The position numbers were made by a program, and so were the translations under genes. Below the pieces are notes generated by a model. It was not told the DNA's origin. It saw only the letters and a list, made by a program, of their open reading frames with translations, and did not search any database. Below, one piece after another: positions 1-64,000 of a stretch of DNA of 64,000 nt. Location of the stretch: the NCBI GenBank assembly GCA_029008875.1, contig JAQXJP010000018.1:1-64000 (forward strand). The letters are read 5' to 3'. The stretch is from Lachnospiraceae bacterium. Its GTDB lineage: Bacteria; Bacillota; Clostridia; Lachnospirales; Lachnospiraceae. Every line of letters starts with the position of its first letter. The stretch's first letter is position 1.

Positions 1-1085
1 TTCAAAATATCATCTCTGCGGGCTGCGTCCATATTTTTAATAATGATGGTGAGATATGGCTGAATAAGGCTTGTTTCAAAAAATCCATAGACATCCTCAC
101 CGAATTCCTGATCCAGCAGGGCCTGCTTCAGCGGAGCTCCCGGTGCTTCCATCAATGCGTATTCAAGGATCTGAAATGCCAGATAAAGCTTCGGATCCAG
201 GCTGTCACCCACAACCCAGCTGCAAGCCATATAGGATGCATTATCTTCACTGTCCTCTGCTCCAATAGGATACTCTCCCTGACTGAGAGCTATTTCATCA
301 AAAGCCGCCTGCTTTGGAATGAACGAGTCCACTTCCATAGCGTCATAATACTGCAGATATTCTTTATCAATAAAATTCAGCTTCTCATTGACATCCATAT
401 TGCCGTACAGATATATATAGCTGTTGGATGGATGATAATACTTTCTATGGAAATCAAGATACTGTTCATAGGTAAGTTCAGGAATTGCATCCGGGTCACC
501 GCCGGATTCAAAGCTATAAATAGTATCCGGGAACAAAGTGTCAGTGATCTTTCTATATAAAATCTGCTCCGGAGATGAAAAAGCGCCCTTCATCTCATTA
601 TAAACAACACCATTGTAAATCAGCGGCGCGTCCTTGTCTTCCAGTTCATAATGCCAGCCCTCCTGTCGGAAGGTTTCCTCATGAATATAAATATTCGGAT
701 AAAATACAGCATCCAGATAGACGTGCATCAGATTCTGGAAATCCACATCATTGCAGCTGGCTACAGGATAAATTGTTTTGTCCGGATAGGTCATGGCATT
801 CAAAAAGGTATTCAAGGATCCCTTCACCAGTTCCACGAAGGGGTCCTTCAGCGGAAACTTCTCCGACCCGCACAGAACGGTATGCTCGATAATGTGGGGC
901 ACACCGGTCTCATCCTCCGGCGCAGTGCGAAACCCAATGTAAAACACCTTGTTGTCGTCCTGATTGGAGAGCAGCGCAACCCTCGCCCCGCTCTTTTTAT
1001 GTCGTAAAATGACGCCGGTTGATTTCACATCCTCAATCCAGCGTTCCTCCAATATCTCATAAGCGTTCAATTCATGAATATTCAT
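1..1085 (-). CDS. M16 family zinc metallopeptidase (PreP/insulinase-like), 3' part cut by window edge
   Basis: The reading frame is open from the ATG at 1085 down to the window edge, so only about the first 361 residues are visible. The inverted zinc motif HxxEH is at residues 64-68 (HIIEH), followed by TVLCGSEKFPLKDPF, which is typical of the M16C (presequence protease/Cym1) subfamily. Family members run to about 970 residues and degrade unfolded peptides inside a closed chamber made of two halves. I see no signal peptide, so the enzyme is probably cytoplasmic. The next gene upstream (cspA) is separated by almost 700 bp of repeat-filled DNA, so this gene probably has its own transcription unit. 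The subfamily call is from family knowledge; the motif is seen directly. Confidence 0.88.
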   Translation of the reverse strand, partial: MNIHELNAYEILEERWIEDVKSTGVILRHKKSGARVALLSNQDDNKVFYIGFRTAPEDETGVPHIIEHTVLCGSEKFPLKDPFVELVKGSLNTFLNAMTYPDKTIYPVASCNDVDFQNLMHVYLDAVFYPNIYIHEETFRQEGWHYELEDKDAPLIYNGVVYNEMKGAFSSPEQILYRKITDTLFPDTIYSFESGGDPDAIPELTYEQYLDFHRKYYHPSNSYIYLYGNMDVNEKLNFIDKEYLQYYDAMEVDSFIPKQAAFDEIALSQGEYPIGAEDSEDNASYMACSWVVGDSLDPKLYLAFQILEYALMEAPGAPLKQALLDQEFGEDVYGFFETSLIQPYLTIIIKNMDAARRDDIL

Positions 1086-1280
1086 TGCCGATTCCTCCAA
1101 AAAACATATAGATAAGTATATCCCATCTTCCCTGTTTTGAAAACCAAAACTTCCCTCTCTTTCCTCCCAATTCCGCCGATTTTCCACATCTCCTCCTGTT
1201 TTCTTCTCCTCCTATAATCTTTTTCCCCTCTCTTCTCCACTCACCATAATACAGGACTATCTTTACCCAGGAAAGCAACA

Positions 1281-1645
1281 GGGGTACAGAATTCGATTTG
1301 TCGCTTCCTATACCCCGGAACTGAAAACCGCCAGGGTACAGAGTTCAATTTGTCGTTTCCTATACCCCGGAAATAAAATCTACTGGGGTACAGAATTCAA
1401 TTTGTCGCTTCCTATACCCCGAAACTGAAAATCCCCGGGGTACAGAATTCAATTTGTCGCTTCCCATACCCCGGAACTGAAAATCCCCGGGGTACAGAAT
1501 TCAATTTGTCGCTTCCTATACCCCGAAACTGAAAACCGCCGGGGTACAGAATTCAATTTGCCGCCACCTATACCCCGGAAATAAAAATCCCCGGGGTACA
1601 GAATTCAATTTGTCGCTTCCCATACCCCGGAACTGAAAATCGCCA
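1281..1645. repeat. Seven tandem 52-bp hairpin units (GGGGTA...TACCCC), array 1
   Basis: Seven head-to-tail units of 51-53 bp fill most of the gap between cspA and the M16 gene. Each has a 36-bp conserved part that opens with GGGGTACAGAATTCAATTT and ends with TACCCC, so it can form a 6-bp GGGGTA/TACCCC stem with a 24-nt loop. A more variable 16-bp linker (such as GGAACTGAAAATCCCC) follows. A degenerate partial unit (GGGA...TCCCC) continues to about 1660. The unit length is not a multiple of three and there is no conserved reading frame, so the array is not protein coding. The same architecture recurs at 59875-60237. Confidence 0.93.
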
Positions 1646-1696
1646 GGGATTTCTATCCCCACTTAATATGAATAGAATAGAGAACAGCGTGGAGGA

Positions 1697-1738
1697 TAAA
1701 AAAAGAAAAGGATTGCCACATACGTGACAATCCTTTTG
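1697..1738 (-). terminator. Rho-independent terminator of the cold-shock gene
   Basis: On the minus strand, AAAGGATTGTCACG and its complement TGGCAATCCTTT form a stem followed by TTTTCTTTTTTT, about 30 nt past the cspA stop codon. Confidence 0.8.
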
Positions 1739-1768
1739 AATCTGGAATATATATGTACGAAAGTAAGA

Positions 1769-1972
1769 CTATGACAAGCGGCTTACGTTAGCTGCCTGCG
1801 GTCCCTTCTCTCCGTCAACTACTTCAAATTCTACTTTCTCGCCATCCTTCAACTCCTTGAAGCCTTCCATGTTCAGAGCTGAAAAATGAACAAACACGTC
1901 GTTACCTGCCTCATCTGAGATGAATCCGTAACCCTTCTTGGCATTAAACCACTTCACTGTTCCCTGCTGCAT
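1769..1972 (-). CDS. cspA: Cold-shock protein, CspA/CspB family
   Basis: The 67-residue product is a complete single cold-shock domain. RNP1 is present as KGYGFI (residues 13-18) and RNP2 as VFVHFSA (26-32), with the usual aromatic residues on the nucleic-acid face. The product is an RNA chaperone that binds single-stranded RNA and DNA in the cytoplasm. It is monocistronic, with a strong sigma-A type promoter (TTGACA-17-TAATTT) about 60 nt upstream, an AGGAGG ribosome site and its own terminator. The untranslated leader is only about 55 nt, much shorter than the thermosensing leader of E. coli cspA, so temperature control by a large leader fold is not obvious here. Which paralogue of the family this is cannot be told from one window. 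Confidence 0.96.
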
Positions 1973-2032
1973 AACTAATAATTTCCTCCTAAATACATTA
2001 AATCCTTGGCAAATAATACTTGCACTATGTTG

Positions 2033-2061
2033 AAATTAGCACATTGCACAGATTTTGTCAA
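2033..2061 (-). promoter_or_regulatory. Sigma-A type promoter of cspA
   Basis: On the minus strand, TTGACA (2056-2061) and TAATTT (2033-2038) are separated by exactly 17 bp. The promoter lies in the gap between mscS and cspA. Confidence 0.75.
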
Positions 2062-2095
2062 ACAAATTATGGAAGAATTGACATTTCTACAGAAA

Positions 2096-2977
2096 TTATT
2101 CCATTTTTGTATGAATATCCATCTGTGGGAACGGAATAGATATGCCATTTTCGTCGAATTCCTTCTTGATCTGCTCTGTGATACGCCATTTTGCAGTCCA
2201 GTAATCCTCGTTCTTCACCCATACACGAAGTCCCATCTCCACCGCAGAATCTGCTAGGTTGGACACATACACATCGACAGGTTCCTCCCGGAGAACTGCC
2301 TCATCCCGTTTAGCAATTTCCGCAAGCACCGCTTTCACCTTGGATAAATCCGAATCGTACGCCACTCCCACCAGCAAATCCAAACGTCTGGTCTCCATCT
2401 GGGACACATTGGTGATTGTGGAATTGGACAGAGCTCCGTTTGGAATCATAATCACTTTGTTGTCAATGGTGTTAACTTTTGTGTAGAAAATGGTGATATC
2501 CGATACGGTTCCCTCCTTACCTCCGGCATCGGTGATAATGTAATCCCCCACCTTGAACGGCTTGAGGAGCAACAGCAGCACTCCGCCGGCAAAGTTGGTC
2601 AGACTGCCCTGCAGGGCAAGACCGAGTGTCAGTCCTGCAGATCCCAGCACCGCCACCACGGACCCGGTGGTGATTCCGAACCCGCCCAGAAGCAACATAA
2701 TCAGCACAAAATAAAGGGAATATTTAATCAGGGAACACAGGAAGGATAAAACCCCCGGCTCCACGTTTCTCCGCCTCATGGATTTTTCGATGACTTTTAC
2801 CACGGACTTAATAATCTTCATTCCCACCAGCAGGATTACCACCGCGATGACAAGCCGGACACAAAAACTTAAGGCGGTGGGGAGCACCCCCTGAAGATAG
2901 GTGATTAAAACTCCCGGATCCTCGGAAGCCTCCTGCAGGATTTCTTCCGCCGTCTGTGTACTCAATTCCTGATACAT
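2096..2977 (-). CDS. mscS: Small-conductance mechanosensitive channel, MscS family
   Basis: The 293-residue protein (E. coli MscS: 286) has hydrophobic segments near residues 30-55, 75-105 and 110-135. The last is the Gly/Ala-rich pore helix (AVLGSAGLTLGLALQGSLTN), followed by the beta-domain start FKVGDYI and the signature IPNGALSNSTITN. It acts as a homoheptameric membrane channel that opens under membrane tension during hypo-osmotic shock. Translation starts at ATG 2977 behind a TAAGGAGG site. A tandem 23-bp repeat array separates it from the DUF1015 gene upstream. It may be the last gene of the leuB-to-serA unit or be transcribed separately; no clear promoter is visible. Confidence 0.93.
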   Translation of the reverse strand: MYQELSTQTAEEILQEASEDPGVLITYLQGVLPTALSFCVRLVIAVVILLVGMKIIKSVVKVIEKSMRRRNVEPGVLSFLCSLIKYSLYFVLIMLLLGGFGITTGSVVAVLGSAGLTLGLALQGSLTNFAGGVLLLLLKPFKVGDYIITDAGGKEGTVSDITIFYTKVNTIDNKVIMIPNGALSNSTITNVSQMETRRLDLLVGVAYDSDLSKVKAVLAEIAKRDEAVLREEPVDVYVSNLADSAVEMGLRVWVKNEDYWTAKWRITEQIKKEFDENGISIPFPQMDIHTKME

Positions 2978-2997
2978 TATTCTACCTCCTTAATACT

Positions 2998-3113
2998 CTT
3001 CCGTCTCTCGCTCAAGCAATCTTCCATCTCTCGCTCAAGCATTCTTCCGTCTCGCTCAAGCAATCTTCTATTATCTCTCGCTTAAGCAATCTTCCGTCTC
3101 TCACTCAGGCACT
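2998..3113. repeat. Five tandem copies of a 21-26 bp unit between DUF1015 and mscS
   Basis: Consecutive units begin at 2998, 3021, 3044, 3065 and 3091. The consensus on the plus strand is CTTCCRTCTCTCGCTCAAGC followed by AWT. The copies differ by a few substitutions, one 2-bp deletion and one 3-bp insertion. They fill the gap starting 12 bp past the DUF1015 stop codon. Confidence 0.9.
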
Positions 3114-3125
3114 TATTATGCGAGC

Positions 3126-4379
3126 CTACCTCTCAATCTCATGGATGAACAATCCGCTGCGAAGCTTCGGCTCAAACCAGGTGGATTTCGGCGGCATCAA
3201 AAGTCCCGCATCCGCAACCGCAAACAACTCCGCAATGGAGGTGGGATACATGGCAAAGGCCACCTTGCAATCCGTCTCGCATCTGCGCTCCAATTCCTTC
3301 ATGCCACGAATACCACCCACGAAATCGATGCGCTTGTCGGTCTTGGGATCTGCAATCCCAAGCACCGGGCCCAGGAGCAGATTCTGAAGGACAGACACGT
3401 CAAGTCCCTCCACCGGATCGTTTGGAACATCCTCTGCCCTCATAGTGCAGCGATACCAGGTTTTGTCCAGATACATGGAAAACTCACCCTTCTTCCTCGG
3501 CTTCACACTATTCACATTATCAATCGAATCAATTTGTTCAACCGCAAACAGTTCCTGCATCTTAGCCAAGAACTGTTCTTCGCCCATACCGTTCAAGTCT
3601 TTGACCACACGGTTATAGTCCATGATCATCAATTCTTCATCCGCGAACAGTACGGACAGGAAGTAATTGAACTCTTCCGTTCCGTTGTAGCCGGGATGCT
3701 CCTGTCTGCGCTTCAGGCCCACCTTCACTGCGCTTGCAGCGCGGTGATGTCCGTCCGCGATGTAGATCTCCCCGATACCCGCAAAGCATTCCTCGATAGT
3801 ATGTATCTTGTCCGCCTCTCCAATGCGGAACACTCTGTGGCGAATTCCATCCTCGGATACAAAATCATACAGAGCCTCTCCTGTCTTTACCTCCGCAATC
3901 ATATCTCCGAGAGTCTTATTGGCCCGGTATGCCAAAAAGATCGGTCCGGTTTGAGCACTGCAGATATCCACATGGTTGATGCGATCCTGCTCCTTGTCCG
4001 CTCTGGTATTCTCATGCTTCTTGATGACCCCGTTCACATAATCATCGATGGAAGCGCATGCCACAATACCGGTCTGAACCCTTCCGTCCATGGTAAGCTC
4101 ATAGATGTAATAGCAACGCTCCTCATCCGTCACAAAGGAACCGTTCGCCTTCCAGTCCGCAATCATCTGGGCTGCCTTATCATACACCTGGGGTGCATAG
4201 GTATCCACCTCGTCCGGGAACTGGGTTTCCGCCCGGTCGATAGCCAGGAAAGACTGTGGATTCTTGTCCACAACCGCCTTTGCCTCCTGCCGATTGTACA
4301 CGTCATAGGGTAACGCTGCGATTTTGTCTGCCTTCTCCCGGGACGGGCGAACACACACGAATGGTTTGATTACTGCCAT
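3126..4379 (-). CDS. DUF1015 family protein with DGHHR motif, linked to serine biosynthesis genes
   Basis: This 417-residue soluble protein belongs to the DUF1015 family, whose enzymology I do not know to be established. The best-conserved stretches are PYDVYN (residues 24-29), KHENTR (121-126) and IADGHHRAASA (207-217). The DGHHR pentapeptide (209-213) recalls the nucleotide-binding motif of ParB/Srx-fold free serine kinases such as archaeal SerK. The gene follows serC and serA in the same direction, and no serB phosphatase is seen in the window. It could therefore act on phosphoserine or serine; that is inference only. A hairpin terminator lies in the 64-bp gap after serA, so it may be expressed less than serA. 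The start is ATG 4379 with an AGGAG site. Confidence 0.85.
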   Translation of the reverse strand: MAVIKPFVCVRPSREKADKIAALPYDVYNRQEAKAVVDKNPQSFLAIDRAETQFPDEVDTYAPQVYDKAAQMIADWKANGSFVTDEERCYYIYELTMDGRVQTGIVACASIDDYVNGVIKKHENTRADKEQDRINHVDICSAQTGPIFLAYRANKTLGDMIAEVKTGEALYDFVSEDGIRHRVFRIGEADKIHTIEECFAGIGEIYIADGHHRAASAVKVGLKRRQEHPGYNGTEEFNYFLSVLFADEELMIMDYNRVVKDLNGMGEEQFLAKMQELFAVEQIDSIDNVNSVKPRKKGEFSMYLDKTWYRCTMRAEDVPNDPVEGLDVSVLQNLLLGPVLGIADPKTDKRIDFVGGIRGMKELERRCETDCKVAFAMYPTSIAELFAVADAGLLMPPKSTWFEPKLRSGLFIHEIER

Positions 4380-4391
4380 AATTTTTCTCCT

Positions 4392-4428
4392 TTTTGAAAA
4401 AGCGCCATACCGTTCGTATGACGCTTTG
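4392..4428 (-). terminator. Intercistronic terminator between serA and DUF1015
   Basis: On the minus strand, AAAGCGTCATACG and GGTATGGCGCTTT pair and are followed by TTCAAAAA. The hairpin lies between the serA stop and the DUF1015 ribosome site and probably attenuates read-through. Confidence 0.6.
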
Positions 4429-4443
4429 AAACTTTCTGTTTTT

Positions 4444-5607
4444 CTATTTTACCACTCTTACGCGAAGAACGCCATCAATTGCTGAAAGTTTTTCCACAAC
4501 ATCCTGGGTAATCGGAGAATCCAGATCGATGATTGCGTAAGCATAATCGCCCTTGCCCTTGTCGGAAAGGTCTGCCACATTGATTCCGGCCTCGCCCAGA
4601 AGTGTGGTGTACTGGCCGATCATACCCTTGATATTCTTGTGGAGGATACCGATACGTCCTGCCGCGGTACAAGCGCCCATGCTGTTGTCCGGGTAGTTTA
4701 CAGAATGGACAATGTTGCCGTTCTCCAGGTAATCGCGGATCTCGCGCACCGCCATAATCGCACAATTGTCCTCGGACTCCTCGGTGGAAGCTCCCAGGTG
4801 AGGGGTTACGATACAGCCCTTGGCACCCACGGTAGTGGTATTCGGAAAATCGGACACATACTTGCGCACCTTGCCGGCAGCAAGTGCATCCACCATCGCC
4901 TCCTCATCCACCAGCAGATCTCTTGCAAAGTTCAAAACGATTGCAGTGGGCTTCATGAGAGCGATTGCCTCCGCATTGATCATCTTCTTGGTGGAATCCA
5001 AAAGCGGAACGTGGATGGTGATAAAATCACACTCACGGTAGATGTCATTCACATCCGTCACATGCTTAATCTGACGGTTCAGGCTCCAGGCTGCGTTTAC
5101 GGAAATATATGGGTCATATCCGTACACTTCCATTCCCATGTGGATGGCAGCGTTGGCAACCAACACGCCGATTGCGCCAAGTCCGATAACACCCAGCTTC
5201 TTGCCGGAAATCTCGGTTCCCGCAAAGTTCTTTTTCTGCTTCTCCGCAGTCTTTGCGATGTTCTCATCATTCTGGTTTTCCAGACACCAGTCGATACCGC
5301 CCACGATATCGCGGGATGCGTAAAGCATTCCTGCAAACACCAACTCCTTTACTCCGTTTGCGTTTGCACCCGGGGTATTGAACACGACAACACCCTGCTG
5401 TGCACATTTGTCGAGGGGGATATTGTTGACACCGGCTCCCGCACGTGCAACTGCGAGCACCTTGTCACCCAGGTCCAAATCATGCATTGCCGCGCTTCTC
5501 ACCAGCACAGCGTCCGCATCCTTCAGTTCCTCAACCTTCTTATATTCATCAGAAAATAAATCCAAGCCCACACCGGCGATTGGGTTTAAGCAAGCATAGT
5601 TAAACAT
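4444..5607 (-). CDS. serA: D-3-phosphoglycerate dehydrogenase
   Basis: The protein catalyses NAD-dependent oxidation of 3-phosphoglycerate to 3-phosphohydroxypyruvate, the first step of serine synthesis in the cytoplasm. Its 387 residues are of the short class: a substrate/NAD-binding core with the Rossmann motif GVIGLGAIG near 137-145, the catalytic Arg in LNFARDLLVDE, and the catalytic His in VTPHLGAST. A C-terminal ACT domain (from about 315, starting near GRIGILHKN) is the expected site of serine feedback. There is no intervening ASB domain. serC lies 74 bp upstream in the same direction, so the two are co-transcribed. The reaction catalysed upstream of the missing phosphatase step is clear; the phosphatase itself is not in the window. 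Confidence 0.96.
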   Translation of the reverse strand: MFNYACLNPIAGVGLDLFSDEYKKVEELKDADAVLVRSAAMHDLDLGDKVLAVARAGAGVNNIPLDKCAQQGVVVFNTPGANANGVKELVFAGMLYASRDIVGGIDWCLENQNDENIAKTAEKQKKNFAGTEISGKKLGVIGLGAIGVLVANAAIHMGMEVYGYDPYISVNAAWSLNRQIKHVTDVNDIYRECDFITIHVPLLDSTKKMINAEAIALMKPTAIVLNFARDLLVDEEAMVDALAAGKVRKYVSDFPNTTTVGAKGCIVTPHLGASTEESEDNCAIMAVREIRDYLENGNIVHSVNYPDNSMGACTAAGRIGILHKNIKGMIGQYTTLLGEAGINVADLSDKGKGDYAYAIIDLDSPITQDVVEKLSAIDGVLRVRVVK

Positions 5608-5681
5608 TATGTAGTCCTAACCTTTCTTATTATGGAAAAAATATTTACTCGCATCGGAAGGCAAAGCCTCCACACGCATCT

Positions 5682-6764
5682 TTATGCGTTCTCTTCCTCA
5701 AACTTCTTCATGAAAGCAACCAGCTTCTCCACGCCTTCCTTCGGCATAGCGTTGTAGATGGAAGCTCTCATGCCGCCCACGGAGCGATGTCCCTTCAGAT
5801 TAACAAAACCGGCAGCCTCTGCTTCCTTGACAAACTTCGCATCCAAATCCGCATCTCCGGTCACGAACGGAACATTCATGAGAGAGCGATCCTCCGGGCG
5901 AACGGTTCCCTTAAAGAGCTTGCTCTCATCCAGGAAGTCGTACAATACTTTTGCCTTCTCCTCGTTTCTCTGCTTCATCACCTCAAGTCCGCCCATCTTC
6001 TTGAGCCACTTGAATACCTTGCCACAGATGTAGATGCCGTAGCATGGAGGTGTATTGTAGAGGGAATCGTTGTCAGCCTGGGTCTTCCACTTCAACATGG
6101 TAGGTGTTCCCGGAAGCACATCATCCGTGATCAAGTCCTCTCGGATAATTGCAATCACAACGCCTGCCGGTCCGATGTTCTTCTGAACACCGCCGTATAC
6201 CACACCGTACTTTGTCACATCGATCGGCTCTGACAGGAAGCAAGAGGACACGTCAGATACCAGAATTTTTCCCTTGGTGTTCGGAAGTGTCTTGAATTTG
6301 GTTCCGTAAATGGTGTTGTTCTCACAGATGTATACGTAATCCATATCATCGGTAATCGGAAGATCCGAACAATCCGGGATGTAGGAGAAGGTCTCATCTG
6401 CGGAGGATGCGAGTTCCACAGCCTCGCCGTAAATCTTGGCTTCCTGATATGCCTTCTTTGCCCACTGTCCGGTGATAATGTATCCGGCCTTCTTGTTCTT
6501 CATCATGTTCATGGGAACCTCTGCGAAGAACTGGGAAGCACCGCCCTGCAAAAAGAGAACCTTGTAGTTATCCGGAATGTTCATCAAATCTCTGAGGTCT
6601 GCTTCCGCCTCCTTGATAATCTGATCATATACCTTGGAACGGTGGCTCATCTCCATGACGGACATGCCACATCCCTGATAATCCATCATCTCATCTGCTG
6701 CCGCCTGTAATACCTCTTCCGGCAATACCGCAGGTCCTGCGGAAAAATTGTAAACTCTGCTCAT
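5682..6764 (-). CDS. serC: Phosphoserine aminotransferase
   Basis: The 360-residue fold-type I PLP enzyme converts 3-phosphohydroxypyruvate plus glutamate to O-phospho-L-serine and can also act on the pyridoxal branch. The PLP lysine is Lys195 in YGGVQKNIGPAG. NFSAGPAVLPEEVLQ at the N terminus and HRSVGGMRASIYNAM at the C terminus are family signatures. Length equals that of E. coli SerC (362). The gene follows ilvB with a gap of 21 bp and precedes serA, so it sits in the middle of the amino-acid biosynthesis run. An AGGAGG site precedes ATG 6764. Confidence 0.97.
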   Translation of the reverse strand: MSRVYNFSAGPAVLPEEVLQAAADEMMDYQGCGMSVMEMSHRSKVYDQIIKEAEADLRDLMNIPDNYKVLFLQGGASQFFAEVPMNMMKNKKAGYIITGQWAKKAYQEAKIYGEAVELASSADETFSYIPDCSDLPITDDMDYVYICENNTIYGTKFKTLPNTKGKILVSDVSSCFLSEPIDVTKYGVVYGGVQKNIGPAGVVIAIIREDLITDDVLPGTPTMLKWKTQADNDSLYNTPPCYGIYICGKVFKWLKKMGGLEVMKQRNEEKAKVLYDFLDESKLFKGTVRPEDRSLMNVPFVTGDADLDAKFVKEAEAAGFVNLKGHRSVGGMRASIYNAMPKEGVEKLVAFMKKFEEENA

Positions 6765-6785
6765 TTTCTAACATCCTCCTTATTT

Positions 6786-8477
6786 TTATGCGTGTTGTGC
6801 ATTGTAATCTTCTTCGTCAAAGGCCTCATTGATTGGCGCTCCCGGAGCAACCATGGGCCATACCTTGTCGTCCGCATTGATAATACAATCAATGACAAAT
6901 GGTTTCTTACAGATGAGTGCTTCCGAAAAAGCATCCTCAAACTCTTCTCTTGTGGTAACTCTTCTCGCTTCCGCACCCATGGCCTCCGCAAGCTTTACGA
7001 AATCCACTCCGTCATCCAGTACGGTCGCCGAGTAGTGGTGGTTGTAAAAAAGCGTCTGCCACTGGCGAACCATTCCGAGAACATGGTTATTGATAATCAC
7101 TTCGATGAGCGGCAATTTCTCACGGGAAGCGGTGGCAATCTCATTCATATTCATGCGGAAACATCCGTCTCCCGCAATATTGATTACCTGCTTATCCGGG
7201 TTCGCCGTCTGTGCACCGATGGCAGCCCCGAGACCATATCCCATGGTACCGAGACCTCCCGATGTCAGAAGTGTCCGTGGATTCTTGTATTTGTAATACT
7301 GTGCTGCCCACATCTGATGCTGTCCTACTTCGGTTACCATAATCGCATCACCGTGGGTCATCTCATAGATTTTTTTAATGACATAAGGCCCGCTCAAACC
7401 TTCCTCGGGATAGGTGAGGGGAAATTTCTCCTTGTACTCTTCCACGTGGGAAAGCCAAGCCGTATGACTCAAAGGCTCAAGCCTCTGATTCAGGGCTTCC
7501 AGAACCTGTTTCACATCGCCGATAATACTTGCGTTTGCCGGAATGTTCTTATTAATCTCCGCAGGGTCGATATCAATCTGAAGTATTTTGGCCTGGTGCG
7601 CAAATTTCTTGGCATTTCCGATGACGCGATCCGAGAAACGGACTCCGATTGCAATCAGCAGATCGCACTCGCTGACACCCAGATTGGAGGCTTTCGTCCC
7701 GTGCATTCCCAGCATTCCGGTGTAGTACTCATCCGTCCCGTCAAAGGCACCCTTTCCCATCAGAGTGTCGCAAACCGGTGCATCCACCAGTTTCACAAAT
7801 TCCTTGAGCACCTCATTTGCCTCGGAGATTACGGCGCCTCCTCCCACAAAGATGAACGGTTTTTTCGCTTCCTTAATCATGGAGATGGCTGCATTTACAT
7901 CCTCATCCTTCAAAGGCACACATTCCTTGTTCGGCGACGCGATTTCTTCCTTCTCGTATTCCACAAACACATTGGGGCTTGTGATATCCTTGGGGATATC
8001 CACGAGAACCGGGCCCGGTCTGCCCTTCTGCGCGATGGCGAAAGCCCGGCGAATGGTGGGTGCTAAATCTTTGATGTCCTTGACAATAAAATTGTGTTTG
8101 GTGATGGGCAACGTAATTCCGGAAATATCCACCTCCTGGAAACTGTCCTTACCCAATAGCGGAACCGTCACATTGCATGTGATTGCCACCATGGGAACCG
8201 AATCCATATATGCGGTGGCGATCCCCGTAACCAGATTGGTGGCTCCAGGACCGGATGTTGCCATACACACCCCTACTTTTCCGGTACTTCTGGCATATCC
8301 GTCCGCCGCATGGCTTGCTCCCTGCTCATGTGAGGTCAACACATGATGTATTTCATCTTTATGAAGATACAACTCATCATATACGTTCAAAATCGCTCCG
8401 CCCGGATATCCGAACACCGTATCCACGCCCTGCTCCTTCAAACATTCTATAATCACTTGTGAACCAGTTAATTGCAT
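6786..8477 (-). CDS. ilvB: Acetolactate synthase, catalytic (large) subunit
   Basis: This 563-residue thiamine-diphosphate enzyme condenses two pyruvates to acetolactate, or pyruvate with 2-oxobutyrate, to start valine/leucine and isoleucine synthesis. The activating glutamate lies in SHEQGASHAADGYAR near residue 50. The C-terminal ThDP-binding stretch runs from GDGCFRMNMNE to IINNHVLGMVRQW. Length matches biosynthetic AHAS large subunits rather than catabolic AlsS, and the VRQWQ element also supports AHAS. No small regulatory subunit (ilvN/ilvH) is adjacent: ilvD is upstream and serC downstream. The partner subunit is either encoded elsewhere or absent. ATG 8477 follows an AAAGGAAAG site. 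Confidence 0.95.
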   Translation of the reverse strand: MQLTGSQVIIECLKEQGVDTVFGYPGGAILNVYDELYLHKDEIHHVLTSHEQGASHAADGYARSTGKVGVCMATSGPGATNLVTGIATAYMDSVPMVAITCNVTVPLLGKDSFQEVDISGITLPITKHNFIVKDIKDLAPTIRRAFAIAQKGRPGPVLVDIPKDITSPNVFVEYEKEEIASPNKECVPLKDEDVNAAISMIKEAKKPFIFVGGGAVISEANEVLKEFVKLVDAPVCDTLMGKGAFDGTDEYYTGMLGMHGTKASNLGVSECDLLIAIGVRFSDRVIGNAKKFAHQAKILQIDIDPAEINKNIPANASIIGDVKQVLEALNQRLEPLSHTAWLSHVEEYKEKFPLTYPEEGLSGPYVIKKIYEMTHGDAIMVTEVGQHQMWAAQYYKYKNPRTLLTSGGLGTMGYGLGAAIGAQTANPDKQVINIAGDGCFRMNMNEIATASREKLPLIEVIINNHVLGMVRQWQTLFYNHHYSATVLDDGVDFVKLAEAMGAEARRVTTREEFEDAFSEALICKKPFVIDCIINADDKVWPMVAPGAPINEAFDEEDYNAQHA

Positions 8478-8525
8478 GACTCTCTTTCCTTTATCCTCTT
8501 ATTACAATCCGGCAGATATTGGGCT

Positions 8526-8600
8526 TTCCGCACTCTATCGTACTTCCGGCACTCTGCTGTACTTCCGGCAATTTATTGTTCTCCCGGCAGTTTCAGAATT
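8526..8600. repeat. Tandem 19-bp repeats running off the 3' end of ilvD
   Basis: Four units of 18-19 bp start at 8526, 8544, 8563 and 8582. On the plus strand each begins TTCCGGCA or a close variant. The last two cover the final codons and stop of ilvD, so the array appears to have grown from the gene end into the ilvB-ilvD gap. Confidence 0.75.
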
Positions 8601-10246
8601 GCTCCGCGGTTTCCGGAAGTAACAAGGGCAGCATATCTCTTCAGATAACCTGTGGTCACTTTCGGCTCCCGTGGCTGCCATTTTGCTCTTCTCTCTGCCA
8701 AAACTTCATCCGGCACATCCAACTCCAGAGTCATCGCCGGAATGTTAATCTTGATGATGTCACCCTCCTCCACGAGAGCAATGGGGCCGCCCACTGCAGC
8801 TTCCGGTGACACATGTCCGATGGACGCACCTCTGGATGCCCCGGAGAAACGGCCGTCGGTAATCAACGCTACGGAGCTTCCCAGTCCCATTCCTGCGATT
8901 GCGGATGTGGGGTTAAGCATCTCACGCATTCCCGGTCCGCCCTTCGGTCCTTCGTACCGGATGACGACCACGTCTCCGGCAACAATCTTGCCACCCTTGA
9001 TTGCGGCAATGGCATCCTCCTCGCAATCGAATACGCGGGCAGGTCCTTCATGTACCATCATCTCATCCACCACTGCGGATCTCTTGACAACGGATCCGTC
9101 CGGTGCCAGATTGCCCTTGAGGACAGCTAAACCACCGGTCTTGGAATATGGGCGATCCACCGGGCGAATCACCTCCGGATTCCGGTTCACTGCATTGGCA
9201 ATGTTCTCCCCGATGGTCTTGCCGGTGACGGTCATACACTCGGTGTTGAGAAGTCCGATGTCTGCCAGTTCCTTCATGACAGCCCACACACCGCCGGCCT
9301 CATTCAGATCCTCCATGTAGGTAGGGCCCGCCGGAGCAAGGTGACACAGGTTCGGCGTCTTCTCGCTGATTGGGTTTGCAAAACTGATATCAAAATCAAA
9401 GCCAATCTCATGGGCAATTGCCGGCAGATGCAGCATGGAGTTGGTGGAACAACCCAGTGCCATATCCACGGTCAGCGCGTTCATGATGGCTTCCTTTGTC
9501 ATAATGTCTCTTGCACGGATGCCCTTGTTGTACATATCCATGACAGCCATTCCCGCATGTTTTGCAAGGCGGATTCGTTCAGAGTAGACAGCCGGAATGG
9601 TTCCGTTCCCGCGAAGGGCCATTCCCAGTGCCTCTGTCAGACAGTTCATGGAGTTGGCGGTGTACATACCGGAGCAGGATCCGCAGGTCGGACACACCTT
9701 ATTTTCAAATTCGCATACATCCTCCTCGGTCATGGTGCCTGCCGCGTAGGAGCCAACCGCCTCAAACATGGAGGATAGACTTCTCTTTTGCCCCTTTACA
9801 TGTCCTGCAAGCATAGGTCCGCCGGACACAAAAACGGTGGGAAGATTCAATCTTGCCGCAGCCATCAAAAGCCCCGGCACGTTCTTGTCACAGTTGGGCA
9901 CCATAACCAGCGCGTCAAACTGATGGGCAATGGCCATACACTCGGTGGAATCCGCAATCAAATCTCTGGTCACCAGACTGTACTTCATTCCGATGTGCCC
10001 CATGGCAATACCGTCGCACACTGCGATTGCGGGGAACACCACCGGAACACCGCCTGCCTCTGCCACACCCAGCTTCACAGCATCCACAATCTTGTCGATA
10101 TTCATATGGCCCGGAACAATCTCATTGTAGGAACTAACGATTCCCACCATGGGTTTTTTCATCTCTTCCGGTGTAAATCCCAAAGCATTAAAAAGACTTC
10201 TTGCCGGCGCCTGCTGCATGCCGGCTCTTGCGTTATCACTCTGCAT
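8573..10246 (-). CDS. ilvD: Dihydroxy-acid dehydratase
   Basis: The 557-residue Fe-S enzyme dehydrates 2,3-dihydroxyisovalerate and 2,3-dihydroxy-3-methylvalerate to the corresponding 2-oxo acids. Cluster ligands are expected in PNCDKNVPG and in [17 protein letters not shown], and [15 protein letters not shown] is the C-terminal signature. Length is standard for the type with an oxygen-labile cluster, which fits an anaerobe. The gene lies 15 bp downstream of a 53-codon membrane-protein gene and 95 bp upstream of ilvB. The ketol-acid reductoisomerase gene ilvC, needed between these two steps, is not in the window. Confidence 0.97.
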
Positions 10247-10261
10247 CTTCCAATCCCTCTC

Positions 10262-10423
10262 TTATAATAAAAATGTCAGTCCGAAAATTCCCAAACCGCC
10301 TGTCAAAATCACCGCGACAATGGCAACGATAATCCCCAAGCCAATCAAGTGCTTAATCTTGCGAATAAGTCCCAATACCAGCAAAATCACTCCCGCCAGA
10401 ATCAAAAGTGAAGACAATTGCAT
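10262..10423 (-). CDS. Small two-segment membrane protein between leuB and ilvD
   Basis: I chose ATG 10423, which sits 7 nt behind a strong TAGGAGGAAA site, giving 53 residues. A longer reading frame would start at 10459 but has no ribosome site. The product is almost entirely hydrophobic: SSLLILAGVILLVLGLI, then a short basic turn RKIKHLIG, then a second segment LGIIVAIVAVILTGGLGIF. It therefore looks like a hairpin of two membrane helices with few polar residues. I recognise no family. Its position 15 bp ahead of ilvD implies co-transcription with branched-chain amino-acid genes, but I infer no function. Confidence 0.7.
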   Translation of the reverse strand: MQLSSLLILAGVILLVLGLIRKIKHLIGLGIIVAIVAVILTGGLGIFGLTFLL

Positions 10424-10540
10424 GTTCTTTCCTCCTAGGTAGCCGAATACTATTAACAATTAATATACCATTTTTTGCCCACAAAGAAAAATAAGTATTT
10501 TTACCTATATTGTTAAAAAATTCACTTACTTTTTGGGCAT

Positions 10541-11641
10541 TTATACTCGTTCTGCGACCAAATCACCCATTTTCGCCGTATTTACCTGGGTGATACCCTC
10601 ACAGGACTCTCCTTTTTGCGGCATGATGTCGATGGTTCGGTAGCCCTCCTTCAGGACCTGCTTCACTGCTGCTTCGATGGCGTCCGCTTCCCGATCCAGA
10701 TCAAAGGTGTAGCGAAGCATCATGGCTGCACTGAGGATGGTTGCAATGGGGTTTGCGATTCCTTTTCCCGCAATGTCCGGTGCGGATCCGCCGCTTGGCT
10801 CATAGAGGCCAAACTTGGTATCATTCAGACTTGCGGATGACAGCATTCCGATGGAGCCGGTCACCATGCTGGCCTCATCGGACAGAATGTCTCCGAACAT
10901 ATTCTCCGTCAGGATTACATCGAACTGCTTGGGATCCTTTACCAGCTGCATGGCACAGTTGTCCACCAGCATATGCTCATAGGTCACTTCCGGGTAATCC
11001 TTTGCCACCTCTTCCACCACTTTGCGCCATAATCTGGAGGAATCCAGCACATTCGCCTTGTCCACGGAGGTTACCTTTTTGCGGCGCTTCATGGCGATGT
11101 CGAATCCCCGCTTTGCGATTCTGCGGATCTCATTCTCATTGTAGGTCAGGGAATCCATGGCGGTCATCACACCGTCAATCTCCTCGGTCTTTCTCTCTCC
11201 GAAATACAATCCGCCGGTCAACTCCCGCATGATCATCATATCGAATCCGTCCCCGATAATGTCATCCCGAAGGGGACATGCGGCCTTCAATTCTTCATAT
11301 AAGTATGCCGGTCTCAAATTTGCAAACAGATTCAGAGACTTGCGCAGCTTCAAAAGCCCCGCCTCCGGCCGGAGGGATGGCTCCAGTTTATACCATGGCG
11401 AGGTGGAGGTATTGCCTCCGATGGATCCCATCAATACCGCATCGCTGGCCTTTGCCGCAGCAATGGCCTCATCGGTGAGGGGAACCCCCGTTGCATCGAT
11501 GGAGCATCCTCCCATCAAAATGTCCGTATAGCGGAAGGTATGGCCATATTTTTTCCCGATCTGGTCCAACACTTTTCTGGCTTCCGCCACAATCTCAGGT
11601 CCGATGCCGTCCCCTGCAATCACGCCAATTTTACATTCCAT
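10541..11641 (-). CDS. leuB: 3-isopropylmalate dehydrogenase
   Basis: The product oxidatively decarboxylates 3-isopropylmalate with NAD to 2-oxoisocaproate, the third step of leucine synthesis. At 366 residues it has the usual length. It carries the isopropylmalate-family features [12 protein letters not shown], the Mg/substrate-binding region around [14 protein letters not shown] and [16 protein letters not shown], and the C-terminal cofactor loop [18 protein letters not shown]. leuA and leuCD are not next to it, so the leucine pathway is split in this genome. It heads the co-directional series leading to ilvD and ilvB. A hairpin-bearing leader of about 200 nt precedes it. Confidence 0.96.
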
Positions 11642-11701
11642 TTTCCGTACCTCTTTTCCGGTCTGTCAAAACCTTTTTCTGCATTATATCCATGATATAG
11701 T

Positions 11702-11731
11702 AAGACCCCGCATTTTTCAACCGACGGGGCT
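11702..11731 (-). promoter_or_regulatory. Leader hairpin upstream of leuB
   Basis: In the minus-strand leader, AGCCCCG pairs with CGGGGTCT across a 14-nt loop, about 60 nt before the leuB start. The downstream run TTACTATA is a poor U tract, so this may be a leader structure rather than a terminator. I searched by eye for a T-box (GGTGGNACCRCG) and found none. Confidence 0.35.
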
Positions 11732-11912
11732 ATCGCACTTTTTCATGTATTCCATAACCCCACATTATATTTCTGTGTTTTATCATAAAATTGTTTTATA
11801 GCATTCTCCTTGTCTGGTTTCATTTTGCCATTTTAAAAAAATCTTAATGCTTTTGCTCCTTGGTTCTTAATCTTTATGTGGCTATATTAATATGTGGGAA
11901 AAAGGAGGTTTT

Positions 11913-12503
11913 ATGATTTACGTTCTATATTCATTATTCTGTTTTTTTATTCCAAACACCGTCTGGCTCTTTGCAAACAGACGAAAATTCCAAGGAAACT
12001 CCCCTACTGTCAGGCATCTGGTGTGGTCATATATTTTCATGTTTTATTGCTATGAAGCAGTGCAGGATGCGGCGGGAATCGGAACCATATGGGATTTTCT
12101 CGCATACGGGAAACTCGATGAAACCATCAATCTGGTCCCGTTTTCATCGGAAGGTGCACTGACCTATATCCTGAATATTATCATGTTTATGCCGCTTGGC
12201 TTTTTGCTTCCATTGATCTGGGACAGTTTTCGAAAGCCAAGAAAAGTAATACTTACAGGATTTTTTATGTCGCTGGGGATCGAACTATGCCAGTTGTTCT
12301 GCCTGAGAGTTACCGATGTGGATGATTTAATCATGAATACTATCGGCACCGTTGCCGGATATTTGATATGGCTCCTGTGGAAACGCATTTTCCCGAAAGC
12401 CGGAAAGGATTCCCTCGAGTTGTGCAGAAATGAGCCTATCTTGTATCTCACCCTGGGAATGCTCGGGATTGTTCTTCTATATAACTGGAGATGGCTCAAT
12501 TGA
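11913..12503 (+). CDS. VanZ-like family membrane protein
   Basis: ATG 11913 is preceded by AAAGGAGG with a 6-nt spacer, so it is preferred over the in-frame ATG at 11892 that lies upstream of that site. The 196-residue product has about five hydrophobic segments and the VanZ-family pattern: NLVPF early in the protein, then a membrane segment with NIIMFMPLGFLLPLIW, then GIELCQLFCLRVTDVDDLIMNTIGTVAGYLIW. VanZ itself gives low-level teicoplanin resistance; most homologues have no known role. The gene stands alone between leuB (divergent) and yajC (convergent). Confidence 0.85.
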   Translation: MIYVLYSLFCFFIPNTVWLFANRRKFQGNSPTVRHLVWSYIFMFYCYEAVQDAAGIGTIWDFLAYGKLDETINLVPFSSEGALTYILNIIMFMPLGFLLPLIWDSFRKPRKVILTGFFMSLGIELCQLFCLRVTDVDDLIMNTIGTVAGYLIWLLWKRIFPKAGKDSLELCRNEPILYLTLGMLGIVLLYNWRWLN

Positions 12504-12510
12504 TGGATGA

Positions 12511-12583
12511 AAAAACCTCGGCCCAAAATGCCCCTCCCAAAAAGTTTCATAACCGGGAGACAGTACATTTTGCCGAGGTTTTC
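12511..12583. terminator. Long bidirectional terminator hairpin between vanZ and yajC
   Basis: AAAAACCTCGGC...AAAATG pairs with CATTTT..GCCGAGGTTTT across the convergent gap, with A and T runs flanking on both strands. An inner CTCCC/GGGAG stem extends it. Confidence 0.75.
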
Positions 12584-12605
12584 TGATTATTATTTACTTC
12601 AACTG

Positions 12606-12938
12606 TTACTTGTCGTCAGACACAGCGTCTTCCGGCTTCTCCACAGCGGCGATTGCCTCTCTCTGCATGGGGATACGGCAGTTCTTGTTGTTGCCGAATT
12701 CCACGATTACGGTATCATCCGCCAAATCAATGACTGTTCCGTAAAAACCGCTGGTAGTGAGAATGGTGTCTCCCACTGCAAGTTCGCTAAGCATAAGCTC
12801 CTTCTTCTTCTGTTCCTTTTTCTGAGGACGAATCATCAGAAAATACATGATTACGAAAAAGATTACGAGCCAGACAACCATCATGATCATGCTTCCGCCG
12901 CCGGCTTGTGCATTTGCATCTAACAAAACTGAAAACAT
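12606..12938 (-). CDS. yajC: Preprotein translocase accessory protein YajC
   Basis: The protein is a 110-residue accessory subunit of the Sec holotranslocon that associates with SecDF. It has a short N-terminal exterior part, one membrane helix (about residues 16-36), then the diagnostic FLMIRPQKKEQKK stretch and a small cytoplasmic beta domain (LAVGDTILTTSGFYGTVIDL). It lies upstream of tgt's 3' side in the same direction as tgt, the common tgt-yajC arrangement, though the gap of 138 bp here is wide. secD and secF are not in the window. An AGGAGG site precedes ATG 12938. Confidence 0.95.
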   Translation of the reverse strand: MFSVLLDANAQAGGGSMIMMVVWLVIFFVIMYFLMIRPQKKEQKKKELMLSELAVGDTILTTSGFYGTVIDLADDTVIVEFGNNKNCRIPMQREAIAAVEKPEDAVSDDK

Positions 12939-13076
12939 AAATTTTTCCTCCTAAAAAATACTAATGCTATTTTACACAACTTGTCCCACGGGAACAAGAA
13001 GTTTTTGCCGAAATTATACTTTTTTCATAATTTCCCTCTAAACCCTCCTTTTCCTGCAGGCCCAAAACCTCCCGGT

Positions 13077-14228
13077 CTATGACTTCTTATCCTTCGGCCC
13101 CTGGCTCATACCGTAGAGTTTCTCCTCCTTGTAGGAGTGGAACCGGCCCTCATCCAGAGCATCCCGGATTTCTTCCATCATGGTGTTGTAGAAAAACAGA
13201 TTGTGTAGCACACAGAGTCGCATGCCAAGCATTTCCTTAGCCTTCAGCAGATGGCGGATATACGCTCTGGAATAGGTGCGGCACGCAGGGCAGCTGCAGC
13301 CCTCCTGGATGGGGCGCATGTCCTTCTCGTACTGCTGATTGAAGAGGTTGAGTTTCCCCTGATTCGTGTATACATGCCCGTGGCGTCCGTTTCGGCTAGG
13401 GTATACGCAATCGAAGAAATCAATTCCCCGCTCTACCCCTTCCAGAATGTTGGCCGGTGTTCCCACCCCCATCAGGTAGGTTGGCTTATTCACCGGAAGA
13501 TGCGGCACGGTCTCATCCAGAATGTGATACATCTCCTCGTGGGACTCTCCCACTGCAAGTCCTCCCACCGCATAGCCGTCCAAATCCAATTCCGTAATAC
13601 GCTTGGCATGGTCGATGCGGATGTCTTCATAGATTGCCCCCTGGTTGATGCCAAAAAGCAACTGCTCTTTGTTCACCGTATCCTCCAGGCTGTTCAGGCG
13701 CGCCATCTCTTTTTTGCATCGCTCCAGCCAGCGGGCAGTTCGATTTACCGAATCCGTCACGTAGGATCGGTCCGCCACGCTGGAGGGGCACTCGTCGAAG
13801 GCCATGGCGATGGTGGAGCCCAGATTGGACTGAATCTGCATGCTCTCCTCCGGTCCCATGAAGATTTTTGCCCCATCGATGTGGGAGTTGAAGTACACGC
13901 CCTCCTCCTTGATCTTTCGAAGCCCCGCCAGGGAGAACACCTGAAATCCGCCAGAGTCTGTGAGGATTGGTCTGTCCCAAACCATGAACTTGTGCAGACC
14001 TCCCATCTCTTTGATCAATTTGTCCCCGGTCCTCACATGGAGGTGATAGGTGTTGGATAACTGTACCTGACAGTGAATCTCCTTCAAATCATCCGTGGAT
14101 ACCGCGCCCTTGATGGCGCCCACCGTACCCACATTCATAAATACCGGTGTCTGAATGTCGCCGTGCACTGTGTGGAACACGCCCCTCTTCGCGCGGCCCT
14201 CCTGTTTCAGTAAATCATAAGTTGCCAT
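13077..14228 (-). CDS. tgt: tRNA-guanine transglycosylase (queuine/preQ1)
   Basis: The enzyme exchanges guanine-34 of GUN-anticodon tRNAs for the queuosine precursor preQ1. Visible catalytic elements are Asp91 in ILTDSGGFQVFSL, Asp273 in DCVYPSRNGRHGH, and the zinc site Cys311, Cys313, Cys316 (CSCPAC) with His342 (LHNLF). Length (383) is that of bacterial Tgt. The TIM-barrel signatures NTYHLHVRTG and GGLAVGE are intact. It is co-directional with yajC. I see no preQ1 riboswitch-like leader in the 77 bp upstream of the ATG. Confidence 0.97.
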   Translation of the reverse strand: MATYDLLKQEGRAKRGVFHTVHGDIQTPVFMNVGTVGAIKGAVSTDDLKEIHCQVQLSNTYHLHVRTGDKLIKEMGGLHKFMVWDRPILTDSGGFQVFSLAGLRKIKEEGVYFNSHIDGAKIFMGPEESMQIQSNLGSTIAMAFDECPSSVADRSYVTDSVNRTARWLERCKKEMARLNSLEDTVNKEQLLFGINQGAIYEDIRIDHAKRITELDLDGYAVGGLAVGESHEEMYHILDETVPHLPVNKPTYLMGVGTPANILEGVERGIDFFDCVYPSRNGRHGHVYTNQGKLNLFNQQYEKDMRPIQEGCSCPACRTYSRAYIRHLLKAKEMLGMRLCVLHNLFFYNTMMEEIRDALDEGRFHSYKEEKLYGMSQGPKDKKS

Positions 14229-14305
14229 ACTATTTCCTAATTCTTTCTACATATTCTTGCCGCAAGTTTTTCCGCCTGCACTTTTCCAAGTCAAGTAGTC
14301 CACTG

Positions 14306-16078
14306 CTACTTTCGGTAATCCATGCGGCGAATCAGAATTCCGTTGCACAAGAGCGCGTTGTCCACATAATGTCTCTCCAACAGAATCTCCCCTTCTGTGG
14401 GAATCTCTACGTCCGCATCGGAGCAGTTGATAATCACATCCACAAAGTTATCCATCCATCCCACCTTCTGGAAATGAATAATTCTCGGGTTATCCGCAAA
14501 ATCATTGGGAAAATGGAAATTTCTGCTCTTGAGCAAAGGCTCCTGCTGTCTTAAGCGAATCAGTGTTTTGATAATCTCAATCCGCTCGCTGTATTTTCCG
14601 GCCTCAATGTCCTCCCATGGCATACATCTCCGATTGTCCGGGTCGTGTCCGCCCTCCAGCGCAATCTCCGTGCCGTAGTAGATACACGGACTTCCCGGCA
14701 TGGTGAACAGCACCGCAAGCTGGGCAAAATACTCATCCAGACTCTTGACAAGACTGCGAAGCCGCATGGTGTCGTGGGAATCCAACAGATTGAGAAGCAC
14801 GTCGTTGGTCTGCTGCATATAGCTGGTGTAGCAGCGGTTGATGGTGTACTCAAAGTCCTCGTTGGTCAAACTCTTGTCAATCCAAAAATCCTTGATACTC
14901 TGTCCCAGGGGGTAATTCATCACCGCATCAAACTCATCCCCCCGCAGCCACGGCAGAGCATTGTGCCAGATTTCTCCCAGAATATAAACCTCCGGGTTCA
15001 CCGCCTTCAGCGCATCCCTCAGCTCCTTACAAAAGCGATGAGAAATCTCGTTAGCCACGTCCAGACGCAATCCGTCAATTCCGTAATTCTGTACCCAGTT
15101 CACGCAGATATCGATGAAATACTTGCGCACTGCGGGATTGTTGGTGTTCAGTTTGGGCATGCCGTCAAAGAAGGCAAAGGTGTAAATCTGTCCCTTGCGC
15201 GCAGCCTTTCCGTTGCGGTCAAAGGGCCATTCGTTGATCATAAACCAGTCATAATATTCCGATTCCGGTCCTTTTTCCAACACATCCTGCCACTTGGGGA
15301 AATAGTATCCGGAATGATTGAATACGCCGTCCAGCATCACACGGATGCCGCGCTTGTGAGCCTCCGCCACCAGTTTGCAGAAGGTCTCCTCATCTCCGAA
15401 TCGGGGATCGATCTTGGTGTAATCCGTGGTGTCGTATTTATGGCAGGAGGGGGCCTCGTTGATGGGTGTCATGTAGATTCCGGTGATTCCCAAATCCTGC
15501 AGATAGTCCAGTTTGCTGATAATTCCGGCGAAATCTCCTCCGCAGTAATCCCGGTTGCTGGCTTTTTCCTTGCTGCTCTTCCAGGGGGTTACATTTTCCG
15601 GATCCAGGCTGTGGTCCCCGTTGCAGAAACGGTCCGGGAAAATCTGATACCACACGGTATCGTTCACCCACTGCGGCGTGCGCGGCACATCGCAGGGATT
15701 CATCCACGGGAACACAAAGCACTGGCGGCTGCGCCCCTCCAGATGCATCTGCTCGTAGCTGACAAACCCGTCCTCAAAGTAATACCATTTTTCATTTTCG
15801 GTGACCAGTTCAAAATAATACTTCAGTCTCTTGTATTCCGGTCTTACCGTAGTGGTCCACCACTGCTGATATTTCAACCTTTTTTTGAATATGATGGGCT
15901 GCGCATGGCCTTCCCATGTCTCCCCTCCGCCCAGGATTCCGGCGTCGAAAGGATCCCCCAGAAAAATGTTCACTTCCCGCACATCATATCCGGTCTTAAG
16001 ATTGATGATCAGCTCATCCTCGTTGAGGGGATAGCAATAGTTGTCACTCGCCTGATGATATACCGCATTAAATTCCAT
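14306..16078 (-). CDS. GH13 alpha-glycosidase (neopullulanase/cyclomaltodextrinase type)
   Basis: I set the start at ATG 16078, which follows CGGAG by 7-8 nt; an in-frame ATG at 16099 precedes that site. The product is 590 residues. An N-terminal beta-sandwich (1-130) precedes the TIM barrel, as in maltogenic amylases, neopullulanases and cyclomaltodextrinases. Catalytic residues are Asp340 in DGLRLDVAN, Glu369 in ILGEIWHN and Asp436 in LLDSHDTMR. No signal peptide is present, so it probably degrades imported maltodextrins or cyclodextrins in the cytoplasm. It is flanked by tgt and divergent aroC and has no sugar transporter beside it, so the natural substrate is uncertain. Confidence 0.92.
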   Translation of the reverse strand: MEFNAVYHQASDNYCYPLNEDELIINLKTGYDVREVNIFLGDPFDAGILGGGETWEGHAQPIIFKKRLKYQQWWTTTVRPEYKRLKYYFELVTENEKWYYFEDGFVSYEQMHLEGRSRQCFVFPWMNPCDVPRTPQWVNDTVWYQIFPDRFCNGDHSLDPENVTPWKSSKEKASNRDYCGGDFAGIISKLDYLQDLGITGIYMTPINEAPSCHKYDTTDYTKIDPRFGDEETFCKLVAEAHKRGIRVMLDGVFNHSGYYFPKWQDVLEKGPESEYYDWFMINEWPFDRNGKAARKGQIYTFAFFDGMPKLNTNNPAVRKYFIDICVNWVQNYGIDGLRLDVANEISHRFCKELRDALKAVNPEVYILGEIWHNALPWLRGDEFDAVMNYPLGQSIKDFWIDKSLTNEDFEYTINRCYTSYMQQTNDVLLNLLDSHDTMRLRSLVKSLDEYFAQLAVLFTMPGSPCIYYGTEIALEGGHDPDNRRCMPWEDIEAGKYSERIEIIKTLIRLRQQEPLLKSRNFHFPNDFADNPRIIHFQKVGWMDNFVDVIINCSDADVEIPTEGEILLERHYVDNALLCNGILIRRMDYRK

Positions 16079-16142
16079 ATTAATTCTCCGATTTTTCATA
16101 ATGTATGATAGGTGTACCTGTTAAAAATATATCATAACTTCC

Positions 16143-16172
16143 TTGACTATTCAACTTGACTTTCCCTATAAT
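16143..16172 (+). promoter_or_regulatory. Promoter of aroC
   Basis: TTGACT (16143-16148) and TATAAT (16167-16172) are spaced by 18 bp, 36 bp before the aroC start codon. Confidence 0.7.
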
Positions 16173-16207
16173 GAGCAGAGAAGAAAAGTAAACGGAAGGA
16201 TAAGAAA

Positions 16208-17305
16208 ATGGCAGGATCATCATTTGGTACCGTTTTTAAAATAACAACCTGGGGGGAATCCCACGGAAAAGGAATCGGCGTGGTGGTGGACGGTTGTCCC
16301 GCAGGGCTTCCCCTCTGCGAGGAGGATATTCAGGAGTATCTCGACCGCAGAAAGCCCGGCCAATCCAAATTTACCACCCAGCGCCGGGAAGATGACGCCG
16401 TGGAGATTTTATCCGGTATTTTCGAAGGAAAAACCACGGGCACGCCCATTTCCATGGTGGTGTGGAACAAGGACCAGAAATCCAAGGACTACAGCGAGAT
16501 TGCGTCCTACTACCGCCCGGGGCATGCGGATTATTGCTTTGATGAAAAGTACGGATTCCGGGATTATCGAGGGGGCGGACGTTCCTCCGGCCGTGAGACC
16601 ATCGGACGTGTAGCCGCAGGTGCCATCGCCGCAAAACTGTTAAAAGAGATGGGGATTTCCATTTTGACATACACCAAATCCATCGGGCCGGTAACCGTGG
16701 ATTCGGATCGTTTCCGTGCGGAGGAAATCAATCAGAATGCTCTGTTTATGCCGGATGCCGTTGCCGCGCAGGAGGCGACCGCCTATTTGGAACAGTGCCT
16801 GTCGGAGAAAAATTCTTCCGGTGGCGTTGTAGAATGTGTGGTAACCGGTCTGCCGGTCGGATTGGGTGACCCGGTATTTGAAAAACTGGATGCCAATCTT
16901 GCCAAAGCCATCTTCTCCATCGGAGCGGTCAAAGGCTTCGAGATTGGCGACGGTTTTGATGCCGCTTGTGCCACCGGTCTCACCAACAACGATGCTTTTT
17001 GCATGGACAACGGAAAAATCTCCAAGAGGACCAACCATTCCGGCGGTACTCTGGGCGGGATGAGCGATGGCGCCCCGCTGGTATTCCGCGCGGCGTTTAA
17101 ACCCACCCCCTCCATCGCTGCCACCCAGCAGACCGTCAACAAATCCGGGGAAGAGATCGACATCAGCATCCACGGGCGCCACGATCCCATCATCGTTCCA
17201 AGAGCCGTGGTGGTGGTAGAAGCCATGACCGCACTCACCCTGGTGGATGCCATGCTCCTCAATATGGGGGCAAAGTTGGACTCCCTGGTGGATTTCTACG
17301 AATAG
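16208..17305 (+). CDS. aroC: Chorismate synthase
   Basis: The FMN-dependent enzyme removes phosphate from 5-enolpyruvylshikimate-3-phosphate to make chorismate, the last shared step of aromatic amino-acid synthesis. The 365-residue product carries all three family signatures: GESHGKGIGVVVDGCPAG near the N terminus, GGGRSSGRETIGRVAAGAIA, and RTNHSGGTLGGMSDG with the later RHDPIIVPRA. It is one of the four plus-strand genes and is monocistronic. It ends directly at the edge of a REP-like repeat block, whose first unit begins on the last base of the stop codon. Confidence 0.98.
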   Translation: MAGSSFGTVFKITTWGESHGKGIGVVVDGCPAGLPLCEEDIQEYLDRRKPGQSKFTTQRREDDAVEILSGIFEGKTTGTPISMVVWNKDQKSKDYSEIASYYRPGHADYCFDEKYGFRDYRGGGRSSGRETIGRVAAGAIAAKLLKEMGISILTYTKSIGPVTVDSDRFRAEEINQNALFMPDAVAAQEATAYLEQCLSEKNSSGGVVECVVTGLPVGLGDPVFEKLDANLAKAIFSIGAVKGFEIGDGFDAACATGLTNNDAFCMDNGKISKRTNHSGGTLGGMSDGAPLVFRAAFKPTPSIAATQQTVNKSGEEIDISIHGRHDPIIVPRAVVVVEAMTALTLVDAMLLNMGAKLDSLVDFYE

Positions 17306-17508
17306 GGACGTATCTTTTTCGCTCCGGGGACGTATCTTTTTCGCTCCGGGGACGTATCCTGTTCACAAAGAGGACACAATTCTCTTGAGGGACGTAACTT
17401 TTTCTAAAAAAGGACACATTTTCGTTCATGAAAATGTGTCCTTTTTGTGTAAAAGATACGTCCCTATTTGTAAAAGATACGTCCCCGGAGCGAAAAAGAT
17501 ACGTCCCC
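17305..17508. repeat. Large inverted block of GGGGACGTATCTTTTTC REP-like units
   Basis: Direct copies of GGGACGTATCTTTTTCGCTCC start at 17305 and 17326, followed by two diverged copies. Inverted copies (AAAAGATACGTCCCC) occupy the right part to 17508. The centre is a near-perfect hairpin, AAAAAAGGACACATTTTC against GAAAATGTGTCCTTTTT. The whole 204 bp fills the gap between convergent aroC and the U32 gene and could also terminate both. The same motif recurs at 28829-28916. Confidence 0.9.
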
Positions 17509-17512
17509 AAAG

Positions 17513-18766
17513 TTAATCTTCCTGTCTGCGGAGAATGTCAAACTCCTCCAATTCCACGCCCAAATCCACATAGAATATCTGCTGCGGGTGCGGACAGGAT
17601 TCCATGGGATTCCCCTCCTCATCCATCAGGGCCTGCACGGTTACGAGGATGTTCTCGCCGCTGGGCTTCATGACTTCAATCTGCTCTCCCACGGAGAATT
17701 TGTTTCTCTGCTCCATGCGGTACATGCCATTCTCATTCTTCGGTCCAACGATGCCGAGATAGGTGTATCCCTTCTCGTAGGTGTTGCTGTCGTAAATCTG
17801 CGCCTCCTCCGAAGGCTTTCCGTAGAAAAATCCGGTGGTAAACTGACGGTATGTGCAACTTCTGATCTGCTCCCAGTACCACTTCATATTCTGCTCATAT
17901 TTTTCCGGAGATTCCAGATAATCGTCGATGGCCTTGCGGTAGGTGCGCGCCACCGTAGCCACATAGAGCGCCGTCTTCATGCGCCCTTCGATTTTAAAGC
18001 TGTCAATCCCCGCCTCCACAAGATCCGGAATATGCTCAATCATGCACAAATCCTTGGAATTGAAGATAAAGGTGCCGCGGTCATTCTCATAGACCGGCAG
18101 ATACTCGCCGGGCCGGCTTTCCTCCACCACGGAATACTTCCAGCGGCAGGGGTGAGTACACGCCCCTTTATTGGCATCCCGGCCGGTAAAATAGTTGGAC
18201 AACAGACATCTACCGGAATAGGAGATGCACATAGCCCCGTGAATAAAGGTCTCAATCTCCAAATCCTCCGGTATGTTGTCCCGGATCTCACGAATCTCCT
18301 TCAAGGACAATTCCCTGGCACTCACCACCCGAGTTGCCCCCTGAGCGTACCAGAAACGGTAGGTTCCGTAATTGGTATTGTTGGCCTGTGTGCTGATGTG
18401 GCGCTCAATCTCAGGACACTCCTCCCCCGCAATCACGAAAATAGCCGGGTCTGCGATAATCAGCGCATCCGGCCGATCCGGCTTCATGTCCCGAAGTTCG
18501 CGAAAATACTCTCGAACCCCCTCCAAATCGTAGTTGTGAGCCAGAATATTGGCTGTCACATAGACCCGTACTCCGTGGGCGTGGGCAAAGGCAATCCCCT
18601 CCGCCATCTCATCGTGGGAAAAATTCTTAGCTTTCGCCCGAAGTCCAAAAGCCTCCCCGCCGATGTACACGGCATCCGCCCCGTAGATTACCGCAATTTT
18701 TAACACTTCCAAACTGCTGGCCGGAACCAGAAGTTCAATTTCTCGTCTTTTCCTGTTTTCTGCCAT
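17513..18766 (-). CDS. trhP: U32 family tRNA 5-hydroxyuridine hydroxylase (TrhP-like)
   Basis: At 417 residues the protein matches the peptidase-U32 family member YrrO of Bacillus, now linked to prephenate-dependent hydroxylation of uridine-34 in tRNA. It starts with ELLVPASSLEVLKIAVIYGADAVYIGG, the U32 core. Conserved cysteines sit in GAMCISYSGRCLLSNYFTG and ACTHPCRW, which resemble an Fe-S or metal site, and FKIEGRMKT is a further signature. trmR, which methylates the 5-hydroxyuridine product, lies 51 bp upstream. This neighbourhood (mltG-trmR-trhP) mirrors the Bacillus yrrL-yrrM-yrrN-yrrO order, with one U32 gene instead of two. Older databases call it collagenase-like protease; that is probably wrong. 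Confidence 0.9.
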   Translation of the reverse strand: MAENRKRREIELLVPASSLEVLKIAVIYGADAVYIGGEAFGLRAKAKNFSHDEMAEGIAFAHAHGVRVYVTANILAHNYDLEGVREYFRELRDMKPDRPDALIIADPAIFVIAGEECPEIERHISTQANNTNYGTYRFWYAQGATRVVSARELSLKEIREIRDNIPEDLEIETFIHGAMCISYSGRCLLSNYFTGRDANKGACTHPCRWKYSVVEESRPGEYLPVYENDRGTFIFNSKDLCMIEHIPDLVEAGIDSFKIEGRMKTALYVATVARTYRKAIDDYLESPEKYEQNMKWYWEQIRSCTYRQFTTGFFYGKPSEEAQIYDSNTYEKGYTYLGIVGPKNENGMYRMEQRNKFSVGEQIEVMKPSGENILVTVQALMDEEGNPMESCPHPQQIFYVDLGVELEEFDILRRQED

Positions 18767-18817
18767 GTAATACTCTCCAAAAAATCACGCAGCCCAATCC
18801 CGGCTTGCGACGCATGT

Positions 18818-19462
18818 TCAATGTCTCTTCACGGACACGGTAATTCCATCCCCCACCGGCAAAATGGCTGTCACCAGCTGCTCACTGTGGGTCAATTCGT
18901 AGATGTACTCCCGCATTCGCTTGTAGATGGTACGGTTTCTGCGCTCCACAACATAGTGGGACTCCACAATATCCCCCTCCTGGAGGACATTGTCGGACAC
19001 TAGCACCCCATCCTTTTTCAGGAGGCGCAGCACCTCCGGCATAAAATTGATATACTGTCCCTTTGCCGCATCCATGAATATGAGATCAAAGGGTTCCTGC
19101 AATGTGGGCAAAATCTCCTGGGCATCCCCCTCCAACAGGGTGATCTGACGCTCCTTTTTTGCCCTCACAAAATTCTCCCTCGCAATGGGAATTCTCTTAT
19201 CATAATTCTCGATGGTGGTAATCTCGCAATCTGCCGGTCCGTACTCCGCCATCAAAATTGCGGAAAAACCAACCGCCGTCCCCACCTCCAGAATATTCAT
19301 CGGCTTCTTCATCGCCAGGAGAAGTTTCAAAAAGCTCTGCATCTCTTTCCGAATAATCGGAACATAAGTATCCAGAGCTTCCTTCTCGATGGCGTCAAGG
19401 ATTTCCGTGTTACCGGTATCAAAGGAATTGATAAAGGTAACCATACGCTCATCTACTATCAT
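18818..19462 (-). CDS. trmR: tRNA 5-hydroxyuridine O-methyltransferase
   Basis: The 214-residue class I SAM methyltransferase has motif I as ILEVGTAVGFSAILMAE, then TTIENYDKR (acidic residue contacting ribose) and LIFMDAAKGQY, the catechol-O-methyltransferase-like metal/substrate region. Bacillus YrrM (TrmR) converts ho5U34 to mo5U34 in tRNA, and the adjacent U32 gene makes its substrate, so this functional assignment follows from context plus family. It starts two bases before the stop of the mltG-like gene region (gap of 2 bp), indicating tight co-transcription. The generic alternative is a small-molecule O-methyltransferase. Confidence 0.88.
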   Translation of the reverse strand: MIVDERMVTFINSFDTGNTEILDAIEKEALDTYVPIIRKEMQSFLKLLLAMKKPMNILEVGTAVGFSAILMAEYGPADCEITTIENYDKRIPIARENFVRAKKERQITLLEGDAQEILPTLQEPFDLIFMDAAKGQYINFMPEVLRLLKKDGVLVSDNVLQEGDIVESHYVVERRNRTIYKRMREYIYELTHSEQLVTAILPVGDGITVSVKRH

Positions 19463-19464
19463 AT

Positions 19465-19968
19465 TTACTCTCCGGCCTCCTGTGCCGCATCATCCCCCGT
19501 ATCCTCACCGGAAACCGGAACTGCCACCTCGTCATCCGTGTCCACCGTCGCGGTGCCCTCGGACTCCGCCGCAGATTCCTCATCGCTTGTCTCCTCTTTT
19601 GTACAGATGGTAATCAGAATCTCCTTCATGTCCATGGAGGTATTGAGGGTGTATGCTCCCGGGATTGCCTCCCCGGAATAAGCAGACAGTTTGATTTGTA
19701 AAAATCCAAGGTTCTTGTCGCGAATCAACCCTTTCTCCTCAAGGGTCTTCGCGATATCCCGATCCGACATCCCCTCCTTGATCAAAACCGGAATATCTAC
19801 CCCCGGTTCCGCAGACATGGCAGGTTCGGTAAACACCCGGTACCCGAAGTCATAGCCCACAGCCGACAACTGTACGGTGGCATAAACTACCATCACCACA
19901 ATCAGCACGGAAAATGCCCCCCGTATAAATTTGAACAATGCTTTGTTGCTACTGCTTGAATTACTCAT
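19465..19968 (-). CDS. MltG-like membrane protein lacking the lytic transglycosylase domain
   Basis: The 167-residue product has a short polar N terminus, one membrane helix (about residues 16-36) and an extracellular LysM-like segment (IPVLIKEGMSDRDIAKTLEE, EAIPGAYTLNTSMDMKEILITI), as found at the start of MltG/YceG. It then ends in an acidic, low-complexity tail (rich in E, D, S, A and T) instead of the roughly 200-residue catalytic domain with its glutamate. Position between the DUF1292/ruvX region and trmR equals that of Bacillus yrrL (mltG). It cannot cleave peptidoglycan itself; it may bind or regulate. The reading frame is clean, so this looks like a short family variant rather than a fresh pseudogene. 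Confidence 0.82.
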   Translation of the reverse strand: MSNSSSSNKALFKFIRGAFSVLIVVMVVYATVQLSAVGYDFGYRVFTEPAMSAEPGVDIPVLIKEGMSDRDIAKTLEEKGLIRDKNLGFLQIKLSAYSGEAIPGAYTLNTSMDMKEILITICTKEETSDEESAAESEGTATVDTDDEVAVPVSGEDTGDDAAQEAGE

Positions 19969-20011
19969 TCCTTATCTCCTTACGCATCGGCACCGACAAA
20001 TTAAATCTAAA

Positions 20012-21685
20012 TTATACTTCCATAATAATCGGCATAATCATGGGACGACGCTTTGTCTCTTTCCACACAAAATCACCCAGCGAGTCCTTAATCTCGTTCT
20101 TGATCTTGCCCCAGTCCGTAATATTGTGGTCCATGCAGTATTCCATGGTACTGTTGAGTACGCTCTGAGCCTCATCCATCAGACTCTCGGAATTCCGCAC
20201 ATACACAAATCCGCGGGATACGATATCCGGTCCCGCAAGCACCTGTCCGGAGCCGCTCTCCAGAGTCATAACCACAATGATGATTCCATCCTCCGCCAAT
20301 TTCTGGCGATCCCGGATGACAATGTTGCCCACGTCACCGACGCCCAGGCCATCCACCATGATATTTCCAACCGGAGCCTGTCCGATCACATCCGCACCAT
20401 TCTCATCGATGGCGAGAATATCTCCTGCGGACAAAATCTTGATATGGTCCTTATCCCATCCCAGTTCCTCCGCAATCTTGGCCTGTGCCACCAGATGCTT
20501 GTACTCTCCGTGCACCGGAACGGAATATTTGGGATTCACAAGTGAATAAATCAACTTGATATCTTCTCTGCAGGCATGTCCGGACACATGGACATCCTGG
20601 GAGATGACATCCGCGCCCCTCTGCATCAACTCGTTGATAATCCCGGTAACCGATTTCTCGTTGCCCGGGATTGGGCTGGAACTGAACACAATGGTATCCC
20701 CCGGCTTGATGCTGACCTTGCGGTGGGCACCGCTTGCCATGCGGGAAAGAGCCGCCATGGTCTCCCCCTGGCTACCGGTGGTGATAATAACTGTCTTTTC
20801 ATCCGGATAATTGCGGAGATTATCCGTCTCAATCAGGATATTGTCCGGCAGGGACAGATATCCCAGTTCCGAAGCAATGGAGATGATATTGACCATGCTC
20901 CGCCCCTCGATGGCCACCTTGCGCCCGTACTTATCCGCACAGTTGATAATTTGCTGCACACGATCCACATTGGATGCGAAGGTCGCAACAATAATCCTGG
21001 AATTGCTGTGCTCCGCAAAAATGTTTTCCAGGGTTTTTCCAACGGTTTTTTCCGACATGGTAAATCCCGGTCTCTCCGCATTGGTACTGTCACAAAGCAG
21101 TGCCAGCACACCCTTTTTCCCGATCTCTCCAAAGCGTGCCAAATCGATGGCATCTCCGAATACCGGCGTGTAATCCACCTTAAAGTCTCCGGTGTGAACC
21201 ACAATTCCCGCCGGGGAATAGATTGCCAAAGCAGCCGCATCCTGAATACTGTGATTTGTCTTAATAAATTCTACCCGGAAGCATCCCAGATTGATATGCT
21301 GGCCGTATTTTACCACTTTTCGTTTTACCTTATTCAACAAATCATGTTCTTCTAATTTGTGTTCAATGATTCCGATGGTGAGCTTGGTTGCATAAATCGG
21401 CACATTGATCTCCCGAAGCACATAAGGAATCGCACCGATATGATCCTCATGTCCGTGTGTGATAAAAAAGCCCTTGACCTTGTCGATATTGTCCTTCAGA
21501 TATGTAATATCCGGAATGACCAAATCGATTCCAAGCATATCATCCTCCGGGAAGGAAAGTCCGCAATCCACCACAATGATGCTGTCATCATACTCGAATG
21601 CGGTGATGTTCATTCCGATCTGACCAAGACCTCCCAAAGGAATTATCTTAAGCTTCCCTGTATTAACTTGTTCCTGTTTCTTCAA
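20012..21685 (-). CDS. rnj: Ribonuclease J
   Basis: The metallo-beta-lactamase/beta-CASP nuclease degrades and matures RNA with 5'-to-3' exonuclease and endonuclease activity. The zinc motif is HGHEDH at residues 77-82, with further ligands in IHTGDF-like VVHTGDFKVDYTP and in the C-terminal part (VHVSGHACREDIKL, VHGEYKHL). At 557 residues it is full length (Bacillus RNase J1: 555). It sits between the DUF1292 gene and the mltG-like gene, a position where Bacillus has no such gene. Whether it is the J1 or J2 type cannot be told here. Confidence 0.95.
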   Translation of the reverse strand: MKKQEQVNTGKLKIIPLGGLGQIGMNITAFEYDDSIIVVDCGLSFPEDDMLGIDLVIPDITYLKDNIDKVKGFFITHGHEDHIGAIPYVLREINVPIYATKLTIGIIEHKLEEHDLLNKVKRKVVKYGQHINLGCFRVEFIKTNHSIQDAAALAIYSPAGIVVHTGDFKVDYTPVFGDAIDLARFGEIGKKGVLALLCDSTNAERPGFTMSEKTVGKTLENIFAEHSNSRIIVATFASNVDRVQQIINCADKYGRKVAIEGRSMVNIISIASELGYLSLPDNILIETDNLRNYPDEKTVIITTGSQGETMAALSRMASGAHRKVSIKPGDTIVFSSSPIPGNEKSVTGIINELMQRGADVISQDVHVSGHACREDIKLIYSLVNPKYSVPVHGEYKHLVAQAKIAEELGWDKDHIKILSAGDILAIDENGADVIGQAPVGNIMVDGLGVGDVGNIVIRDRQKLAEDGIIIVVMTLESGSGQVLAGPDIVSRGFVYVRNSESLMDEAQSVLNSTMEYCMDHNITDWGKIKNEIKDSLGDFVWKETKRRPMIMPIIMEV

Positions 21686-21713
21686 AATATTACCTCCTAA
21701 TAAATTCCGTCCG

Positions 21714-21977
21714 TTAAAAACTTACATTCGTGTCCTCATCCGTAAGCTCAGAAAATACTTTCGCCAGGGCGGAAAATTCTACATCATCCTCCACCATCTC
21801 GTAAAGTACTTCCTCATCTTCCGTGTGAATCTCCTTTAAAATATATGCCTCGCAATCTCCTTCCTCTGTTCCGTCAGAGACAAGAAGATATTTTGCCCCA
21901 TTTAACTGAGTCTCCTCCTCCACGGCAAACTCAACCGGCTGATTGGTTTCCGGGTCGAAAAAGGTAACTTTTTCCAT
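21714..21977 (-). CDS. DUF1292 family protein (YrzB-like)
   Basis: This small acidic protein of 87 residues has the DUF1292 core: a start with VTFFDPETNQPVEFAVEEET, then KYLLVSDGTEEGDCEAYILKE, then an acidic C-terminal part. The function of the family is unknown. It lies 9 bp downstream of ruvX, exactly as yrzB follows yrrK in Bacillus, and precedes rnj by 28 bp. The conserved linkage ireB-ruvX-DUF1292 supports the call more than the sequence alone. Confidence 0.88.
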   Translation of the reverse strand: MEKVTFFDPETNQPVEFAVEEETQLNGAKYLLVSDGTEEGDCEAYILKEIHTEDEEVLYEMVEDDVEFSALAKVFSELTDEDTNVSF

Positions 21978-21986
21978 AAAAATCTC

Positions 21987-22415
21987 CTATCTATTGCGCA
22001 AATAATCCAAATATCCTTGCAAAATAAAAATAGCCGCAATCTCGTCCACATAATCCTTGCGGTTTTCTCTTCGTATTCCCATCTCCATCATGGAATTGTC
22101 CGCGGCAACGGTGGTCAGGCGCTCATCCCACAGAACTACCGGAAGCCCTGTACGGCGCTCCAGCATCTCAGCGAATTCCTTCGTCCTCTCACAGCGTTCC
22201 CCTTCGGTATTGTTCATGTTCTTGGGATAGCCCAGCACAATTTTCTCCACGGTCCTGTACTCTGCTATCAGTTCCTCGATTCGAGCCAATGTCTGCCGCA
22301 GCTTTGCCGGGGACTTGCGCCTGATAATCTCCACGCCTTGCGCGGTCAACAGCAACTCGTCACTGACTGCAACGCCCACGGTCTTCGACCCGAAATCCAA
22401 CCCTAAAATTCGCAT
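21987..22415 (-). CDS. ruvX: Holliday junction resolvase-like / pre-16S rRNA nuclease RuvX (YqgF)
   Basis: The 142-residue RNase H-fold protein begins [17 protein letters not shown], with the first catalytic Asp. Later come [21 protein letters not shown] with the conserved Glu, and [18 protein letters not shown] with the C-terminal catalytic Asp. In E. coli YqgF matures the 5' end of 16S rRNA; in other bacteria it has been linked to Holliday junction cleavage. It is the middle gene of the conserved ireB-ruvX-DUF1292 triplet. Confidence 0.93.
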
Positions 22416-22471
22416 AACTCTCCTGTATCACCCCGGCAATCCCTCCGGATTCCTTCGAATCCCCTGCAGGG

Positions 22472-22735
22472 TTATTTCCAAGACTCCTTCTCAATGTATA
22501 CCTTGAGAACCTCTTCCACCAGTTCATCCCGCTCCACGCGCCGAATCAGACTTCTGGCATTATTATGGCTGGTGATGTACGTCGGATCACCGGACATAAT
22601 ATATCCCACAATCTGATTGACCGGATTGTAGCCTTTCTCGCTCAACGCTTCGTAGACCAGACGAATCACATCCTTAACCTGAAGCTCCGGCTCTTTTTGA
22701 ACTGTAAAAAATTGTGTGTTATTCAAATCCTGCAT
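22472..22735 (-). CDS. ireB: IreB family regulatory phosphoprotein (UPF0297)
   Basis: The product is an 87-residue protein of the IreB/YrzL family. In Enterococcus, IreB is phosphorylated by the PASTA kinase IreK on N-terminal threonines and tunes cephalosporin tolerance. Thr7 and Thr11 here (NNTQFFTVQ) are candidates for that modification. The core motif [20 protein letters not shown] is intact. It is the first gene of the ireB-ruvX-DUF1292 set, although alaS, its usual upstream neighbour in Bacillus, is replaced by mtaB 63 bp away. Confidence 0.93.
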
Positions 22736-22798
22736 ATGCTCACGCCCTCACATTCGTTCCTATTGTAAACTAGAATGAGCAAAAAAACAACCTCTATC

Positions 22799-24112
22799 TT
22801 ATGAGTTGTCCACGTCCATCAAGTACAAATCCTCACGAATGGGCCTTTGGATTTTTCCTCTGCAAATGCGGTTGGTCAAATCCGTTTTTGAGGTAGCCGC
22901 AACCTTCACATATTCCCTTGTGTAGCCTGTGTACATCCGTTGTCCGTCGATTTCCACCAGTTCCTCGAACAATGCTTCCTGCACAGTTCCCACATAATGT
23001 TCCCGAAACTGCCGGGACATTTTCTCCTCCAGCCCCATGAGCAATGCGCTTCTGGCCGTCTTCACGGTCTCCGGGACCTGATTCTCCATGACGGCAGCCC
23101 GGGTTCCCTTCCTTTTGGAATATTTAAAAATATGCATCTCGTAAAAATGGACGCGCTCCAGATATGCTCTGGTTATGGCAAATTCCTCCTCCGTCTCCCC
23201 GGGGAAGCCCACAATCACATCCGTGGTGATAGCCGGATGATCATAGTATTTGCGCAGCAGCTCACATCCATTCGCATACTGCCCCGTGGTATATTTTCGA
23301 TTCATCCTCTGCAGCGTATCGTCGCATCCGCTCTGCAGGGACAGGTGGAAATGGGGACAGACCTTGGTAAGGGAGGCCAGTTCCCGAACAAATTCCTCCG
23401 TAATCAGCCGTGGCTCTAAGGAGCCCAGACGAATCCTCTCGATTCCCGGTATCTCATGAACCTCCCGGATCAGATGCAACAGGTCGTCCTCGATGTCCAC
23501 GCCGTAGGAACTCAGATGGATTCCGGTCAGCACCACCTCCCGGTAACCCTTCTGCGCAAGACCTTCTATCTCCGCAATCACATTCTCCGGTCTGCGGCTT
23601 CTGACCCTGCCCCTGGCGTAGGGGATAATGCAGTAGCTGCAAAACTGATTGCATCCGTCCTGCACCTTGATAAACGCCCTGGTATGCTCCGCAGTCTGTG
23701 ACAGAAACAGTTCCTCGAAGGGCTGTCCCTGTTCATTGATGTCAATCACTGCACTCTGTTCCCCTCGCTCCTGCCAGAACTGTTCCAACAGTCCCACCAA
23801 TTCGTGTTTTCGGTTATTTCCGATAACAATATCCACCGCGTCGTCCTTTTGGGCGTCCTCTTCCCTGGTCTGCACATAGCACCCGGCAGCCACCACCACC
23901 GCGTCCGGATTCTGCTTTTTCGCCTTGTGAAGCATCTGGCGTGATTTGCGGTCCGCAATGTTGGTGACAGAACAGGTATTGATGACATACACATCCGCAA
24001 ATTCACTGAAAGGCACGATTTCATAGCCCGCTGCTTCCAGCATCTGCTGCATAGCTTCCGTCTCATATGCATTCACTTTACACCCCAAATTGTGGAGGGC
24101 TGCTTTTTTCAT
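22799..24112 (-). CDS. mtaB: tRNA t6A37 C2-methylthiotransferase MtaB
   Basis: The start at ATG 24112 is preferred because AAAGG lies 9 nt upstream; the earlier in-frame ATGs overlap or precede that site. The 437-residue protein has the three domains of methylthiotransferases. The N-terminal UPF0004 domain starts LGCKVNAYETEAM and has cysteines in NTCSVTNIADRKSRQ. The radical SAM domain has the Cx3Cx2C motif in DGCNQFCSYCIIPYARG. The C-terminal TRAM domain is from about residue 365. It inserts sulfur and methyl into t6A37 of tRNA reading ANN codons. It is the ortholog of Bacillus yqeV, at the end of the conserved dnaJ-prmA-rsmE-mtaB run. Confidence 0.95.
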   Translation of the reverse strand: MKKAALHNLGCKVNAYETEAMQQMLEAAGYEIVPFSEFADVYVINTCSVTNIADRKSRQMLHKAKKQNPDAVVVAAGCYVQTREEDAQKDDAVDIVIGNNRKHELVGLLEQFWQERGEQSAVIDINEQGQPFEELFLSQTAEHTRAFIKVQDGCNQFCSYCIIPYARGRVRSRRPENVIAEIEGLAQKGYREVVLTGIHLSSYGVDIEDDLLHLIREVHEIPGIERIRLGSLEPRLITEEFVRELASLTKVCPHFHLSLQSGCDDTLQRMNRKYTTGQYANGCELLRKYYDHPAITTDVIVGFPGETEEEFAITRAYLERVHFYEMHIFKYSKRKGTRAAVMENQVPETVKTARSALLMGLEEKMSRQFREHYVGTVQEALFEELVEIDGQRMYTGYTREYVKVAATSKTDLTNRICRGKIQRPIREDLYLMDVDNS

Positions 24113-24129
24113 CTTTCTCATCCTTTCAA

Positions 24130-24158
24130 TTGACTTTTCCACCGAAAACAATTACTAT
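24130..24158 (+). promoter_or_regulatory. Promoter of the HPr-like gene
   Basis: TTGACT (24130-24135) and TACTAT (24153-24158) are spaced by 17 bp, and the partial palindrome ACTATCATGGTAGATAGT covers and follows the -10 element. Confidence 0.5.
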
Positions 24159-24194
24159 CATGGTAGATAGTTTTTTGGCAAGGAGGTTTTCGAT

Positions 24195-24434
24195 ATGAAA
24201 ACAGTACAGATTTCATTAAATTCCATTGGCAAGGTAAAATCCTTCGTCAATGCGATTTCACAGTTTGATTTTGATTTTGACTTAATTTCCGGGAGATATG
24301 TCATCGATGCCAAATCCATTATGGGTATTTTCAGTTTGGATCTCTCCAAGCCCATCGAATTGGCAATCCACACCGAAAGCAACACCGACGAGATTATGGA
24401 AGTGTTGAAGCCATACATTATTGAGACCATCTAG
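24195..24434 (+). CDS. HPr-like protein without the phosphorylatable histidine
   Basis: This 79-residue protein follows the HPr fold pattern. It conserves KSIMGIFSLDL (residues 40-50), so Ser41 matches regulatory Ser46 of HPr. The active-site loop, normally GxHARPA, reads NSIGKVKSF here: the His15 position is not a histidine and the adjacent Arg is gone. It therefore cannot carry phosphate for the PTS. In this it resembles Bacillus Crh, which has Gln at that site and works only as a CcpA co-regulator after HPr kinase phosphorylates Ser46. The equivalent role here is inference. It is monocistronic with its own promoter, AAGGAGG site and terminator, convergent with thiI. Confidence 0.82.
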   Translation: MKTVQISLNSIGKVKSFVNAISQFDFDFDLISGRYVIDAKSIMGIFSLDLSKPIELAIHTESNTDEIMEVLKPYIIETI

Positions 24435-24442
24435 TTGAGAAA

Positions 24443-24471
24443 AAGGAGCTGTAAAACAGTTCCTTTTTTTT
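24443..24471 (+). terminator. Terminator after the HPr-like gene
   Basis: AAGGAGCTGT and ACAGTTCCTT form a stem with a 3-nt loop followed by eight T residues. Confidence 0.85.
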
Positions 24472-24517
24472 CTCTTTCCCGTCCCGATTTTATGTCCCTG
24501 TGCCGTCGTTTCGCTTA

Positions 24518-25702
24518 TTATTCCGCGTCCACCATGATTACCTCTGTGGTCTCGATGGCAGTCCTCATCAATCCCTCGATCTTCTCTTCCAGATTCTTCT
24601 CGGATCTCTTGATATACTCCAGATTCGGCTTTGTAACCGGATGCTTTGCCACGAAGATGGTACAACAATCCTCAAAGGGCAAAATGGAGGTCTCGTAGGT
24701 ATCGATTTTCTCCGCGATGGTCACAATGTCCTGCTTATCCAAGGCGATACAAGGGCGGTAAACCGGAAGGGAACATACCTCGTTGGTCACAGCCAGAGAC
24801 TGCATGGTCTGGCTTGCCACCTGCCCGATGCTCTCGCCGGTCACAAGGCCCAGGCAACCGCTTTCCTTGGCAAAATGCTCCGCAATCATCATCATATAGC
24901 GACGCATGATGATGGTCAGCTCATCGTGGGGGCATTTCTCGTAGATATACAGCTGAATATCCGTGAAATTCACCACATTCAACTTGATTCTGCCGGAGTA
25001 GCGGGCCACCTTCTTGGCCAAATCCACAACCTTCTGCTTTGCCCGCTCACTGGTGTAAGGCGGCGCATGAAAATAGGTTGCCTCCAGAGTAACGCCGCGC
25101 TTAGAGATCATATATCCCGCCACCGGACTGTCAATACCGCCGGAGAGAAGAAGCATGGCTTTCCCCGCGGATCCCAGGGGCATTCCGCCCTGTCCCGGAA
25201 GCTCCGTGGAGTAAATGTTGATCATGGGACGAATTTCGATGTGGATCATCACCTGGGGATGGTGCACATCCACCTTGGTCTCCGGAAATGCCTCCAGTAT
25301 CCGCTCCCCGATTGCCGCATTGATCTCCATGGAAGTCATGGGGTAGTTTTTGCGGGCGCGACGGGCATCCACCTTGAAGGTGAAATTCTTGTCCGGGTAG
25401 GTTTCCTCAATGTGGTCAATCACATCCTTGGCCAACTGCTCAAAGCCCCGATCCTCCACCAGGATGACCGGACAGATTCCCACGATGCCGAACACGCGTT
25501 GCAATGCCGCAACAGCCTCATCGTAATCGTATTCTCCCTGGGCCTCCACATAGATTCGCCCGTTCTCCTTGCGAACGTTGAATTCCCCGTCCACATTCTT
25601 CAGCTGGTAAGCGATGTTGGAAACCAGCTTATCCTCGAAAATGTATCGGTTTTTCCCCTTGATGGCAATCTCCGCATATTTAATCAAAAAAGCACTGTAC
25701 AT
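24518..25702 (-). CDS. thiI: tRNA 4-thiouridine synthase ThiI (without rhodanese domain)
   Basis: The 394-residue enzyme adenylates and thiolates U8 of tRNA and may also supply sulfur for thiamine. An N-terminal ferredoxin-like/THUMP region precedes the PP-loop ATP pyrophosphatase motif LLSGGIDSPVAGY near residue 181. The protein ends about 90 residues short of E. coli ThiI because the C-terminal rhodanese domain is missing, as in Bacillus ThiI. There, a dedicated cysteine desulfurase encoded next door supplies sulfur, and a cysteine desulfurase gene is indeed 42 bp upstream here. Confidence 0.95.
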   Translation of the reverse strand: MYSAFLIKYAEIAIKGKNRYIFEDKLVSNIAYQLKNVDGEFNVRKENGRIYVEAQGEYDYDEAVAALQRVFGIVGICPVILVEDRGFEQLAKDVIDHIEETYPDKNFTFKVDARRARKNYPMTSMEINAAIGERILEAFPETKVDVHHPQVMIHIEIRPMINIYSTELPGQGGMPLGSAGKAMLLLSGGIDSPVAGYMISKRGVTLEATYFHAPPYTSERAKQKVVDLAKKVARYSGRIKLNVVNFTDIQLYIYEKCPHDELTIIMRRYMMMIAEHFAKESGCLGLVTGESIGQVASQTMQSLAVTNEVCSLPVYRPCIALDKQDIVTIAEKIDTYETSILPFEDCCTIFVAKHPVTKPNLEYIKRSEKNLEEKIEGLMRTAIETTEVIMVDAE

Positions 25703-25744
25703 AGATTTCTCCTTCTGATATCGATTGTTTGTGTTTGTGTACCA

Positions 25745-26899
25745 TTAATGCCTGGTGTATTTCTGCAGCATGGGAATGGTTTCCCTCATCACAGAGAGAG
25801 CATAATCAATCTCTTCCATGGTGGTGTGCACGGAAAAACTAAAGCGCACGGTGGAATCCAGCAGATTCTCCTTCAAACCGATTCCCTTCAGGGTCTTGCT
25901 GACCGAAGGCTTGTTGGAGGAGCAGGCGCTTCCCGCAGATACATATATCCCGCGGTCCTCCAGAGTGTGGAGCATCACCTCCGCCCGAACGCCCTGGATG
26001 CTGACACTCACAATGTGGGGCGCGTTCTCATGTGTGATTTTTCCGTTCACGCTCACACCGTCAATCCGTGTCACTTCCTGAATAAAATGATCCCGAAGTG
26101 CATATAGATGGGCAATCTTCGCCTCCGAGTCGGTGTAGATTTCCTCCGCCGCCACTCCAAGTCCCGCAATGGCCGGGACATTCTCCGTGCCGGAGCGCAT
26201 GCCCTTCTGCTGACCGCCGCCGAACAGGATGGGCTTGATCTTGGTCTTATCCTTGATGTACAAAAATCCGCTGCCCTTGGGGCCGTGAATCTTGTGACCG
26301 CTGACTGACAACAGGTCAATGTTGGCCTTTTTCGGTATTACAATCATTTTTCCGTAAGACTGAATGGCATCCACGTGAAAAAGGGTGCCCGGATTTTTGC
26401 TCTTGATGATCTTTCCCGCTTCCTCGATAGGTTCAATAGCGCCAATCTCATTGTTCACCTGCATGAGGGAAACCAGGATGGTGTCCGGCCGAATGGCCTG
26501 CTCTAGTTCCTCCAGAGAGATAATCCCGTCGGAATCCACGGACAGATAGGTCACTTCAAACCCGTTCTCCTCCAAAAATGCCATGGGGTTAGCCACCGAC
26601 GCATGCTCGATGCCGGTGGTGATAATATGCTTGCCTGCCCTCTGATTGGCCATGGCACTTCCGATAATCGCCAGATTGTTGGACTCGGTTCCGCCGGAGG
26701 TAAACACCACCTCCTTCTCCTGACATTTCAAGGTCTTGGCAATCTGCTTTCTGGCCTCATTCATCGCCTTTTCCGCATCCACGCCCTTCATGTGAAGGGA
26801 GGAGGGATTTCCGTATTCCAGGGTAAGCAGTTCCACCATTTTGGCGGCTGCCCTTTCACTGCATCTTGTAGTTGCTGAATTGTCTAAATATGCTTCCAT
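25745..26899 (-). CDS. Cysteine desulfurase (NifS/IscS-like), partner of ThiI
   Basis: The 384-residue PLP enzyme forms alanine and an enzyme-bound persulfide from cysteine. The PLP lysine is Lys203 in SVSGHKIHGPKG and the catalytic cysteine is Cys326 in SAGSACSSNK, in the long-loop (IscS/NifS group I) context. It lies 42 bp upstream of the rhodanese-less thiI, the arrangement of Bacillus nifZ-thiI, so tRNA thiolation is its probable main role. The gap to rsmE upstream is 11 bp, so the prmA-rsmE-desulfurase-thiI run looks like one operon. Confidence 0.95.
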   Translation of the reverse strand: MEAYLDNSATTRCSERAAAKMVELLTLEYGNPSSLHMKGVDAEKAMNEARKQIAKTLKCQEKEVVFTSGGTESNNLAIIGSAMANQRAGKHIITTGIEHASVANPMAFLEENGFEVTYLSVDSDGIISLEELEQAIRPDTILVSLMQVNNEIGAIEPIEEAGKIIKSKNPGTLFHVDAIQSYGKMIVIPKKANIDLLSVSGHKIHGPKGSGFLYIKDKTKIKPILFGGGQQKGMRSGTENVPAIAGLGVAAEEIYTDSEAKIAHLYALRDHFIQEVTRIDGVSVNGKITHENAPHIVSVSIQGVRAEVMLHTLEDRGIYVSAGSACSSNKPSVSKTLKGIGLKENLLDSTVRFSFSVHTTMEEIDYALSVMRETIPMLQKYTRH

Positions 26900-26910
26900 T
26901 TTGCTTCCTC

Positions 26911-27645
26911 TTATTCCTCAAGTTCGTACACCAGCATGGACAGTGTGGCAAATCCCGCAGTCTCCGTGCGAAGAATTCTCCTCCCTAGGGAAATACGCTT
27001 ATACTCCTCCGGCAAATCAATCTCTTCCGGTGAAAAACCACCCTCCGGCCCCACAAAAATGGCTACCGTCTGCCCTTTTTTAATTCCTCGTATCGTCTCT
27101 CTTGTGGCTTCCATCCCCCGCTCATTCTCATAGGGCACCAGCTTCACATCCATGGCGGATGCAAGGTCCAATGCTTTTTTCCAGGTTACCGGCATCTGCA
27201 CCTTGGGAATCACCGTCCGCTTCGACTGCTTTGCCGCACTTTCCGCGATGGTCTGCCAGCGCGTCACCTTGCTTTGGGCCTTCTTGTCGTCCAGCTTCAC
27301 CACACAGTTTTTCATGGCTACCGGGTAGATTTCGGAGATTCCAAGTTCCGTTGCCTTCTGGATGATGAGCTCCATCTTGTCCCCCTTGGGCAGCCCTTGA
27401 AAAAGGATGATTTTGTTGCCCAGTTCCGTCCCTCTCTCATCCACCTGATCGATGGTCGCCACAACCGCGTCATCCCGCACCTCTTCCAGATGGCAAAAAT
27501 ACGCCTTTCCCGAAGCATCGCTGATGCGAACACGCTCCCCGGCGCGCATGCGAAGCACATTCTTGATGTGATTGACATCGCTGCCGGTAATCATAATTTT
27601 TTCCTGCGCCTGGACCTGTTCGTCCTCCACGAAAAATTGATACAC
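26911..27645 (-). CDS. rsmE: 16S rRNA (uracil-1498-N3)-methyltransferase
   Basis: The 244-residue SPOUT-class methyltransferase modifies U1498 near the decoding site. It has an N-terminal PUA-like domain (HIKNVLRMRAGERVRISD) and a C-terminal knot with IFVGPEGGFSPEEID and SLGRRILRTETA, the SAM-binding loops. It follows prmA by 9 bp, the same pair as Bacillus yqeT-yqeU. Confidence 0.95.
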   Translation of the reverse strand: MYQFFVEDEQVQAQEKIMITGSDVNHIKNVLRMRAGERVRISDASGKAYFCHLEEVRDDAVVATIDQVDERGTELGNKIILFQGLPKGDKMELIIQKATELGISEIYPVAMKNCVVKLDDKKAQSKVTRWQTIAESAAKQSKRTVIPKVQMPVTWKKALDLASAMDVKLVPYENERGMEATRETIRGIKKGQTVAIFVGPEGGFSPEEIDLPEEYKRISLGRRILRTETAGFATLSMLVYELEE

Positions 27646-27654
27646 GCTACTCTC

Positions 27655-28743
27655 CTAATTCTTGCGGGCGGTAATGTTGACCCACTCGCCCTGATGATTC
27701 ACTTCCACCACCTCAAGACCCGCTGCCTCGATGGCTTCCTTGACTTCCCGCTCCTTGAAATCGATGATTCCGGAGGTGATAAAATAGCCGCCCCTTTTGA
27801 GGCGTGCCGGAATGATTGGCGCAAGGGCAATGATTACCGGTGCCAAAATGTTGGCAACCACAATCCCGTATGCCTCTTCTCCAACTTTCTCCTGAAGGGA
27901 AGCATCGTCAATCAGGTTTCCCACATAAAACTCGCCCAATTCCTCGGACAGATGATTGATTCGCATATTGTCCGCCGCACTAATCATGCAATCCGGGTCA
28001 AGGTCTGTTCCCACCACGTGATTTGCCCCAAGCTTCAGCGCCACAATGGACAAAATTCCACTTCCGCATCCTACATCCAGCACGTTGGGATGTTTCTCCT
28101 CCGGGGTGTATTCCCCGTTCCCCCGAATATACTTGAGCAGCTGTCGAATACAGAGCTGTGTGGTCTCATGTTTTCCGGTTCCAAAGGAAATTCCCGGGTC
28201 AATTTCAACCACAAACTTGTCCTTATCCTCTTCCTTCTGTTCTTCCCATGTAGGCTTAATCAAAATGTCATCAATATAGAAGGACTTGAAAAAGTTTTTC
28301 CAGTTATTAACCCAATCCAAGTCCTCTGTCTCAGAAGAAGTAATCGTTCCACTTCCGATATCAACCGTCTGGCGCAGTTCTTCCAACGCTTTTTTCACCG
28401 TAACCAGCAGCTTTACCTGCTCACTCTCTGTCATACCACTCTCCGGAAGGATTTCGGTTCCGGTGTTGGCATATGCGGTGGCAATCACGTCCTCCAAAGC
28501 ATCCTTATAGTCCGCAGATGCTTCCTCCCCATCTGCCACCTCAATATAGAAGCTCACATGGCTGGTTCCCTCATCCGGTGGAAGTTCCGGCAGAAAATCG
28601 ATGAACATCTCCGCCTGGTCCGCCTTGGATAATGGAATATTATCCTCGATTTCAATTCCCTCTATCCCCAGTTCCATCAACATGGAGCTCATATAATCTT
28701 CCGCTGCCGTGGTGGTCTCAATGGTATATTTTTTCCACTTCAT
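27655..28743 (-). CDS. prmA: Ribosomal protein L11 methyltransferase
   Basis: I start the gene at ATG 28743, after a GAAAGGATC site. The open frame continues upstream to 29109, but that part runs through the REP-like repeats and is not coding. The resulting 362-residue protein trimethylates L11. PrmA-specific features are the N-terminal recognition domain (KYTIETTTAAEDYMSSML), motif I VLDVGCGSGILSIVALKLGA, and NILAPVIIALAP. It carries two insertions relative to Bacillus PrmA (about 310 residues), around 85-150. It is followed tightly by rsmE. Confidence 0.94.
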   Translation of the reverse strand: MKWKKYTIETTTAAEDYMSSMLMELGIEGIEIEDNIPLSKADQAEMFIDFLPELPPDEGTSHVSFYIEVADGEEASADYKDALEDVIATAYANTGTEILPESGMTESEQVKLLVTVKKALEELRQTVDIGSGTITSSETEDLDWVNNWKNFFKSFYIDDILIKPTWEEQKEEDKDKFVVEIDPGISFGTGKHETTQLCIRQLLKYIRGNGEYTPEEKHPNVLDVGCGSGILSIVALKLGANHVVGTDLDPDCMISAADNMRINHLSEELGEFYVGNLIDDASLQEKVGEEAYGIVVANILAPVIIALAPIIPARLKRGGYFITSGIIDFKEREVKEAIEAAGLEVVEVNHQGEWVNITARKN

Positions 28744-28828
28744 CTTGCTGATCCTTTCTCTTCTTGGACTAAAGCGCACAATTAAAGATATATTACCCCA
28801 TTTCTCCCCAGAAATCAACTTCCCCTCC

Positions 28829-28916
28829 GGGGACGTATCTTTTTCACTCTGGGGACGTATCTTTTTCACTCTGGGGACGTATCTTTTTCGCGCGGGGACG
28901 TATCTTTTTCGAAAAA
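28829..28916. repeat. Four tandem 21-22 bp REP-like units upstream of prmA
   Basis: Copies of GGGGACGTATCTTTTTC start at 28829, 28851, 28873 and 28894, joined by ACTCT or GCGC. The last copy runs into the palindrome TTTTTCGAAAAA. The motif is the one found at 17305-17508. Orientation is the same for all four copies. Confidence 0.92.
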
Positions 28917-29020
28917 GACATGGAAAAGAGCGCTCCCCCTCTCTACGATAAAAGGGACTGTAAATGATACAGTCCCTTAAATCATAACTAAACTCTCTTA
29001 TTTTTGTTGAAAGACAATGA

Positions 29021-32000
29021 TTAGTTTTTGCTATCCTTGTCTGACTCCACATTCGTCTGTGCCTGTTTCTTCTTGTTATGCTCGTATACGTATACGCCTG
29101 CTGCGCCACAAGCTGCTACGATGAGTAACCACCACCAGTTCCAACGGCTCTTCTCGGAGCTTACTGCAAGTGGAGAATCTTCATCATCGATAGAAACCAC
29201 ATCTTCTTCCTCCTGGTCGCCTGCAACAAGAGGAGTATCCTCATCTGAGATTTCCTGCTCTTCCACTGCTGCATTGTTTGCGGTTGCAGTTCTTCCGGTA
29301 GCGGTAGCCGTAGTTGCAGGAGCTGTCGCTGCTGCGGGAACCATCTCGTCCACAAGAACAAATGCGGAAGGCTCCTCATTGGAAGCAACATATGTATTTG
29401 CGCTCTCTGCCGCGATTAACTGCTGAACTCTTGCAAGGGCATCTTCATATGCACTCTGTGCGGTATCTGCAGCTGTTCTCGCATCCTCTGCGTCGGCCTT
29501 TGCCTGTTCGTATGCTGCCAGAGCGTCCTCCAGTTCCTTCTGTGCATCTGCCAGTTCCTGTGCAGATACATTCGCGGTTCCAAGTAAGCTGTCTACCTTT
29601 TCCTGTGCCGCTACTGCCGCATCATAAGCATTCTGTGCCTTTTTCTCAAGATCTGTTGCGTAAGCATCTGCTGCAACAGCTGCAAGATATTCTGCTCTTG
29701 CCTCTGCAAGGTCAAATTCCTTATTTGCCACCTTAACTACGGCTTTTCCTTCAGCGATGGTAGCCTCAAGAAGTTCCTTGGTTGCCTGTGCCAGTTCGGC
29801 AACTGCCTTCTCATGAGCAGCTGCAGCTTTTTGTTGTGCAGCTTGGGCAAAAATCACTGCCACTTGTGCGACAGACTGTTCGCTCTTCGCAGATGCTAAT
29901 TCAGCCTTCGCCTTATTTAAATCGTTCTCATATTCTGACGCATCATCCCACTGAATGAGGCCACCTAAAATTTCATGATGCTGTCCCTTGTAGTAATCAT
30001 CATAAGTAGCCTGAGCATCAGCAAGTTTCTTCTCCGCATCAGCTACCTTCTGATCAGCATCTTCCTTCTCTGCAATCGCAGCATCCAATGCCTTTCCTGC
30101 CTCGAGCGCATCACTCTCCAATTCTGCATAGCTCTTGTGATATACCTTGTTTTCATCCGTATATCCGTCTGTGATATCGGAGATGGTCTTCTCCAATCCT
30201 GAAACTGCAGTTGCAAATGCATCTCTGGTATCGGTTGCATCGGAAATCTGCTTGGAAATGTTTGCCTGACTTGCATCCACATCGGAGTCGGTCTTTGCAT
30301 AGTGAGTTACCTCAGTCTTAAACTTTACAGACCAAGACTCTGAAACACCCGGATTGGTTTTCTCAATCGTATAATTTGAATAACCAGACAACTGGCTTTG
30401 TGTCAACCCATTTACATTCTTGACAAGTGCGGTCGGATAGTATATCTGCGCAGCATCCGTACTCTTTATTCCGTGACCGGTCTGGTCGCAAATCCATGTG
30501 CCATTCTTGTATGTATATGTAAAGTAGTCAATACCATACAAAGCCTTAGGAACGAGTCCCAAAGGATCTTTCCAGTCTCTTGCACGCAAAATTGCACCTT
30601 CAGGTAAAGAGGAAAGCTTTTTCGCTTCTCTACCACTCAAGTTTTGTGCTACTCCCTGTTCATGAGCAACATAAGAAATATCATAAGTTGTTTCAACAGC
30701 CTCCTGGTATACAACTTCATAGTCCTCATCTGCAATCTTTCCGGAAACAGCTGCATCAAATTCAGCTTTTGTATTATACACAGTTGCTTCTGCATCTGTA
30801 ACAGTTTCTGTCGTCATGCTGTACTCATACACATCAATCTGTCCGTCTTCGGAAATCTCATAAGAGTAGTATTTCACCTTTTCCCCGTTTTTCACAGTGT
30901 AAAGAGGCATATTGTCCACAACATCATAAGTAATGTCGCCTTCAAAATTCTCGGCGATAACGGTGCTTACCAAATCTCTGGTGAGGGTTTCCTCAGTCTC
31001 GCCTTCCTCTCTCTTAGACGCATCATTTAACTTCTGTTCAATGGCAATCACCGCTTTCTCATAGTCGTCATCGCTCAAGGAACCCAGATATGTGTTCGCA
31101 TCATCCAAATTCTTCTTTGCAATAGCAAGATCCGCATTTGCGCTGGAAAGAGCACTGTTTGCTGCATCAATTGCAGCCTTTGCTGCTGCCAACTCTTTCT
31201 CTTTTTCAGCAACTGCTACTGCATCTGCTCCCTGCTCTGCCTTTAATTCCTCAAGCTCATCCTCTAAATCTGCAATCGCCTTCTCCGCATCTGCCTTTGC
31301 CTGCTTCAACTCCTCGATTGCCTGCTCTTTTTCCGCAACATTGGTATTTGCAGCATCAAGTGCCTTGTTTGCCGCATCAAGCGCCTTGTTTGCCGCATCA
31401 AGTGCTGCTCCGGTTGTTGCTGTTTTTCCAAGTGCTCCCACTTCCTTCAGACTTGCTGCAGCGAGAGCCTTTGTGGCTTCCGCAAGTTCTGCTCTCGCTT
31501 CAATGGCAGCCTGCTCCTTTTCGTCCATGTCTGCCTTTGCAGCTACTTTTTTATCTTCCATTTCCTTTTGCAGTGCATCCGCTTTCTCAAGGGCAAGCTT
31601 TGCATCCGCTACGGCCTGTGCCGCATCGCTGCTCGCATCTGCAATCTTCTCATTTGCCAATTTGGAAGCCACATCTGCATCTGCTACGGCCTGCTCATAT
31701 GCAGCAACTGCATCCTCATATGCCTGTTTTGCCGCTTCTGCCTGTGCATCTGCCTCATCTGCTGCATCTTTTGCTGCCTGAGCATCATTTCCCGCTGCGG
31801 TAGCAAATTCATTTGCCTGGGAGCTTGTGGTAGAATTGTTCGCTCCGTCCAGGTTCTCCTGTGCGCTTTCCGCTGCATCCTGAGCATCCTGCTTATTCTC
31901 TGCTGCGCCCTGTGCTGCTTCCTCCACACCGGCAATCGCATCCTTCATATCTGCCAGGTCATCCGCAACTGTATTCTCACCCTCTGTGATGGCATCGGTT

Positions 32001-32326
32001 GCATCTTCCAAATCCTGCTGTGCGTGGTACTCTGCGATAACAGCCTTAGTCTCCTCAGTGATAATTCCTTCGCCGATGGTCAGGATTGCTTCCGCTCTTG
32101 TCAACTCTTCTGCTCCAATTGCCTGGCCCAGTGCCTGATCCGCTTCGCCAATAAGTTCAACGGTTGTTTTTTCTTCCTCATTATTCTGTACTGTATCCTC
32201 TAGCACAACATCTGCATAAACCACAGCCGGAACTGCGCTCTCAAGTGTTGTAAAAGTAATCATGGTAGCCATTGCTCCCATTACTGCTCTCTTTACGATT
32301 CCGTTTCCCAAATTTTTTCTTCTCAT
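29021..32326 (-). CDS. Large alanine-rich coiled-coil surface protein with C-terminal membrane anchor
   Basis: The start at ATG 32326 follows TAAGGAG; the frame is open further up without a ribosome site. The 1101-residue product has a signal peptide (basic MRRKN, hydrophobic stretch, cleavage likely after VVYA). Long Ala/Glu/Lys heptad stretches run from about 60-425, including three ALDAANK repeats. A folded middle part, rich in Tyr and Thr, follows (about 430-680), then a second coiled-coil arm (about 690-980). An acidic spacer holds the paired motif DEDTPL and DEDSPL before one membrane helix (RWNWWWLLIVAACGAAGVYVY) and a basic tail. There is no LPxTG. It is probably a rod-like surface protein; ligand unknown. 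Confidence 0.8.
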   Translation of the reverse strand: MRRKNLGNGIVKRAVMGAMATMITFTTLESAVPAVVYADVVLEDTVQNNEEEKTTVELIGEADQALGQAIGAEELTRAEAILTIGEGIITEETKAVIAEYHAQQDLEDATDAITEGENTVADDLADMKDAIAGVEEAAQGAAENKQDAQDAAESAQENLDGANNSTTSSQANEFATAAGNDAQAAKDAADEADAQAEAAKQAYEDAVAAYEQAVADADVASKLANEKIADASSDAAQAVADAKLALEKADALQKEMEDKKVAAKADMDEKEQAAIEARAELAEATKALAAASLKEVGALGKTATTGAALDAANKALDAANKALDAANTNVAEKEQAIEELKQAKADAEKAIADLEDELEELKAEQGADAVAVAEKEKELAAAKAAIDAANSALSSANADLAIAKKNLDDANTYLGSLSDDDYEKAVIAIEQKLNDASKREEGETEETLTRDLVSTVIAENFEGDITYDVVDNMPLYTVKNGEKVKYYSYEISEDGQIDVYEYSMTTETVTDAEATVYNTKAEFDAAVSGKIADEDYEVVYQEAVETTYDISYVAHEQGVAQNLSGREAKKLSSLPEGAILRARDWKDPLGLVPKALYGIDYFTYTYKNGTWICDQTGHGIKSTDAAQIYYPTALVKNVNGLTQSQLSGYSNYTIEKTNPGVSESWSVKFKTEVTHYAKTDSDVDASQANISKQISDATDTRDAFATAVSGLEKTISDITDGYTDENKVYHKSYAELESDALEAGKALDAAIAEKEDADQKVADAEKKLADAQATYDDYYKGQHHEILGGLIQWDDASEYENDLNKAKAELASAKSEQSVAQVAVIFAQAAQQKAAAAHEKAVAELAQATKELLEATIAEGKAVVKVANKEFDLAEARAEYLAAVAADAYATDLEKKAQNAYDAAVAAQEKVDSLLGTANVSAQELADAQKELEDALAAYEQAKADAEDARTAADTAQSAYEDALARVQQLIAAESANTYVASNEEPSAFVLVDEMVPAAATAPATTATATGRTATANNAAVEEQEISDEDTPLVAGDQEEEDVVSIDDEDSPLAVSSEKSRWNWWWLLIVAACGAAGVYVYEHNKKKQAQTNVESDKDSKN

Positions 32327-32378
32327 TATGTGCTCCTTACGTACCATAAAAATCACTTTTTTGTATCTTACAGGTAAC

Positions 32379-32412
32379 ACTATATCAGCCTTTGGTCACA
32401 CGACGGTCACAC
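32379..32412 (-). promoter_or_regulatory. Promoter with 11-bp spaced direct repeats GTGTGACC
   Basis: On the minus strand, GTGTGACC occurs twice with an 11-bp period (32405-32412 and 32394-32401) just upstream of a TATAGT -10 element (32379-32384). The -35 position (ACCGTC) is poor. One-turn direct repeats over a weak -35 are typical of activator sites for response regulators; the regulator is unknown. Confidence 0.45.
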
Positions 32413-32566
32413 CGTGACAAATTATGAAAAAGTTTTTTGTATGAAAACTTTCCTTTTCATCCGGTGATTCTAAGTCCAAGAATACAGATAAGATAATATG
32501 AAACAGCAGATCTATATGTAACACCTTATGCTTCATTTAGTTTCCGGGATATACATAGCAACTTGT

Positions 32567-32607
32567 TGCCCTCTGTACCCCGCGCACTTCTTCCCGCGGT
32601 ACGGGCA
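32567..32607. repeat. Single GGGGTAC-containing hairpin in the leader of the surface-protein gene
   Basis: TGCCC..GTACC.CGCG pairs with CGCGGTACGGGCA around an 8-nt loop. On the minus strand it contains GGGGTACAG, the start of the 52-bp array unit, so it may be a solitary diverged member. The rest of 32413-32684 shows no gene. Confidence 0.5.
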
Positions 32608-32684
32608 GTATCTTATTTAAGTGAAAACAAGCATATTTGATGTTGCTTTTGCCCACAGCTTCAAGCCAAAAGGAGCGTCCCCAC

Positions 32685-32722
32685 GAAAAAAAGCATCCAC
32701 GCTTTCTTTGCGCGAATGCTTC
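32685..32722 (-). terminator. Terminator of the J-domain gene
   Basis: On the minus strand, AGCATTCGCG and CGTGGATGCT pair and are followed by TTTTTTTC, directly past the stop codon at 32725. Confidence 0.8.
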
Positions 32723-32724
32723 TC

Positions 32725-33165
32725 TTAACCAAATACTTTGCTGAGCTGATCGTATTCCCGATTAATCTCCTGGAGGGTTTGTTTGTCCCCATCCAAATTG
32801 TCGGGATGATAAATCTTAATCAAATCCTTGTAACGCTTTTTGAGAGACTGCTTGCTTCCTACTCCGGTAAAGAACAACTCGCCCTTCACAACGGTGTGCG
32901 TCTGCGGAACACTTGCGTGTTGATGTTGTTCAGACTCATAGGCATGAACTCTGCTGTAAAAAGCCTTTTGACGTTCCACATGCTGTTTCTCGGTTGCCAG
33001 CTTCACAAGCTCCTCTTCCAGAATCTTGACTTTCATGTCAAAAAGTCTCTGTTGCTGCTCTAAACGTCTGTCCTCAATCTCTACTCTTCTGGTAAAAGCC
33101 TGTTGATCCATCTCTAATTTGCGTCTCTCTTCGTCCAATGCTCTGCGTTCTTCCTCAAGCGTCAT
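32725..33165 (-). CDS. Coiled-coil protein with C-terminal J domain
   Basis: I use ATG 33165, six nt behind AAGGA. The 146-residue protein begins with about 80 residues of charged heptads (TLEEERRALDEERRKLEMDQ), and ends in a minimal J domain, KKRYKDLIKIYHPDNLDGDK, holding the HPD tripeptide. It lacks the Gly/Phe and zinc-finger parts of DnaJ. It should therefore stimulate Hsp70 (DnaK) at a site or on a client set by the coiled coil. It lies downstream of dnaJ, separated by a terminator, and upstream of the surface-protein gene. No characterised relative comes to mind. Confidence 0.8.
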   Translation of the reverse strand: MTLEEERRALDEERRKLEMDQQAFTRRVEIEDRRLEQQQRLFDMKVKILEEELVKLATEKQHVERQKAFYSRVHAYESEQHQHASVPQTHTVVKGELFFTGVGSKQSLKKRYKDLIKIYHPDNLDGDKQTLQEINREYDQLSKVFG

Positions 33166-33268
33166 AGCAATTCCTTCCACAAGATATAGACAGATTAACC
33201 TACTAAATACGGAACTATCATACAATATTTTGTATTTCTATGCTATAGTCCATTTGTCCTATATCCGC

Positions 33269-33297
33269 AAAAAAATGACCGGCTTATGCGCCGGTCA
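33269..33297 (-). terminator. Terminator after dnaJ
   Basis: On the minus strand, GACCGGCGCATAAGCCGGTC is a GC-rich stem-loop followed by ATTTTTTT. It ends the hrcA-grpE-dnaK-dnaJ unit. Confidence 0.88.
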
Positions 33298-33325
33298 TCC
33301 ATGTATCGTTCCTTTTTCAGGCTTT

Positions 33326-34486
33326 TTACGGTTTCACATCGTCGATGGTTTCCTTTATTTTATCCATGAACCCTTTCTTTTTTCCGGTGGTTGCCGCGCC
33401 ACCCTCTTGTTTTAGAGAATTGCCGGAGGCCTCGTCAAACTTGCGCAGCAAATCCTTCGCTTCCTTGCTGAGGTTCGTAGGTGTGGACACAATCAAAGTG
33501 ACATAATGATCCCCTCGCATGGCTTTATTGCGCACAGAGGGAACCCCTTTGCCCTTCAAGCGGATGCGCGTACCGGTCTGTGTCCCCGGTGCAACCGTAT
33601 AGATAATCTCCCCATCCACGGTTTTTACGCGGATATCTCCGCCCAGGGCCGCAATCGGGAAAGAGATGGAAGCCTTGGAATAGATATCCATATCCTGGCG
33701 CTCGAACGCAGGGTTGCGCATCACCACAACCTCTACCAACACATCGCCCCTCGGTCCTCCGTTTTTGCCCGGCTCACCGAAACCGCGGATGCGCACTCTC
33801 TGCCCGTTGTCAATACCTGCAGGAATCTCCACAGTCTTCTTAATTTTCTTCACATTGTAACCCAATCCGTGACATTCCGGACACTTCTCCCGCACCACCT
33901 TGCCGGTTCCCTGACACTCCGGACAGGTCTGTACGTTCTGCATCATGCCGAACAGCGACTGGGTGGAATATACAACCTTTCCTTTACCGCCACACTTGGT
34001 ACAGGTTTCCGGGGAGGTTCCCGGCTTTGCCCCCGTGGTATGACAGGTTGGGCAGTCTTCCTTGTAGGTAAATTCGATTTCTTTTTCGCAGCCGAATACA
34101 GCCTCCTCAAAGCTGATGCGCAGTCCTACCCGGACATTGGCACCCGCCTGAGGCCCATTGTTGCTTCTGCCTCCGCCGCCAAAAAAGCTTCCGAACAAAT
34201 CTCCAAAGATATCGCTCATATCCATGCCGGAAAAATCAAAGCCCCCACCGCCGGCCTGATCAAATGCAGCATGACCAAACTGGTCATACTGGCGTCTCTT
34301 CTCCGGGTCACTGAGTACCGCATACGCCTCCTGGGCTTCCTTGAATTTCTCCTCACATTCTGTATCTCCCGGATGCATATCCGGATGATATTTTTTGGCA
34401 ACCTGACGAAACGCTTTCTTGATCTCGTCCTCAGATGCACCCTTTGAAATTCCTAAAACCTCATAATAATCTCTCTTATCTGCCAT
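33326..34486 (-). CDS. dnaJ: Chaperone protein DnaJ
   Basis: The 386-residue class I Hsp40 has an N-terminal J domain with [11 protein letters not shown] (HPD motif), a Gly/Phe region ([16 protein letters not shown]), a zinc-binding domain with four CxxCxGxG-type repeats ([32 protein letters not shown]), and C-terminal substrate-binding domains. It delivers unfolded substrates to DnaK and stimulates its ATPase. It is the last gene of the CIRCE-controlled heat-shock operon, 104 bp after dnaK. Confidence 0.98.
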
Positions 34487-34590
34487 CTTTCATATCCTTA
34501 TATCCGCATATAGGGCTCCCGGAAAAATCCGGAAACCCCATACGTTTTTCTTATTTCTATCCTACGCTCTGCAGACAACTGTCTCCGCTC

Positions 34591-36504
<1,914 letters not shown>

Positions 36505-36523
36505 TTAAAAAATAAATGTGCTA

Positions 36524-37198
36524 TTATGATACAACGGATACCATACTGTGGCGAACCACGGTGTCTTTGTACATGTAACCTTTCAAAAGCTCCTGTGCGA
36601 CAGTCCCGGCTTCCAGTTCCTCATTCTCCACCTGCATCACCGCATTGTGGTAATCCGGATTGAATTCCTGTCCCACACATTCAATCGGTGTCACACCGAT
36701 TGTCTCAAGTTCCGTCATCAGCTGCTTGTAAACCTTATCCATACCGCTCACAAAAGCGTCTTCCTTCTGTTCCTCCGGAACCGCTGCCAATCCTCGCTCG
36801 AAATTGTCTACCACCGGAAGAATCTTCTCCACGATGGTTCTTGCGCCCATATCAAACATCTGGGATTTTTCCTTCTCGGTTCTCTTGCGGAAGTTCTCGA
36901 ACTCAGCCATCTGCCGTTTCAGACGATCATTCAATTCCTCAATCTGCTCATCCCTCTTGTCCTTTTTCTTTTTGAAAGGGCCTTCCTTTTTCTTGCCCTC
37001 TGCCGCTTTCTCCTGCGCATCCTCTGCAGCTTCCGCCCCATCGGCTTGTGAGCCCTCCGAAGTGTCTTCCGACTCTGTCACATCCCGGGCTTCCTTCTCC
37101 TGCGCGTCTTCCGCTGCCTGTGTCTCTTCTACATCATCCAAATTTTCTTCAACCGACTCCTCCAACACTTCGTCGGTTGTCTGCTTTTCTTCTGCCAC
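36524..37198 (-). CDS. grpE: Nucleotide exchange factor GrpE
   Basis: The 224-residue cofactor releases ADP from DnaK. The first 80 residues are acidic and low-complexity (many E, A, D), followed by the long dimeric helix (EELNDRLKRQMAEFENFRKRTEKEK) and a C-terminal beta domain with FNPDYHNAVMQVENEEL and LLKGYMYKDTVVRHSMV signatures. It is 20 bp downstream of hrcA. Confidence 0.97.
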   Translation of the reverse strand: MAEEKQTTDEVLEESVEENLDDVEETQAAEDAQEKEARDVTESEDTSEGSQADGAEAAEDAQEKAAEGKKKEGPFKKKKDKRDEQIEELNDRLKRQMAEFENFRKRTEKEKSQMFDMGARTIVEKILPVVDNFERGLAAVPEEQKEDAFVSGMDKVYKQLMTELETIGVTPIECVGQEFNPDYHNAVMQVENEELEAGTVAQELLKGYMYKDTVVRHSMVSVVS

Positions 37199-37218
37199 GT
37201 TTTACCGCCTTTCCTGGA

Positions 37219-38262
37219 CTATCTGTCCCGCTCAAAAATCGCATCCAACTGATTCTTGAGATTCTTCAGATTATCCATAACTTTCTCGTAATCCATTCGC
37301 TTGGGGCCTATAATACCTATTGTGCCCTTCACGCCATCCCCCAATTCATATGTTGCTGTCACCACACTGCAATCCTTCATGGTCTGAATTGGAGCCTCAT
37401 CACCGATGTAAACCTGAATTCCTGTTTCCTCACTGGCAAGCGACTCGCTTACCAGATTTGCCAATTCCTCCTTCTCCTCGAAGGCGGACAGCAATCCGGT
37501 CACTTTCTCGGAATCGGACAGCTCCGGATATTTCAGAATATTGGTAGCTCCGCTGGTGTAGATTTCGAGGTTCTCGCCCTCATCCAACGCCTCCGCCAGA
37601 GCATCCATAACCTCGCTCACAATCCCGCTGTAATTGCCGGCCTGTTCCTTCAATTTGGTGATGGTTGCAAGATTAATCTCTTGGATGGACAATCCCGCAA
37701 GTCCGCTGTTCAGCAAAATGTTGAGCTTCAGCAAAGTCTCATTATCCACCTCTTCCGTCAGGGAGATCACATGATTCTTCACAATATTGTTGTTCAACAC
37801 AACAACCGCAAGCAACTGGCTCTCATTCATCTGAGATAACTGTAAAAACTTAATCTTGTTGCTTGCCAGGGAAGGAGCTGTGATCATGGTGGCGTAATTG
37901 GTGCTTGTGGCGAGCATCTTCGCCATCTGCTTCAGCACCTGCTCCATCTTCTGCGTCTTCTCGATGACGAATTCCTTCATCTCGGAAACTTCGCGGTCCT
38001 TCTCTGCCATCAAATGATCCACATACAAGCGGTATCCTTTATCGGAAGGAATGCGCCCCGCGGAAGTATGCGGCTGAACAATATAGCCAAGCTCCTCCAA
38101 ATCCGCCATCTCATTGCGGATGGTAGCGGAACTCAAATTCAAATCCGTGTACTTGGAGATGGTTCGGGATCCAACCGGCTCCCCCGTCTCCAGATAGGTC
38201 CGAATGATTGCATCTAAAATTTTGATCTTGCGTTCGCTTAATTCCGTATTTTGGATTTCCAT
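37219..38262 (-). CDS. hrcA: Heat-inducible transcription repressor HrcA
   Basis: The repressor binds CIRCE operators and is kept active by GroEL. Its 347 residues comprise an N-terminal winged helix (ILDAIIRTYLETGEPVGSRTI and SSATIRNEMADLEELGYI) and a GAF-like core with an inserted dimerisation part. It is the first gene of the operon and represses itself through the CIRCE element 32 bp upstream of its start codon. Confidence 0.97.
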   Translation of the reverse strand: MEIQNTELSERKIKILDAIIRTYLETGEPVGSRTISKYTDLNLSSATIRNEMADLEELGYIVQPHTSAGRIPSDKGYRLYVDHLMAEKDREVSEMKEFVIEKTQKMEQVLKQMAKMLATSTNYATMITAPSLASNKIKFLQLSQMNESQLLAVVVLNNNIVKNHVISLTEEVDNETLLKLNILLNSGLAGLSIQEINLATITKLKEQAGNYSGIVSEVMDALAEALDEGENLEIYTSGATNILKYPELSDSEKVTGLLSAFEEKEELANLVSESLASEETGIQVYIGDEAPIQTMKDCSVVTATYELGDGVKGTIGIIGPKRMDYEKVMDNLKNLKNQLDAIFERDR

Positions 38263-38293
38263 TCCTTTCTCCTGACCTGTATGGCTAGTGTTG

Positions 38294-38320
38294 TTAGCAC
38301 TCGATAATTAAGAGTGCTAA
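38294..38320. promoter_or_regulatory. CIRCE operator (HrcA binding site)
   Basis: TTAGCACTC (38294-38302) and GAGTGCTAA (38312-38320) are separated by nine bases. This matches the CIRCE consensus with no mismatch and lies between the hrcA promoter and its start codon. Confidence 0.98.
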
Positions 38321-38334
38321 CATGTTCTGTAAAT

Positions 38335-38363
38335 AAAATAGCACCAGAGTATATCTTTGTCAA
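38335..38363 (-). promoter_or_regulatory. Sigma-A promoter of the hrcA operon
   Basis: On the minus strand, TTGACA (38358-38363) and TATTTT (38335-38340) have a 17-bp spacer, placing the start site immediately ahead of CIRCE. Confidence 0.8.
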
Positions 38364-38374
38364 CACTCCGGTGC
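38336..38374 (-). terminator. hemW terminator overlapping the hrcA promoter
   Basis: On the minus strand, AGCACCGGAGT pairs with ACTCTGGTGCT and is followed by ATTTTATTT. The loop and right arm contain the hrcA promoter, so the two signals share the same bases. Confidence 0.65.
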
Positions 38375-38427
38375 TCAATTTATTCTTTTTTTATTATTTA
38401 CAGAAACGGGAAAGAATATGCGCTTTT

Positions 38428-39675
38428 TCAGGATTCCTCCAACAAAAACTGCGCCATACAATAATTGCCCAAATCCATGCCCCGCTCCGTCAGTTTTATC
38501 CTTCCGGCCTGCACTTCCAGCAGTTCTTCATCCCTCAATTTCTGGAGAATTTCCCCATATACCCCGTCGATGGATATCCCGAATTCCTGCTCAAACGCAC
38601 TGCGGCTGGTTCCCTCTCTCATGCGAAGTCCCAGAAACATAAACTCCTCCATCTGGCTTTTTCTGGATAGCACCTCGCCGGTCTCGTGGAGTCCTGTGCC
38701 CATCACCATCCGATCCACCGGCTTCCCGTTTTCCATCTGGGTGTAGGCCAGCTCCTTCAGCCCAATGTGCGCACTTTCTTCTATATAGGAGTAGATATCC
38801 GCCACATTGCGATACCGCACATTGTCGATCAAGGAAGCGGCACCCAATCCCATTCCAAGGTAGTTCTCCCTGGTCCAGTAGCCCACATTGTGTCTGCAGG
38901 CAAAACCGGGCTTTGCAAAATTGGAGATCTCGTACTGCTCGTAACCTGCCTTCGACAAAATCTCCTGCGTGCCCTTCATCATCCGGTAAGCCTCCTCCTC
39001 ATTGGGGAGAACCTCCGTATCCATGCCGGCCTCCTGCTTCACAGCGTCAAACTTGTACTGCTCATAAAAAGGCGTTCCCTTTTCGATAATCAGGGTGTAC
39101 ACGGAAATATGCTCCGGTTTCAAACGCACCACCTGATGCAGAGTTTTTGCAAACTTCTCGTAGGTCTGATGGGGCAACCCGCTCATCAGATCCACGTTGA
39201 CGTTGGAAAAACCACAATTGCGCGCCAGCTCATAGGTCTTCAAGAACTGTTCGTAAGTGTGAATCCGACCCAGAATCTGCAGTTCCTCCCCGTTGGCGGA
39301 CTGGAGTCCGATGGACAGGCGGTTGATTCCCGCATTGCGGTAATCCCCCATCTTCTCCCGGGTGATGGTTCCCGGATTGCATTCCATGGAGATTTCCGCA
39401 TCCTGCATGACCGAAAAGTTCCGATAGACGCAATCCAGAATACGAATCAGCAGATCACAGTCCAGCCAGGAGGGCGTTCCCCCGCCTATGTAGATGGTGG
39501 ACACCCGGCGCTCCCTCATCAGACTTCCGTAATATTCGATTTCGCGCATCAGCGCCTTCGCATATTCCCGCTGCATCTGCTCATCCGCAGAAAAAGACAA
39601 AAAATCACAATAATTGCACTTTTTTACGCAAAAGGGAATATGCAGATACAGTTCCAACTCATGTTTAGTCTTCAT
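38428..39675 (-). CDS. hemW: Radical SAM protein HemW (heme chaperone, formerly HemN-like)
   Basis: The 415-residue protein has the radical SAM cluster motif at Cys16, Cys20 and Cys23 ([12 protein letters not shown]), followed by [11 protein letters not shown] and the HemN-C domain. HemW proteins bind and transfer heme; they lack coproporphyrinogen dehydrogenase activity despite older names. It overlaps the 3' end of lepA by 11 bp, the conserved lepA-hemW-hrcA order of Firmicutes. Confidence 0.93.
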
Positions 39676-41479
39676 CCAGCTTCAATACACTCATGAATGC
39701 CTCCTGCGGAATCTCCACGTTTCCTACCTGGCGCATTCGCTTCTTCCCTTCTTTTTGCTTTTCCAGCAACTTACGTTTTCGTGAAATATCACCGCCGTAA
39801 CATTTCGCCAGCACATCCTTGCGCATGGCCTTGACGGTTTCACGGGCAATCACCTTGCCCCCCACTGCTGCCTGAATGGGTATCTCAAACAGGTGGCGGG
39901 GAATCTCCTCCTTCAACCGCTCGCACATTCTGCGCCCCCGGTCATAGGCACTGTCCTTGAATACGATAAAGGAAAGCGCATCCACCTGCTCCTTGTTAAT
40001 CAGGATATCCAGCTTCACAAGCTCGGACCTCACATACCCCTTCAATTCATAATCAAAGGAAGCGTATCCTCTGGATCTGGATTTTAAGGCATCAAAAAAG
40101 TCATAGATAATCTCATTCAAGGGAAGGTCGTATTTCAGAAGAGCACGGGTTTCCTCGATGTATTCCATACTCTTGTAAATGCCCCTCCGCTCCTGGCAAA
40201 GATTCATGATGGCACCCACAAAATCCTTGGTCACCATAATCTCCGCCGCCACAAAGGGCTCTTCCATGTAATCGATCTCCGACGGATCCGGCAGGTTCGA
40301 CGGGTTGGTCAACTCGATTACCTCTCCGTTTGTCTTGTGCACCTTGTACACAACTCCGGGCGCTGTCGTCACCAAATCCAGATCAAACTCTCTCTCCAGG
40401 CGTTCCTGTATAATCTCCAGATGCAAAAGCCCCAGGAATCCGCAGCGGAAGCCAAATCCCAATGCCAGGGAAGTCTCCGGCTCAAATTGCAGGGAGGCGT
40501 CATTGATCTGTAACTTCTCCAGCGCATCCCGCAAATCCGGATACTTGGCACTGTCCGCAGGATACACACCGCAGTAAACCATAGGATTCACCTTCTTGTA
40601 TCCCGGCAGAGCCTCTTCGCAGGGGCGGTTCGCGTTGGTCACCGTATCACCCACCCGGGTATCCCGCACATTTTTGATGCTGGCGGCAATATAGCCCACC
40701 ATTCCGGCGGACAATTCGTCGCAGGAGATAAACTGTCCCGCTCCGAAATATCCCACCTCTGTCACCACATCCTGGGCCCCGGTTGCCATCATGCGGATGG
40801 TATCCCCCACCTTGACGGTTCCCTCCATGATGCGGCAGAAAACGATAACCCCCTTGTAGGAATCATATATTGCATCAAAAATCAAAGCCTTCAAAGGATT
40901 CTGCGGATCCCCGCCCGGCGCGGGAATGTCAGTGACAATCCGCTCCAGAACCTCCTCAATATTGAGGCCCGTCTTGGCGGAAATACGAGGCGCATCCAGC
41001 GCCTCGATTCCGATTACGTCTTCAATTTCCTGTGCCACCTCATCCGGTCTGGCACTGGGCAAATCAATTTTGTTAATCACCGGGACAACATCCAGGTCAT
41101 GGTCCAATGCCAGATACACATTGGCCAGAGTCTGGGCCTCCACCCCCTGTGCCGCATCCACCACAAGGATGGCGCCGTCACAGGCGGCAAGGCTTCTGGA
41201 AACCTCGTAGTTAAAATCCACATGTCCCGGAGTATCGATCAGATTGAAATAATATTCCTCTCCGTCGTTGGCCTTGTAGATAATGCGGACCGCCTGGGAT
41301 TTGATGGTGATTCCACGCTCCCTCTCCAGATCCATATTATCCAGCACCTGAGCCTGCATCTCTCTGCTGGTCAGGGTTCCGGTCTTCTCAATGATGCGAT
41401 CCGCAAGTGTGGACTTGCCGTGATCGATATGGGCAATAATGCAAAAATTTCTGATTTTACTCTGATCGATTGACATCAA
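39665..41479 (-). CDS. lepA: Elongation factor 4 (LepA), ribosome back-translocase
   Basis: The 604-residue translational GTPase has G1 [10 protein letters not shown]3 DTPGHVDF and G4 NKIDLP in its G domain. Domains II, III and V resemble EF-G, and a LepA-specific C-terminal domain ends in [11 protein letters not shown]. It remodels stalled or mistranslocated ribosomes. ATG 41479 lies 23 bp downstream of the nucleoside ABC permease; in Bacillus this place is held by spoIIP, showing that the nucleoside block was inserted here. Confidence 0.98.
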
Positions 41480-41502
41480 TAATCCTCATTTCTAACTTCT
41501 AA

Positions 41503-42444
41503 TTATCTGCTTCCCTTGTCGTAGGGGATACCCTCCGCCTTGGGAGCCGCAGAATTCTTGGATGTAAATGCAAGTACAATTAAGGAGATAATGTACGGGA
41601 GCATATTGTATATTCCGCTTGGAATACCCAAATTTACCAAGAAATCAAATCCAAAATAAACGTTTGACAGCGCGCGGAAGAATCCGAACAACAGTGCCGC
41701 AAGGGCAATGTTTTGCGGTTTCCACTTACCGAAGATCATTACGGCCAGGGACAGGAATCCAAATCCCGCAACGCCGTATTCGAATTTCCACTCGGACACA
41801 CCTGCGGTGATGTAGGCAATTCCGCCGAGACCTCCCAGCATACCGGAGATCAACACACCGGCCCAGCGCATCTTGTAGACATTGATTCCCACGGAATCCG
41901 CCGCCTGGGGATGCTCGCCGCAGGCCATGAGGCGCAATCCGAACTTCGTCTTGTACAACACAATATACGCCGCAATCAGCGCAATCACAGCAACCAGCAT
42001 AAACCAGCTGAACTCGAATCCGTGTATGTTCACAATAAATGCTTTTTTCTGGGACACATACTGCACAATGGAGGAATGGTCATCCGGGTTTGCTGCGGTG
42101 TTGATGGACTTAACCACTACGGTGGCAAGGGCAGCCCCCAGCATATTCATGGCCGTTCCGACCAGAGTCTGGTCCGCATTAAAATGAATTGCCGCAATCG
42201 CCAGGAGTGAGGAATAAATCATTCCCAGAATAATGCTCGCCAGCAGTGTCAGCAAAACAATCAAGAATCCGTTGGTTCCCACCGGAAGGAACTTCATGCA
42301 CAGAGCTCCTCCGACCGCGCCCATTACCATGACGCCTTCCAATCCTAAGTTAATGACACCGGAATGCTCTGAAAAACAGCCGCCGAGAGCAACCAGAGAA
42401 AGGATACACGCAAATAATATTGTATATTGAATCAACAGTAACAT
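41503..42444 (-). CDS. Nucleoside ABC transporter permease 2 (YufQ/NupC type)
   Basis: The 313-residue integral membrane protein has about eight hydrophobic segments and the BPD_transp_2 features GVINLGLEGVMVMGAVGG near the N terminus and GEHPQAADSVGINVYKMRWAGVLISG in the cytoplasmic coupling loop. It pairs with the 371-residue permease immediately upstream: their coding regions share one base at 42444. With the ATPase and BMP lipoprotein it forms a CUT2-like, BMP-dependent importer, whose known members take up purine and pyrimidine nucleosides. Confidence 0.92.
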   Translation of the reverse strand: MLLLIQYTILFACILSLVALGGCFSEHSGVINLGLEGVMVMGAVGGALCMKFLPVGTNGFLIVLLTLLASIILGMIYSSLLAIAAIHFNADQTLVGTAMNMLGAALATVVVKSINTAANPDDHSSIVQYVSQKKAFIVNIHGFEFSWFMLVAVIALIAAYIVLYKTKFGLRLMACGEHPQAADSVGINVYKMRWAGVLISGMLGGLGGIAYITAGVSEWKFEYGVAGFGFLSLAVMIFGKWKPQNIALAALLFGFFRALSNVYFGFDFLVNLGIPSGIYNMLPYIISLIVLAFTSKNSAAPKAEGIPYDKGSR

Positions 42445-43559
42445 TATTTATCTCCTCCTTTCTTCGCTGTGGATTTCTTTTCTTCCGATTTCCGAATTCT
42501 GGAATCCATAACATACTTAATAAATCCTACAAATCCACACAGGTAGATGATAAAGGAAGAAATCAAATCGGAAATCTGTGAACAGTAAACCGACAAATCC
42601 ACGTGTCCGCCACCATCGGTAATATGCTGAATCAGGAAGGAGGCAAAGATGGTTCCAATCGGATGTAATCCGCCGAGGAACGCAGCTGCGATTCCGTTGA
42701 AGCCCATTCCCGGCACGGAGGATACCGTCACCTGCCACTGCTCCATATCCGTCTGGTAGAGGAAGGAGCCTGCAACACCCGCCAGCATACCGGAAATCAC
42801 AAGGGTGAGAATAATGTTTCTCTTCTCCGCCATTCCCGCATATTTTGCAGCGTTCTTATTGATACCTGTGGCCTTCAGCTCATATCCGAATTTTGTCTTA
42901 TCCAACACGATCCACACCAAAATTGCAAAAAGGATAGCAAGGGGAACCGCGATTGTCACATACTGGTTGCCGGAAAACAGATTGTCCAGCCCCATGGTTG
43001 GCAAAATTGCTTTGACACCCTTTGCCTTCAGGGCATAGGTATAGGAACTGGACGCGTCCTTCGCACCGGCCAGCACCATGTTCGTAAAGTACAGGCCAAT
43101 CCAGTTCAGCATGATTCCTGAGATAACCTCATTCACATTGCAATAAGCCTTAAGTACACCCGGAATCAATCCCCATGCAGCACCTACAACAGCCGCAAAA
43201 AGCATGCAGGGGAGCCAGCTCCATCCCAGAATAATCGCCGCATAGATACATGCGCAGGTACCCATGACATACTGTCCTGCCACTCCGATGTTGAACAAAC
43301 CAACCTTGTAGGAAAACAAAACGGAGAGTGAACACATAATCAGGGGAGCCGTCTTAACCAAGGTATTTCCAAGATACTTCAACTGCATGGAAGCACGGCT
43401 GTACCCCAGGAAGTTTTTGGCCACATCCAGGATTGCGGTGAACGCACCGGAGGGCTCAATGATCAGTAGCACTAAAAATCCTACCAGCATTCCCAGCACA
43501 ATACAGATCAAAGAGGCGATAAAGGACTGTACCCCACTGTTTTTCATTATTTTTTTCAT
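42444..43559 (-). CDS. Nucleoside ABC transporter permease 1 (YufP/NupB type)
   Basis: The 371-residue permease has a start helix (QSFIASLICIVLGMLVGFLVLLI cut by the membrane boundary), then NIGVAGQYVMGTCACIYAA and the coupling element ATGINKNAAKYAGMAEKRNI. Its start codon overlaps the stop of the ATPase gene by 4 bp, so translation is coupled. It forms the heterodimeric membrane pore with the next gene's product. Confidence 0.92.
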   Translation of the reverse strand: MKKIMKNSGVQSFIASLICIVLGMLVGFLVLLIIEPSGAFTAILDVAKNFLGYSRASMQLKYLGNTLVKTAPLIMCSLSVLFSYKVGLFNIGVAGQYVMGTCACIYAAIILGWSWLPCMLFAAVVGAAWGLIPGVLKAYCNVNEVISGIMLNWIGLYFTNMVLAGAKDASSSYTYALKAKGVKAILPTMGLDNLFSGNQYVTIAVPLAILFAILVWIVLDKTKFGYELKATGINKNAAKYAGMAEKRNIILTLVISGMLAGVAGSFLYQTDMEQWQVTVSSVPGMGFNGIAAAFLGGLHPIGTIFASFLIQHITDGGGHVDLSVYCSQISDLISSFIIYLCGFVGFIKYVMDSRIRKSEEKKSTAKKGGDK

Positions 43560-45097
43560 GATACAGTCACCTCCATTCGTTTTGCACCGGACATGTAAAG
43601 TCCCAGTTCTTCCTGGGTAACCTTCTTGGGATCAAACTCACCCACGATTTCCCCCTCGTACATTACCAGAATGCGATCCGGAACATCCATAACCTCATCC
43701 AACTCCAATGAAACCAACAGCACTGCCTTTCCGGCATCTCTCTGTGCAATCAACTGTTTGTGAATATACTCGATAGCTCCCACATCAAGCCCTCGGGTGG
43801 GCTGAACCGCGATGAGGAGGTCCGGATTCTTGTCAACCTCACGGGCGATAATCGCCTTCTGCTGATTGCCGCCGGACATACTTCTGGCCATGGTAACCGG
43901 TCCCTGTCCGGAGCGCACATCGTACTGCTCAATCAGTTTTTCCGCGTAGGCACGAATGTTCCTCCGCCTCAAAAAGCCCGCCTTGTTGGTGAACTCCGGG
44001 GTAAAGTATTTCTGGAGCACCAGATTGTCCTCCAGCGTGTAGTCCAGTACCAGCCCATGCTTGTGGCGATCCTCCGGGATATGGCTCATACCCAGAACGT
44101 TTCTCTTCCGGATGGGTGCCTTTGTGATATCCTCACCCTTCAAGGTAATCTTGCCATCCACAAGAGGTTCCAGGCCGGACAAGCCGTATACCAACTCCGT
44201 CTGACCGTTTCCGTCAATTCCGGCGATGCAGACAATTTCTCCTGCATGCACCTGGAAGGATACGTTCTTCACCGCATTGTTCTTGTGGGCATTGGAGGCA
44301 ACTGTCATATTCTCCACGGACAGAATCACGTCTCCGATCTCGGGCTCCTTCTTCTCCACATGGAAGTTGACATTGCGCCCTACCATCATTGCAGAGAGTT
44401 CCTCAATGGTTGTGCCTGCGGTCTCAACGGTTCCGATGTATTTTCCCTTGCGGAGTACGGTACACCGGTCGGATACCTCCATAATCTCCGCCAGTTTGTG
44501 GGAGATGAACAGGATGCTCTTGCCCTCCTTGGCCAGATTCTTCATGATCTGCATTAGTTCTGCAATCTCCTGGGGAGTCAGCACCGCGGTTGGCTCATCA
44601 AATATCAAGATCTCATTGTCGCGATAGAGCATCTTGAGAATCTCGGTCCTCTGCTGCATTCCCACCGTAATATCCGAAATAATGGCATCCGGGTCAATGG
44701 CAAGACCATACTTATCCGAAAGTGCCATCACCTTTTTTCTGGCCTCATCCTTTTTTAGAATGCCTCCCTTGGTGGGCTCCACACCCAAAATGATATTGTC
44801 CAGTACTGAAAAACACTCCACCAGCTTAAAATGCTGATGAACCATTCCGATTCCCAGCGCGTTGGCGTCGTTGGGATTGTTCACCTTCACCTCTTTCCCG
44901 TCCTTTTTGATGATTCCTTCCTCCGGCTGATACAGGCCGAAAAGGACACTCATAAGCGTTGACTTGCCCGCTCCGTTTTCCCCCAAAAGAGCATGAATCT
45001 CACCCTTTTTTAACTGTAGCGAGATATTGTCATTGGCAATGATACCCGGGAACTTCTTGGTGATGTTAAGCATCTCGATTGCATATGTCTGTTCCAC
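43556..45097 (-). CDS. Nucleoside ABC transporter ATPase (YufO/NupA type, two ABC domains)
   Basis: The 513-residue protein has two fused ABC domains. The first is canonical: Walker A GENGAGKST, and Walker B ILIFDEPTAVLTPQE near residue 165. The second starts from CIAGIDGNGQTEL, a degenerate Walker A, but carries the signature SMSGGNQQKAIIARE. This asymmetric layout is normal for the RbsA/YufO class. It energises uptake through the two permeases downstream. It is separated from bmpA upstream by 81 bp containing a terminator hairpin, so transporter subunits are likely made at lower level than the binding protein. Confidence 0.95.
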   Translation of the reverse strand: MEQTYAIEMLNITKKFPGIIANDNISLQLKKGEIHALLGENGAGKSTLMSVLFGLYQPEEGIIKKDGKEVKVNNPNDANALGIGMVHQHFKLVECFSVLDNIILGVEPTKGGILKKDEARKKVMALSDKYGLAIDPDAIISDITVGMQQRTEILKMLYRDNEILIFDEPTAVLTPQEIAELMQIMKNLAKEGKSILFISHKLAEIMEVSDRCTVLRKGKYIGTVETAGTTIEELSAMMVGRNVNFHVEKKEPEIGDVILSVENMTVASNAHKNNAVKNVSFQVHAGEIVCIAGIDGNGQTELVYGLSGLEPLVDGKITLKGEDITKAPIRKRNVLGMSHIPEDRHKHGLVLDYTLEDNLVLQKYFTPEFTNKAGFLRRRNIRAYAEKLIEQYDVRSGQGPVTMARSMSGGNQQKAIIAREVDKNPDLLIAVQPTRGLDVGAIEYIHKQLIAQRDAGKAVLLVSLELDEVMDVPDRILVMYEGEIVGEFDPKKVTQEELGLYMSGAKRMEVTVS

Positions 45098-45125
45098 AGT
45101 TAATCCTCCTCATTTTATCTTACTT

Positions 45126-45158
45126 AAAAAAGGGCGATCAACCAACGGTTGCTCGCCC
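45126..45158 (-). terminator. Attenuating terminator between bmpA and the ABC ATPase gene
   Basis: On the minus strand, GGGCGAGCAACC and GGTTGATCGCCC form a long stem followed by TTTTTT. It lies within a run of co-directional transporter genes, so partial read-through is expected. Confidence 0.85.
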
Positions 45159-45178
45159 CTGTATACAATTGGATGATA

Positions 45179-46405
45179 TTACTTAAGGTTACCTAAGTCA
45201 TTAACAGTTGTATTACCGGAAACTGCAGGCATTGCGCTGATATCGTTAGACACCTTAACACTACCGTCTACCATAGCTGCAACAAGTGCAACATAGTCAT
45301 CCTGAGTGAATCCGTCAGACCACTGTGTAGATTCCATCGGAATCTGGCAGTAGTTCAAAGTAGGATCCTCTGCAGATACAAGACCCAGTGTAGAAATCTT
45401 GCCTGCGTAGTTTGCCCAGTTGCCGTTCACAATAACATCGGTAAGTGTATCGTAGGTTGCAGGGTAAAGACCCTTCATAGCGGAGGTAACGGTCATTCCC
45501 TCGCCATACTGTCCGTCAATATTGGCAGCCTGGTCAACGTCAACACCGATTACCTTGCCGTTCACGCCTTCCTTGCTTGCTGCCTCTGCTGCGGATGAGA
45601 AGATACCGCCGCCGCAGGCAAATACAACTTCGGTTCCTGCTGCATACCAGGTATCCATTGCTGCGGTAATATCTGCATCACCGTAGAACTGGTTGCCGTA
45701 TGCGTACTGAATCTGAATATCTGTTCCCAGCTCGGAAGCTGCTGCGTCAGCACCCTGTACGAATCCGTATCCGTAACGGATAACTGCCGGTACGGCCATA
45801 CCACCCAGGAATCCAAGCTTGGTATATCCAAGCTTAACTGCTGCGTATCCTGCCATATATCCGGAAAGTTCCTCCTGGTAGATTGCGCAATACACATTGT
45901 CCATATAGCAATAATCGGTGATATTCCAGTTGTCCGGATTGTAATCATAGGACTCTCCTGCTGCTGCAACACCTGCCTCAAGGATATCTCCTGCCGCAAC
46001 GTCGAGAGCGATGAACTTCACATCCTTGTATGTCTCGGAAACCTCCACGATAGTTCCGCCGAAAGCATATCCCGGCATAACGATTACATTGTATCCCTCG
46101 TCGATTGCCTGCTCAACGGAAGCAACACGTTCAGCAGTGGAGTCACCGGTTGGTTTGTAATAGTTGAAATCAATGCCATTGTCATTGCAGAATGCCTGAC
46201 AAGCCTCATATGTGGTCTGGTTGAAAGACTGGTCGGTGATATCGCCGTAGTCTGTAATCATGGCAACTGCATAATCGGAATCTGCGGAAACGTCTGTTCC
46301 TGCTCCTTCGGTTCCTGTTGCATCACCGGCCTTGTCGCCACAACCGGCCAAGCATCCGATAGCCATTGCTGCTACCATCAACACTGAAAGTAACTTCTTT
46401 TTCAT
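45179..46405 (-). CDS. bmpA: BMP family nucleoside-binding lipoprotein
   Basis: The 408-residue substrate-binding lipoprotein has a signal peptide with lipobox LAGC (lipidated Cys22), a Gly/Thr-rich linker, and a periplasmic-binding-protein fold: AMITDYGDITDQSFNQ is the BMP family start, and GGAVP-like GFLGGMAVPAVIRYGYGF marks the hinge region. It captures nucleosides outside the membrane for the adjoining ABC importer. Its own promoter lies upstream and an AGGAGGAAA site precedes the start. The neighbouring deoB, deoC, cdd and uridine phosphorylase genes fit nucleoside use. Confidence 0.94.
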   Translation of the reverse strand: MKKKLLSVLMVAAMAIGCLAGCGDKAGDATGTEGAGTDVSADSDYAVAMITDYGDITDQSFNQTTYEACQAFCNDNGIDFNYYKPTGDSTAERVASVEQAIDEGYNVIVMPGYAFGGTIVEVSETYKDVKFIALDVAAGDILEAGVAAAGESYDYNPDNWNITDYCYMDNVYCAIYQEELSGYMAGYAAVKLGYTKLGFLGGMAVPAVIRYGYGFVQGADAAASELGTDIQIQYAYGNQFYGDADITAAMDTWYAAGTEVVFACGGGIFSSAAEAASKEGVNGKVIGVDVDQAANIDGQYGEGMTVTSAMKGLYPATYDTLTDVIVNGNWANYAGKISTLGLVSAEDPTLNYCQIPMESTQWSDGFTQDDYVALVAAMVDGSVKVSNDISAMPAVSGNTTVNDLGNLK

Positions 46406-46455
46406 ATTTTTTCCTCCTAAACGGTTATAGAATGTATCTCACAATACATACCATG

Positions 46456-46484
46456 ATTCTATCATGACGGTGTAAAATTATCAA
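46456..46484 (-). promoter_or_regulatory. Promoter of bmpA
   Basis: On the minus strand, TTGATA (46479-46484) and TAGAAT (46456-46461) are separated by 17 bp, in the deoB-bmpA gap. Confidence 0.7.
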
Positions 46485-46521
46485 GATATTTACTTAAGCA
46501 ATCGCTTGTTTTCGTAAACAT

Positions 46522-47715
46522 TTATTCAAGAAAATGTAAAAGGGATGTGCCGATGGTTCCCTCCGGCATCGCCACCCCGAAATTGTCCGCGATGGTGGCA
46601 CCGATTACCGCAAAAGTCTCCTGCTCCGGAAGTTCTCCCGTCCCCTTCATGGATGGGGAATAAGCCAAAAACGGAACCTTCTCCCTGGTGTGGTCCGTCC
46701 CCTTGTAGGTGGGGTCATTGCCGTGGTCCGCAGTCACAATCAGCAGGTCATCCTCTTTCAAAAGAGCAATCAATTCTCCCAACTTTGCGTCAAATGCTTC
46801 CAATTCTCTCGCGTAACCCTCCGGGTTCCTTCGATGTCCCCAGAGTGCGTCGAAATCCACCAGGTTCACAAAACACAGGCCCTCGAAATCTCTTCCCGCG
46901 ATTTCAATTGTCTGCTCCATCCCGTGTACGCTGCTCTTGGAACGATTTCCCTCCGTGATTCCTTCCTCCACAAAAATATCTGCGATTTTTCCCACAGAAA
47001 TCACATCGTACCCAGCGTCCTTCAAAGCGTTCAAAGCCGTGGGGCCGGTGGGCTTCAGCGCGTAATCGTGCCGGTTGCTTGTCCTCACAAACTCCCCCTT
47101 TTTTCTGCCCACATAGGGCCTTGCAATCACCCGGCCCACGCGCCAGTCATCCCGCAGGGTCAGCTCTCTGGCAATCTCACAGTATTTGTAGAGATTCTCA
47201 AGGCCCATGGTCTCCTCATTGCCGCAGATTTGGAGCACGGAATCCGCGGAGGTGTACACAATCATCTTGCCCTCGTTAATCTCCTGCTCCCCCAACTCGT
47301 CCAGAATCTCCGTTCCGCTGGCGGATTTGTTGCCGATGACTTCGCGTCCGCACCGCTTCTCCAGCTCCTCGATCAACTCCTTGGGAAATCCGGTATCCGT
47401 AAACGTAATAAATGGTTTCTGGGTATTGATTCCCATCATCTCCCAATGGCCGGTCATGGTATCCTTGCCATTGCTTGTCTCACGCAGTCTCGCATGATAA
47501 CCCATGGTCCGATCCGCCGCCGGAACATGCTTGATGGGGCGCAGATTTGCCAGACCCAGTTTTTGCATATTGGGGATGTGGAAGGACTCCACAGCCTCCG
47601 CGATATGTCCGCAGGTATCCACCCCAACGTCCCCAAATTTCTCGGAATCCGGCATTGCCCCGATTCCAAAAGAATCCACCACAATCGCAAACACGCGACG
47701 ATATTTTCTCTCCAT
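46522..47715 (-). CDS. deoB: Phosphopentomutase
   Basis: I start at ATG 47715, seven nt behind AGAGAGG; the longer frame to 47739 overlaps the deoC stop. The 397-residue, alkaline-phosphatase-fold enzyme interconverts (deoxy)ribose 1- and 5-phosphates. Metal ligands are expected at the N-terminal [16 protein letters not shown] and in [21 protein letters not shown]. It links the products of nucleoside phosphorolysis to DeoC, encoded immediately upstream. Confidence 0.96.
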
Positions 47716-47735
47716 ACCTCCACCTCTCTTATATA

Positions 47736-48401
47736 TCAATATCCGGTAGCGTTCTTCCCCTTCACAAGCTTGACGACGCGGCTGGTTCCCAGTCTGGACG
47801 CCCCCAGGCTCATGAATTTCTCCGCATCCTCCAAGGAGGAAATTCCTCCCGCCGCCTTGATTTTCTTATCCGGATTCATATGCTTTGCAAAAAGCTCCAC
47901 GTCCTCAAAGGTCGCCCCCGCCGTGGAAAATCCGGTGGATGTCTTGATGAAGTCCGCGTTGGATGCGTTGACAATCTCACACATCTTGACTTTCTCTTCC
48001 TCCGTGAGCAGACAGGTCTCAATGATCACCTTGAGGATTCTGCCGTCGCAGGCTTCCTTAATCTCGTTGATCTCCCGCAACACATAGTCATATTCCCCGG
48101 CCTTGAGCATTCCGATGTTGATGACCATGTCAATCTCGGACGCCCCGTTTGCCACCGCATCTTGGGTCTCAAACACCTTGGTGGCGGTGGTCATATTGCC
48201 GTTGGGAAAACCGATGACCGTGCAGACCGGAATTCTGCCCGCCATATATTCCGCCGCCTGCTTCACATAGCAGGGTGGGATACACACGGACGCGGTCTCG
48301 TATCTCATGGCGTCATCGCAGATTCCTTTGATTTCCTCCCAGGTGCTCCCCTGCAACAGCAGGGTGTGATCGCAAACTGATAAAATTTTCTTCTGATCCA
48401 T
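47736..48401 (-). CDS. deoC: Deoxyribose-phosphate aldolase
   Basis: The 221-residue class I aldolase cleaves deoxyribose 5-phosphate into acetaldehyde and glyceraldehyde 3-phosphate. The Schiff-base lysine is Lys153 in [10 protein letters not shown] and the second active-site lysine is Lys182 in KIKAAGGIS. Length matches the short bacterial form. It stands between cdd and deoB in the salvage run. Confidence 0.97.
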
Positions 48402-48461
48402 TTATGATTGTCTCCTTTTCTTTTCAAATAATATTCTGTCTCCCGCAAGCTCTTCGCCTAC

Positions 48462-48896
48462 TTAAAAGTTCACTTTCTTGCCCAAATCCAGGGGGCCGAA
48501 TCCCAGCGGAAGCATCTCCTCCAGGGTATACTCCTTGTAATCCTCGGGGGAGATTGCCACGTAAATCCGGAAGGATTTGGGATTGCAAAACTCCATGAGC
48601 ACCTGACGGCACACTCCGCAGGGTCCGCAGTAACCGGTTGGGGTTTGTCCTTCCTCTCCGCCCACCACAGCAATTGCGGAAAAATTCATGTCTCCCTCGC
48701 TGACCGCCTTGAACACAGCAGTTCTCTCCGCGCAGTTGGTGGGGGTGTAGGCAGCATTTTCAATGTTGCAACCCTGATATACCTTCCCGTCCTCGGTCAA
48801 GAGCGCCGCTCCCACCGCCCAGTGAGAATAGGGGGTATACGCCTTCTCCCTGGCTTCCAAAGCCAGCGCAATCAATTTTTCCGGTCCCATATCCAT
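48462..48896 (-). CDS. cdd: Cytidine deaminase
   Basis: The 144-residue tetrameric type of deaminase converts cytidine and deoxycytidine to (deoxy)uridine. The zinc site is visible as CAE (Cys55, Glu57) in TNCAERTA and PCGVC in YCGPCGVCRQVL. The N-terminal AYTPYSHWAVGAAL is also characteristic. It starts 15 bp after uridine phosphorylase upstream, which uses its product. Confidence 0.97.
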   Translation of the reverse strand: MDMGPEKLIALALEAREKAYTPYSHWAVGAALLTEDGKVYQGCNIENAAYTPTNCAERTAVFKAVSEGDMNFSAIAVVGGEEGQTPTGYCGPCGVCRQVLMEFCNPKSFRIYVAISPEDYKEYTLEEMLPLGFGPLDLGKKVNF

Positions 48897-48910
48897 CCTC
48901 CCCTCCTCAA

Positions 48911-49693
48911 TTATCTCTTATTCTTATCCTGTGCAATCAGAATACGAAGAGCTGCGACCGCATTGACGATAGCCAGCTCCGTGTCATGCACCTGATTGTT
49001 GGGAAGTCCCAGTTTGGCCCGCTCCTGGTTGGCCACCACCAAAAAGCAGGATCCCACACGCACGCGCAAAAAGCTGCCTGCGATGAACAGAGCCGCCGAC
49101 TCCATCTCGGAGGCCAGGCATCCCATCCGCTTCCATGCCTCCCACTTGGCTTCAAGCTCGTAGCTCACCGGCATAATCTCCGGCTCATGCTGTCCGAAAA
49201 AGGAATCCTTGCACTGCACAACACCCACATGGCTTCGAATTCCGTTGGCATTGGCTGCCTCAATCAGGGCATTGGTCACCCGGATATCCGCCACTGCCGG
49301 ATACTCGATAGGCGCAAACTCACGGCTGGTTCCCTCCATGCGAACCGCGCCTGTGGCAATCACAATATCGCCGCCCATCACATCCTCCTGCATTCCGCCG
49401 CAGGTTCCCACACGGATAAATGTGTGGGCATTGCACTTTGACAGTTCGTCGATGGCGATGGATGCGGACGGTCCACCGATTCCGGTGGAGGTGACACTGA
49501 CTTTCACCCCATCCAGCGTCCCTGTATATGTCACATACTCACGGCTGTCTGCCACAAGCTTGGCATTATCAAAATGGGCTGCAATCTTGGCACAGCGCTT
49601 GGGGTCTCCCGGCAAAATCACATACTCGCCCACATCCCCCGGGCCCACACCCGTGTGGTACTGTTTTCCGCTTCCCTCCGTATAGTCAATCAT
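48911..49693 (-). CDS. udp: Uridine phosphorylase (nucleoside phosphorylase family)
   Basis: The start at ATG 49693 sits six nt after GGAGGG. The 260-residue product of the NP-1 family has the phosphate-binding [20 protein letters not shown] and [15 protein letters not shown], then [11 protein letters not shown] and [11 protein letters not shown]. These resemble uridine phosphorylase more than purine nucleoside phosphorylase. Phosphorolysis yields uracil and (deoxy)ribose 1-phosphate, the DeoB substrate. It is the first gene of the salvage set reading toward bmpA. Substrate preference is inferred from family and from cdd next to it. Confidence 0.9.
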
Positions 49694-49751
49694 ATTGATC
49701 CCTCCCAATCCATGTAAAAAAGTTAATATTTATTATACCACCTTTTTCAGC

Positions 49752-50987
49752 CTATTGCAAAACTTCCGCCAGAATATCCGCCAGCGGTTCCATGGCATTT
49801 TTTGCCTCCTGGAGGGAGTTGTTCTGGGCCCCCACTTCCACCAGCAGAGATTTGGGGCAGTAATTCATATTGTATCGATATCCCTTCAGATAAATCCTTC
49901 TGGTAAAATCCGGATATTTTTCCGCCGCCGCAATCTGCAATTGCAGAGAAAATGCCAGATTGTCCTCCAGATACGGATTCTGCAAATTCCACATGCTTCC
50001 CTCCGGTGGCTTACAAAGGCCGTTGAAAAACATAATTTTCGCCGTCTGCTTCCCATTAATTTCGGTGACCAGGTGGGTCTCCTCCCGCACACTGTCCCTA
50101 TGTAAATCAATCACCACCTGAATGCCGGGATTATCCGCAAGAATCTGCTGCAGTGCAGGCGCCGCATTGGAGTATGCGTGATCCCTGTCGTCCACATCAT
50201 ACTCTCCGGTGTGGTGAAGCACCGAAAAACCGTATTGGTTGGTCAAAAGTTCCGCCAGATAGTTCCCCACCGCCACCACACTGCTCCCAGAATCTCCCGG
50301 CACCGAATCTGCGTACCCCTCCTGGGAGTGGGTATGATAGATCAGAATTTGCGGGTCTTCCCCCTCCCTGGATACCGTCATATCCTTTCCCAACAGCGTC
50401 TTTGCGTTGAGCACACTGCTGTCCGCGGTGGTGCTGCTGTCGATGATGTAGAAATTCTGACACAGATAGTCAAAGTCATTGAGTTTCTCCCGATTGATGA
50501 CACAGACCTTCTCCCCGCCGACAATCCCCCCATCTCCGCCGGACAAACTGCCATCCACCTGCGGCCCATCCTGCACCGACGCTGCAGTTTCCTTCGCCAG
50601 ATGATTCTCCCGAAGCATACTCTCGTAATTCAGATTCTCCTCCCGGGCCAGGCTCTCATAATTCGTGGTCTCATCCTCCACGATGTAGACTTCCGATGTT
50701 ATATCCTTCCCCGCCTGCACATATTTATCCCCGGGCACAGCACCTTTTGTCTCCTCGGAGGAATAATATCCCGGCCAGACACAGGCCCCGATACTTCTCC
50801 AGGCCTTCACCTCCCTGTCTTCTTCCACATAGTATTCCGGCAGGAAGAGCCTCACCGTGTTGCTCACGGATTTTTCCAACACCCTCTGCCCCGTGATGAG
50901 CCACAGCGTTCCCCCGAACTTCCAAATACACATCACAATAAGGGTGATTCCCAACCCGAAAACCAGCCACTCTTTTTTCCGCCGCAT
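49752..50987 (-). CDS. spoIIP: Stage II sporulation protein P
   Basis: ATG 50987 follows GGGAGGTGAGTGC; the open frame above it runs antisense through rpsT and is not coding. The 411-residue product has one N-terminal membrane helix (about 7-27), a linker, and a C-terminal peptidoglycan amidase/endopeptidase domain with zinc-site motifs LIYHTHSQEGY and VVIDLHRDSV and the family end SLLVEVGAQNNSLQEA. With SpoIID and SpoIIM it drives engulfment of the forespore. It is the clearest sign in the window of an endospore lineage. The gpr gene usually between rpsT and spoIIP is absent. Confidence 0.95.
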   Translation of the reverse strand: MRRKKEWLVFGLGITLIVMCIWKFGGTLWLITGQRVLEKSVSNTVRLFLPEYYVEEDREVKAWRSIGACVWPGYYSSEETKGAVPGDKYVQAGKDITSEVYIVEDETTNYESLAREENLNYESMLRENHLAKETAASVQDGPQVDGSLSGGDGGIVGGEKVCVINREKLNDFDYLCQNFYIIDSSTTADSSVLNAKTLLGKDMTVSREGEDPQILIYHTHSQEGYADSVPGDSGSSVVAVGNYLAELLTNQYGFSVLHHTGEYDVDDRDHAYSNAAPALQQILADNPGIQVVIDLHRDSVREETHLVTEINGKQTAKIMFFNGLCKPPEGSMWNLQNPYLEDNLAFSLQLQIAAAEKYPDFTRRIYLKGYRYNMNYCPKSLLVEVGAQNNSLQEAKNAMEPLADILAEVLQ

Positions 50988-51064
50988 GCACTCACCTCCC
51001 GTTTCTATCTCTACTATATGAATGTACATGCTGCAAAATAAGTGAAAAAAACATAAAAATGCTA

Positions 51065-51094
51065 TTGACAAACCCCCAATCCTTGGAATATTAT
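51065..51094 (+). promoter_or_regulatory. Promoter of rpsT
   Basis: TTGACA (51065-51070) and TATTAT (51089-51094) are spaced by 18 bp, about 90 bp before the TTG start. Confidence 0.75.
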
Positions 51095-51183
51095 ACTTTA
51101 GTATGTTTCTGCAGAAGCGTCCGTGTCTGTTTCGGCAGAAAAGGAATTTGGAAAATAGATTATCACAATTGGAGGTGTACAGA

Positions 51184-51447
51184 TTGGCTAACATTAAATC
51201 TGCTAAGAAGAGAATTTTAGTTACAGAAATCAGAACTGCTAAGAACAAAGCAATCAGATCTGAGGTTAAGACATCCATCAAGAAAGTAGAGGCTGCTGTT
51301 GCTGCCGGAGATAAGGCTGCTGCTGAAGCAGAGCTTAAGAATGCTACTTCCGTAATCGAGAGCGCTTGCTCCAAGGGTGTTTACCACAAGAACAATGCAG
51401 CTAGAAAGGTTGCTCGTTTGGCAAAGCTTGTCAACACTGTTGCTTAA
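51184..51447 (+). CDS. rpsT: Ribosomal protein S20 (TTG start)
   Basis: The 87-residue protein begins at the TTG codon 51184-51186, placed eight nt behind GGAGGTG. From there the sequence reads as a normal S20 N terminus, (M)ANIKSAKKRIL. The upstream in-frame ATG at 51103 would add 27 unrelated residues. S20 is a primary binder of 16S rRNA. TTG starts are common in rpsT and permit translational autocontrol; here the leader also has a TTCTGC/GCAGAA hairpin ahead of the ribosome site. The terminator downstream is shared with convergent holA. Confidence 0.96.
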   Translation: MANIKSAKKRILVTEIRTAKNKAIRSEVKTSIKKVEAAVAAGDKAAAEAELKNATSVIESACSKGVYHKNNAARKVARLAKLVNTVA

Positions 51448-51479
51448 TTCACACAATATAATTAACCCTCAATTATAGT

Positions 51480-51516
51480 AAAACCATCGGTACCGTCATA
51501 CCGATGGTTTTTTTTT
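51480..51516. terminator. Bidirectional terminator between rpsT and holA
   Basis: AAAACCATCGGTA and TACCGATGGTTTTTTTTT form a near-perfect stem-loop with T runs on both strands. Confidence 0.92.
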
Positions 51517-51521
51517 CAAAC

Positions 51522-52499
51522 TTATTTGCTGTATTGAACGATAAACAGTTCCACCGCCAGCTGGTCATCCAGCTTGCCGGTCTTCACATCCTCCTCGTAC
51601 CGGGTTCCGTCCTTGATGGCCTGCTTCAACTGCTCCAGGGAGTAGGGTCTGCACTGGGATTGATATTTCCGCACCGCCCACTCCGGGCTCCCGATGGTCT
51701 GGGCAATCTCCTTCTGTCCGACTCCCTTGTTGATCATGGACTTCACCGACAGCATCATGTTGAACTGGCGGGTGATCAAATACATGATTCTCATGGGTGC
51801 CTCGTGCAGGGACAACAAATCATAGTACAAATCCAAGGCTTTCTTCTGCTGATGGGCCGCGATGGCATCCACCATCTCAAACACCTTGCTCTGGGTCTGC
51901 TCCGTGGTGATCGCCTCCACATCGGAAACCTCGATATTGTCCCGATCCAGGGTGTAGCAGATCAGTTTTTCCAACTCCTTATCGATGTTCTCCATATCCG
52001 AACCGGTCTTCTCGATGAAGAGCTGGTAAGCCTGTTTCGTAATTCCTTTTCCCTCCCTCTTCAATCGGGCAAGCACCCACTTGGATAAGGTTTCATCCGT
52101 CTGCGGGACAAACTCCACCGCATTCCCAAGCTTCGTGATTGCCTTATACAACTTGGAGCGTTTATCCACCTCCTCTTCCACAAAGAGAAAATAGGTGGAT
52201 TCGGGAGCATCCGGCAAATACTCTGCAAATTCCTCCCCGCCCTTTTTGCACCATCCGCTTCCCTCGATGACTATTAGACGCCAATCTGCAAAAAAGGGTA
52301 ACGTATCCGCCAAATCCCGGATTTCCTCCGCATTGCAGTTTTCCCCCTGAAATACGGACAGATTCATGGTGTCCCCATCCGGGAAAAAAGCCTTTTTCAG
52401 CTTGTCCCGGTACTGGCGGATCAGGTACCCCTCCGTCCCGTACAACAGGTATGCCCTCTTCAGTTCCTGATTCTTAATATCATTGTCAATGGTCTTCAT
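51522..52499 (-). CDS. holA: DNA polymerase III delta subunit
   Basis: The 325-residue clamp-loader subunit opens the beta sliding clamp. It starts with the family pattern AYLLYGTEGYLIRQYRDKLKKAF, then an AAA+-like region without a Walker A motif, and the C-terminal collar domain (RIMYLITRQFNMML, WAVRKYQSQCRPY). It is the ortholog of Bacillus yqeN, which precedes rpsT. Its start codon lies inside the last codons of the hybrid kinase gene (14-bp overlap), so the kinase gene has been placed directly upstream, in place of comEC. Confidence 0.94.
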   Translation of the reverse strand: MKTIDNDIKNQELKRAYLLYGTEGYLIRQYRDKLKKAFFPDGDTMNLSVFQGENCNAEEIRDLADTLPFFADWRLIVIEGSGWCKKGGEEFAEYLPDAPESTYFLFVEEEVDKRSKLYKAITKLGNAVEFVPQTDETLSKWVLARLKREGKGITKQAYQLFIEKTGSDMENIDKELEKLICYTLDRDNIEVSDVEAITTEQTQSKVFEMVDAIAAHQQKKALDLYYDLLSLHEAPMRIMYLITRQFNMMLSVKSMINKGVGQKEIAQTIGSPEWAVRKYQSQCRPYSLEQLKQAIKDGTRYEEDVKTGKLDDQLAVELFIVQYSK

Positions 52500-54135
52500 G
52501 ATTCTTCCGCTTTTTTCTTACCTTCCCGGCGATTGTTTTGGTTACCTCGTCCATGACTAAGGGCTTCGCAAGATGCGCGTCCATTCCCGCGTCCATCGCA
52601 TTCTGTGCATCCTCCGCAAATGCATTCGCCGTCACGGCGATAATCGGTATTGTGGATGCGTCAGCGCGATTGCCGATGCTGCGAATAGCTCTGGTTGCAT
52701 CGTACCCATTCATCACAGGCATCATAATATCCATCAAAATCAAATCGAACGTATCTGCCGGATTGTTGACAAAGGCTTCCACCGCCTCTTTTCCATCCGC
52801 CACTCTGGTAACCTGCATGCCGAACTCTTCCAACTGCACCTTTGCAATCTCCGCGTTCAGTTCGTTATCCTCCGCCATGAGCACATGAACTCCCGACAGA
52901 TCTGCCTGTGCAAAAGACGCCTCCTGCTTCTCGGGACTCTCGACGCAAACCAACTCCATGGGCAGTTCCACCCTCACTGTGGTTCCCACCCATTTCTCAC
53001 TCTCAACATCAATCTGTCCGCCCATCATCTCCACGTAACGCTTCGTGATCGGCATGCCGAGACCAGTCCCATTATACTGCGTCCTTGCGCCCGATTCTTC
53101 CTGGGCAAACTCATCAAAAATCCTTTCCTTAAATTCTTCACTCATGCCCACTCCGGTGTCGGATACGGAAAGGCACACCGTCGTATGTCTCCCGTCCTCC
53201 CCCGGCTTCTGTGAAGCGCGGAAGATAATCGTGCCTCCGTCATCGGTAAATTTCACGGCATTGTTCAATATATTGACCAGAATCTCCCGAATACGAAGAG
53301 CGTCACCCAGCACATAAAGAGGATCGGATATCTGCCTCTCCACCTGAAAGTTCAGATCCCGATTGGTCAAAAATCCCTGCATGGTAGCCAAAGCCGTATC
53401 CATTACCTCGCATATATCAATGGGTGTTGCAACACACTCCGCTTTTCCGCTCTCAATCCTGCTAAGATCCAGCACATCATTGATGAGCATGAGAAGATGC
53501 TCCGAGCTTTCCTCGATTTTCTCCAGGCAATTTTGCACCGCAGGATCCGGATTCTGCTTGAGTGCGATGTTGGTAAAGCCCATAATCGCATTCATGGGAG
53601 TGCGGATATCGTGGGACATATGAAAAAGAAACGTTGACTTGGCACGATTCGCACGGTCTGCAGCTTCCAGTGCCGCCTGAAGTTTCTGCTTTTGTTCCAG
53701 TTCCCTCTGCACCTGCTCATTCACATCGCTGACTGCAAACAGTGCACAGGACACATCGCCGTTCTCCCCCCTCGACACCACAATCCAGTTTGCGCGGCAC
53801 CATCCTCTTATGGCGCTGGCATATACCTGGGATATACTGTTGGTGTCCCGCAGTTTGTCATTCAGGGCCCCCAGATTCATAAAGTCACACATTTCCGGTT
53901 TGCTGGAAGCCTGCACGCCCAGGGACAAGAACTTTTCGCCGGTCTCCGACGCCTTCCCATTTATCGGGAAATATTTGTGGGCCTCTTCCGAACTCTTGAT
54001 TTCCACAAAGCTATCCTTTTTCACATCCACGTGGTAGATTGCAAAATAAATCTGTCCCAGCGCATCTACGATGTTATATTGTTCTGTTTCCGACTTGCTC
54101 GGTCGCTGTGTCCACAAATGCTCGTCATCTCTCAT
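52486..54135 (-). CDS. Soluble hybrid sensor histidine kinase with receiver domain
   Basis: The 549-residue protein has no membrane segment. It has an N-terminal PAS-like region (about 20-145, FAIYHVDVKKDSFVEI), a HisKA dimerisation domain with phospho-acceptor His175 (HMSHDIRTPMNAIMG), a HATPase domain (ILVNILNNAVKFTDDGG, SDTGVGMS, GTGLGMPI), and a C-terminal receiver (HVLMAEDNELN, LILMDIMMPVMNG with the acceptor Asp). No separate response regulator or output domain is adjacent, so phosphate must pass to a distant Hpt or regulator. This class is abundant in Lachnospiraceae. It overlaps holA and may be co-transcribed with it. Confidence 0.92.
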   Translation of the reverse strand: MRDDEHLWTQRPSKSETEQYNIVDALGQIYFAIYHVDVKKDSFVEIKSSEEAHKYFPINGKASETGEKFLSLGVQASSKPEMCDFMNLGALNDKLRDTNSISQVYASAIRGWCRANWIVVSRGENGDVSCALFAVSDVNEQVQRELEQKQKLQAALEAADRANRAKSTFLFHMSHDIRTPMNAIMGFTNIALKQNPDPAVQNCLEKIEESSEHLLMLINDVLDLSRIESGKAECVATPIDICEVMDTALATMQGFLTNRDLNFQVERQISDPLYVLGDALRIREILVNILNNAVKFTDDGGTIIFRASQKPGEDGRHTTVCLSVSDTGVGMSEEFKERIFDEFAQEESGARTQYNGTGLGMPITKRYVEMMGGQIDVESEKWVGTTVRVELPMELVCVESPEKQEASFAQADLSGVHVLMAEDNELNAEIAKVQLEEFGMQVTRVADGKEAVEAFVNNPADTFDLILMDIMMPVMNGYDATRAIRSIGNRADASTIPIIAVTANAFAEDAQNAMDAGMDAHLAKPLVMDEVTKTIAGKVRKKRKNHEDH

Positions 54136-54242
54136 TGTAAAAACATTTCCCCTTGTACATCGCTGCCAAAACCGGCAAGAATCCCCTTAACTGATATTAT
54201 ATTATACCTAATTTTTCATAATCTGAAAAGAGATTTGATACG

Positions 54243-54270
54243 AAAAACACCCGGGCGCATAGTCCGGGTG
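54243..54270 (-). terminator. Terminator after the chimeric effector-domain gene
   Basis: On the minus strand, CACCCGG and CCGGGTG pair across an 8-nt loop and are followed by TTTTT, 24 nt past the stop codon. Confidence 0.85.
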
Positions 54271-54293
54271 CCGCATTTTCCATTGCTCATAAA

Positions 54294-54776
54294 TCATTTT
54301 TCGGTGACTCTCACCGGAATCTGTATCTCCGACAGCCACTCGCTCTCCGTCTCCTTATTCCAGCCCCCGTCAATGTACGATTCCCGAATATTGCCGGCAA
54401 TCTCATATCCGTTTTCCTCAATATACCGAAGCAGGACCGTGTAGGTTTTGGGGAAATCTGCGTAGGAACCCCTGTGAAAAATGCAGGCTGCCACCGTTTC
54501 CTCCATCTCATAGAACTTTAATGTATCCGAATCCTCCAACAATTCTGTGACTGCCTCACAGGTTTCAATCCGTATATTTTCTTCCTTAAATCCCGGTTCT
54601 AAATACTGGGTGAAGCAATATTCCGGGAGAGCACATTCGCATCCCAGCCGTTCCATCTGGGCCCCCATTTCCGGCATGATGTCAAACAAATCGTCGTAAG
54701 AGGATAAATCCTCCACCACTTTCCTTTCACCGAATGTTTTTGTGACGTTTTCTACTTTAATACAATTTTCTCCCAT
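54294..54776 (-). CDS. Chimera: start of an ABC ATPase fused to a MerR-type (GyrI-like) effector-binding domain
   Basis: Residues 1-25 (IKVENVTKTFGERKVVEDLS after MGENC) read as the first strand region of an ABC transporter ATPase and stop before its Walker A motif. The remaining residues, from about 26 to 160, are the second part of a GyrI-like/BmrR-type effector domain (CALPEYCFTQYLEPG, CIFHRGSYADFPKTY). The join is in frame. No DNA-binding domain, Walker A or permease remains. The gene keeps a MerR-type promoter and a leader hairpin. The simplest reading is a deletion that collapsed a drug-responsive ABC operon onto its own regulator's tail. It may still bind a small ligand. Confidence 0.78.
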   Translation of the reverse strand: MGENCIKVENVTKTFGERKVVEDLSSYDDLFDIMPEMGAQMERLGCECALPEYCFTQYLEPGFKEENIRIETCEAVTELLEDSDTLKFYEMEETVAACIFHRGSYADFPKTYTVLLRYIEENGYEIAGNIRESYIDGGWNKETESEWLSEIQIPVRVTEK

Positions 54777-54782
54777 AAAAAA

Positions 54783-54811
54783 AGTCCTCCTTGTTCTCTA
54801 CAAGAAGGACT
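54783..54811 (-). promoter_or_regulatory. Leader hairpin that buries the ribosome site of the chimeric gene
   Basis: On the minus strand, AGTCCTTCTTGT pairs with ACAAGGAGGACT around a 5-nt loop (one G-U pair), followed by seven T residues and then the ATG. The AAGGAGG ribosome site is in the right arm, so the structure could act as terminator and as ribosome-site lock. Confidence 0.7.
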
Positions 54812-54840
54812 ATACATGCTCCCCTATAGGGGAGAGTCAA
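54809..54840 (-). promoter_or_regulatory. MerR-type promoter with 20-bp spacer and palindromic operator
   Basis: On the minus strand, TTGACT (54835-54840) and TATAGT (54809-54814) are 20 bp apart. The spacer holds the perfect palindrome CTCCCCTATAGGGGAG (54819-54834). Overlong spacers filled by a dyad are the hallmark of promoters remodelled by MerR-family activators. Confidence 0.8.
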
Positions 54841-54874
54841 TAGGGACGTTGCTCTTTGCCATACTCTTCCTCGA

Positions 54875-55546
54875 TTATCTTTGCGTATCCAATGCCATCC
54901 CATCCGGCCAATCATGGCAATACCGCAGATACTCTGCCTCGGTATTCAAAAAATTTGCCGCATTCTGGGGCAGCACGATGGGTTCGATGGTATTTTTCTC
55001 ATAGTTACAGACATAGATGGTCTTCACGCAGTTCAAAAACACCCAGTCAAAACGTTTTTCTTTGTGCTCCTGGGTAAATCGCATATATTCAAACATTGCT
55101 CCCGCGTCAATGTCCCTCTCATCCGTAGGGTGCAAAAAAAGATACAATCCATTATATCGTTTGTGCACATAATTGGTGTTCAATTTTTCCAGTTTTCTGT
55201 CAAACCGGTATTTCGCCTTGGACAGATAATCCTGCTGCACCGCAGGGTCCGGCAGAATTGCCCAAAACCTTCCGTTGTAGAAGTTCAGTCTCTCCCCATA
55301 TTTCTCAAAGGCGTGGGGCGGCAATTCCTCTCTCCGACATCCCAGATATTGCTCAATGAAACTCTCCTCCTGCCCGTCATACGGCAGAAGCGCCTGGCTG
55401 ACCTCCAGGCCAAAATCCATGGTTTCATTGATCCAATCCGGCGATTCGCTCTTGATAAAGTAGGGCTTGTATTCCTTCCACAAATACTTGAGCGATACCG
55501 CCGCATAGATTTCGTTTAACAGTTTTTCGTAAGCCACCCCATTCAC
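54875..55546 (-). CDS. Conserved hypothetical soluble protein (223 residues)
   Basis: The start is GTG 55546 behind GGAGAGGCAG. I do not recognise the family. The protein is rich in aromatic residues, has no membrane segment, and contains several Trp/Tyr-containing helices (KYLWKEYKPYFIKSESPDW, FDWVFLNCVKTIYVC). The C-terminal part (ANFLNTEAEYLRYCHDWPDG) is also polar. It lies between the chimeric gene and the arsenic operon, all co-directional, with about 60 bp of unassigned sequence on one side. No function is inferred. Confidence 0.65.
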   Translation of the reverse strand: MNGVAYEKLLNEIYAAVSLKYLWKEYKPYFIKSESPDWINETMDFGLEVSQALLPYDGQEESFIEQYLGCRREELPPHAFEKYGERLNFYNGRFWAILPDPAVQQDYLSKAKYRFDRKLEKLNTNYVHKRYNGLYLFLHPTDERDIDAGAMFEYMRFTQEHKEKRFDWVFLNCVKTIYVCNYEKNTIEPIVLPQNAANFLNTEAEYLRYCHDWPDGMALDTQR

Positions 55547-55641
55547 CTGCCTCTCCTCAATCTACTGTATCATAACATATTCCCCTTCTTTTTTCCATGG
55601 GGACCGTTCCTTTTGTCACGACCATCGCCCTTTGGCAAAGC

Positions 55642-55665
55642 AAAAAAGAGGGCAAACACCCTCTT
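55642..55665 (-). terminator. Terminator of the arsenic operon
   Basis: On the minus strand, AAGAGGGTGTTTGCCCTCTT is a compact stem-loop followed by TTTT, just past the arsC stop. Confidence 0.85.
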
Positions 55666-55671
55666 CTGTCA

Positions 55672-56064
55672 TCAACTCAAATCAAGGATATGAGCCTCTA
55701 TCTCTTTAATAATTTGCTTAAATGCAACATCATCCTGCCCTGTGGGGTCCTGCAAACCCCAGTTGTCATCAAAAGGTCTTCCCACAAACGGGCATCCCAC
55801 ATCGCACCCCATCGAAATCACAATATCGGGCTTGGGTATTTCATCAATCCGTTTGCTGTGCTGGCCGTTCTTTTCCATATCAATTCCGTACATTTCTCTC
55901 ATGATGCGGACTGCATCCTGATTGATTTGAGGCATTACCGTTGTCCCGGCCGAATAACATTCGAAACGTTCCCCCATCAGATGATTGCCCAGTGCCTCCG
56001 CAATCTGGCTTCTGCAGGAATTGTGCACGCAGATGAATGCCACCTTTTTTCGACTGTCTGTCAT
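55672..56064 (-). CDS. arsC: Arsenate reductase, low-molecular-weight phosphatase type
   Basis: The 130-residue protein belongs to the thioredoxin-coupled ArsC family. The P-loop CVHNSCRS (nucleophilic Cys12, Arg18) is followed by IAEALGNHLMG and the later DVGCPFVG region, where resolving cysteines are expected, and FDDNWGLQDPTGQDD, which holds the general acid Asp. It reduces arsenate to arsenite for export. It ends the arsR-redox protein-arsP-arsC run, 66 bp after the permease. Confidence 0.92.
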   Translation of the reverse strand: MTDSRKKVAFICVHNSCRSQIAEALGNHLMGERFECYSAGTTVMPQINQDAVRIMREMYGIDMEKNGQHSKRIDEIPKPDIVISMGCDVGCPFVGRPFDDNWGLQDPTGQDDVAFKQIIKEIEAHILDLS

Positions 56065-56130
56065 TTTTCAAATCACCCCCTGTACTGTTCGCTGTATTAT
56101 CTCAAGTGTTCCGCCAATTGGCACCGCGCC

Positions 56131-57126
56131 TTAAATCACAAAATATTGTATTGCATTGAACAGATATCCGACAAGCATAATTCCCACCGTGCAGATCCCT
56201 ATAAACACACCGAGTAATTTGGGCTTTATGGCCTTCTTCAACATAATCATGGATGGCAAACTTAATGTAGTGACGCCCATCATAAAGGAAAGCACAACCC
56301 CGAGCTTGGCGCCTTTTGCCAAGAGCGCCTCCGCAATCGGAATACAGCCGAAAATATCCGCATACATCGGCACACCCGCGATTGTCGCGAAAATAACGCC
56401 AAAAGGATTTCCATTTCCGAGGAACCTTACGACCAAGTCTTCCGGAATCCAATTATGGATAAACGCTCCGATGCCCACGCCCACCAGAATGTAGGGAAAT
56501 ACTTTTTTGAAAGTCCCCGCCACCTGGTCTGCGGAATATTTCATGCGGTCTTTTACCTTGAGTTCCTCTTGGGGTATCTCAATCGATTTCGCATTTCGGA
56601 TAAAATCCTCCACCTGATTCTCGAGATGCATTTTCTCGATGAGGGTTCCTCCTCCCACCGCAATCACAAGGCCGAGAACTACATATACAATTGCCACTTT
56701 CCCGCCGAAGATACTCATCAAGAGCACCAGAGATCCGAGATCCACCATGGGGGAGGAAATTAAAAACGAAAATGTCACTCCCAGCGGAAGTCCGGCACCG
56801 GTAAATCCGATAAAAAGCGGAATGGATGAGCAGGAGCAAAACGGTGTCACGGTTCCGAGAAGAGCCGCTATGATATTGGCCCCCATTCCATGAAACCTTC
56901 CCAGAATCTTCCTGGTTCTTTCCGGCGGGAAATAACTTTGAATATAACTTATGAGAAATATGAGGGTGCACAACAGCAACACAATTTTGATCACATCATA
57001 GATGAAAAAATGAATGGTACCACCCAATTTTCCCGTAACATCCAATCCCAGAGTCTGCAACATATTCCCAATCAGGGCATGTAACCACTTCATGCCCAGT
57101 ATCTGATCTTGTATCATTGTCCACAT
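56131..57126 (-). CDS. arsP: Permease of the ArsP/YraQ (UPF0718) family
   Basis: The 331-residue membrane protein has about eight hydrophobic segments. Its hallmark is TPFCSCSSIPLFIGF, followed by GVTFSFLISSPMVDLGSL. The cysteine motif TPFCSCS is known in ArsP efflux pumps for trivalent organoarsenicals (methylarsenite, roxarsone) and is shared with wider YraQ permeases. In this operon it is flanked by a small thioredoxin-like protein and ArsC under an ArsR, so arsenical export is the likely task. No arsB, acr3 or arsA is seen. Confidence 0.85.
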   Translation of the reverse strand: MWTMIQDQILGMKWLHALIGNMLQTLGLDVTGKLGGTIHFFIYDVIKIVLLLCTLIFLISYIQSYFPPERTRKILGRFHGMGANIIAALLGTVTPFCSCSSIPLFIGFTGAGLPLGVTFSFLISSPMVDLGSLVLLMSIFGGKVAIVYVVLGLVIAVGGGTLIEKMHLENQVEDFIRNAKSIEIPQEELKVKDRMKYSADQVAGTFKKVFPYILVGVGIGAFIHNWIPEDLVVRFLGNGNPFGVIFATIAGVPMYADIFGCIPIAEALLAKGAKLGVVLSFMMGVTTLSLPSMIMLKKAIKPKLLGVFIGICTVGIMLVGYLFNAIQYFVI

Positions 57127-57140
57127 AATTCTTCCCCATG

Positions 57141-57374
57141 CTATTTGAGAAGTTTCTCGATCTCACTGCTCTTAAGCACCTTGCCCATCGATACAATTTT
57201 CTCATCGATGATAAGCGCCGGTGTGCTCATAATTCCGTAGCCGGCAATTACGGAGAAATCAGTGATGTACTCCACTTCCGCCTCCACATTGGCCTTGGCG
57301 ACTGCTTCCTTCGCATTTGCCAAGAGTGTCTCGCATTTGCTGCAACCTCCGCCCAATACTTTCACATTCATCAT
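57141..57374 (-). CDS. Thioredoxin-like small redox protein (CxxC, MTH895/TM0996 type)
   Basis: I choose ATG 57374, which follows GAGG and AAAGG; the in-frame ATG at 57383 directly abuts that site. The 77-residue protein has a thioredoxin fold with the active motif GGGCSKCE, a cis-proline region STPALIIDEKIV, and a C-terminal KSSEIEKLL. Such proteins usually accompany YraQ/ArsP permeases and ArsR regulators and may reduce or chaperone the metalloid. The start codon choice differs by only three residues and does not affect the call. Confidence 0.88.
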   Translation of the reverse strand: MMNVKVLGGGCSKCETLLANAKEAVAKANVEAEVEYITDFSVIAGYGIMSTPALIIDEKIVSMGKVLKSSEIEKLLK

Positions 57375-57459
57375 AATCCTCATCCTTTCCTATTCTACCG
57401 TGGGAAATCCCATCCGGAGTTATTTTCTACAGCAGCTTTGTAAATTCGTATCCTTCGGG

Positions 57460-57777
57460 TCATTTTCCACAGCAGCCTTGTAAATTCGTATCCTTCGAGT
57501 CATTTCCGCAACAAGTGATTTCTGCCACATAATCCTTGAACGCCTTGAATCTTTTGCAATTGATGGAGTAGTGCTGCCACTTGCCATCCTTGCGCGAACT
57601 CACCAGCCCGCAATCTCCAAGAACCCTCATGTGATGCGACAATGTGGGTTGTGTTACCTGCAACTCTTCCAGCAGATTACACCCGCACTTCTCTCCCTGC
57701 GTAAGCATTTCAATAATTTTTAACCGGTTCACATCTGACATTGCTTTGCAGATTTCTGCAACCTCTTCTCTGGTCAC
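57460..57777 (-). CDS. arsR: ArsR family metalloid-responsive repressor
   Basis: I place the start at GTG 57777, eight nt after AAGGGG; another GTG lies three codons up. The 105-residue winged-helix repressor has the sensor cysteines in GEKCGCNLLEEL at the start of the recognition unit and QPTLSHHMRVL as recognition helix. A C-terminal tail carries CC pairs (ITCCGND and LQGCCGK). It should leave the promoter when arsenite or antimonite binds. Immediately after its stop lies a second, diverged copy of the last 39 bp of the gene. The dyad-rich promoter upstream fits autorepression. Confidence 0.93.
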   Translation of the reverse strand: MTREEVAEICKAMSDVNRLKIIEMLTQGEKCGCNLLEELQVTQPTLSHHMRVLGDCGLVSSRKDGKWQHYSINCKRFKAFKDYVAEITCCGNDSKDTNLQGCCGK

Positions 57778-57798
57778 GGTTCCCACCCCTTTTCATAG

Positions 57799-57848
57799 AT
57801 AGATATATATCTATGTGATAGCATACCTCTTACATAGATATGTGTCAA
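57799..57848 (-). promoter_or_regulatory. ars promoter with two AT-rich dyads (ArsR operators)
   Basis: On the minus strand, TTGACA (57843-57848) and TATGCT (57820-57825) have a 17-bp spacer. The dyad ACATATCTATGT (57832-57843) overlaps the -35 and spacer, and ATAGATATATATCTAT (57799-57814) lies just downstream of the -10. Both share the core ATCTAT/ATAGAT. Confidence 0.82.
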
Positions 57849-57856
57849 TATGTTTT

Positions 57857-58900
57857 TCATGCTTTACCAATCAATTTGTTCCAGCCTTCATGCCCCTTCA
57901 TATATCCGAAGGACTCCTCATCCCGAAATCCGTCCAACAACTTTTCTCTTAAATCCTCCAGAAATGCACTTTTCGGCTCGCTGAATTGCATATGCTGAAA
58001 CAAGCTTGAATTTCGGAAATCGCAGAGACTGCCTACACTTTTCATCAATTGCTCCACTACACGATATGTTTCCTCAACATTTCTTTCCGTACAAACCACA
58101 TCCAGCATGGATGAGCACTCATGGTACTTTCCCATTTCAAAAACACCCGCGATGGTCCCCATCTTCTCCGCCAGGTTGCGAGCCCCTCGGATATCCCCCT
58201 CCTCGAGCGCCATTGTCATCATGAGAGAAAAAGTACCGTTCAAGGTCTGGTATTCTGAGTACAATATCTCCTCAAAGGTTTTATATGCATTTTCTATCTC
58301 TCCCTGCTCCTTATACAGCCTCCCCTGATATATCTTTTTCATAGGATCCGCGTTGGAAAAAAACCTCAGGTATTCCTCTGCCTTCGCATAATCCTTTTTC
58401 CTCAGATAAAAACCGAATAAAGAATCTGCTGCATTGCGTTTTATTTCTTCATTCTCATCATTCAATGCGATTTCGTACCATGCGTTGATTTGTTCGTCAT
58501 ACTTTTCCGATTCAACGCTATCATCTATAATCCTTCTCGCATCCAGCATGACTGCTACCTGCCATATAAGCATATTGCAGTTCGGATATTCCCTGATTTT
58601 CTCCAAGGCCCACTCGTATGTGCTTTCAAATCCTTCCGTATCAAACCTCTCATCCATTTGCCGAATAATATCATCAATTTCAGCAGGTGTCAGTTTCTCA
58701 TGAAATGACAGCAGCGTATCGAGTGAAATATGTAAGAGCCTTGCAATCGGAGCCAGCAACTCAATATCCGGATTGGAATTTCCATTTTCCCATTTACTCA
58801 CTGCAGGAGTCGTGACTCCCAGCCTGTTGGCCATTTCCTCCTGGGTCATCCCCGCTTCTTTTCTATGTTTTCTGATTACTTCTGCAATGTTCATTTCCAT
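57857..58900 (-). CDS. XRE family regulator with TPR-like C-terminal region
   Basis: The 347-residue protein has an N-terminal helix-turn-helix of the Cro/C1 type (IRKHRKEAGMTQEEMANRLG and TPAVSKWENGNSNPDIELL, residues 8-50). About 250 helical residues in TPR-like pairs follow (EEIKRNAADSLFGFYLRKKDY, KIYQGRLYKEQGEIENAYK). This layout is common in Clostridia, often for peptide- or stress-responsive regulators, but no ligand is evident. It is monocistronic with its own dyad-containing promoter. Neighbours do not reveal its target. Confidence 0.85.
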   Translation of the reverse strand: MEMNIAEVIRKHRKEAGMTQEEMANRLGVTTPAVSKWENGNSNPDIELLAPIARLLHISLDTLLSFHEKLTPAEIDDIIRQMDERFDTEGFESTYEWALEKIREYPNCNMLIWQVAVMLDARRIIDDSVESEKYDEQINAWYEIALNDENEEIKRNAADSLFGFYLRKKDYAKAEEYLRFFSNADPMKKIYQGRLYKEQGEIENAYKTFEEILYSEYQTLNGTFSLMMTMALEEGDIRGARNLAEKMGTIAGVFEMGKYHECSSMLDVVCTERNVEETYRVVEQLMKSVGSLCDFRNSSLFQHMQFSEPKSAFLEDLREKLLDGFRDEESFGYMKGHEGWNKLIGKA

Positions 58901-58938
58901 GAAGCCTCCTTAACGTATCTAAATCATTTTATGCATAA

Positions 58939-58967
58939 ATCATAACAGGAACCTGTATGACATACAA
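58939..58967 (-). promoter_or_regulatory. Promoter of the XRE gene with a dyad in the spacer
   Basis: On the minus strand, TTGTAT (58962-58967) and TATGAT (58939-58944) are spaced 17 bp. The perfect 12-bp dyad ACAGGTTCCTGT (58945-58956) fills the spacer next to the -10, a plausible autorepressor site. Confidence 0.6.
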
Positions 58968-58998
58968 TGGAGCTATTGTTAAATAGTTTTACATTTTA

Positions 58999-59799
58999 TT
59001 AACCGTTAGTTATATACTCCCCAAAATACTCTCGTATGATTTTTTCCACTTTCTCAATACTCAACACATGTTCTTTGGTTTCAAATGTAGTAATCAGATT
59101 GATGGATGGAAGAATTCCGTTTTCACAATATAGCTTTATTTTCTGGCAGGCCTGATTAATGTACTTTGCGTCATCCATCATTCCAAAATGTTCCCAATAA
59201 ATGAATACACCGGTTGTCGGATGCCTTATCACAAAATCCGGATACAGTGTGATGTTGTCTAAAACAAGCTTTTCTTCATAGCGGAAAGGTATTCTATTTT
59301 GATATAGTAGCATGTCAATAATCGCCTCTGACTTAGAGCGAAGCATTTTCCCAGATGTACCCTTTACGACCAAAGTTTCCAAATGCTTGTTGCACCTTTC
59401 GTACTCAGCATTTTGCCATTCCATAAGGCTATCCTTCATAGGGGTAAAGTGTTTCGCAAGCAATTTTCTATATTCCGGGTGATGTAGCAATTTTTCCGAT
59501 TTATCTTCTCTTAACAATATTTTTTGTAGATAAGAATTACAAGCCGAAAGTTCACATTCCAGTTCCTCTCTCCTGTACCTATAATACTTTTTTACAGCCA
59601 ACATTTCTGCAAGCTCTCTCTTATTTTTTGAAAGATAAGAAGTTTGGTTCTCCTCCTTCAAATACCATTTATAGCGGCTACTATTTTTTGCACAAAGCAG
59701 TTCTCCCCTAGGACATTTCTTTTCATAAGTACTTATTTTTTCAAGTTCACTTTCCACCTCCTCTTTTCTCTTTTTCACAGCATCGTAATCTATACTCAT
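58999..59799 (-). CDS. Nuclease-like hypothetical protein with N-terminal coiled coil
   Basis: ATG 59799 follows AAGGAG by seven nt, giving 266 residues; the longer frame above it is unsupported. Residues 1-100 are charged and helical (KKRKEEVESELEKISTYEKK). The C-terminal half carries SKSEAIIDMLLYQNRIPF, then LYPDFVIRHP, then FIYWEHFGMMDD. The spacing E...D...ExH resembles the PD-(D/E)XK nuclease core of Vsr/DUF559-like enzymes. That assignment is by eye. It sits directly beside the second 52-bp repeat array and lacks an obvious partner gene. Confidence 0.65.
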   Translation of the reverse strand: MSIDYDAVKKRKEEVESELEKISTYEKKCPRGELLCAKNSSRYKWYLKEENQTSYLSKNKRELAEMLAVKKYYRYRREELECELSACNSYLQKILLREDKSEKLLHHPEYRKLLAKHFTPMKDSLMEWQNAEYERCNKHLETLVVKGTSGKMLRSKSEAIIDMLLYQNRIPFRYEEKLVLDNITLYPDFVIRHPTTGVFIYWEHFGMMDDAKYINQACQKIKLYCENGILPSINLITTFETKEHVLSIEKVEKIIREYFGEYITNG

Positions 59800-59874
59800 A
59801 TTAGTTCTCCTTAACTTACACCGATTTATTTTGCTCTGTTCTCTCAATGTATTGTCCCCACGATTTTCTCCTGT

Positions 59875-60237
59875 CGGGGTACATACGCCCTCTTTCGTGC
59901 TTCCCTACCCCGCAAAATTTCCTCATCGGGGTACATACGCCCTCTTTCGCGCTTTCCTACCCCGCAAATTTTCCTTTCCGGGGTACATACGCCTTCTTGT
60001 GCACTTTCCTGCCCCGCAAATTTTCCTCTCCGGGGTACATACGCCTTCTTGCGCACTTTCCTACCCCGCAAGCCCTTTCCTACCGGGGTACATACGCCCT
60101 CTTTCGCGCTTTCCTACCCCGTTTGTCTTTCTCGCCGGGGTACATACGCCCTCTTGTATACTTTCCTACCCCGCAAGTCTTCCCGCCGGGGTACATATAT
60201 CCTCTTGCATGCTCTCCTACCCCGGTAGTTCCAACTA
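59875..60237. repeat. Seven tandem 52-bp hairpin units (CGGGGTA...TACCCCG), array 2
   Basis: Seven units of 51-53 bp start with CGGGGTACATACGCC and end the conserved part with TTTCCTACCCCG, followed by a 13-15 bp variable linker such as CAAATTTTCCT. Stem CGGGGTA/TACCCCG, loop about 24 nt. A partial eighth unit (CGGGGCATAG) runs into the last codons of comEC, whose stop is at 60235. On the minus strand the loop shares GGAA.GCG..AAA...TGTACCCC with array 1. Confidence 0.93.
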
Positions 60238-61929
60238 CGGGGCATAGCATCGACTAATATCTTCATCAAACCCAATAATCTCTATTCTCTCCCTATTTAT
60301 ATTCAATTTAATCGCACCCATTTTATCTGTTCGAAACGCCTCACACCCAACTTCCCTGAGTCTTTCCATCGTCTCCTCATGGGGATGCCCATAGGAATTG
60401 CTCTCACTGCAGGACACGGATGCCAGCTCCGGCTCTATCGCTTCCAGCCAAGCCGCGCAGCTGGAATACCTTGAACCATGATGGTTGACTTTGTAAAAGT
60501 CCACATCTAGAAAAGGCGTTTGTTCTTCCGACGTTCTATCCCCGTATTGTTCCACAAGGATTCTCTCCACCTCCGATGAGATATCGCCAGCGAACATACC
60601 ACGAAAGTTCGCATCCTCGAAAACAAACGTTAGGCTCATATCATTTCTGTCCGCGCTGACATACTCTCTGTATGTATCCCCCGCTTCCTCGGTGGAACCT
60701 TTCACAACATTCCCTGTGCCATCCCCCGTTTCCTCCGATTGCTTTCCCGCAGGCCACAGAAATGTTATCCTCGATTTCTTCATCCGGAGGACATCCCCCG
60801 CCTTCACAGGCACAATCTGCGTGCGGGTTTTCTCCGCCAGCGCCAGCAGATCCTGTATCGCCTCATCCTCCATCGCCGATTCTGCCATCACCAGATAATC
60901 GATCTCATACCCGGATTCCATCACTTCCTTCAGACCGCTGATGTGATCCTCATCCCCGTGGGATACCATCCAATAATCGATGTGATCCGCTCCCTTCGCC
61001 TTCAAGAAGGGAAGGATTCGGTAGGTACCCACCGCTTTCACGTTGGTGCTTCCGCCATCCACAAAAAGGCATGCTCCCTCCTCGGTTCGGATAAAGGTGC
61101 CGTCCCCCTGGCCCACATCCAACACATCCACCTCGGGGCTCCTATTCCCAGGAACCAGGGCAAGCAGCAGGAGAAAAAGCATCCCACACACCCGAATACA
61201 ATGGCGCTCTCGGAACTTCTTCCACAACCAAGCCAGTGCAAGGAGCGCTGCATAAAACAGCACCACCCGAAAAAGCGTCGGTTTCCCCACAATCAATCCC
61301 GACTTCGGAAGCCGAAGCAACAGGGTCGCGGCCCCATCGTATAGATTGAGAATCAAGCGGCAGGGAAAAAGAATGATTCGGGCAATCCCCATATTCACAC
61401 AGCCAACAAGTCCACCTGCCAGGCCACACAGAAAAAGCACGGGCATCAGGGGAAGCACAAGCAGATTCAGCAGTGCACCATAGGTAGGAATTTCATAGTA
61501 ATAAAAAGCTACCAGCGGCATCGTTCCAAGCCAAACCATCAAGCTCCCGTAGACATGGTTGATTCGTTTCCCGCTCCGAGACATCCCATGTCCATCCTGC
61601 GGCCTTATCTGAATGCTCGAGCCTGCAATTCCGATTACAAGAATCGCCACCACCGAAAATTGGAACCCGGAATACCACAGCAAAAAAGGATTCTGCCACA
61701 GCAGAAGAATGACCATTCCTCCCAGAGAATTCAGCATATCGTAAGTTCTCCCCAGCACCCCGGCCAGCATAGCCAGAAAAGCCATCCCCACCGCTCTCCT
61801 GATGGAGATACTGTTTCCGGTCATGGAAGCGTACGCCAGCAAAGCGGAAAAAGCAACCGCAAAGGATGCCAAAAAACCTGCCCTCCTTCTCCGCAAAAAG
61901 CGGTAGAGCCCCATGCCCACCATGGACAC
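60235..61929 (-). pseudogene. comEC: 5'-truncated comEC (DNA uptake channel), half of the competence domain lost
   Basis: The frame is open from GTG 61929 for 564 residues. It begins inside the family motif SGLHxS: the codons ahead read (A)GLHVSMVG, and three codons further up is an in-frame TAG, beyond which coding character ends. The N-terminal membrane and OB-like part and the start of the competence domain (roughly 200-300 residues in relatives) are missing. What remains is several membrane helices and an intact metallo-beta-lactamase domain with LDVGQGDG (270-276) and HGDEDH (324-329). As a DNA channel it should be non-functional. No good ribosome site precedes the GTG. The 3' end merges with the repeat array. 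Confidence 0.85.
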
Positions 61930-62051
61930 ATGCAGCCCCGCCTAGCTTAACTCTCTAAAAAGAAATGTATTATTATATTATAGAAGAAACACTTCCTCCC
62001 CCTATGTTATACCTGCGCGCATAACTATGACTATTTATCCCCCTTCAAAAG
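61930..62051. other. Junction region upstream of truncated comEC, no gene seen
   Basis: This AT-rich stretch contains TATAATATAATAATA and a GTTAT/ATAAC imperfect dyad, but I find no reading frame with a ribosome site. It separates the comEC remnant from unrelated small genes and should hold the deletion or insertion end point. Confidence 0.5.
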
Positions 62052-62082
62052 AAAAATCGGCCAACCGCTACTGGTCAACCGA
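62052..62082 (-). terminator. Terminator overlapping the end of the 67-residue gene
   Basis: On the minus strand, TCGGTTGACC and GGTTGGCCGA pair and are followed by TTTTTCTTTT; the left arm includes the last codons. Confidence 0.75.
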
Positions 62083-62271
62083 CTTCAAATTCTCATCATT
62101 CATCTGCGCAATTTTCGTTGCGAACTTATCATAATATTTCAAAATTATTTCTGCCATAAAGTTGCAAAATCTATCCTCCCTAGCTTTTAATTCAAGCTCG
62201 TCTTGTCTATTTTCAGCAACAGGCCCATACAGTTCAATGCCATTCTTTACCCCAATCAATTCATATTTCAT
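62068..62271 (-). CDS. Hypothetical protein, 67 residues
   Basis: The small soluble protein starts KYELIGVKNGIELYGPVAEN and ends in a charged helix. I do not recognise it. A GAAGTGAG site precedes ATG 62271, and the gene lies 16 bp after the YbjQ-family gene, so the two are co-transcribed. It is followed by a good terminator, which supports it being real. Confidence 0.6.
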   Translation of the reverse strand: MKYELIGVKNGIELYGPVAENRQDELELKAREDRFCNFMAEIILKYYDKFATKIAQMNDENLKSVDQ

Positions 62272-62287
62272 ATTCTCACTTCTTTCT

Positions 62288-62602
62288 TTAGTTCAAAGAC
62301 ACACAAGTTCCCTGAACTGTGACTAATACTTCCTGAAGCACACCAGTATGTGTAATCGTGGTAGTAAGCCCAACTATAGCGTCTGCATTGAAATTATTAA
62401 CCGCTCTTCTCATTGCTCGGCTAACTGCTTTTTGATAAGCCTCATCAAAATTGACATCTTGGTTATGAATACCATCTACTGCCTTATATGCTTCGCTTCC
62501 AGAAACCACTCCTAAATAATTTGTTATCTCACGATTAACTATGTAATCCGTAGTAGTAACAATGATACTTTTTACTTCTTCTGATTTTTTATTTCCGAAC
62601 AT
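62288..62602 (-). CDS. YbjQ/UPF0145 family protein
   Basis: The 104-residue protein shows the family pattern IIVTTTDYIVNREITNYLGV followed by VSGSEAYKAV and a C-terminal AIVGLTTTITHTGVLQEVLVTVQGT. YbjQ proteins form pentameric rings, sometimes called heavy-metal binding, with no proven role. It is preceded by a lipoprotein gene (20-bp gap) and followed by the 67-residue gene in one apparent operon. Confidence 0.85.
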   Translation of the reverse strand: MFGNKKSEEVKSIIVTTTDYIVNREITNYLGVVSGSEAYKAVDGIHNQDVNFDEAYQKAVSRAMRRAVNNFNADAIVGLTTTITHTGVLQEVLVTVQGTCVSLN

Positions 62603-62622
62603 ATTCCTTCTCCTTCGCGCAT

Positions 62623-63042
62623 TTAATCAAGCGTAATTTCTATCTTCTGTCCATCGCTGCATTCTAATGTGACTGTTGATTTATCCTCAAGCTGGAATAA
62701 CCATACTATATTAGCTGTTGTTCCTGATTGTACTGAAGCATCACATTGAATGGATCCTTCTATTTTCTGACCTGTGAATACCATTACTGGAATTTCCGTT
62801 CCATTCTGAAATGCCTTTACATCTATAGCTTCACATGGCAATACTGTCTCTTCACTATTATTGGTAAAGGTGAAAAAAGCAGCTACAAGTTCCATGTCGA
62901 CACCCATACTATCTCCAGATATCACTTTCCCTTCTACAAAGTTCTGTGTGTATTTTGGTTCACTTTCTCCTCCAGAGCAAGCCACCAAAGTCAGCATACA
63001 TATCAGCATTAATACAATACTACGCACTTTATTCATAAGCAT
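62623..63042 (-). CDS. Small lipoprotein with immunoglobulin-like (DUF5067-type) domain
   Basis: ATG 63042 follows AAGGGAG by four to five nt; the frame is open above it without support. The 139-residue product has a lipoprotein signal (SIVLMLICMLTLVAC, with lipidated Cys in LVAC). It is followed by a beta-rich domain with FFTFTNNSEETVLPCEAIDVKAFQ and a C-terminal strand set, as in DUF5067/DUF4352-type surface lipoproteins. Function unknown. It is anchored outside the membrane and encoded in a run of small genes. Confidence 0.78.
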   Translation of the reverse strand: MLMNKVRSIVLMLICMLTLVACSGGESEPKYTQNFVEGKVISGDSMGVDMELVAAFFTFTNNSEETVLPCEAIDVKAFQNGTEIPVMVFTGQKIEGSIQCDASVQSGTTANIVWLFQLEDKSTVTLECSDGQKIEITLD

Positions 63043-63050
63043 ATTCTCCC

Positions 63051-63626
63051 TTATCTTATTTCTGGTAATGGCAATGTATTTACCGCTTTTATAAATTTCT
63101 TCCACAAAGGCGGATAATCATTGCTACCATACCATTCTTTTTCATCTTGTCCATTAAGTCGAACTCTTATTGTCCATTGAGTCCCATCCAGTACTCCTGG
63201 ATCCACATATTCATCTTTCCATTCCCATAGGCAGCATCGATAAATCCCAGTAATGAACTTCACAAATTCTTCTTCGGATATTTCTGTTTTCATTGCATCT
63301 TCAGGATTGGCAAAACCTGGTGCATAAGCGGCTGTATATCTTCCATTATCATTTTCTACCATTATTCTCGAATAACCGCAGAAAAATCCACCAATCTGAA
63401 ATTCGAAATATTCTGTCTTTGCAAGTTTCTCCTCAAAAGGATACAAGATGTCTTTTTCACAGTCTTTACAATGATGTGTTGGCGTAGGCTCGATGATACA
63501 ACAACCTCCTAATACCACACTTCCAGAATTTAATTCATCTTCCAATTCAGGAGTAAACGCCGGCATTCCCCATAATATTTTCGCAGTATTGTTTCCGCCA
63601 CATAACGGACATATTCTATTTGCCAT
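63051..63626 (-). CDS. Hypothetical protein with N-terminal zinc ribbon
   Basis: ATG 63626 follows GGGGAGG. The 191-residue soluble protein starts ANRICPLCGGNNTAKILWGM and has HHCKDCEKDI near residue 51-60; the two CxxC pairs suggest a zinc ribbon. The rest (YFEFQIGGFFCGYSRIMVEN, WKDEYVDPGVLDGTQWTIRV) is mixed alpha/beta and unrecognised. Similar small proteins occur among immunity genes of secreted toxins, but nothing here proves that. It ends nine bp before the lipoprotein gene. Confidence 0.7.
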   Translation of the reverse strand: MANRICPLCGGNNTAKILWGMPAFTPELEDELNSGSVVLGGCCIIEPTPTHHCKDCEKDILYPFEEKLAKTEYFEFQIGGFFCGYSRIMVENDNGRYTAAYAPGFANPEDAMKTEISEEEFVKFITGIYRCCLWEWKDEYVDPGVLDGTQWTIRVRLNGQDEKEWYGSNDYPPLWKKFIKAVNTLPLPEIR

Positions 63627-63639
63627 AGTAACCTCCCCT

Positions 63640-64000
63640 CTAATCAAAAACATTAAAACTGAGGACTTCGTTTTCACATATAATTACTGTTCTATAATAA
63701 TCCAATTCATCCTCAAATCTATCATCCTCTGCAGCAATAATCAAACATAAGATTCCGTCTTTTGTTTGTGAAGGTTGTTTTACTTCTGTCACAGCGCCAA
63801 TAATAGTTTCGCTTTCCCCCAAAAAACCATCAAATATTTTGCATTCAGCTCTTTTCCCCAGGATATCATCTGGAATTTTCCTTATACAAGATATTGCGCC
63901 TTCTTCGAGGACTTCTGTGGTATTGTTTCTTTCTACAAGGTAAAATTCATTCTGATAATCAACAATTGTAACCACATCATCATTTTTCAGCCTTATTTCT
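63640..64000 (-). CDS. Hypothetical protein, 5' end beyond the window (DUF4926-like start)
   Basis: The frame stays open to the right edge (…IRLKNDDVVTIVDYQNEFYLVE), so the start lies outside or at the edge. About 120 residues are visible: a beta-rich SH3-like N-terminal part and an acidic C-terminal half (AAEDDRFEDELDYYRTVIICE). The opening resembles the small DUF4926 family; I am not certain. It ends 14 bp before the zinc-ribbon gene, in the same transcription direction. Confidence 0.6.
   Translation of the reverse strand, partial: EIRLKNDDVVTIVDYQNEFYLVERNNTTEVLEEGAISCIRKIPDDILGKRAECKIFDGFLGESETIIGAVTEVKQPSQTKDGILCLIIAAEDDRFEDELDYYRTVIICENEVLSFNVFD

Follow-up and report, generated by a model that had tools for sequence, protein, structure and literature searches.

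A dispersed family of helically phased inverted half-sites beside genes for a predicted PD-(D/E)XK-type nuclease in Lachnospiraceae

Short inverted half-sites held at a fixed distance form a dispersed family of arrays in Lachnospiraceae genomes. This family, its fixed geometry, the helical quantisation of its spacing, its linkage to one gene (here orfX) and its lineage-specific half-sites were all computed directly. The nuclease fold and active site of the orfX product are predicted, and we infer that the protein may bind and cut the arrays, regulate its own gene through them and spread them. The best explanation, which we put somewhat above an even chance, is that the arrays are clustered two-part sites read by an orfX-family nuclease, which would spread them and control its own gene through them. 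The window is the whole 64,000-nt stretch of DNA analyzed; its features are collected in Table 1.

Table 1. Features of the 64,000-nt window.
Feature	Position	Strand	Description
Array 1	1281..1628	- (family orientation)	7 units, period 52
Leader	32518..32538	+	GTAACACCTTATGCTTCATTT, directly upstream of lone unit
Lone degenerate unit	32546..32597	+	GGGATA...TACCCC; covariance model, 44.8 bits, E 5.9e-12
orfX	58999..59799	-	266 aa from ATG; candidate cognate PD-(D/E)XK-type nuclease
Array 2	59876..60223	+ (family orientation)	7 units GGGGTA-N24-TACCCC, period 51-53
comEC-like gene	60235..61929	-	Competence and Lactamase_B; flanks array 2 opposite orfX

Two arrays and their family in one genome

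Units of array 2 start at 59876, 59928, 59980, 60032, 60085, 60137 and 60188, are 36 bp long and are separated by spacers of 15-17 bp; GGGGTA-N24-TACCCC was exact in 6 of the 7, with unit 3 (59980) ending in TGCCCC. Array 1 has the same 36-bp palindrome, a 16-bp spacer and likewise 6 exact units of 7. Tandem repeats were called by TRF at 59875-60224 (period 52, 6.7 copies) and 1281-1648 (period 52, 7.1 copies). TRF and the unit listing thus agreed with the sequence-only reading that the two arrays, 58 kb apart, share one plan (52-bp period, seven units, stem, loop length). The pattern GGGGTAN{20,28}TACCCC was matched 12 times in the window, vs. a mean of 0.01 over 100 shuffles.

Loop text was compared with the stem masked. 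The minus-strand text GGAA.GCG..AAA, previously read as common to both loops, was out of register and not significant alone, and the minus-minus comparison of arrays 1 and 2 gave z = 1.6, with 20 of 300 permutations equally high. Loop similarity therefore failed for that pair as first oriented, but held for most pairs among the seven arrays of the genome with array 1 reversed: array 1 minus vs. C24 plus gave z = 6.3, C24 plus vs. C7b plus z = 3.7, and array 2 plus vs. C7b plus z = 2.3. Because comparison with the other five arrays places them so, arrays 1 and 2 were taken as oppositely oriented. In family orientation z was at least 2 in 17 of 21 array pairs, vs. 7 of 21 in the opposite orientation; array 2 was the weakest member (z of at least 2 with 2 of the 6 other arrays).

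Across the window's own genome (G000), the search returned 38 matches per strand vs. 2 for the control, and seven arrays were located on five contigs: C7 (two), C18 (two), C24, C35 and C36. An isolated match on C6 is probably chance. Mean loop scores ranged from 2.8 to 19.6 within arrays and from -9.6 to 3.9 with other arrays, and in each array the within-mean exceeded every between-mean, as the proposal of units more alike within than between arrays had it. With seven arrays on five contigs, these scores and relatives in other Lachnospiraceae genomes, the view of a dispersed family homogenised at each site was borne out. A1 and model R1 were built on 34 of the 42 units. A leader similar to that of the lone unit also precedes the C24 and C35 arrays, and a degenerate copy at the C36 array was judged by eye; the leader pattern occurred 3 times in the own genome (control 0) vs. 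0 times in nine genus relatives.

A CRISPR array, with constant repeats and unique spacers, does not fit, as the 16-bp spacers recur inside arrays; cas genes were not among the 25 most frequent of 164 Pfam families in 91 array-neighbour proteins. In an Rfam search of five other array loci the two matches were a ZTP riboswitch and a tRNA. The riboswitch (L020:5486-5566) lies ~100 bp past the C36 array, before a purH-looking gene; at this purH locus no clean junction of an empty site was found in genus relatives. Elsewhere in the window, two short arrays (17305-17358 and 28825-28910) have a common 22-bp unit containing GGGACGTATCTTTTTC, and near 32700, past the lone unit, stands a stretch of related text, GGAGCGTCCCC...AAAAAA; these stretches are possibly another dispersed repeat.

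Geometry and distribution of the units

With gaps of 20-28 bp allowed, 37 of 40 units in genome G200 had a gap of exactly 24 bp despite widely differing loops. Unit-to-unit distances pooled from 13 genomes were 42, 50-54, 62, 71-74, 81-83, 104, 122 and 131-134 bp, i.e. whole helical turns with none in between; most of these loci had been fetched with a linker of 10-40 bp, a bound from which G200 is free. The half-sites, the 24-bp gap and the quantised spacing (about 52, 72 and 82 bp) were better kept than the loop text. Seven G200 loci (L091, L092, L094, L097, L104, L105 and L108) appeared by eye to be three-palindrome composites, the middle palindrome often degenerate (e.g. with a TGCCCC end) and the linkers (~14-16, 36 and 46-47 bp) differing by whole helical turns.

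Paired half-sites on double-stranded DNA are favoured because the gap is strict, the text differs and no compensatory change was seen in the six outer pairs. The palindrome plan behind the earlier stem-and-loop wording stood, but the stem itself became doubtful: the 10-pair stem did not outscore shuffles, and positional pairing inside the loop was inconsistent. An RNA hairpin with a covarying stem was accordingly rejected. That the unit nevertheless acts as RNA, as a hairpin terminator, mRNA stabiliser or processed RNA, we consider quite improbable. Such a role would suit the placement of the 32 clusters, of which 22 have tandem or convergent genes on either side and just 2 have divergent ones, and energy-based folding of the loops exceeded shuffles in G200, CAMAKT, CAMEVC and SUG40; a hairpin role in some lineages is possible. 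Loops of G000, CAMAGI and RGIG406 gave little or no folding signal vs. shuffles, an Rfam search of the window returned 0 matches, no terminator-like site was found at array 2, and the lack of compensatory change and a spacing quantised in turns of DNA also count against RNA.

The 52-bp tandem pattern was found in 4 of 299 genomes of the window's family (G000, G086, G125 and G200), in a scan whose control matched in 2 of 299 (one match each). In genome_contigs, where loci were fetched with the gap fixed at 23-25 bp and a linker of 10-40 bp, which bounds the gaps and spacings drawn from them (wider gaps were searched in G200 and G000), 37 stretches were matched. Labels were Lachnospiraceae, Clostridia, Eubacterium or Agathobacter for 33, and Prevotellaceae, Microcystis, Spirochaetales and Bacteroides for one each. 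Two of these single matches, in Microcystis (L076) and Prevotellaceae (L072), were judged by eye to be chance, being short GGGGTA(A)TACCCC or GGGGTACCCC repeats, and were set aside. Many of the genomes compared are MAGs. The Bacteroides label given to G307 by its submitters is probably wrong, because its orfX coordinates and E-value are identical to those of G094, of the window's family; CAMECH010000002.1 (L084), a MAG labelled Bacteroides, apparently belongs to that family by its orfX match with G094.

Exact GGGGTA-N24-TACCCC was counted 31 times in G000, 37 in G200, 57 in G299, 9 in G300, 11 in G301, 7 in G302, 15 in G303, 12 in G304, 5 in G305, 2 in G306, 5 in G307, 2 in G086 and 1 in G125, and 0 times in G292 of the same genus; the reversed control gave 0 in all 14 genomes. 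By a rough count from open frames, 7 of the 32 clusters fall within a frame of >300 bases.

orfX and its pairing with arrays

Array 2 lies just upstream of orfX, whose open frame extends to a TTG at 59847. No family was matched in Pfam (E 0.001) or NCBIfam. In an 89-row alignment (the window protein, 22 of 120 listed homologues and 66 locus proteins), E158 and P187-D188 were invariant and E203 and K220 were kept at 90% or more; the motif was called a variant because E203-H204 occupies the expected (D/E)xK position. The structure model was confident, with an N-terminal part modelled as a coiled coil and beta strands. By its predicted fold and active site, orfX is very likely a nuclease of PD-(D/E)XK type.

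In a big protein database 1551 of 2004 candidates were homologues at E 0.001 or better, and a homologue was present in 101 of 299 genomes of the window's family. In a phylum sample orfX was matched in 16 of 299 genomes, at full length only in four of the window's family and in one part only in the other twelve. Among genomes with GGGGTA units, 12 of 13 carry a homologue, some of them distant (G306, G307 and G125); G304 has units but no homologue, so that these four have units without a close orfX, and G292, without units, has distant homologues.

A viral origin was rejected: the tandem pattern had 0 matches in viral_contigs, and the viral relatives of orfX are partial (seven of eight match from residue 141 on, one over residues 94-255). 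Seven plasmid records matched, none covering 80%, as did three phage records, one of which (4.2 kb) covers 86% at 26% identity.

Were orfX to serve its repeats, further copies of the gene would be expected next to further arrays. A tandem array was present within 800 bp at 47 of 87 orfX loci; 33 loci had a palindrome in at least 3 copies, 52 had one kind or the other, and 35 had no detectable array; 95 control windows from the same loci held 0 tandem and 2 palindrome arrays. Without 20 loci whose genomes had mostly been chosen for their arrays, an array adjoined orfX in 37 of 67. The twelve loci from outside the family, matching orfX only in part, had no arrays. For the protein alignment 75 of the 87 loci were retained; a locus was dropped if its frame contained stops, was open at an end, had no clear start or was of odd length. 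By the Rayleigh statistic, which here counts related loci as independent, the near arrays (n = 47) had a best period of 10.05 (R = 0.73; R = 0.71 at 10.45), vs. R = 0.37 for far arrays (n = 13).

Half-sites vary between orfX lineages and include GTGGGCC, CACGGAC, CTACGG, TTACGTG, GTTGAC and TACGATTAT, among others. On the tree, by eye, related proteins tend to have related half-sites, though sisters may differ (GGGGTA vs. GTGGGCC), and some arrays beside homologues combine unrelated loops with fixed gaps. Besides one fragment, genome G207 carries seven full-length orfX copies, of which two have no array and five each have a private one (TGGTAT, TTAGCC, TACGTG, CCTGCA and TACGTC, the CCTGCA array beginning ~0.8 kb downstream of its copy). 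G180 (100% complete) had 12 matches of CACGGAC-N24-GTCCGTG on three contigs, with 0 in nine other genomes searched, and in G213 the cognate palindrome was confined to the orfX array (8 copies). G305, G300, G301 and G299 each have a further, more distant orfX copy (L137, L139, L141 and L142) adjoining an array with a half-site other than GGGGTA.

The pairing of orfX with arrays is held with high confidence. That the arrays are chance local minisatellites, functionally unconnected with orfX, is scarcely credible: likeness within arrays is compatible with slippage, but the same half-sites stand at unlinked places with unrelated loops, controls for GGGGTA-N24-TACCCC and CACGGAC-N24-GTCCGTG were 0, and tandem arrays are ten times denser near orfX than away from it (3.59 vs. 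0.36 per 10 kb).

What the pairing does is less certain. It is rather unlikely, in our judgement, that orfX works without nuclease activity, binding DNA as an autoregulator or as a nucleoid-associated protein, its arrays being operators or clamps that arose by slippage and chance recombination. The best tandem array is upstream of orfX in 37 of 47 loci, array 2 begins 76 bp 5' of the orfX ATG, and helical phasing is usual for cooperative operators, all as expected of an autoregulator; catalytic-type residues invariant over 89 rows are not expected of a pure binder, dispersed copies adjoin unrelated genes in many arrangements, the common leader marks copies as element-like, and at array 2 the strand of orfX showed no sigma-70-like promoter.

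A defence or addiction module, in which a sequence-specific nuclease would be held off by chromosomal arrays acting as decoys, self-markers or a brake, is improbable. The nuclease domain of orfX is common to the PADLOC candidate PDC-S68 (residues 151-275, E 4e-29), whose models are 1202-1273 positions long vs. 266 aa for orfX, and to HEAT_CxxC_PDDEXK (residues 161-244, E 1.6e-5), and it recurs in plasmid proteins whose annotation is AAA family ATPase or RecQ. Against such a module, no conserved partner gene emerged from 94 of the 109 neighbour genes in the list, whose 173 Pfam families had at most 4 members each, the commonest PADLOC families matched 4 of 94 neighbour proteins, and decoys need be neither dispersed nor lineage-specific.

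The commonest Pfam families among array neighbours were Lactamase_B (5 of 91) and Competence (4 of 91), both parts of ComEC; this tally took in 90 of 102 listed genes plus window 58999-59847 and left out ten loci (six duplicates in G200, one apiece from G086 and G125, and L072 and L076). By tblastn the order comEC - array - orfX was found in the window, L054, L068, L069 and L074. In L069 the comEC frame has 803 residues, and the window's comEC-like protein can be aligned to it only from around residue 285 onwards; judged against L069, the N-terminal part of the window's protein is seemingly absent. On the other side orfX adjoins an HTH_3 regulator (57857-58900), with a 72% relative in the same position in RGIG406 (L074); its sole other match is short (36%, L018).

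Known systems and a proposed mechanism

Ordinary REP/BIME elements moved by RAYT, an HuH Y1 transposase, share the habit of the arrays (extragenic, palindromic, dispersed, gene-linked) and are a very improbable account of them. The sequence-only reading had suggested looking for a RAYT gene or a dedicated binding protein near the arrays. Y1_Tnp (PF01797) was matched in 5 of 13 unit genomes (G000, G200, G300, G302 and G303, those of G200 and G302 being fragments), but not in G086 (100% complete), G125, G299, G301, G304, G305, G306 or G307, and the arrays adjoin orfX, not RAYT; the RAYT part of that suggestion fell away, and for the binding protein orfX, beside array 2, became the candidate. REP palindromes carry a GTAG/CGTC tag (PMC3733652), and this tag is absent from the conserved text CGGGGTA/TACCCCG.

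The likeness to REPIN/RAYT systems (REPtrons) is nevertheless broad. According to one study (PMC3116915), REPINs are extragenic, dispersed inverted half-sites that adjoin their gene, and spacer length and hairpin capacity matter more than spacer text; multiple gene-repeat pairs per genome are described in the same study and in one on TnpAREP (PMC8266576). GGGGTA units are likewise dispersed, extragenic inverted repeats, and the gene flanked by its own repeats is here orfX (52 of 87 loci). The orfX-array system is not a member of this group: orfX is a predicted PD-(D/E)XK-type nuclease whereas RAYT is an HuH tyrosine transposase, and the system has short half-sites of 6-9 bp in place of REP palindromes, no GTAG tag and units in helically phased arrays. 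It would follow a REPIN/RAYT-like logic with an unrelated enzyme, and if counted under RAYT/REPIN it would be a variant by convergence.

Binding sites whole helical turns apart beside the binder's gene occur in plasmid iterons with their Rep proteins and in phased operators. The orfX arrays differ from iterons in being chromosomal and dispersed, with 52-75-bp periods, and in having a nuclease-like protein in place of a replication initiator. TnsA (Tn7) and the catalytic domain of the homing endonuclease I-Bth0305I are also among the closest known systems to orfX. No description of such a nuclease-repeat system appeared in a limited literature search covering few subscription journals and little of bioRxiv, and no known system was found to couple the PD-(D/E)XK class to cognate phased arrays.

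Under the preferred explanation, a site would consist of two inverted half-sites (CGGGGTA and TACCCCG) 24 bp apart, ~three helical turns centre to centre; the spacing of neighbouring sites by whole turns would put them all on the same side of the helix. An orfX-family protein (266 aa, PD-(D/E)XK type), encoded beside a master array, would read the site, and each orfX lineage would have its own half-site. The protein may bind the phased sites cooperatively, control its own gene via the upstream array and occasionally cut or nick its own sites; repair after cuts could then expand and homogenise the arrays and copy them to new intergenic places. Chances for the spreading of arrays by orfX seem to us evenly balanced. 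We give equal weight to belief and doubt in the general proposition that small PD-(D/E)XK nucleases each maintain and spread private, phased, fixed-gap inverted sites over the host chromosome, several orthogonal pairs coexisting in one Lachnospiraceae genome.

The origin of small extragenic palindrome families in bacteria has been studied mostly via RAYT/REPIN. If the proposal is true, this puzzle would have a second, unrelated solution and RAYT/REPIN a non-homologous counterpart, from a large protein family (the 1551 homologues above) that is without a curated Pfam or NCBIfam name. Because 52 of 87 loci flank a readable candidate site, the sequence specificity of an orfX protein might be read from the adjoining array. 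For work on chromosome structure and DNA recognition, too, helically phased sites that a small nuclease has in nature would be of interest. Array families, many of them beside a private nuclease-like gene, hint at a self-spreading or self-regulating DNA repeat system of a new kind.
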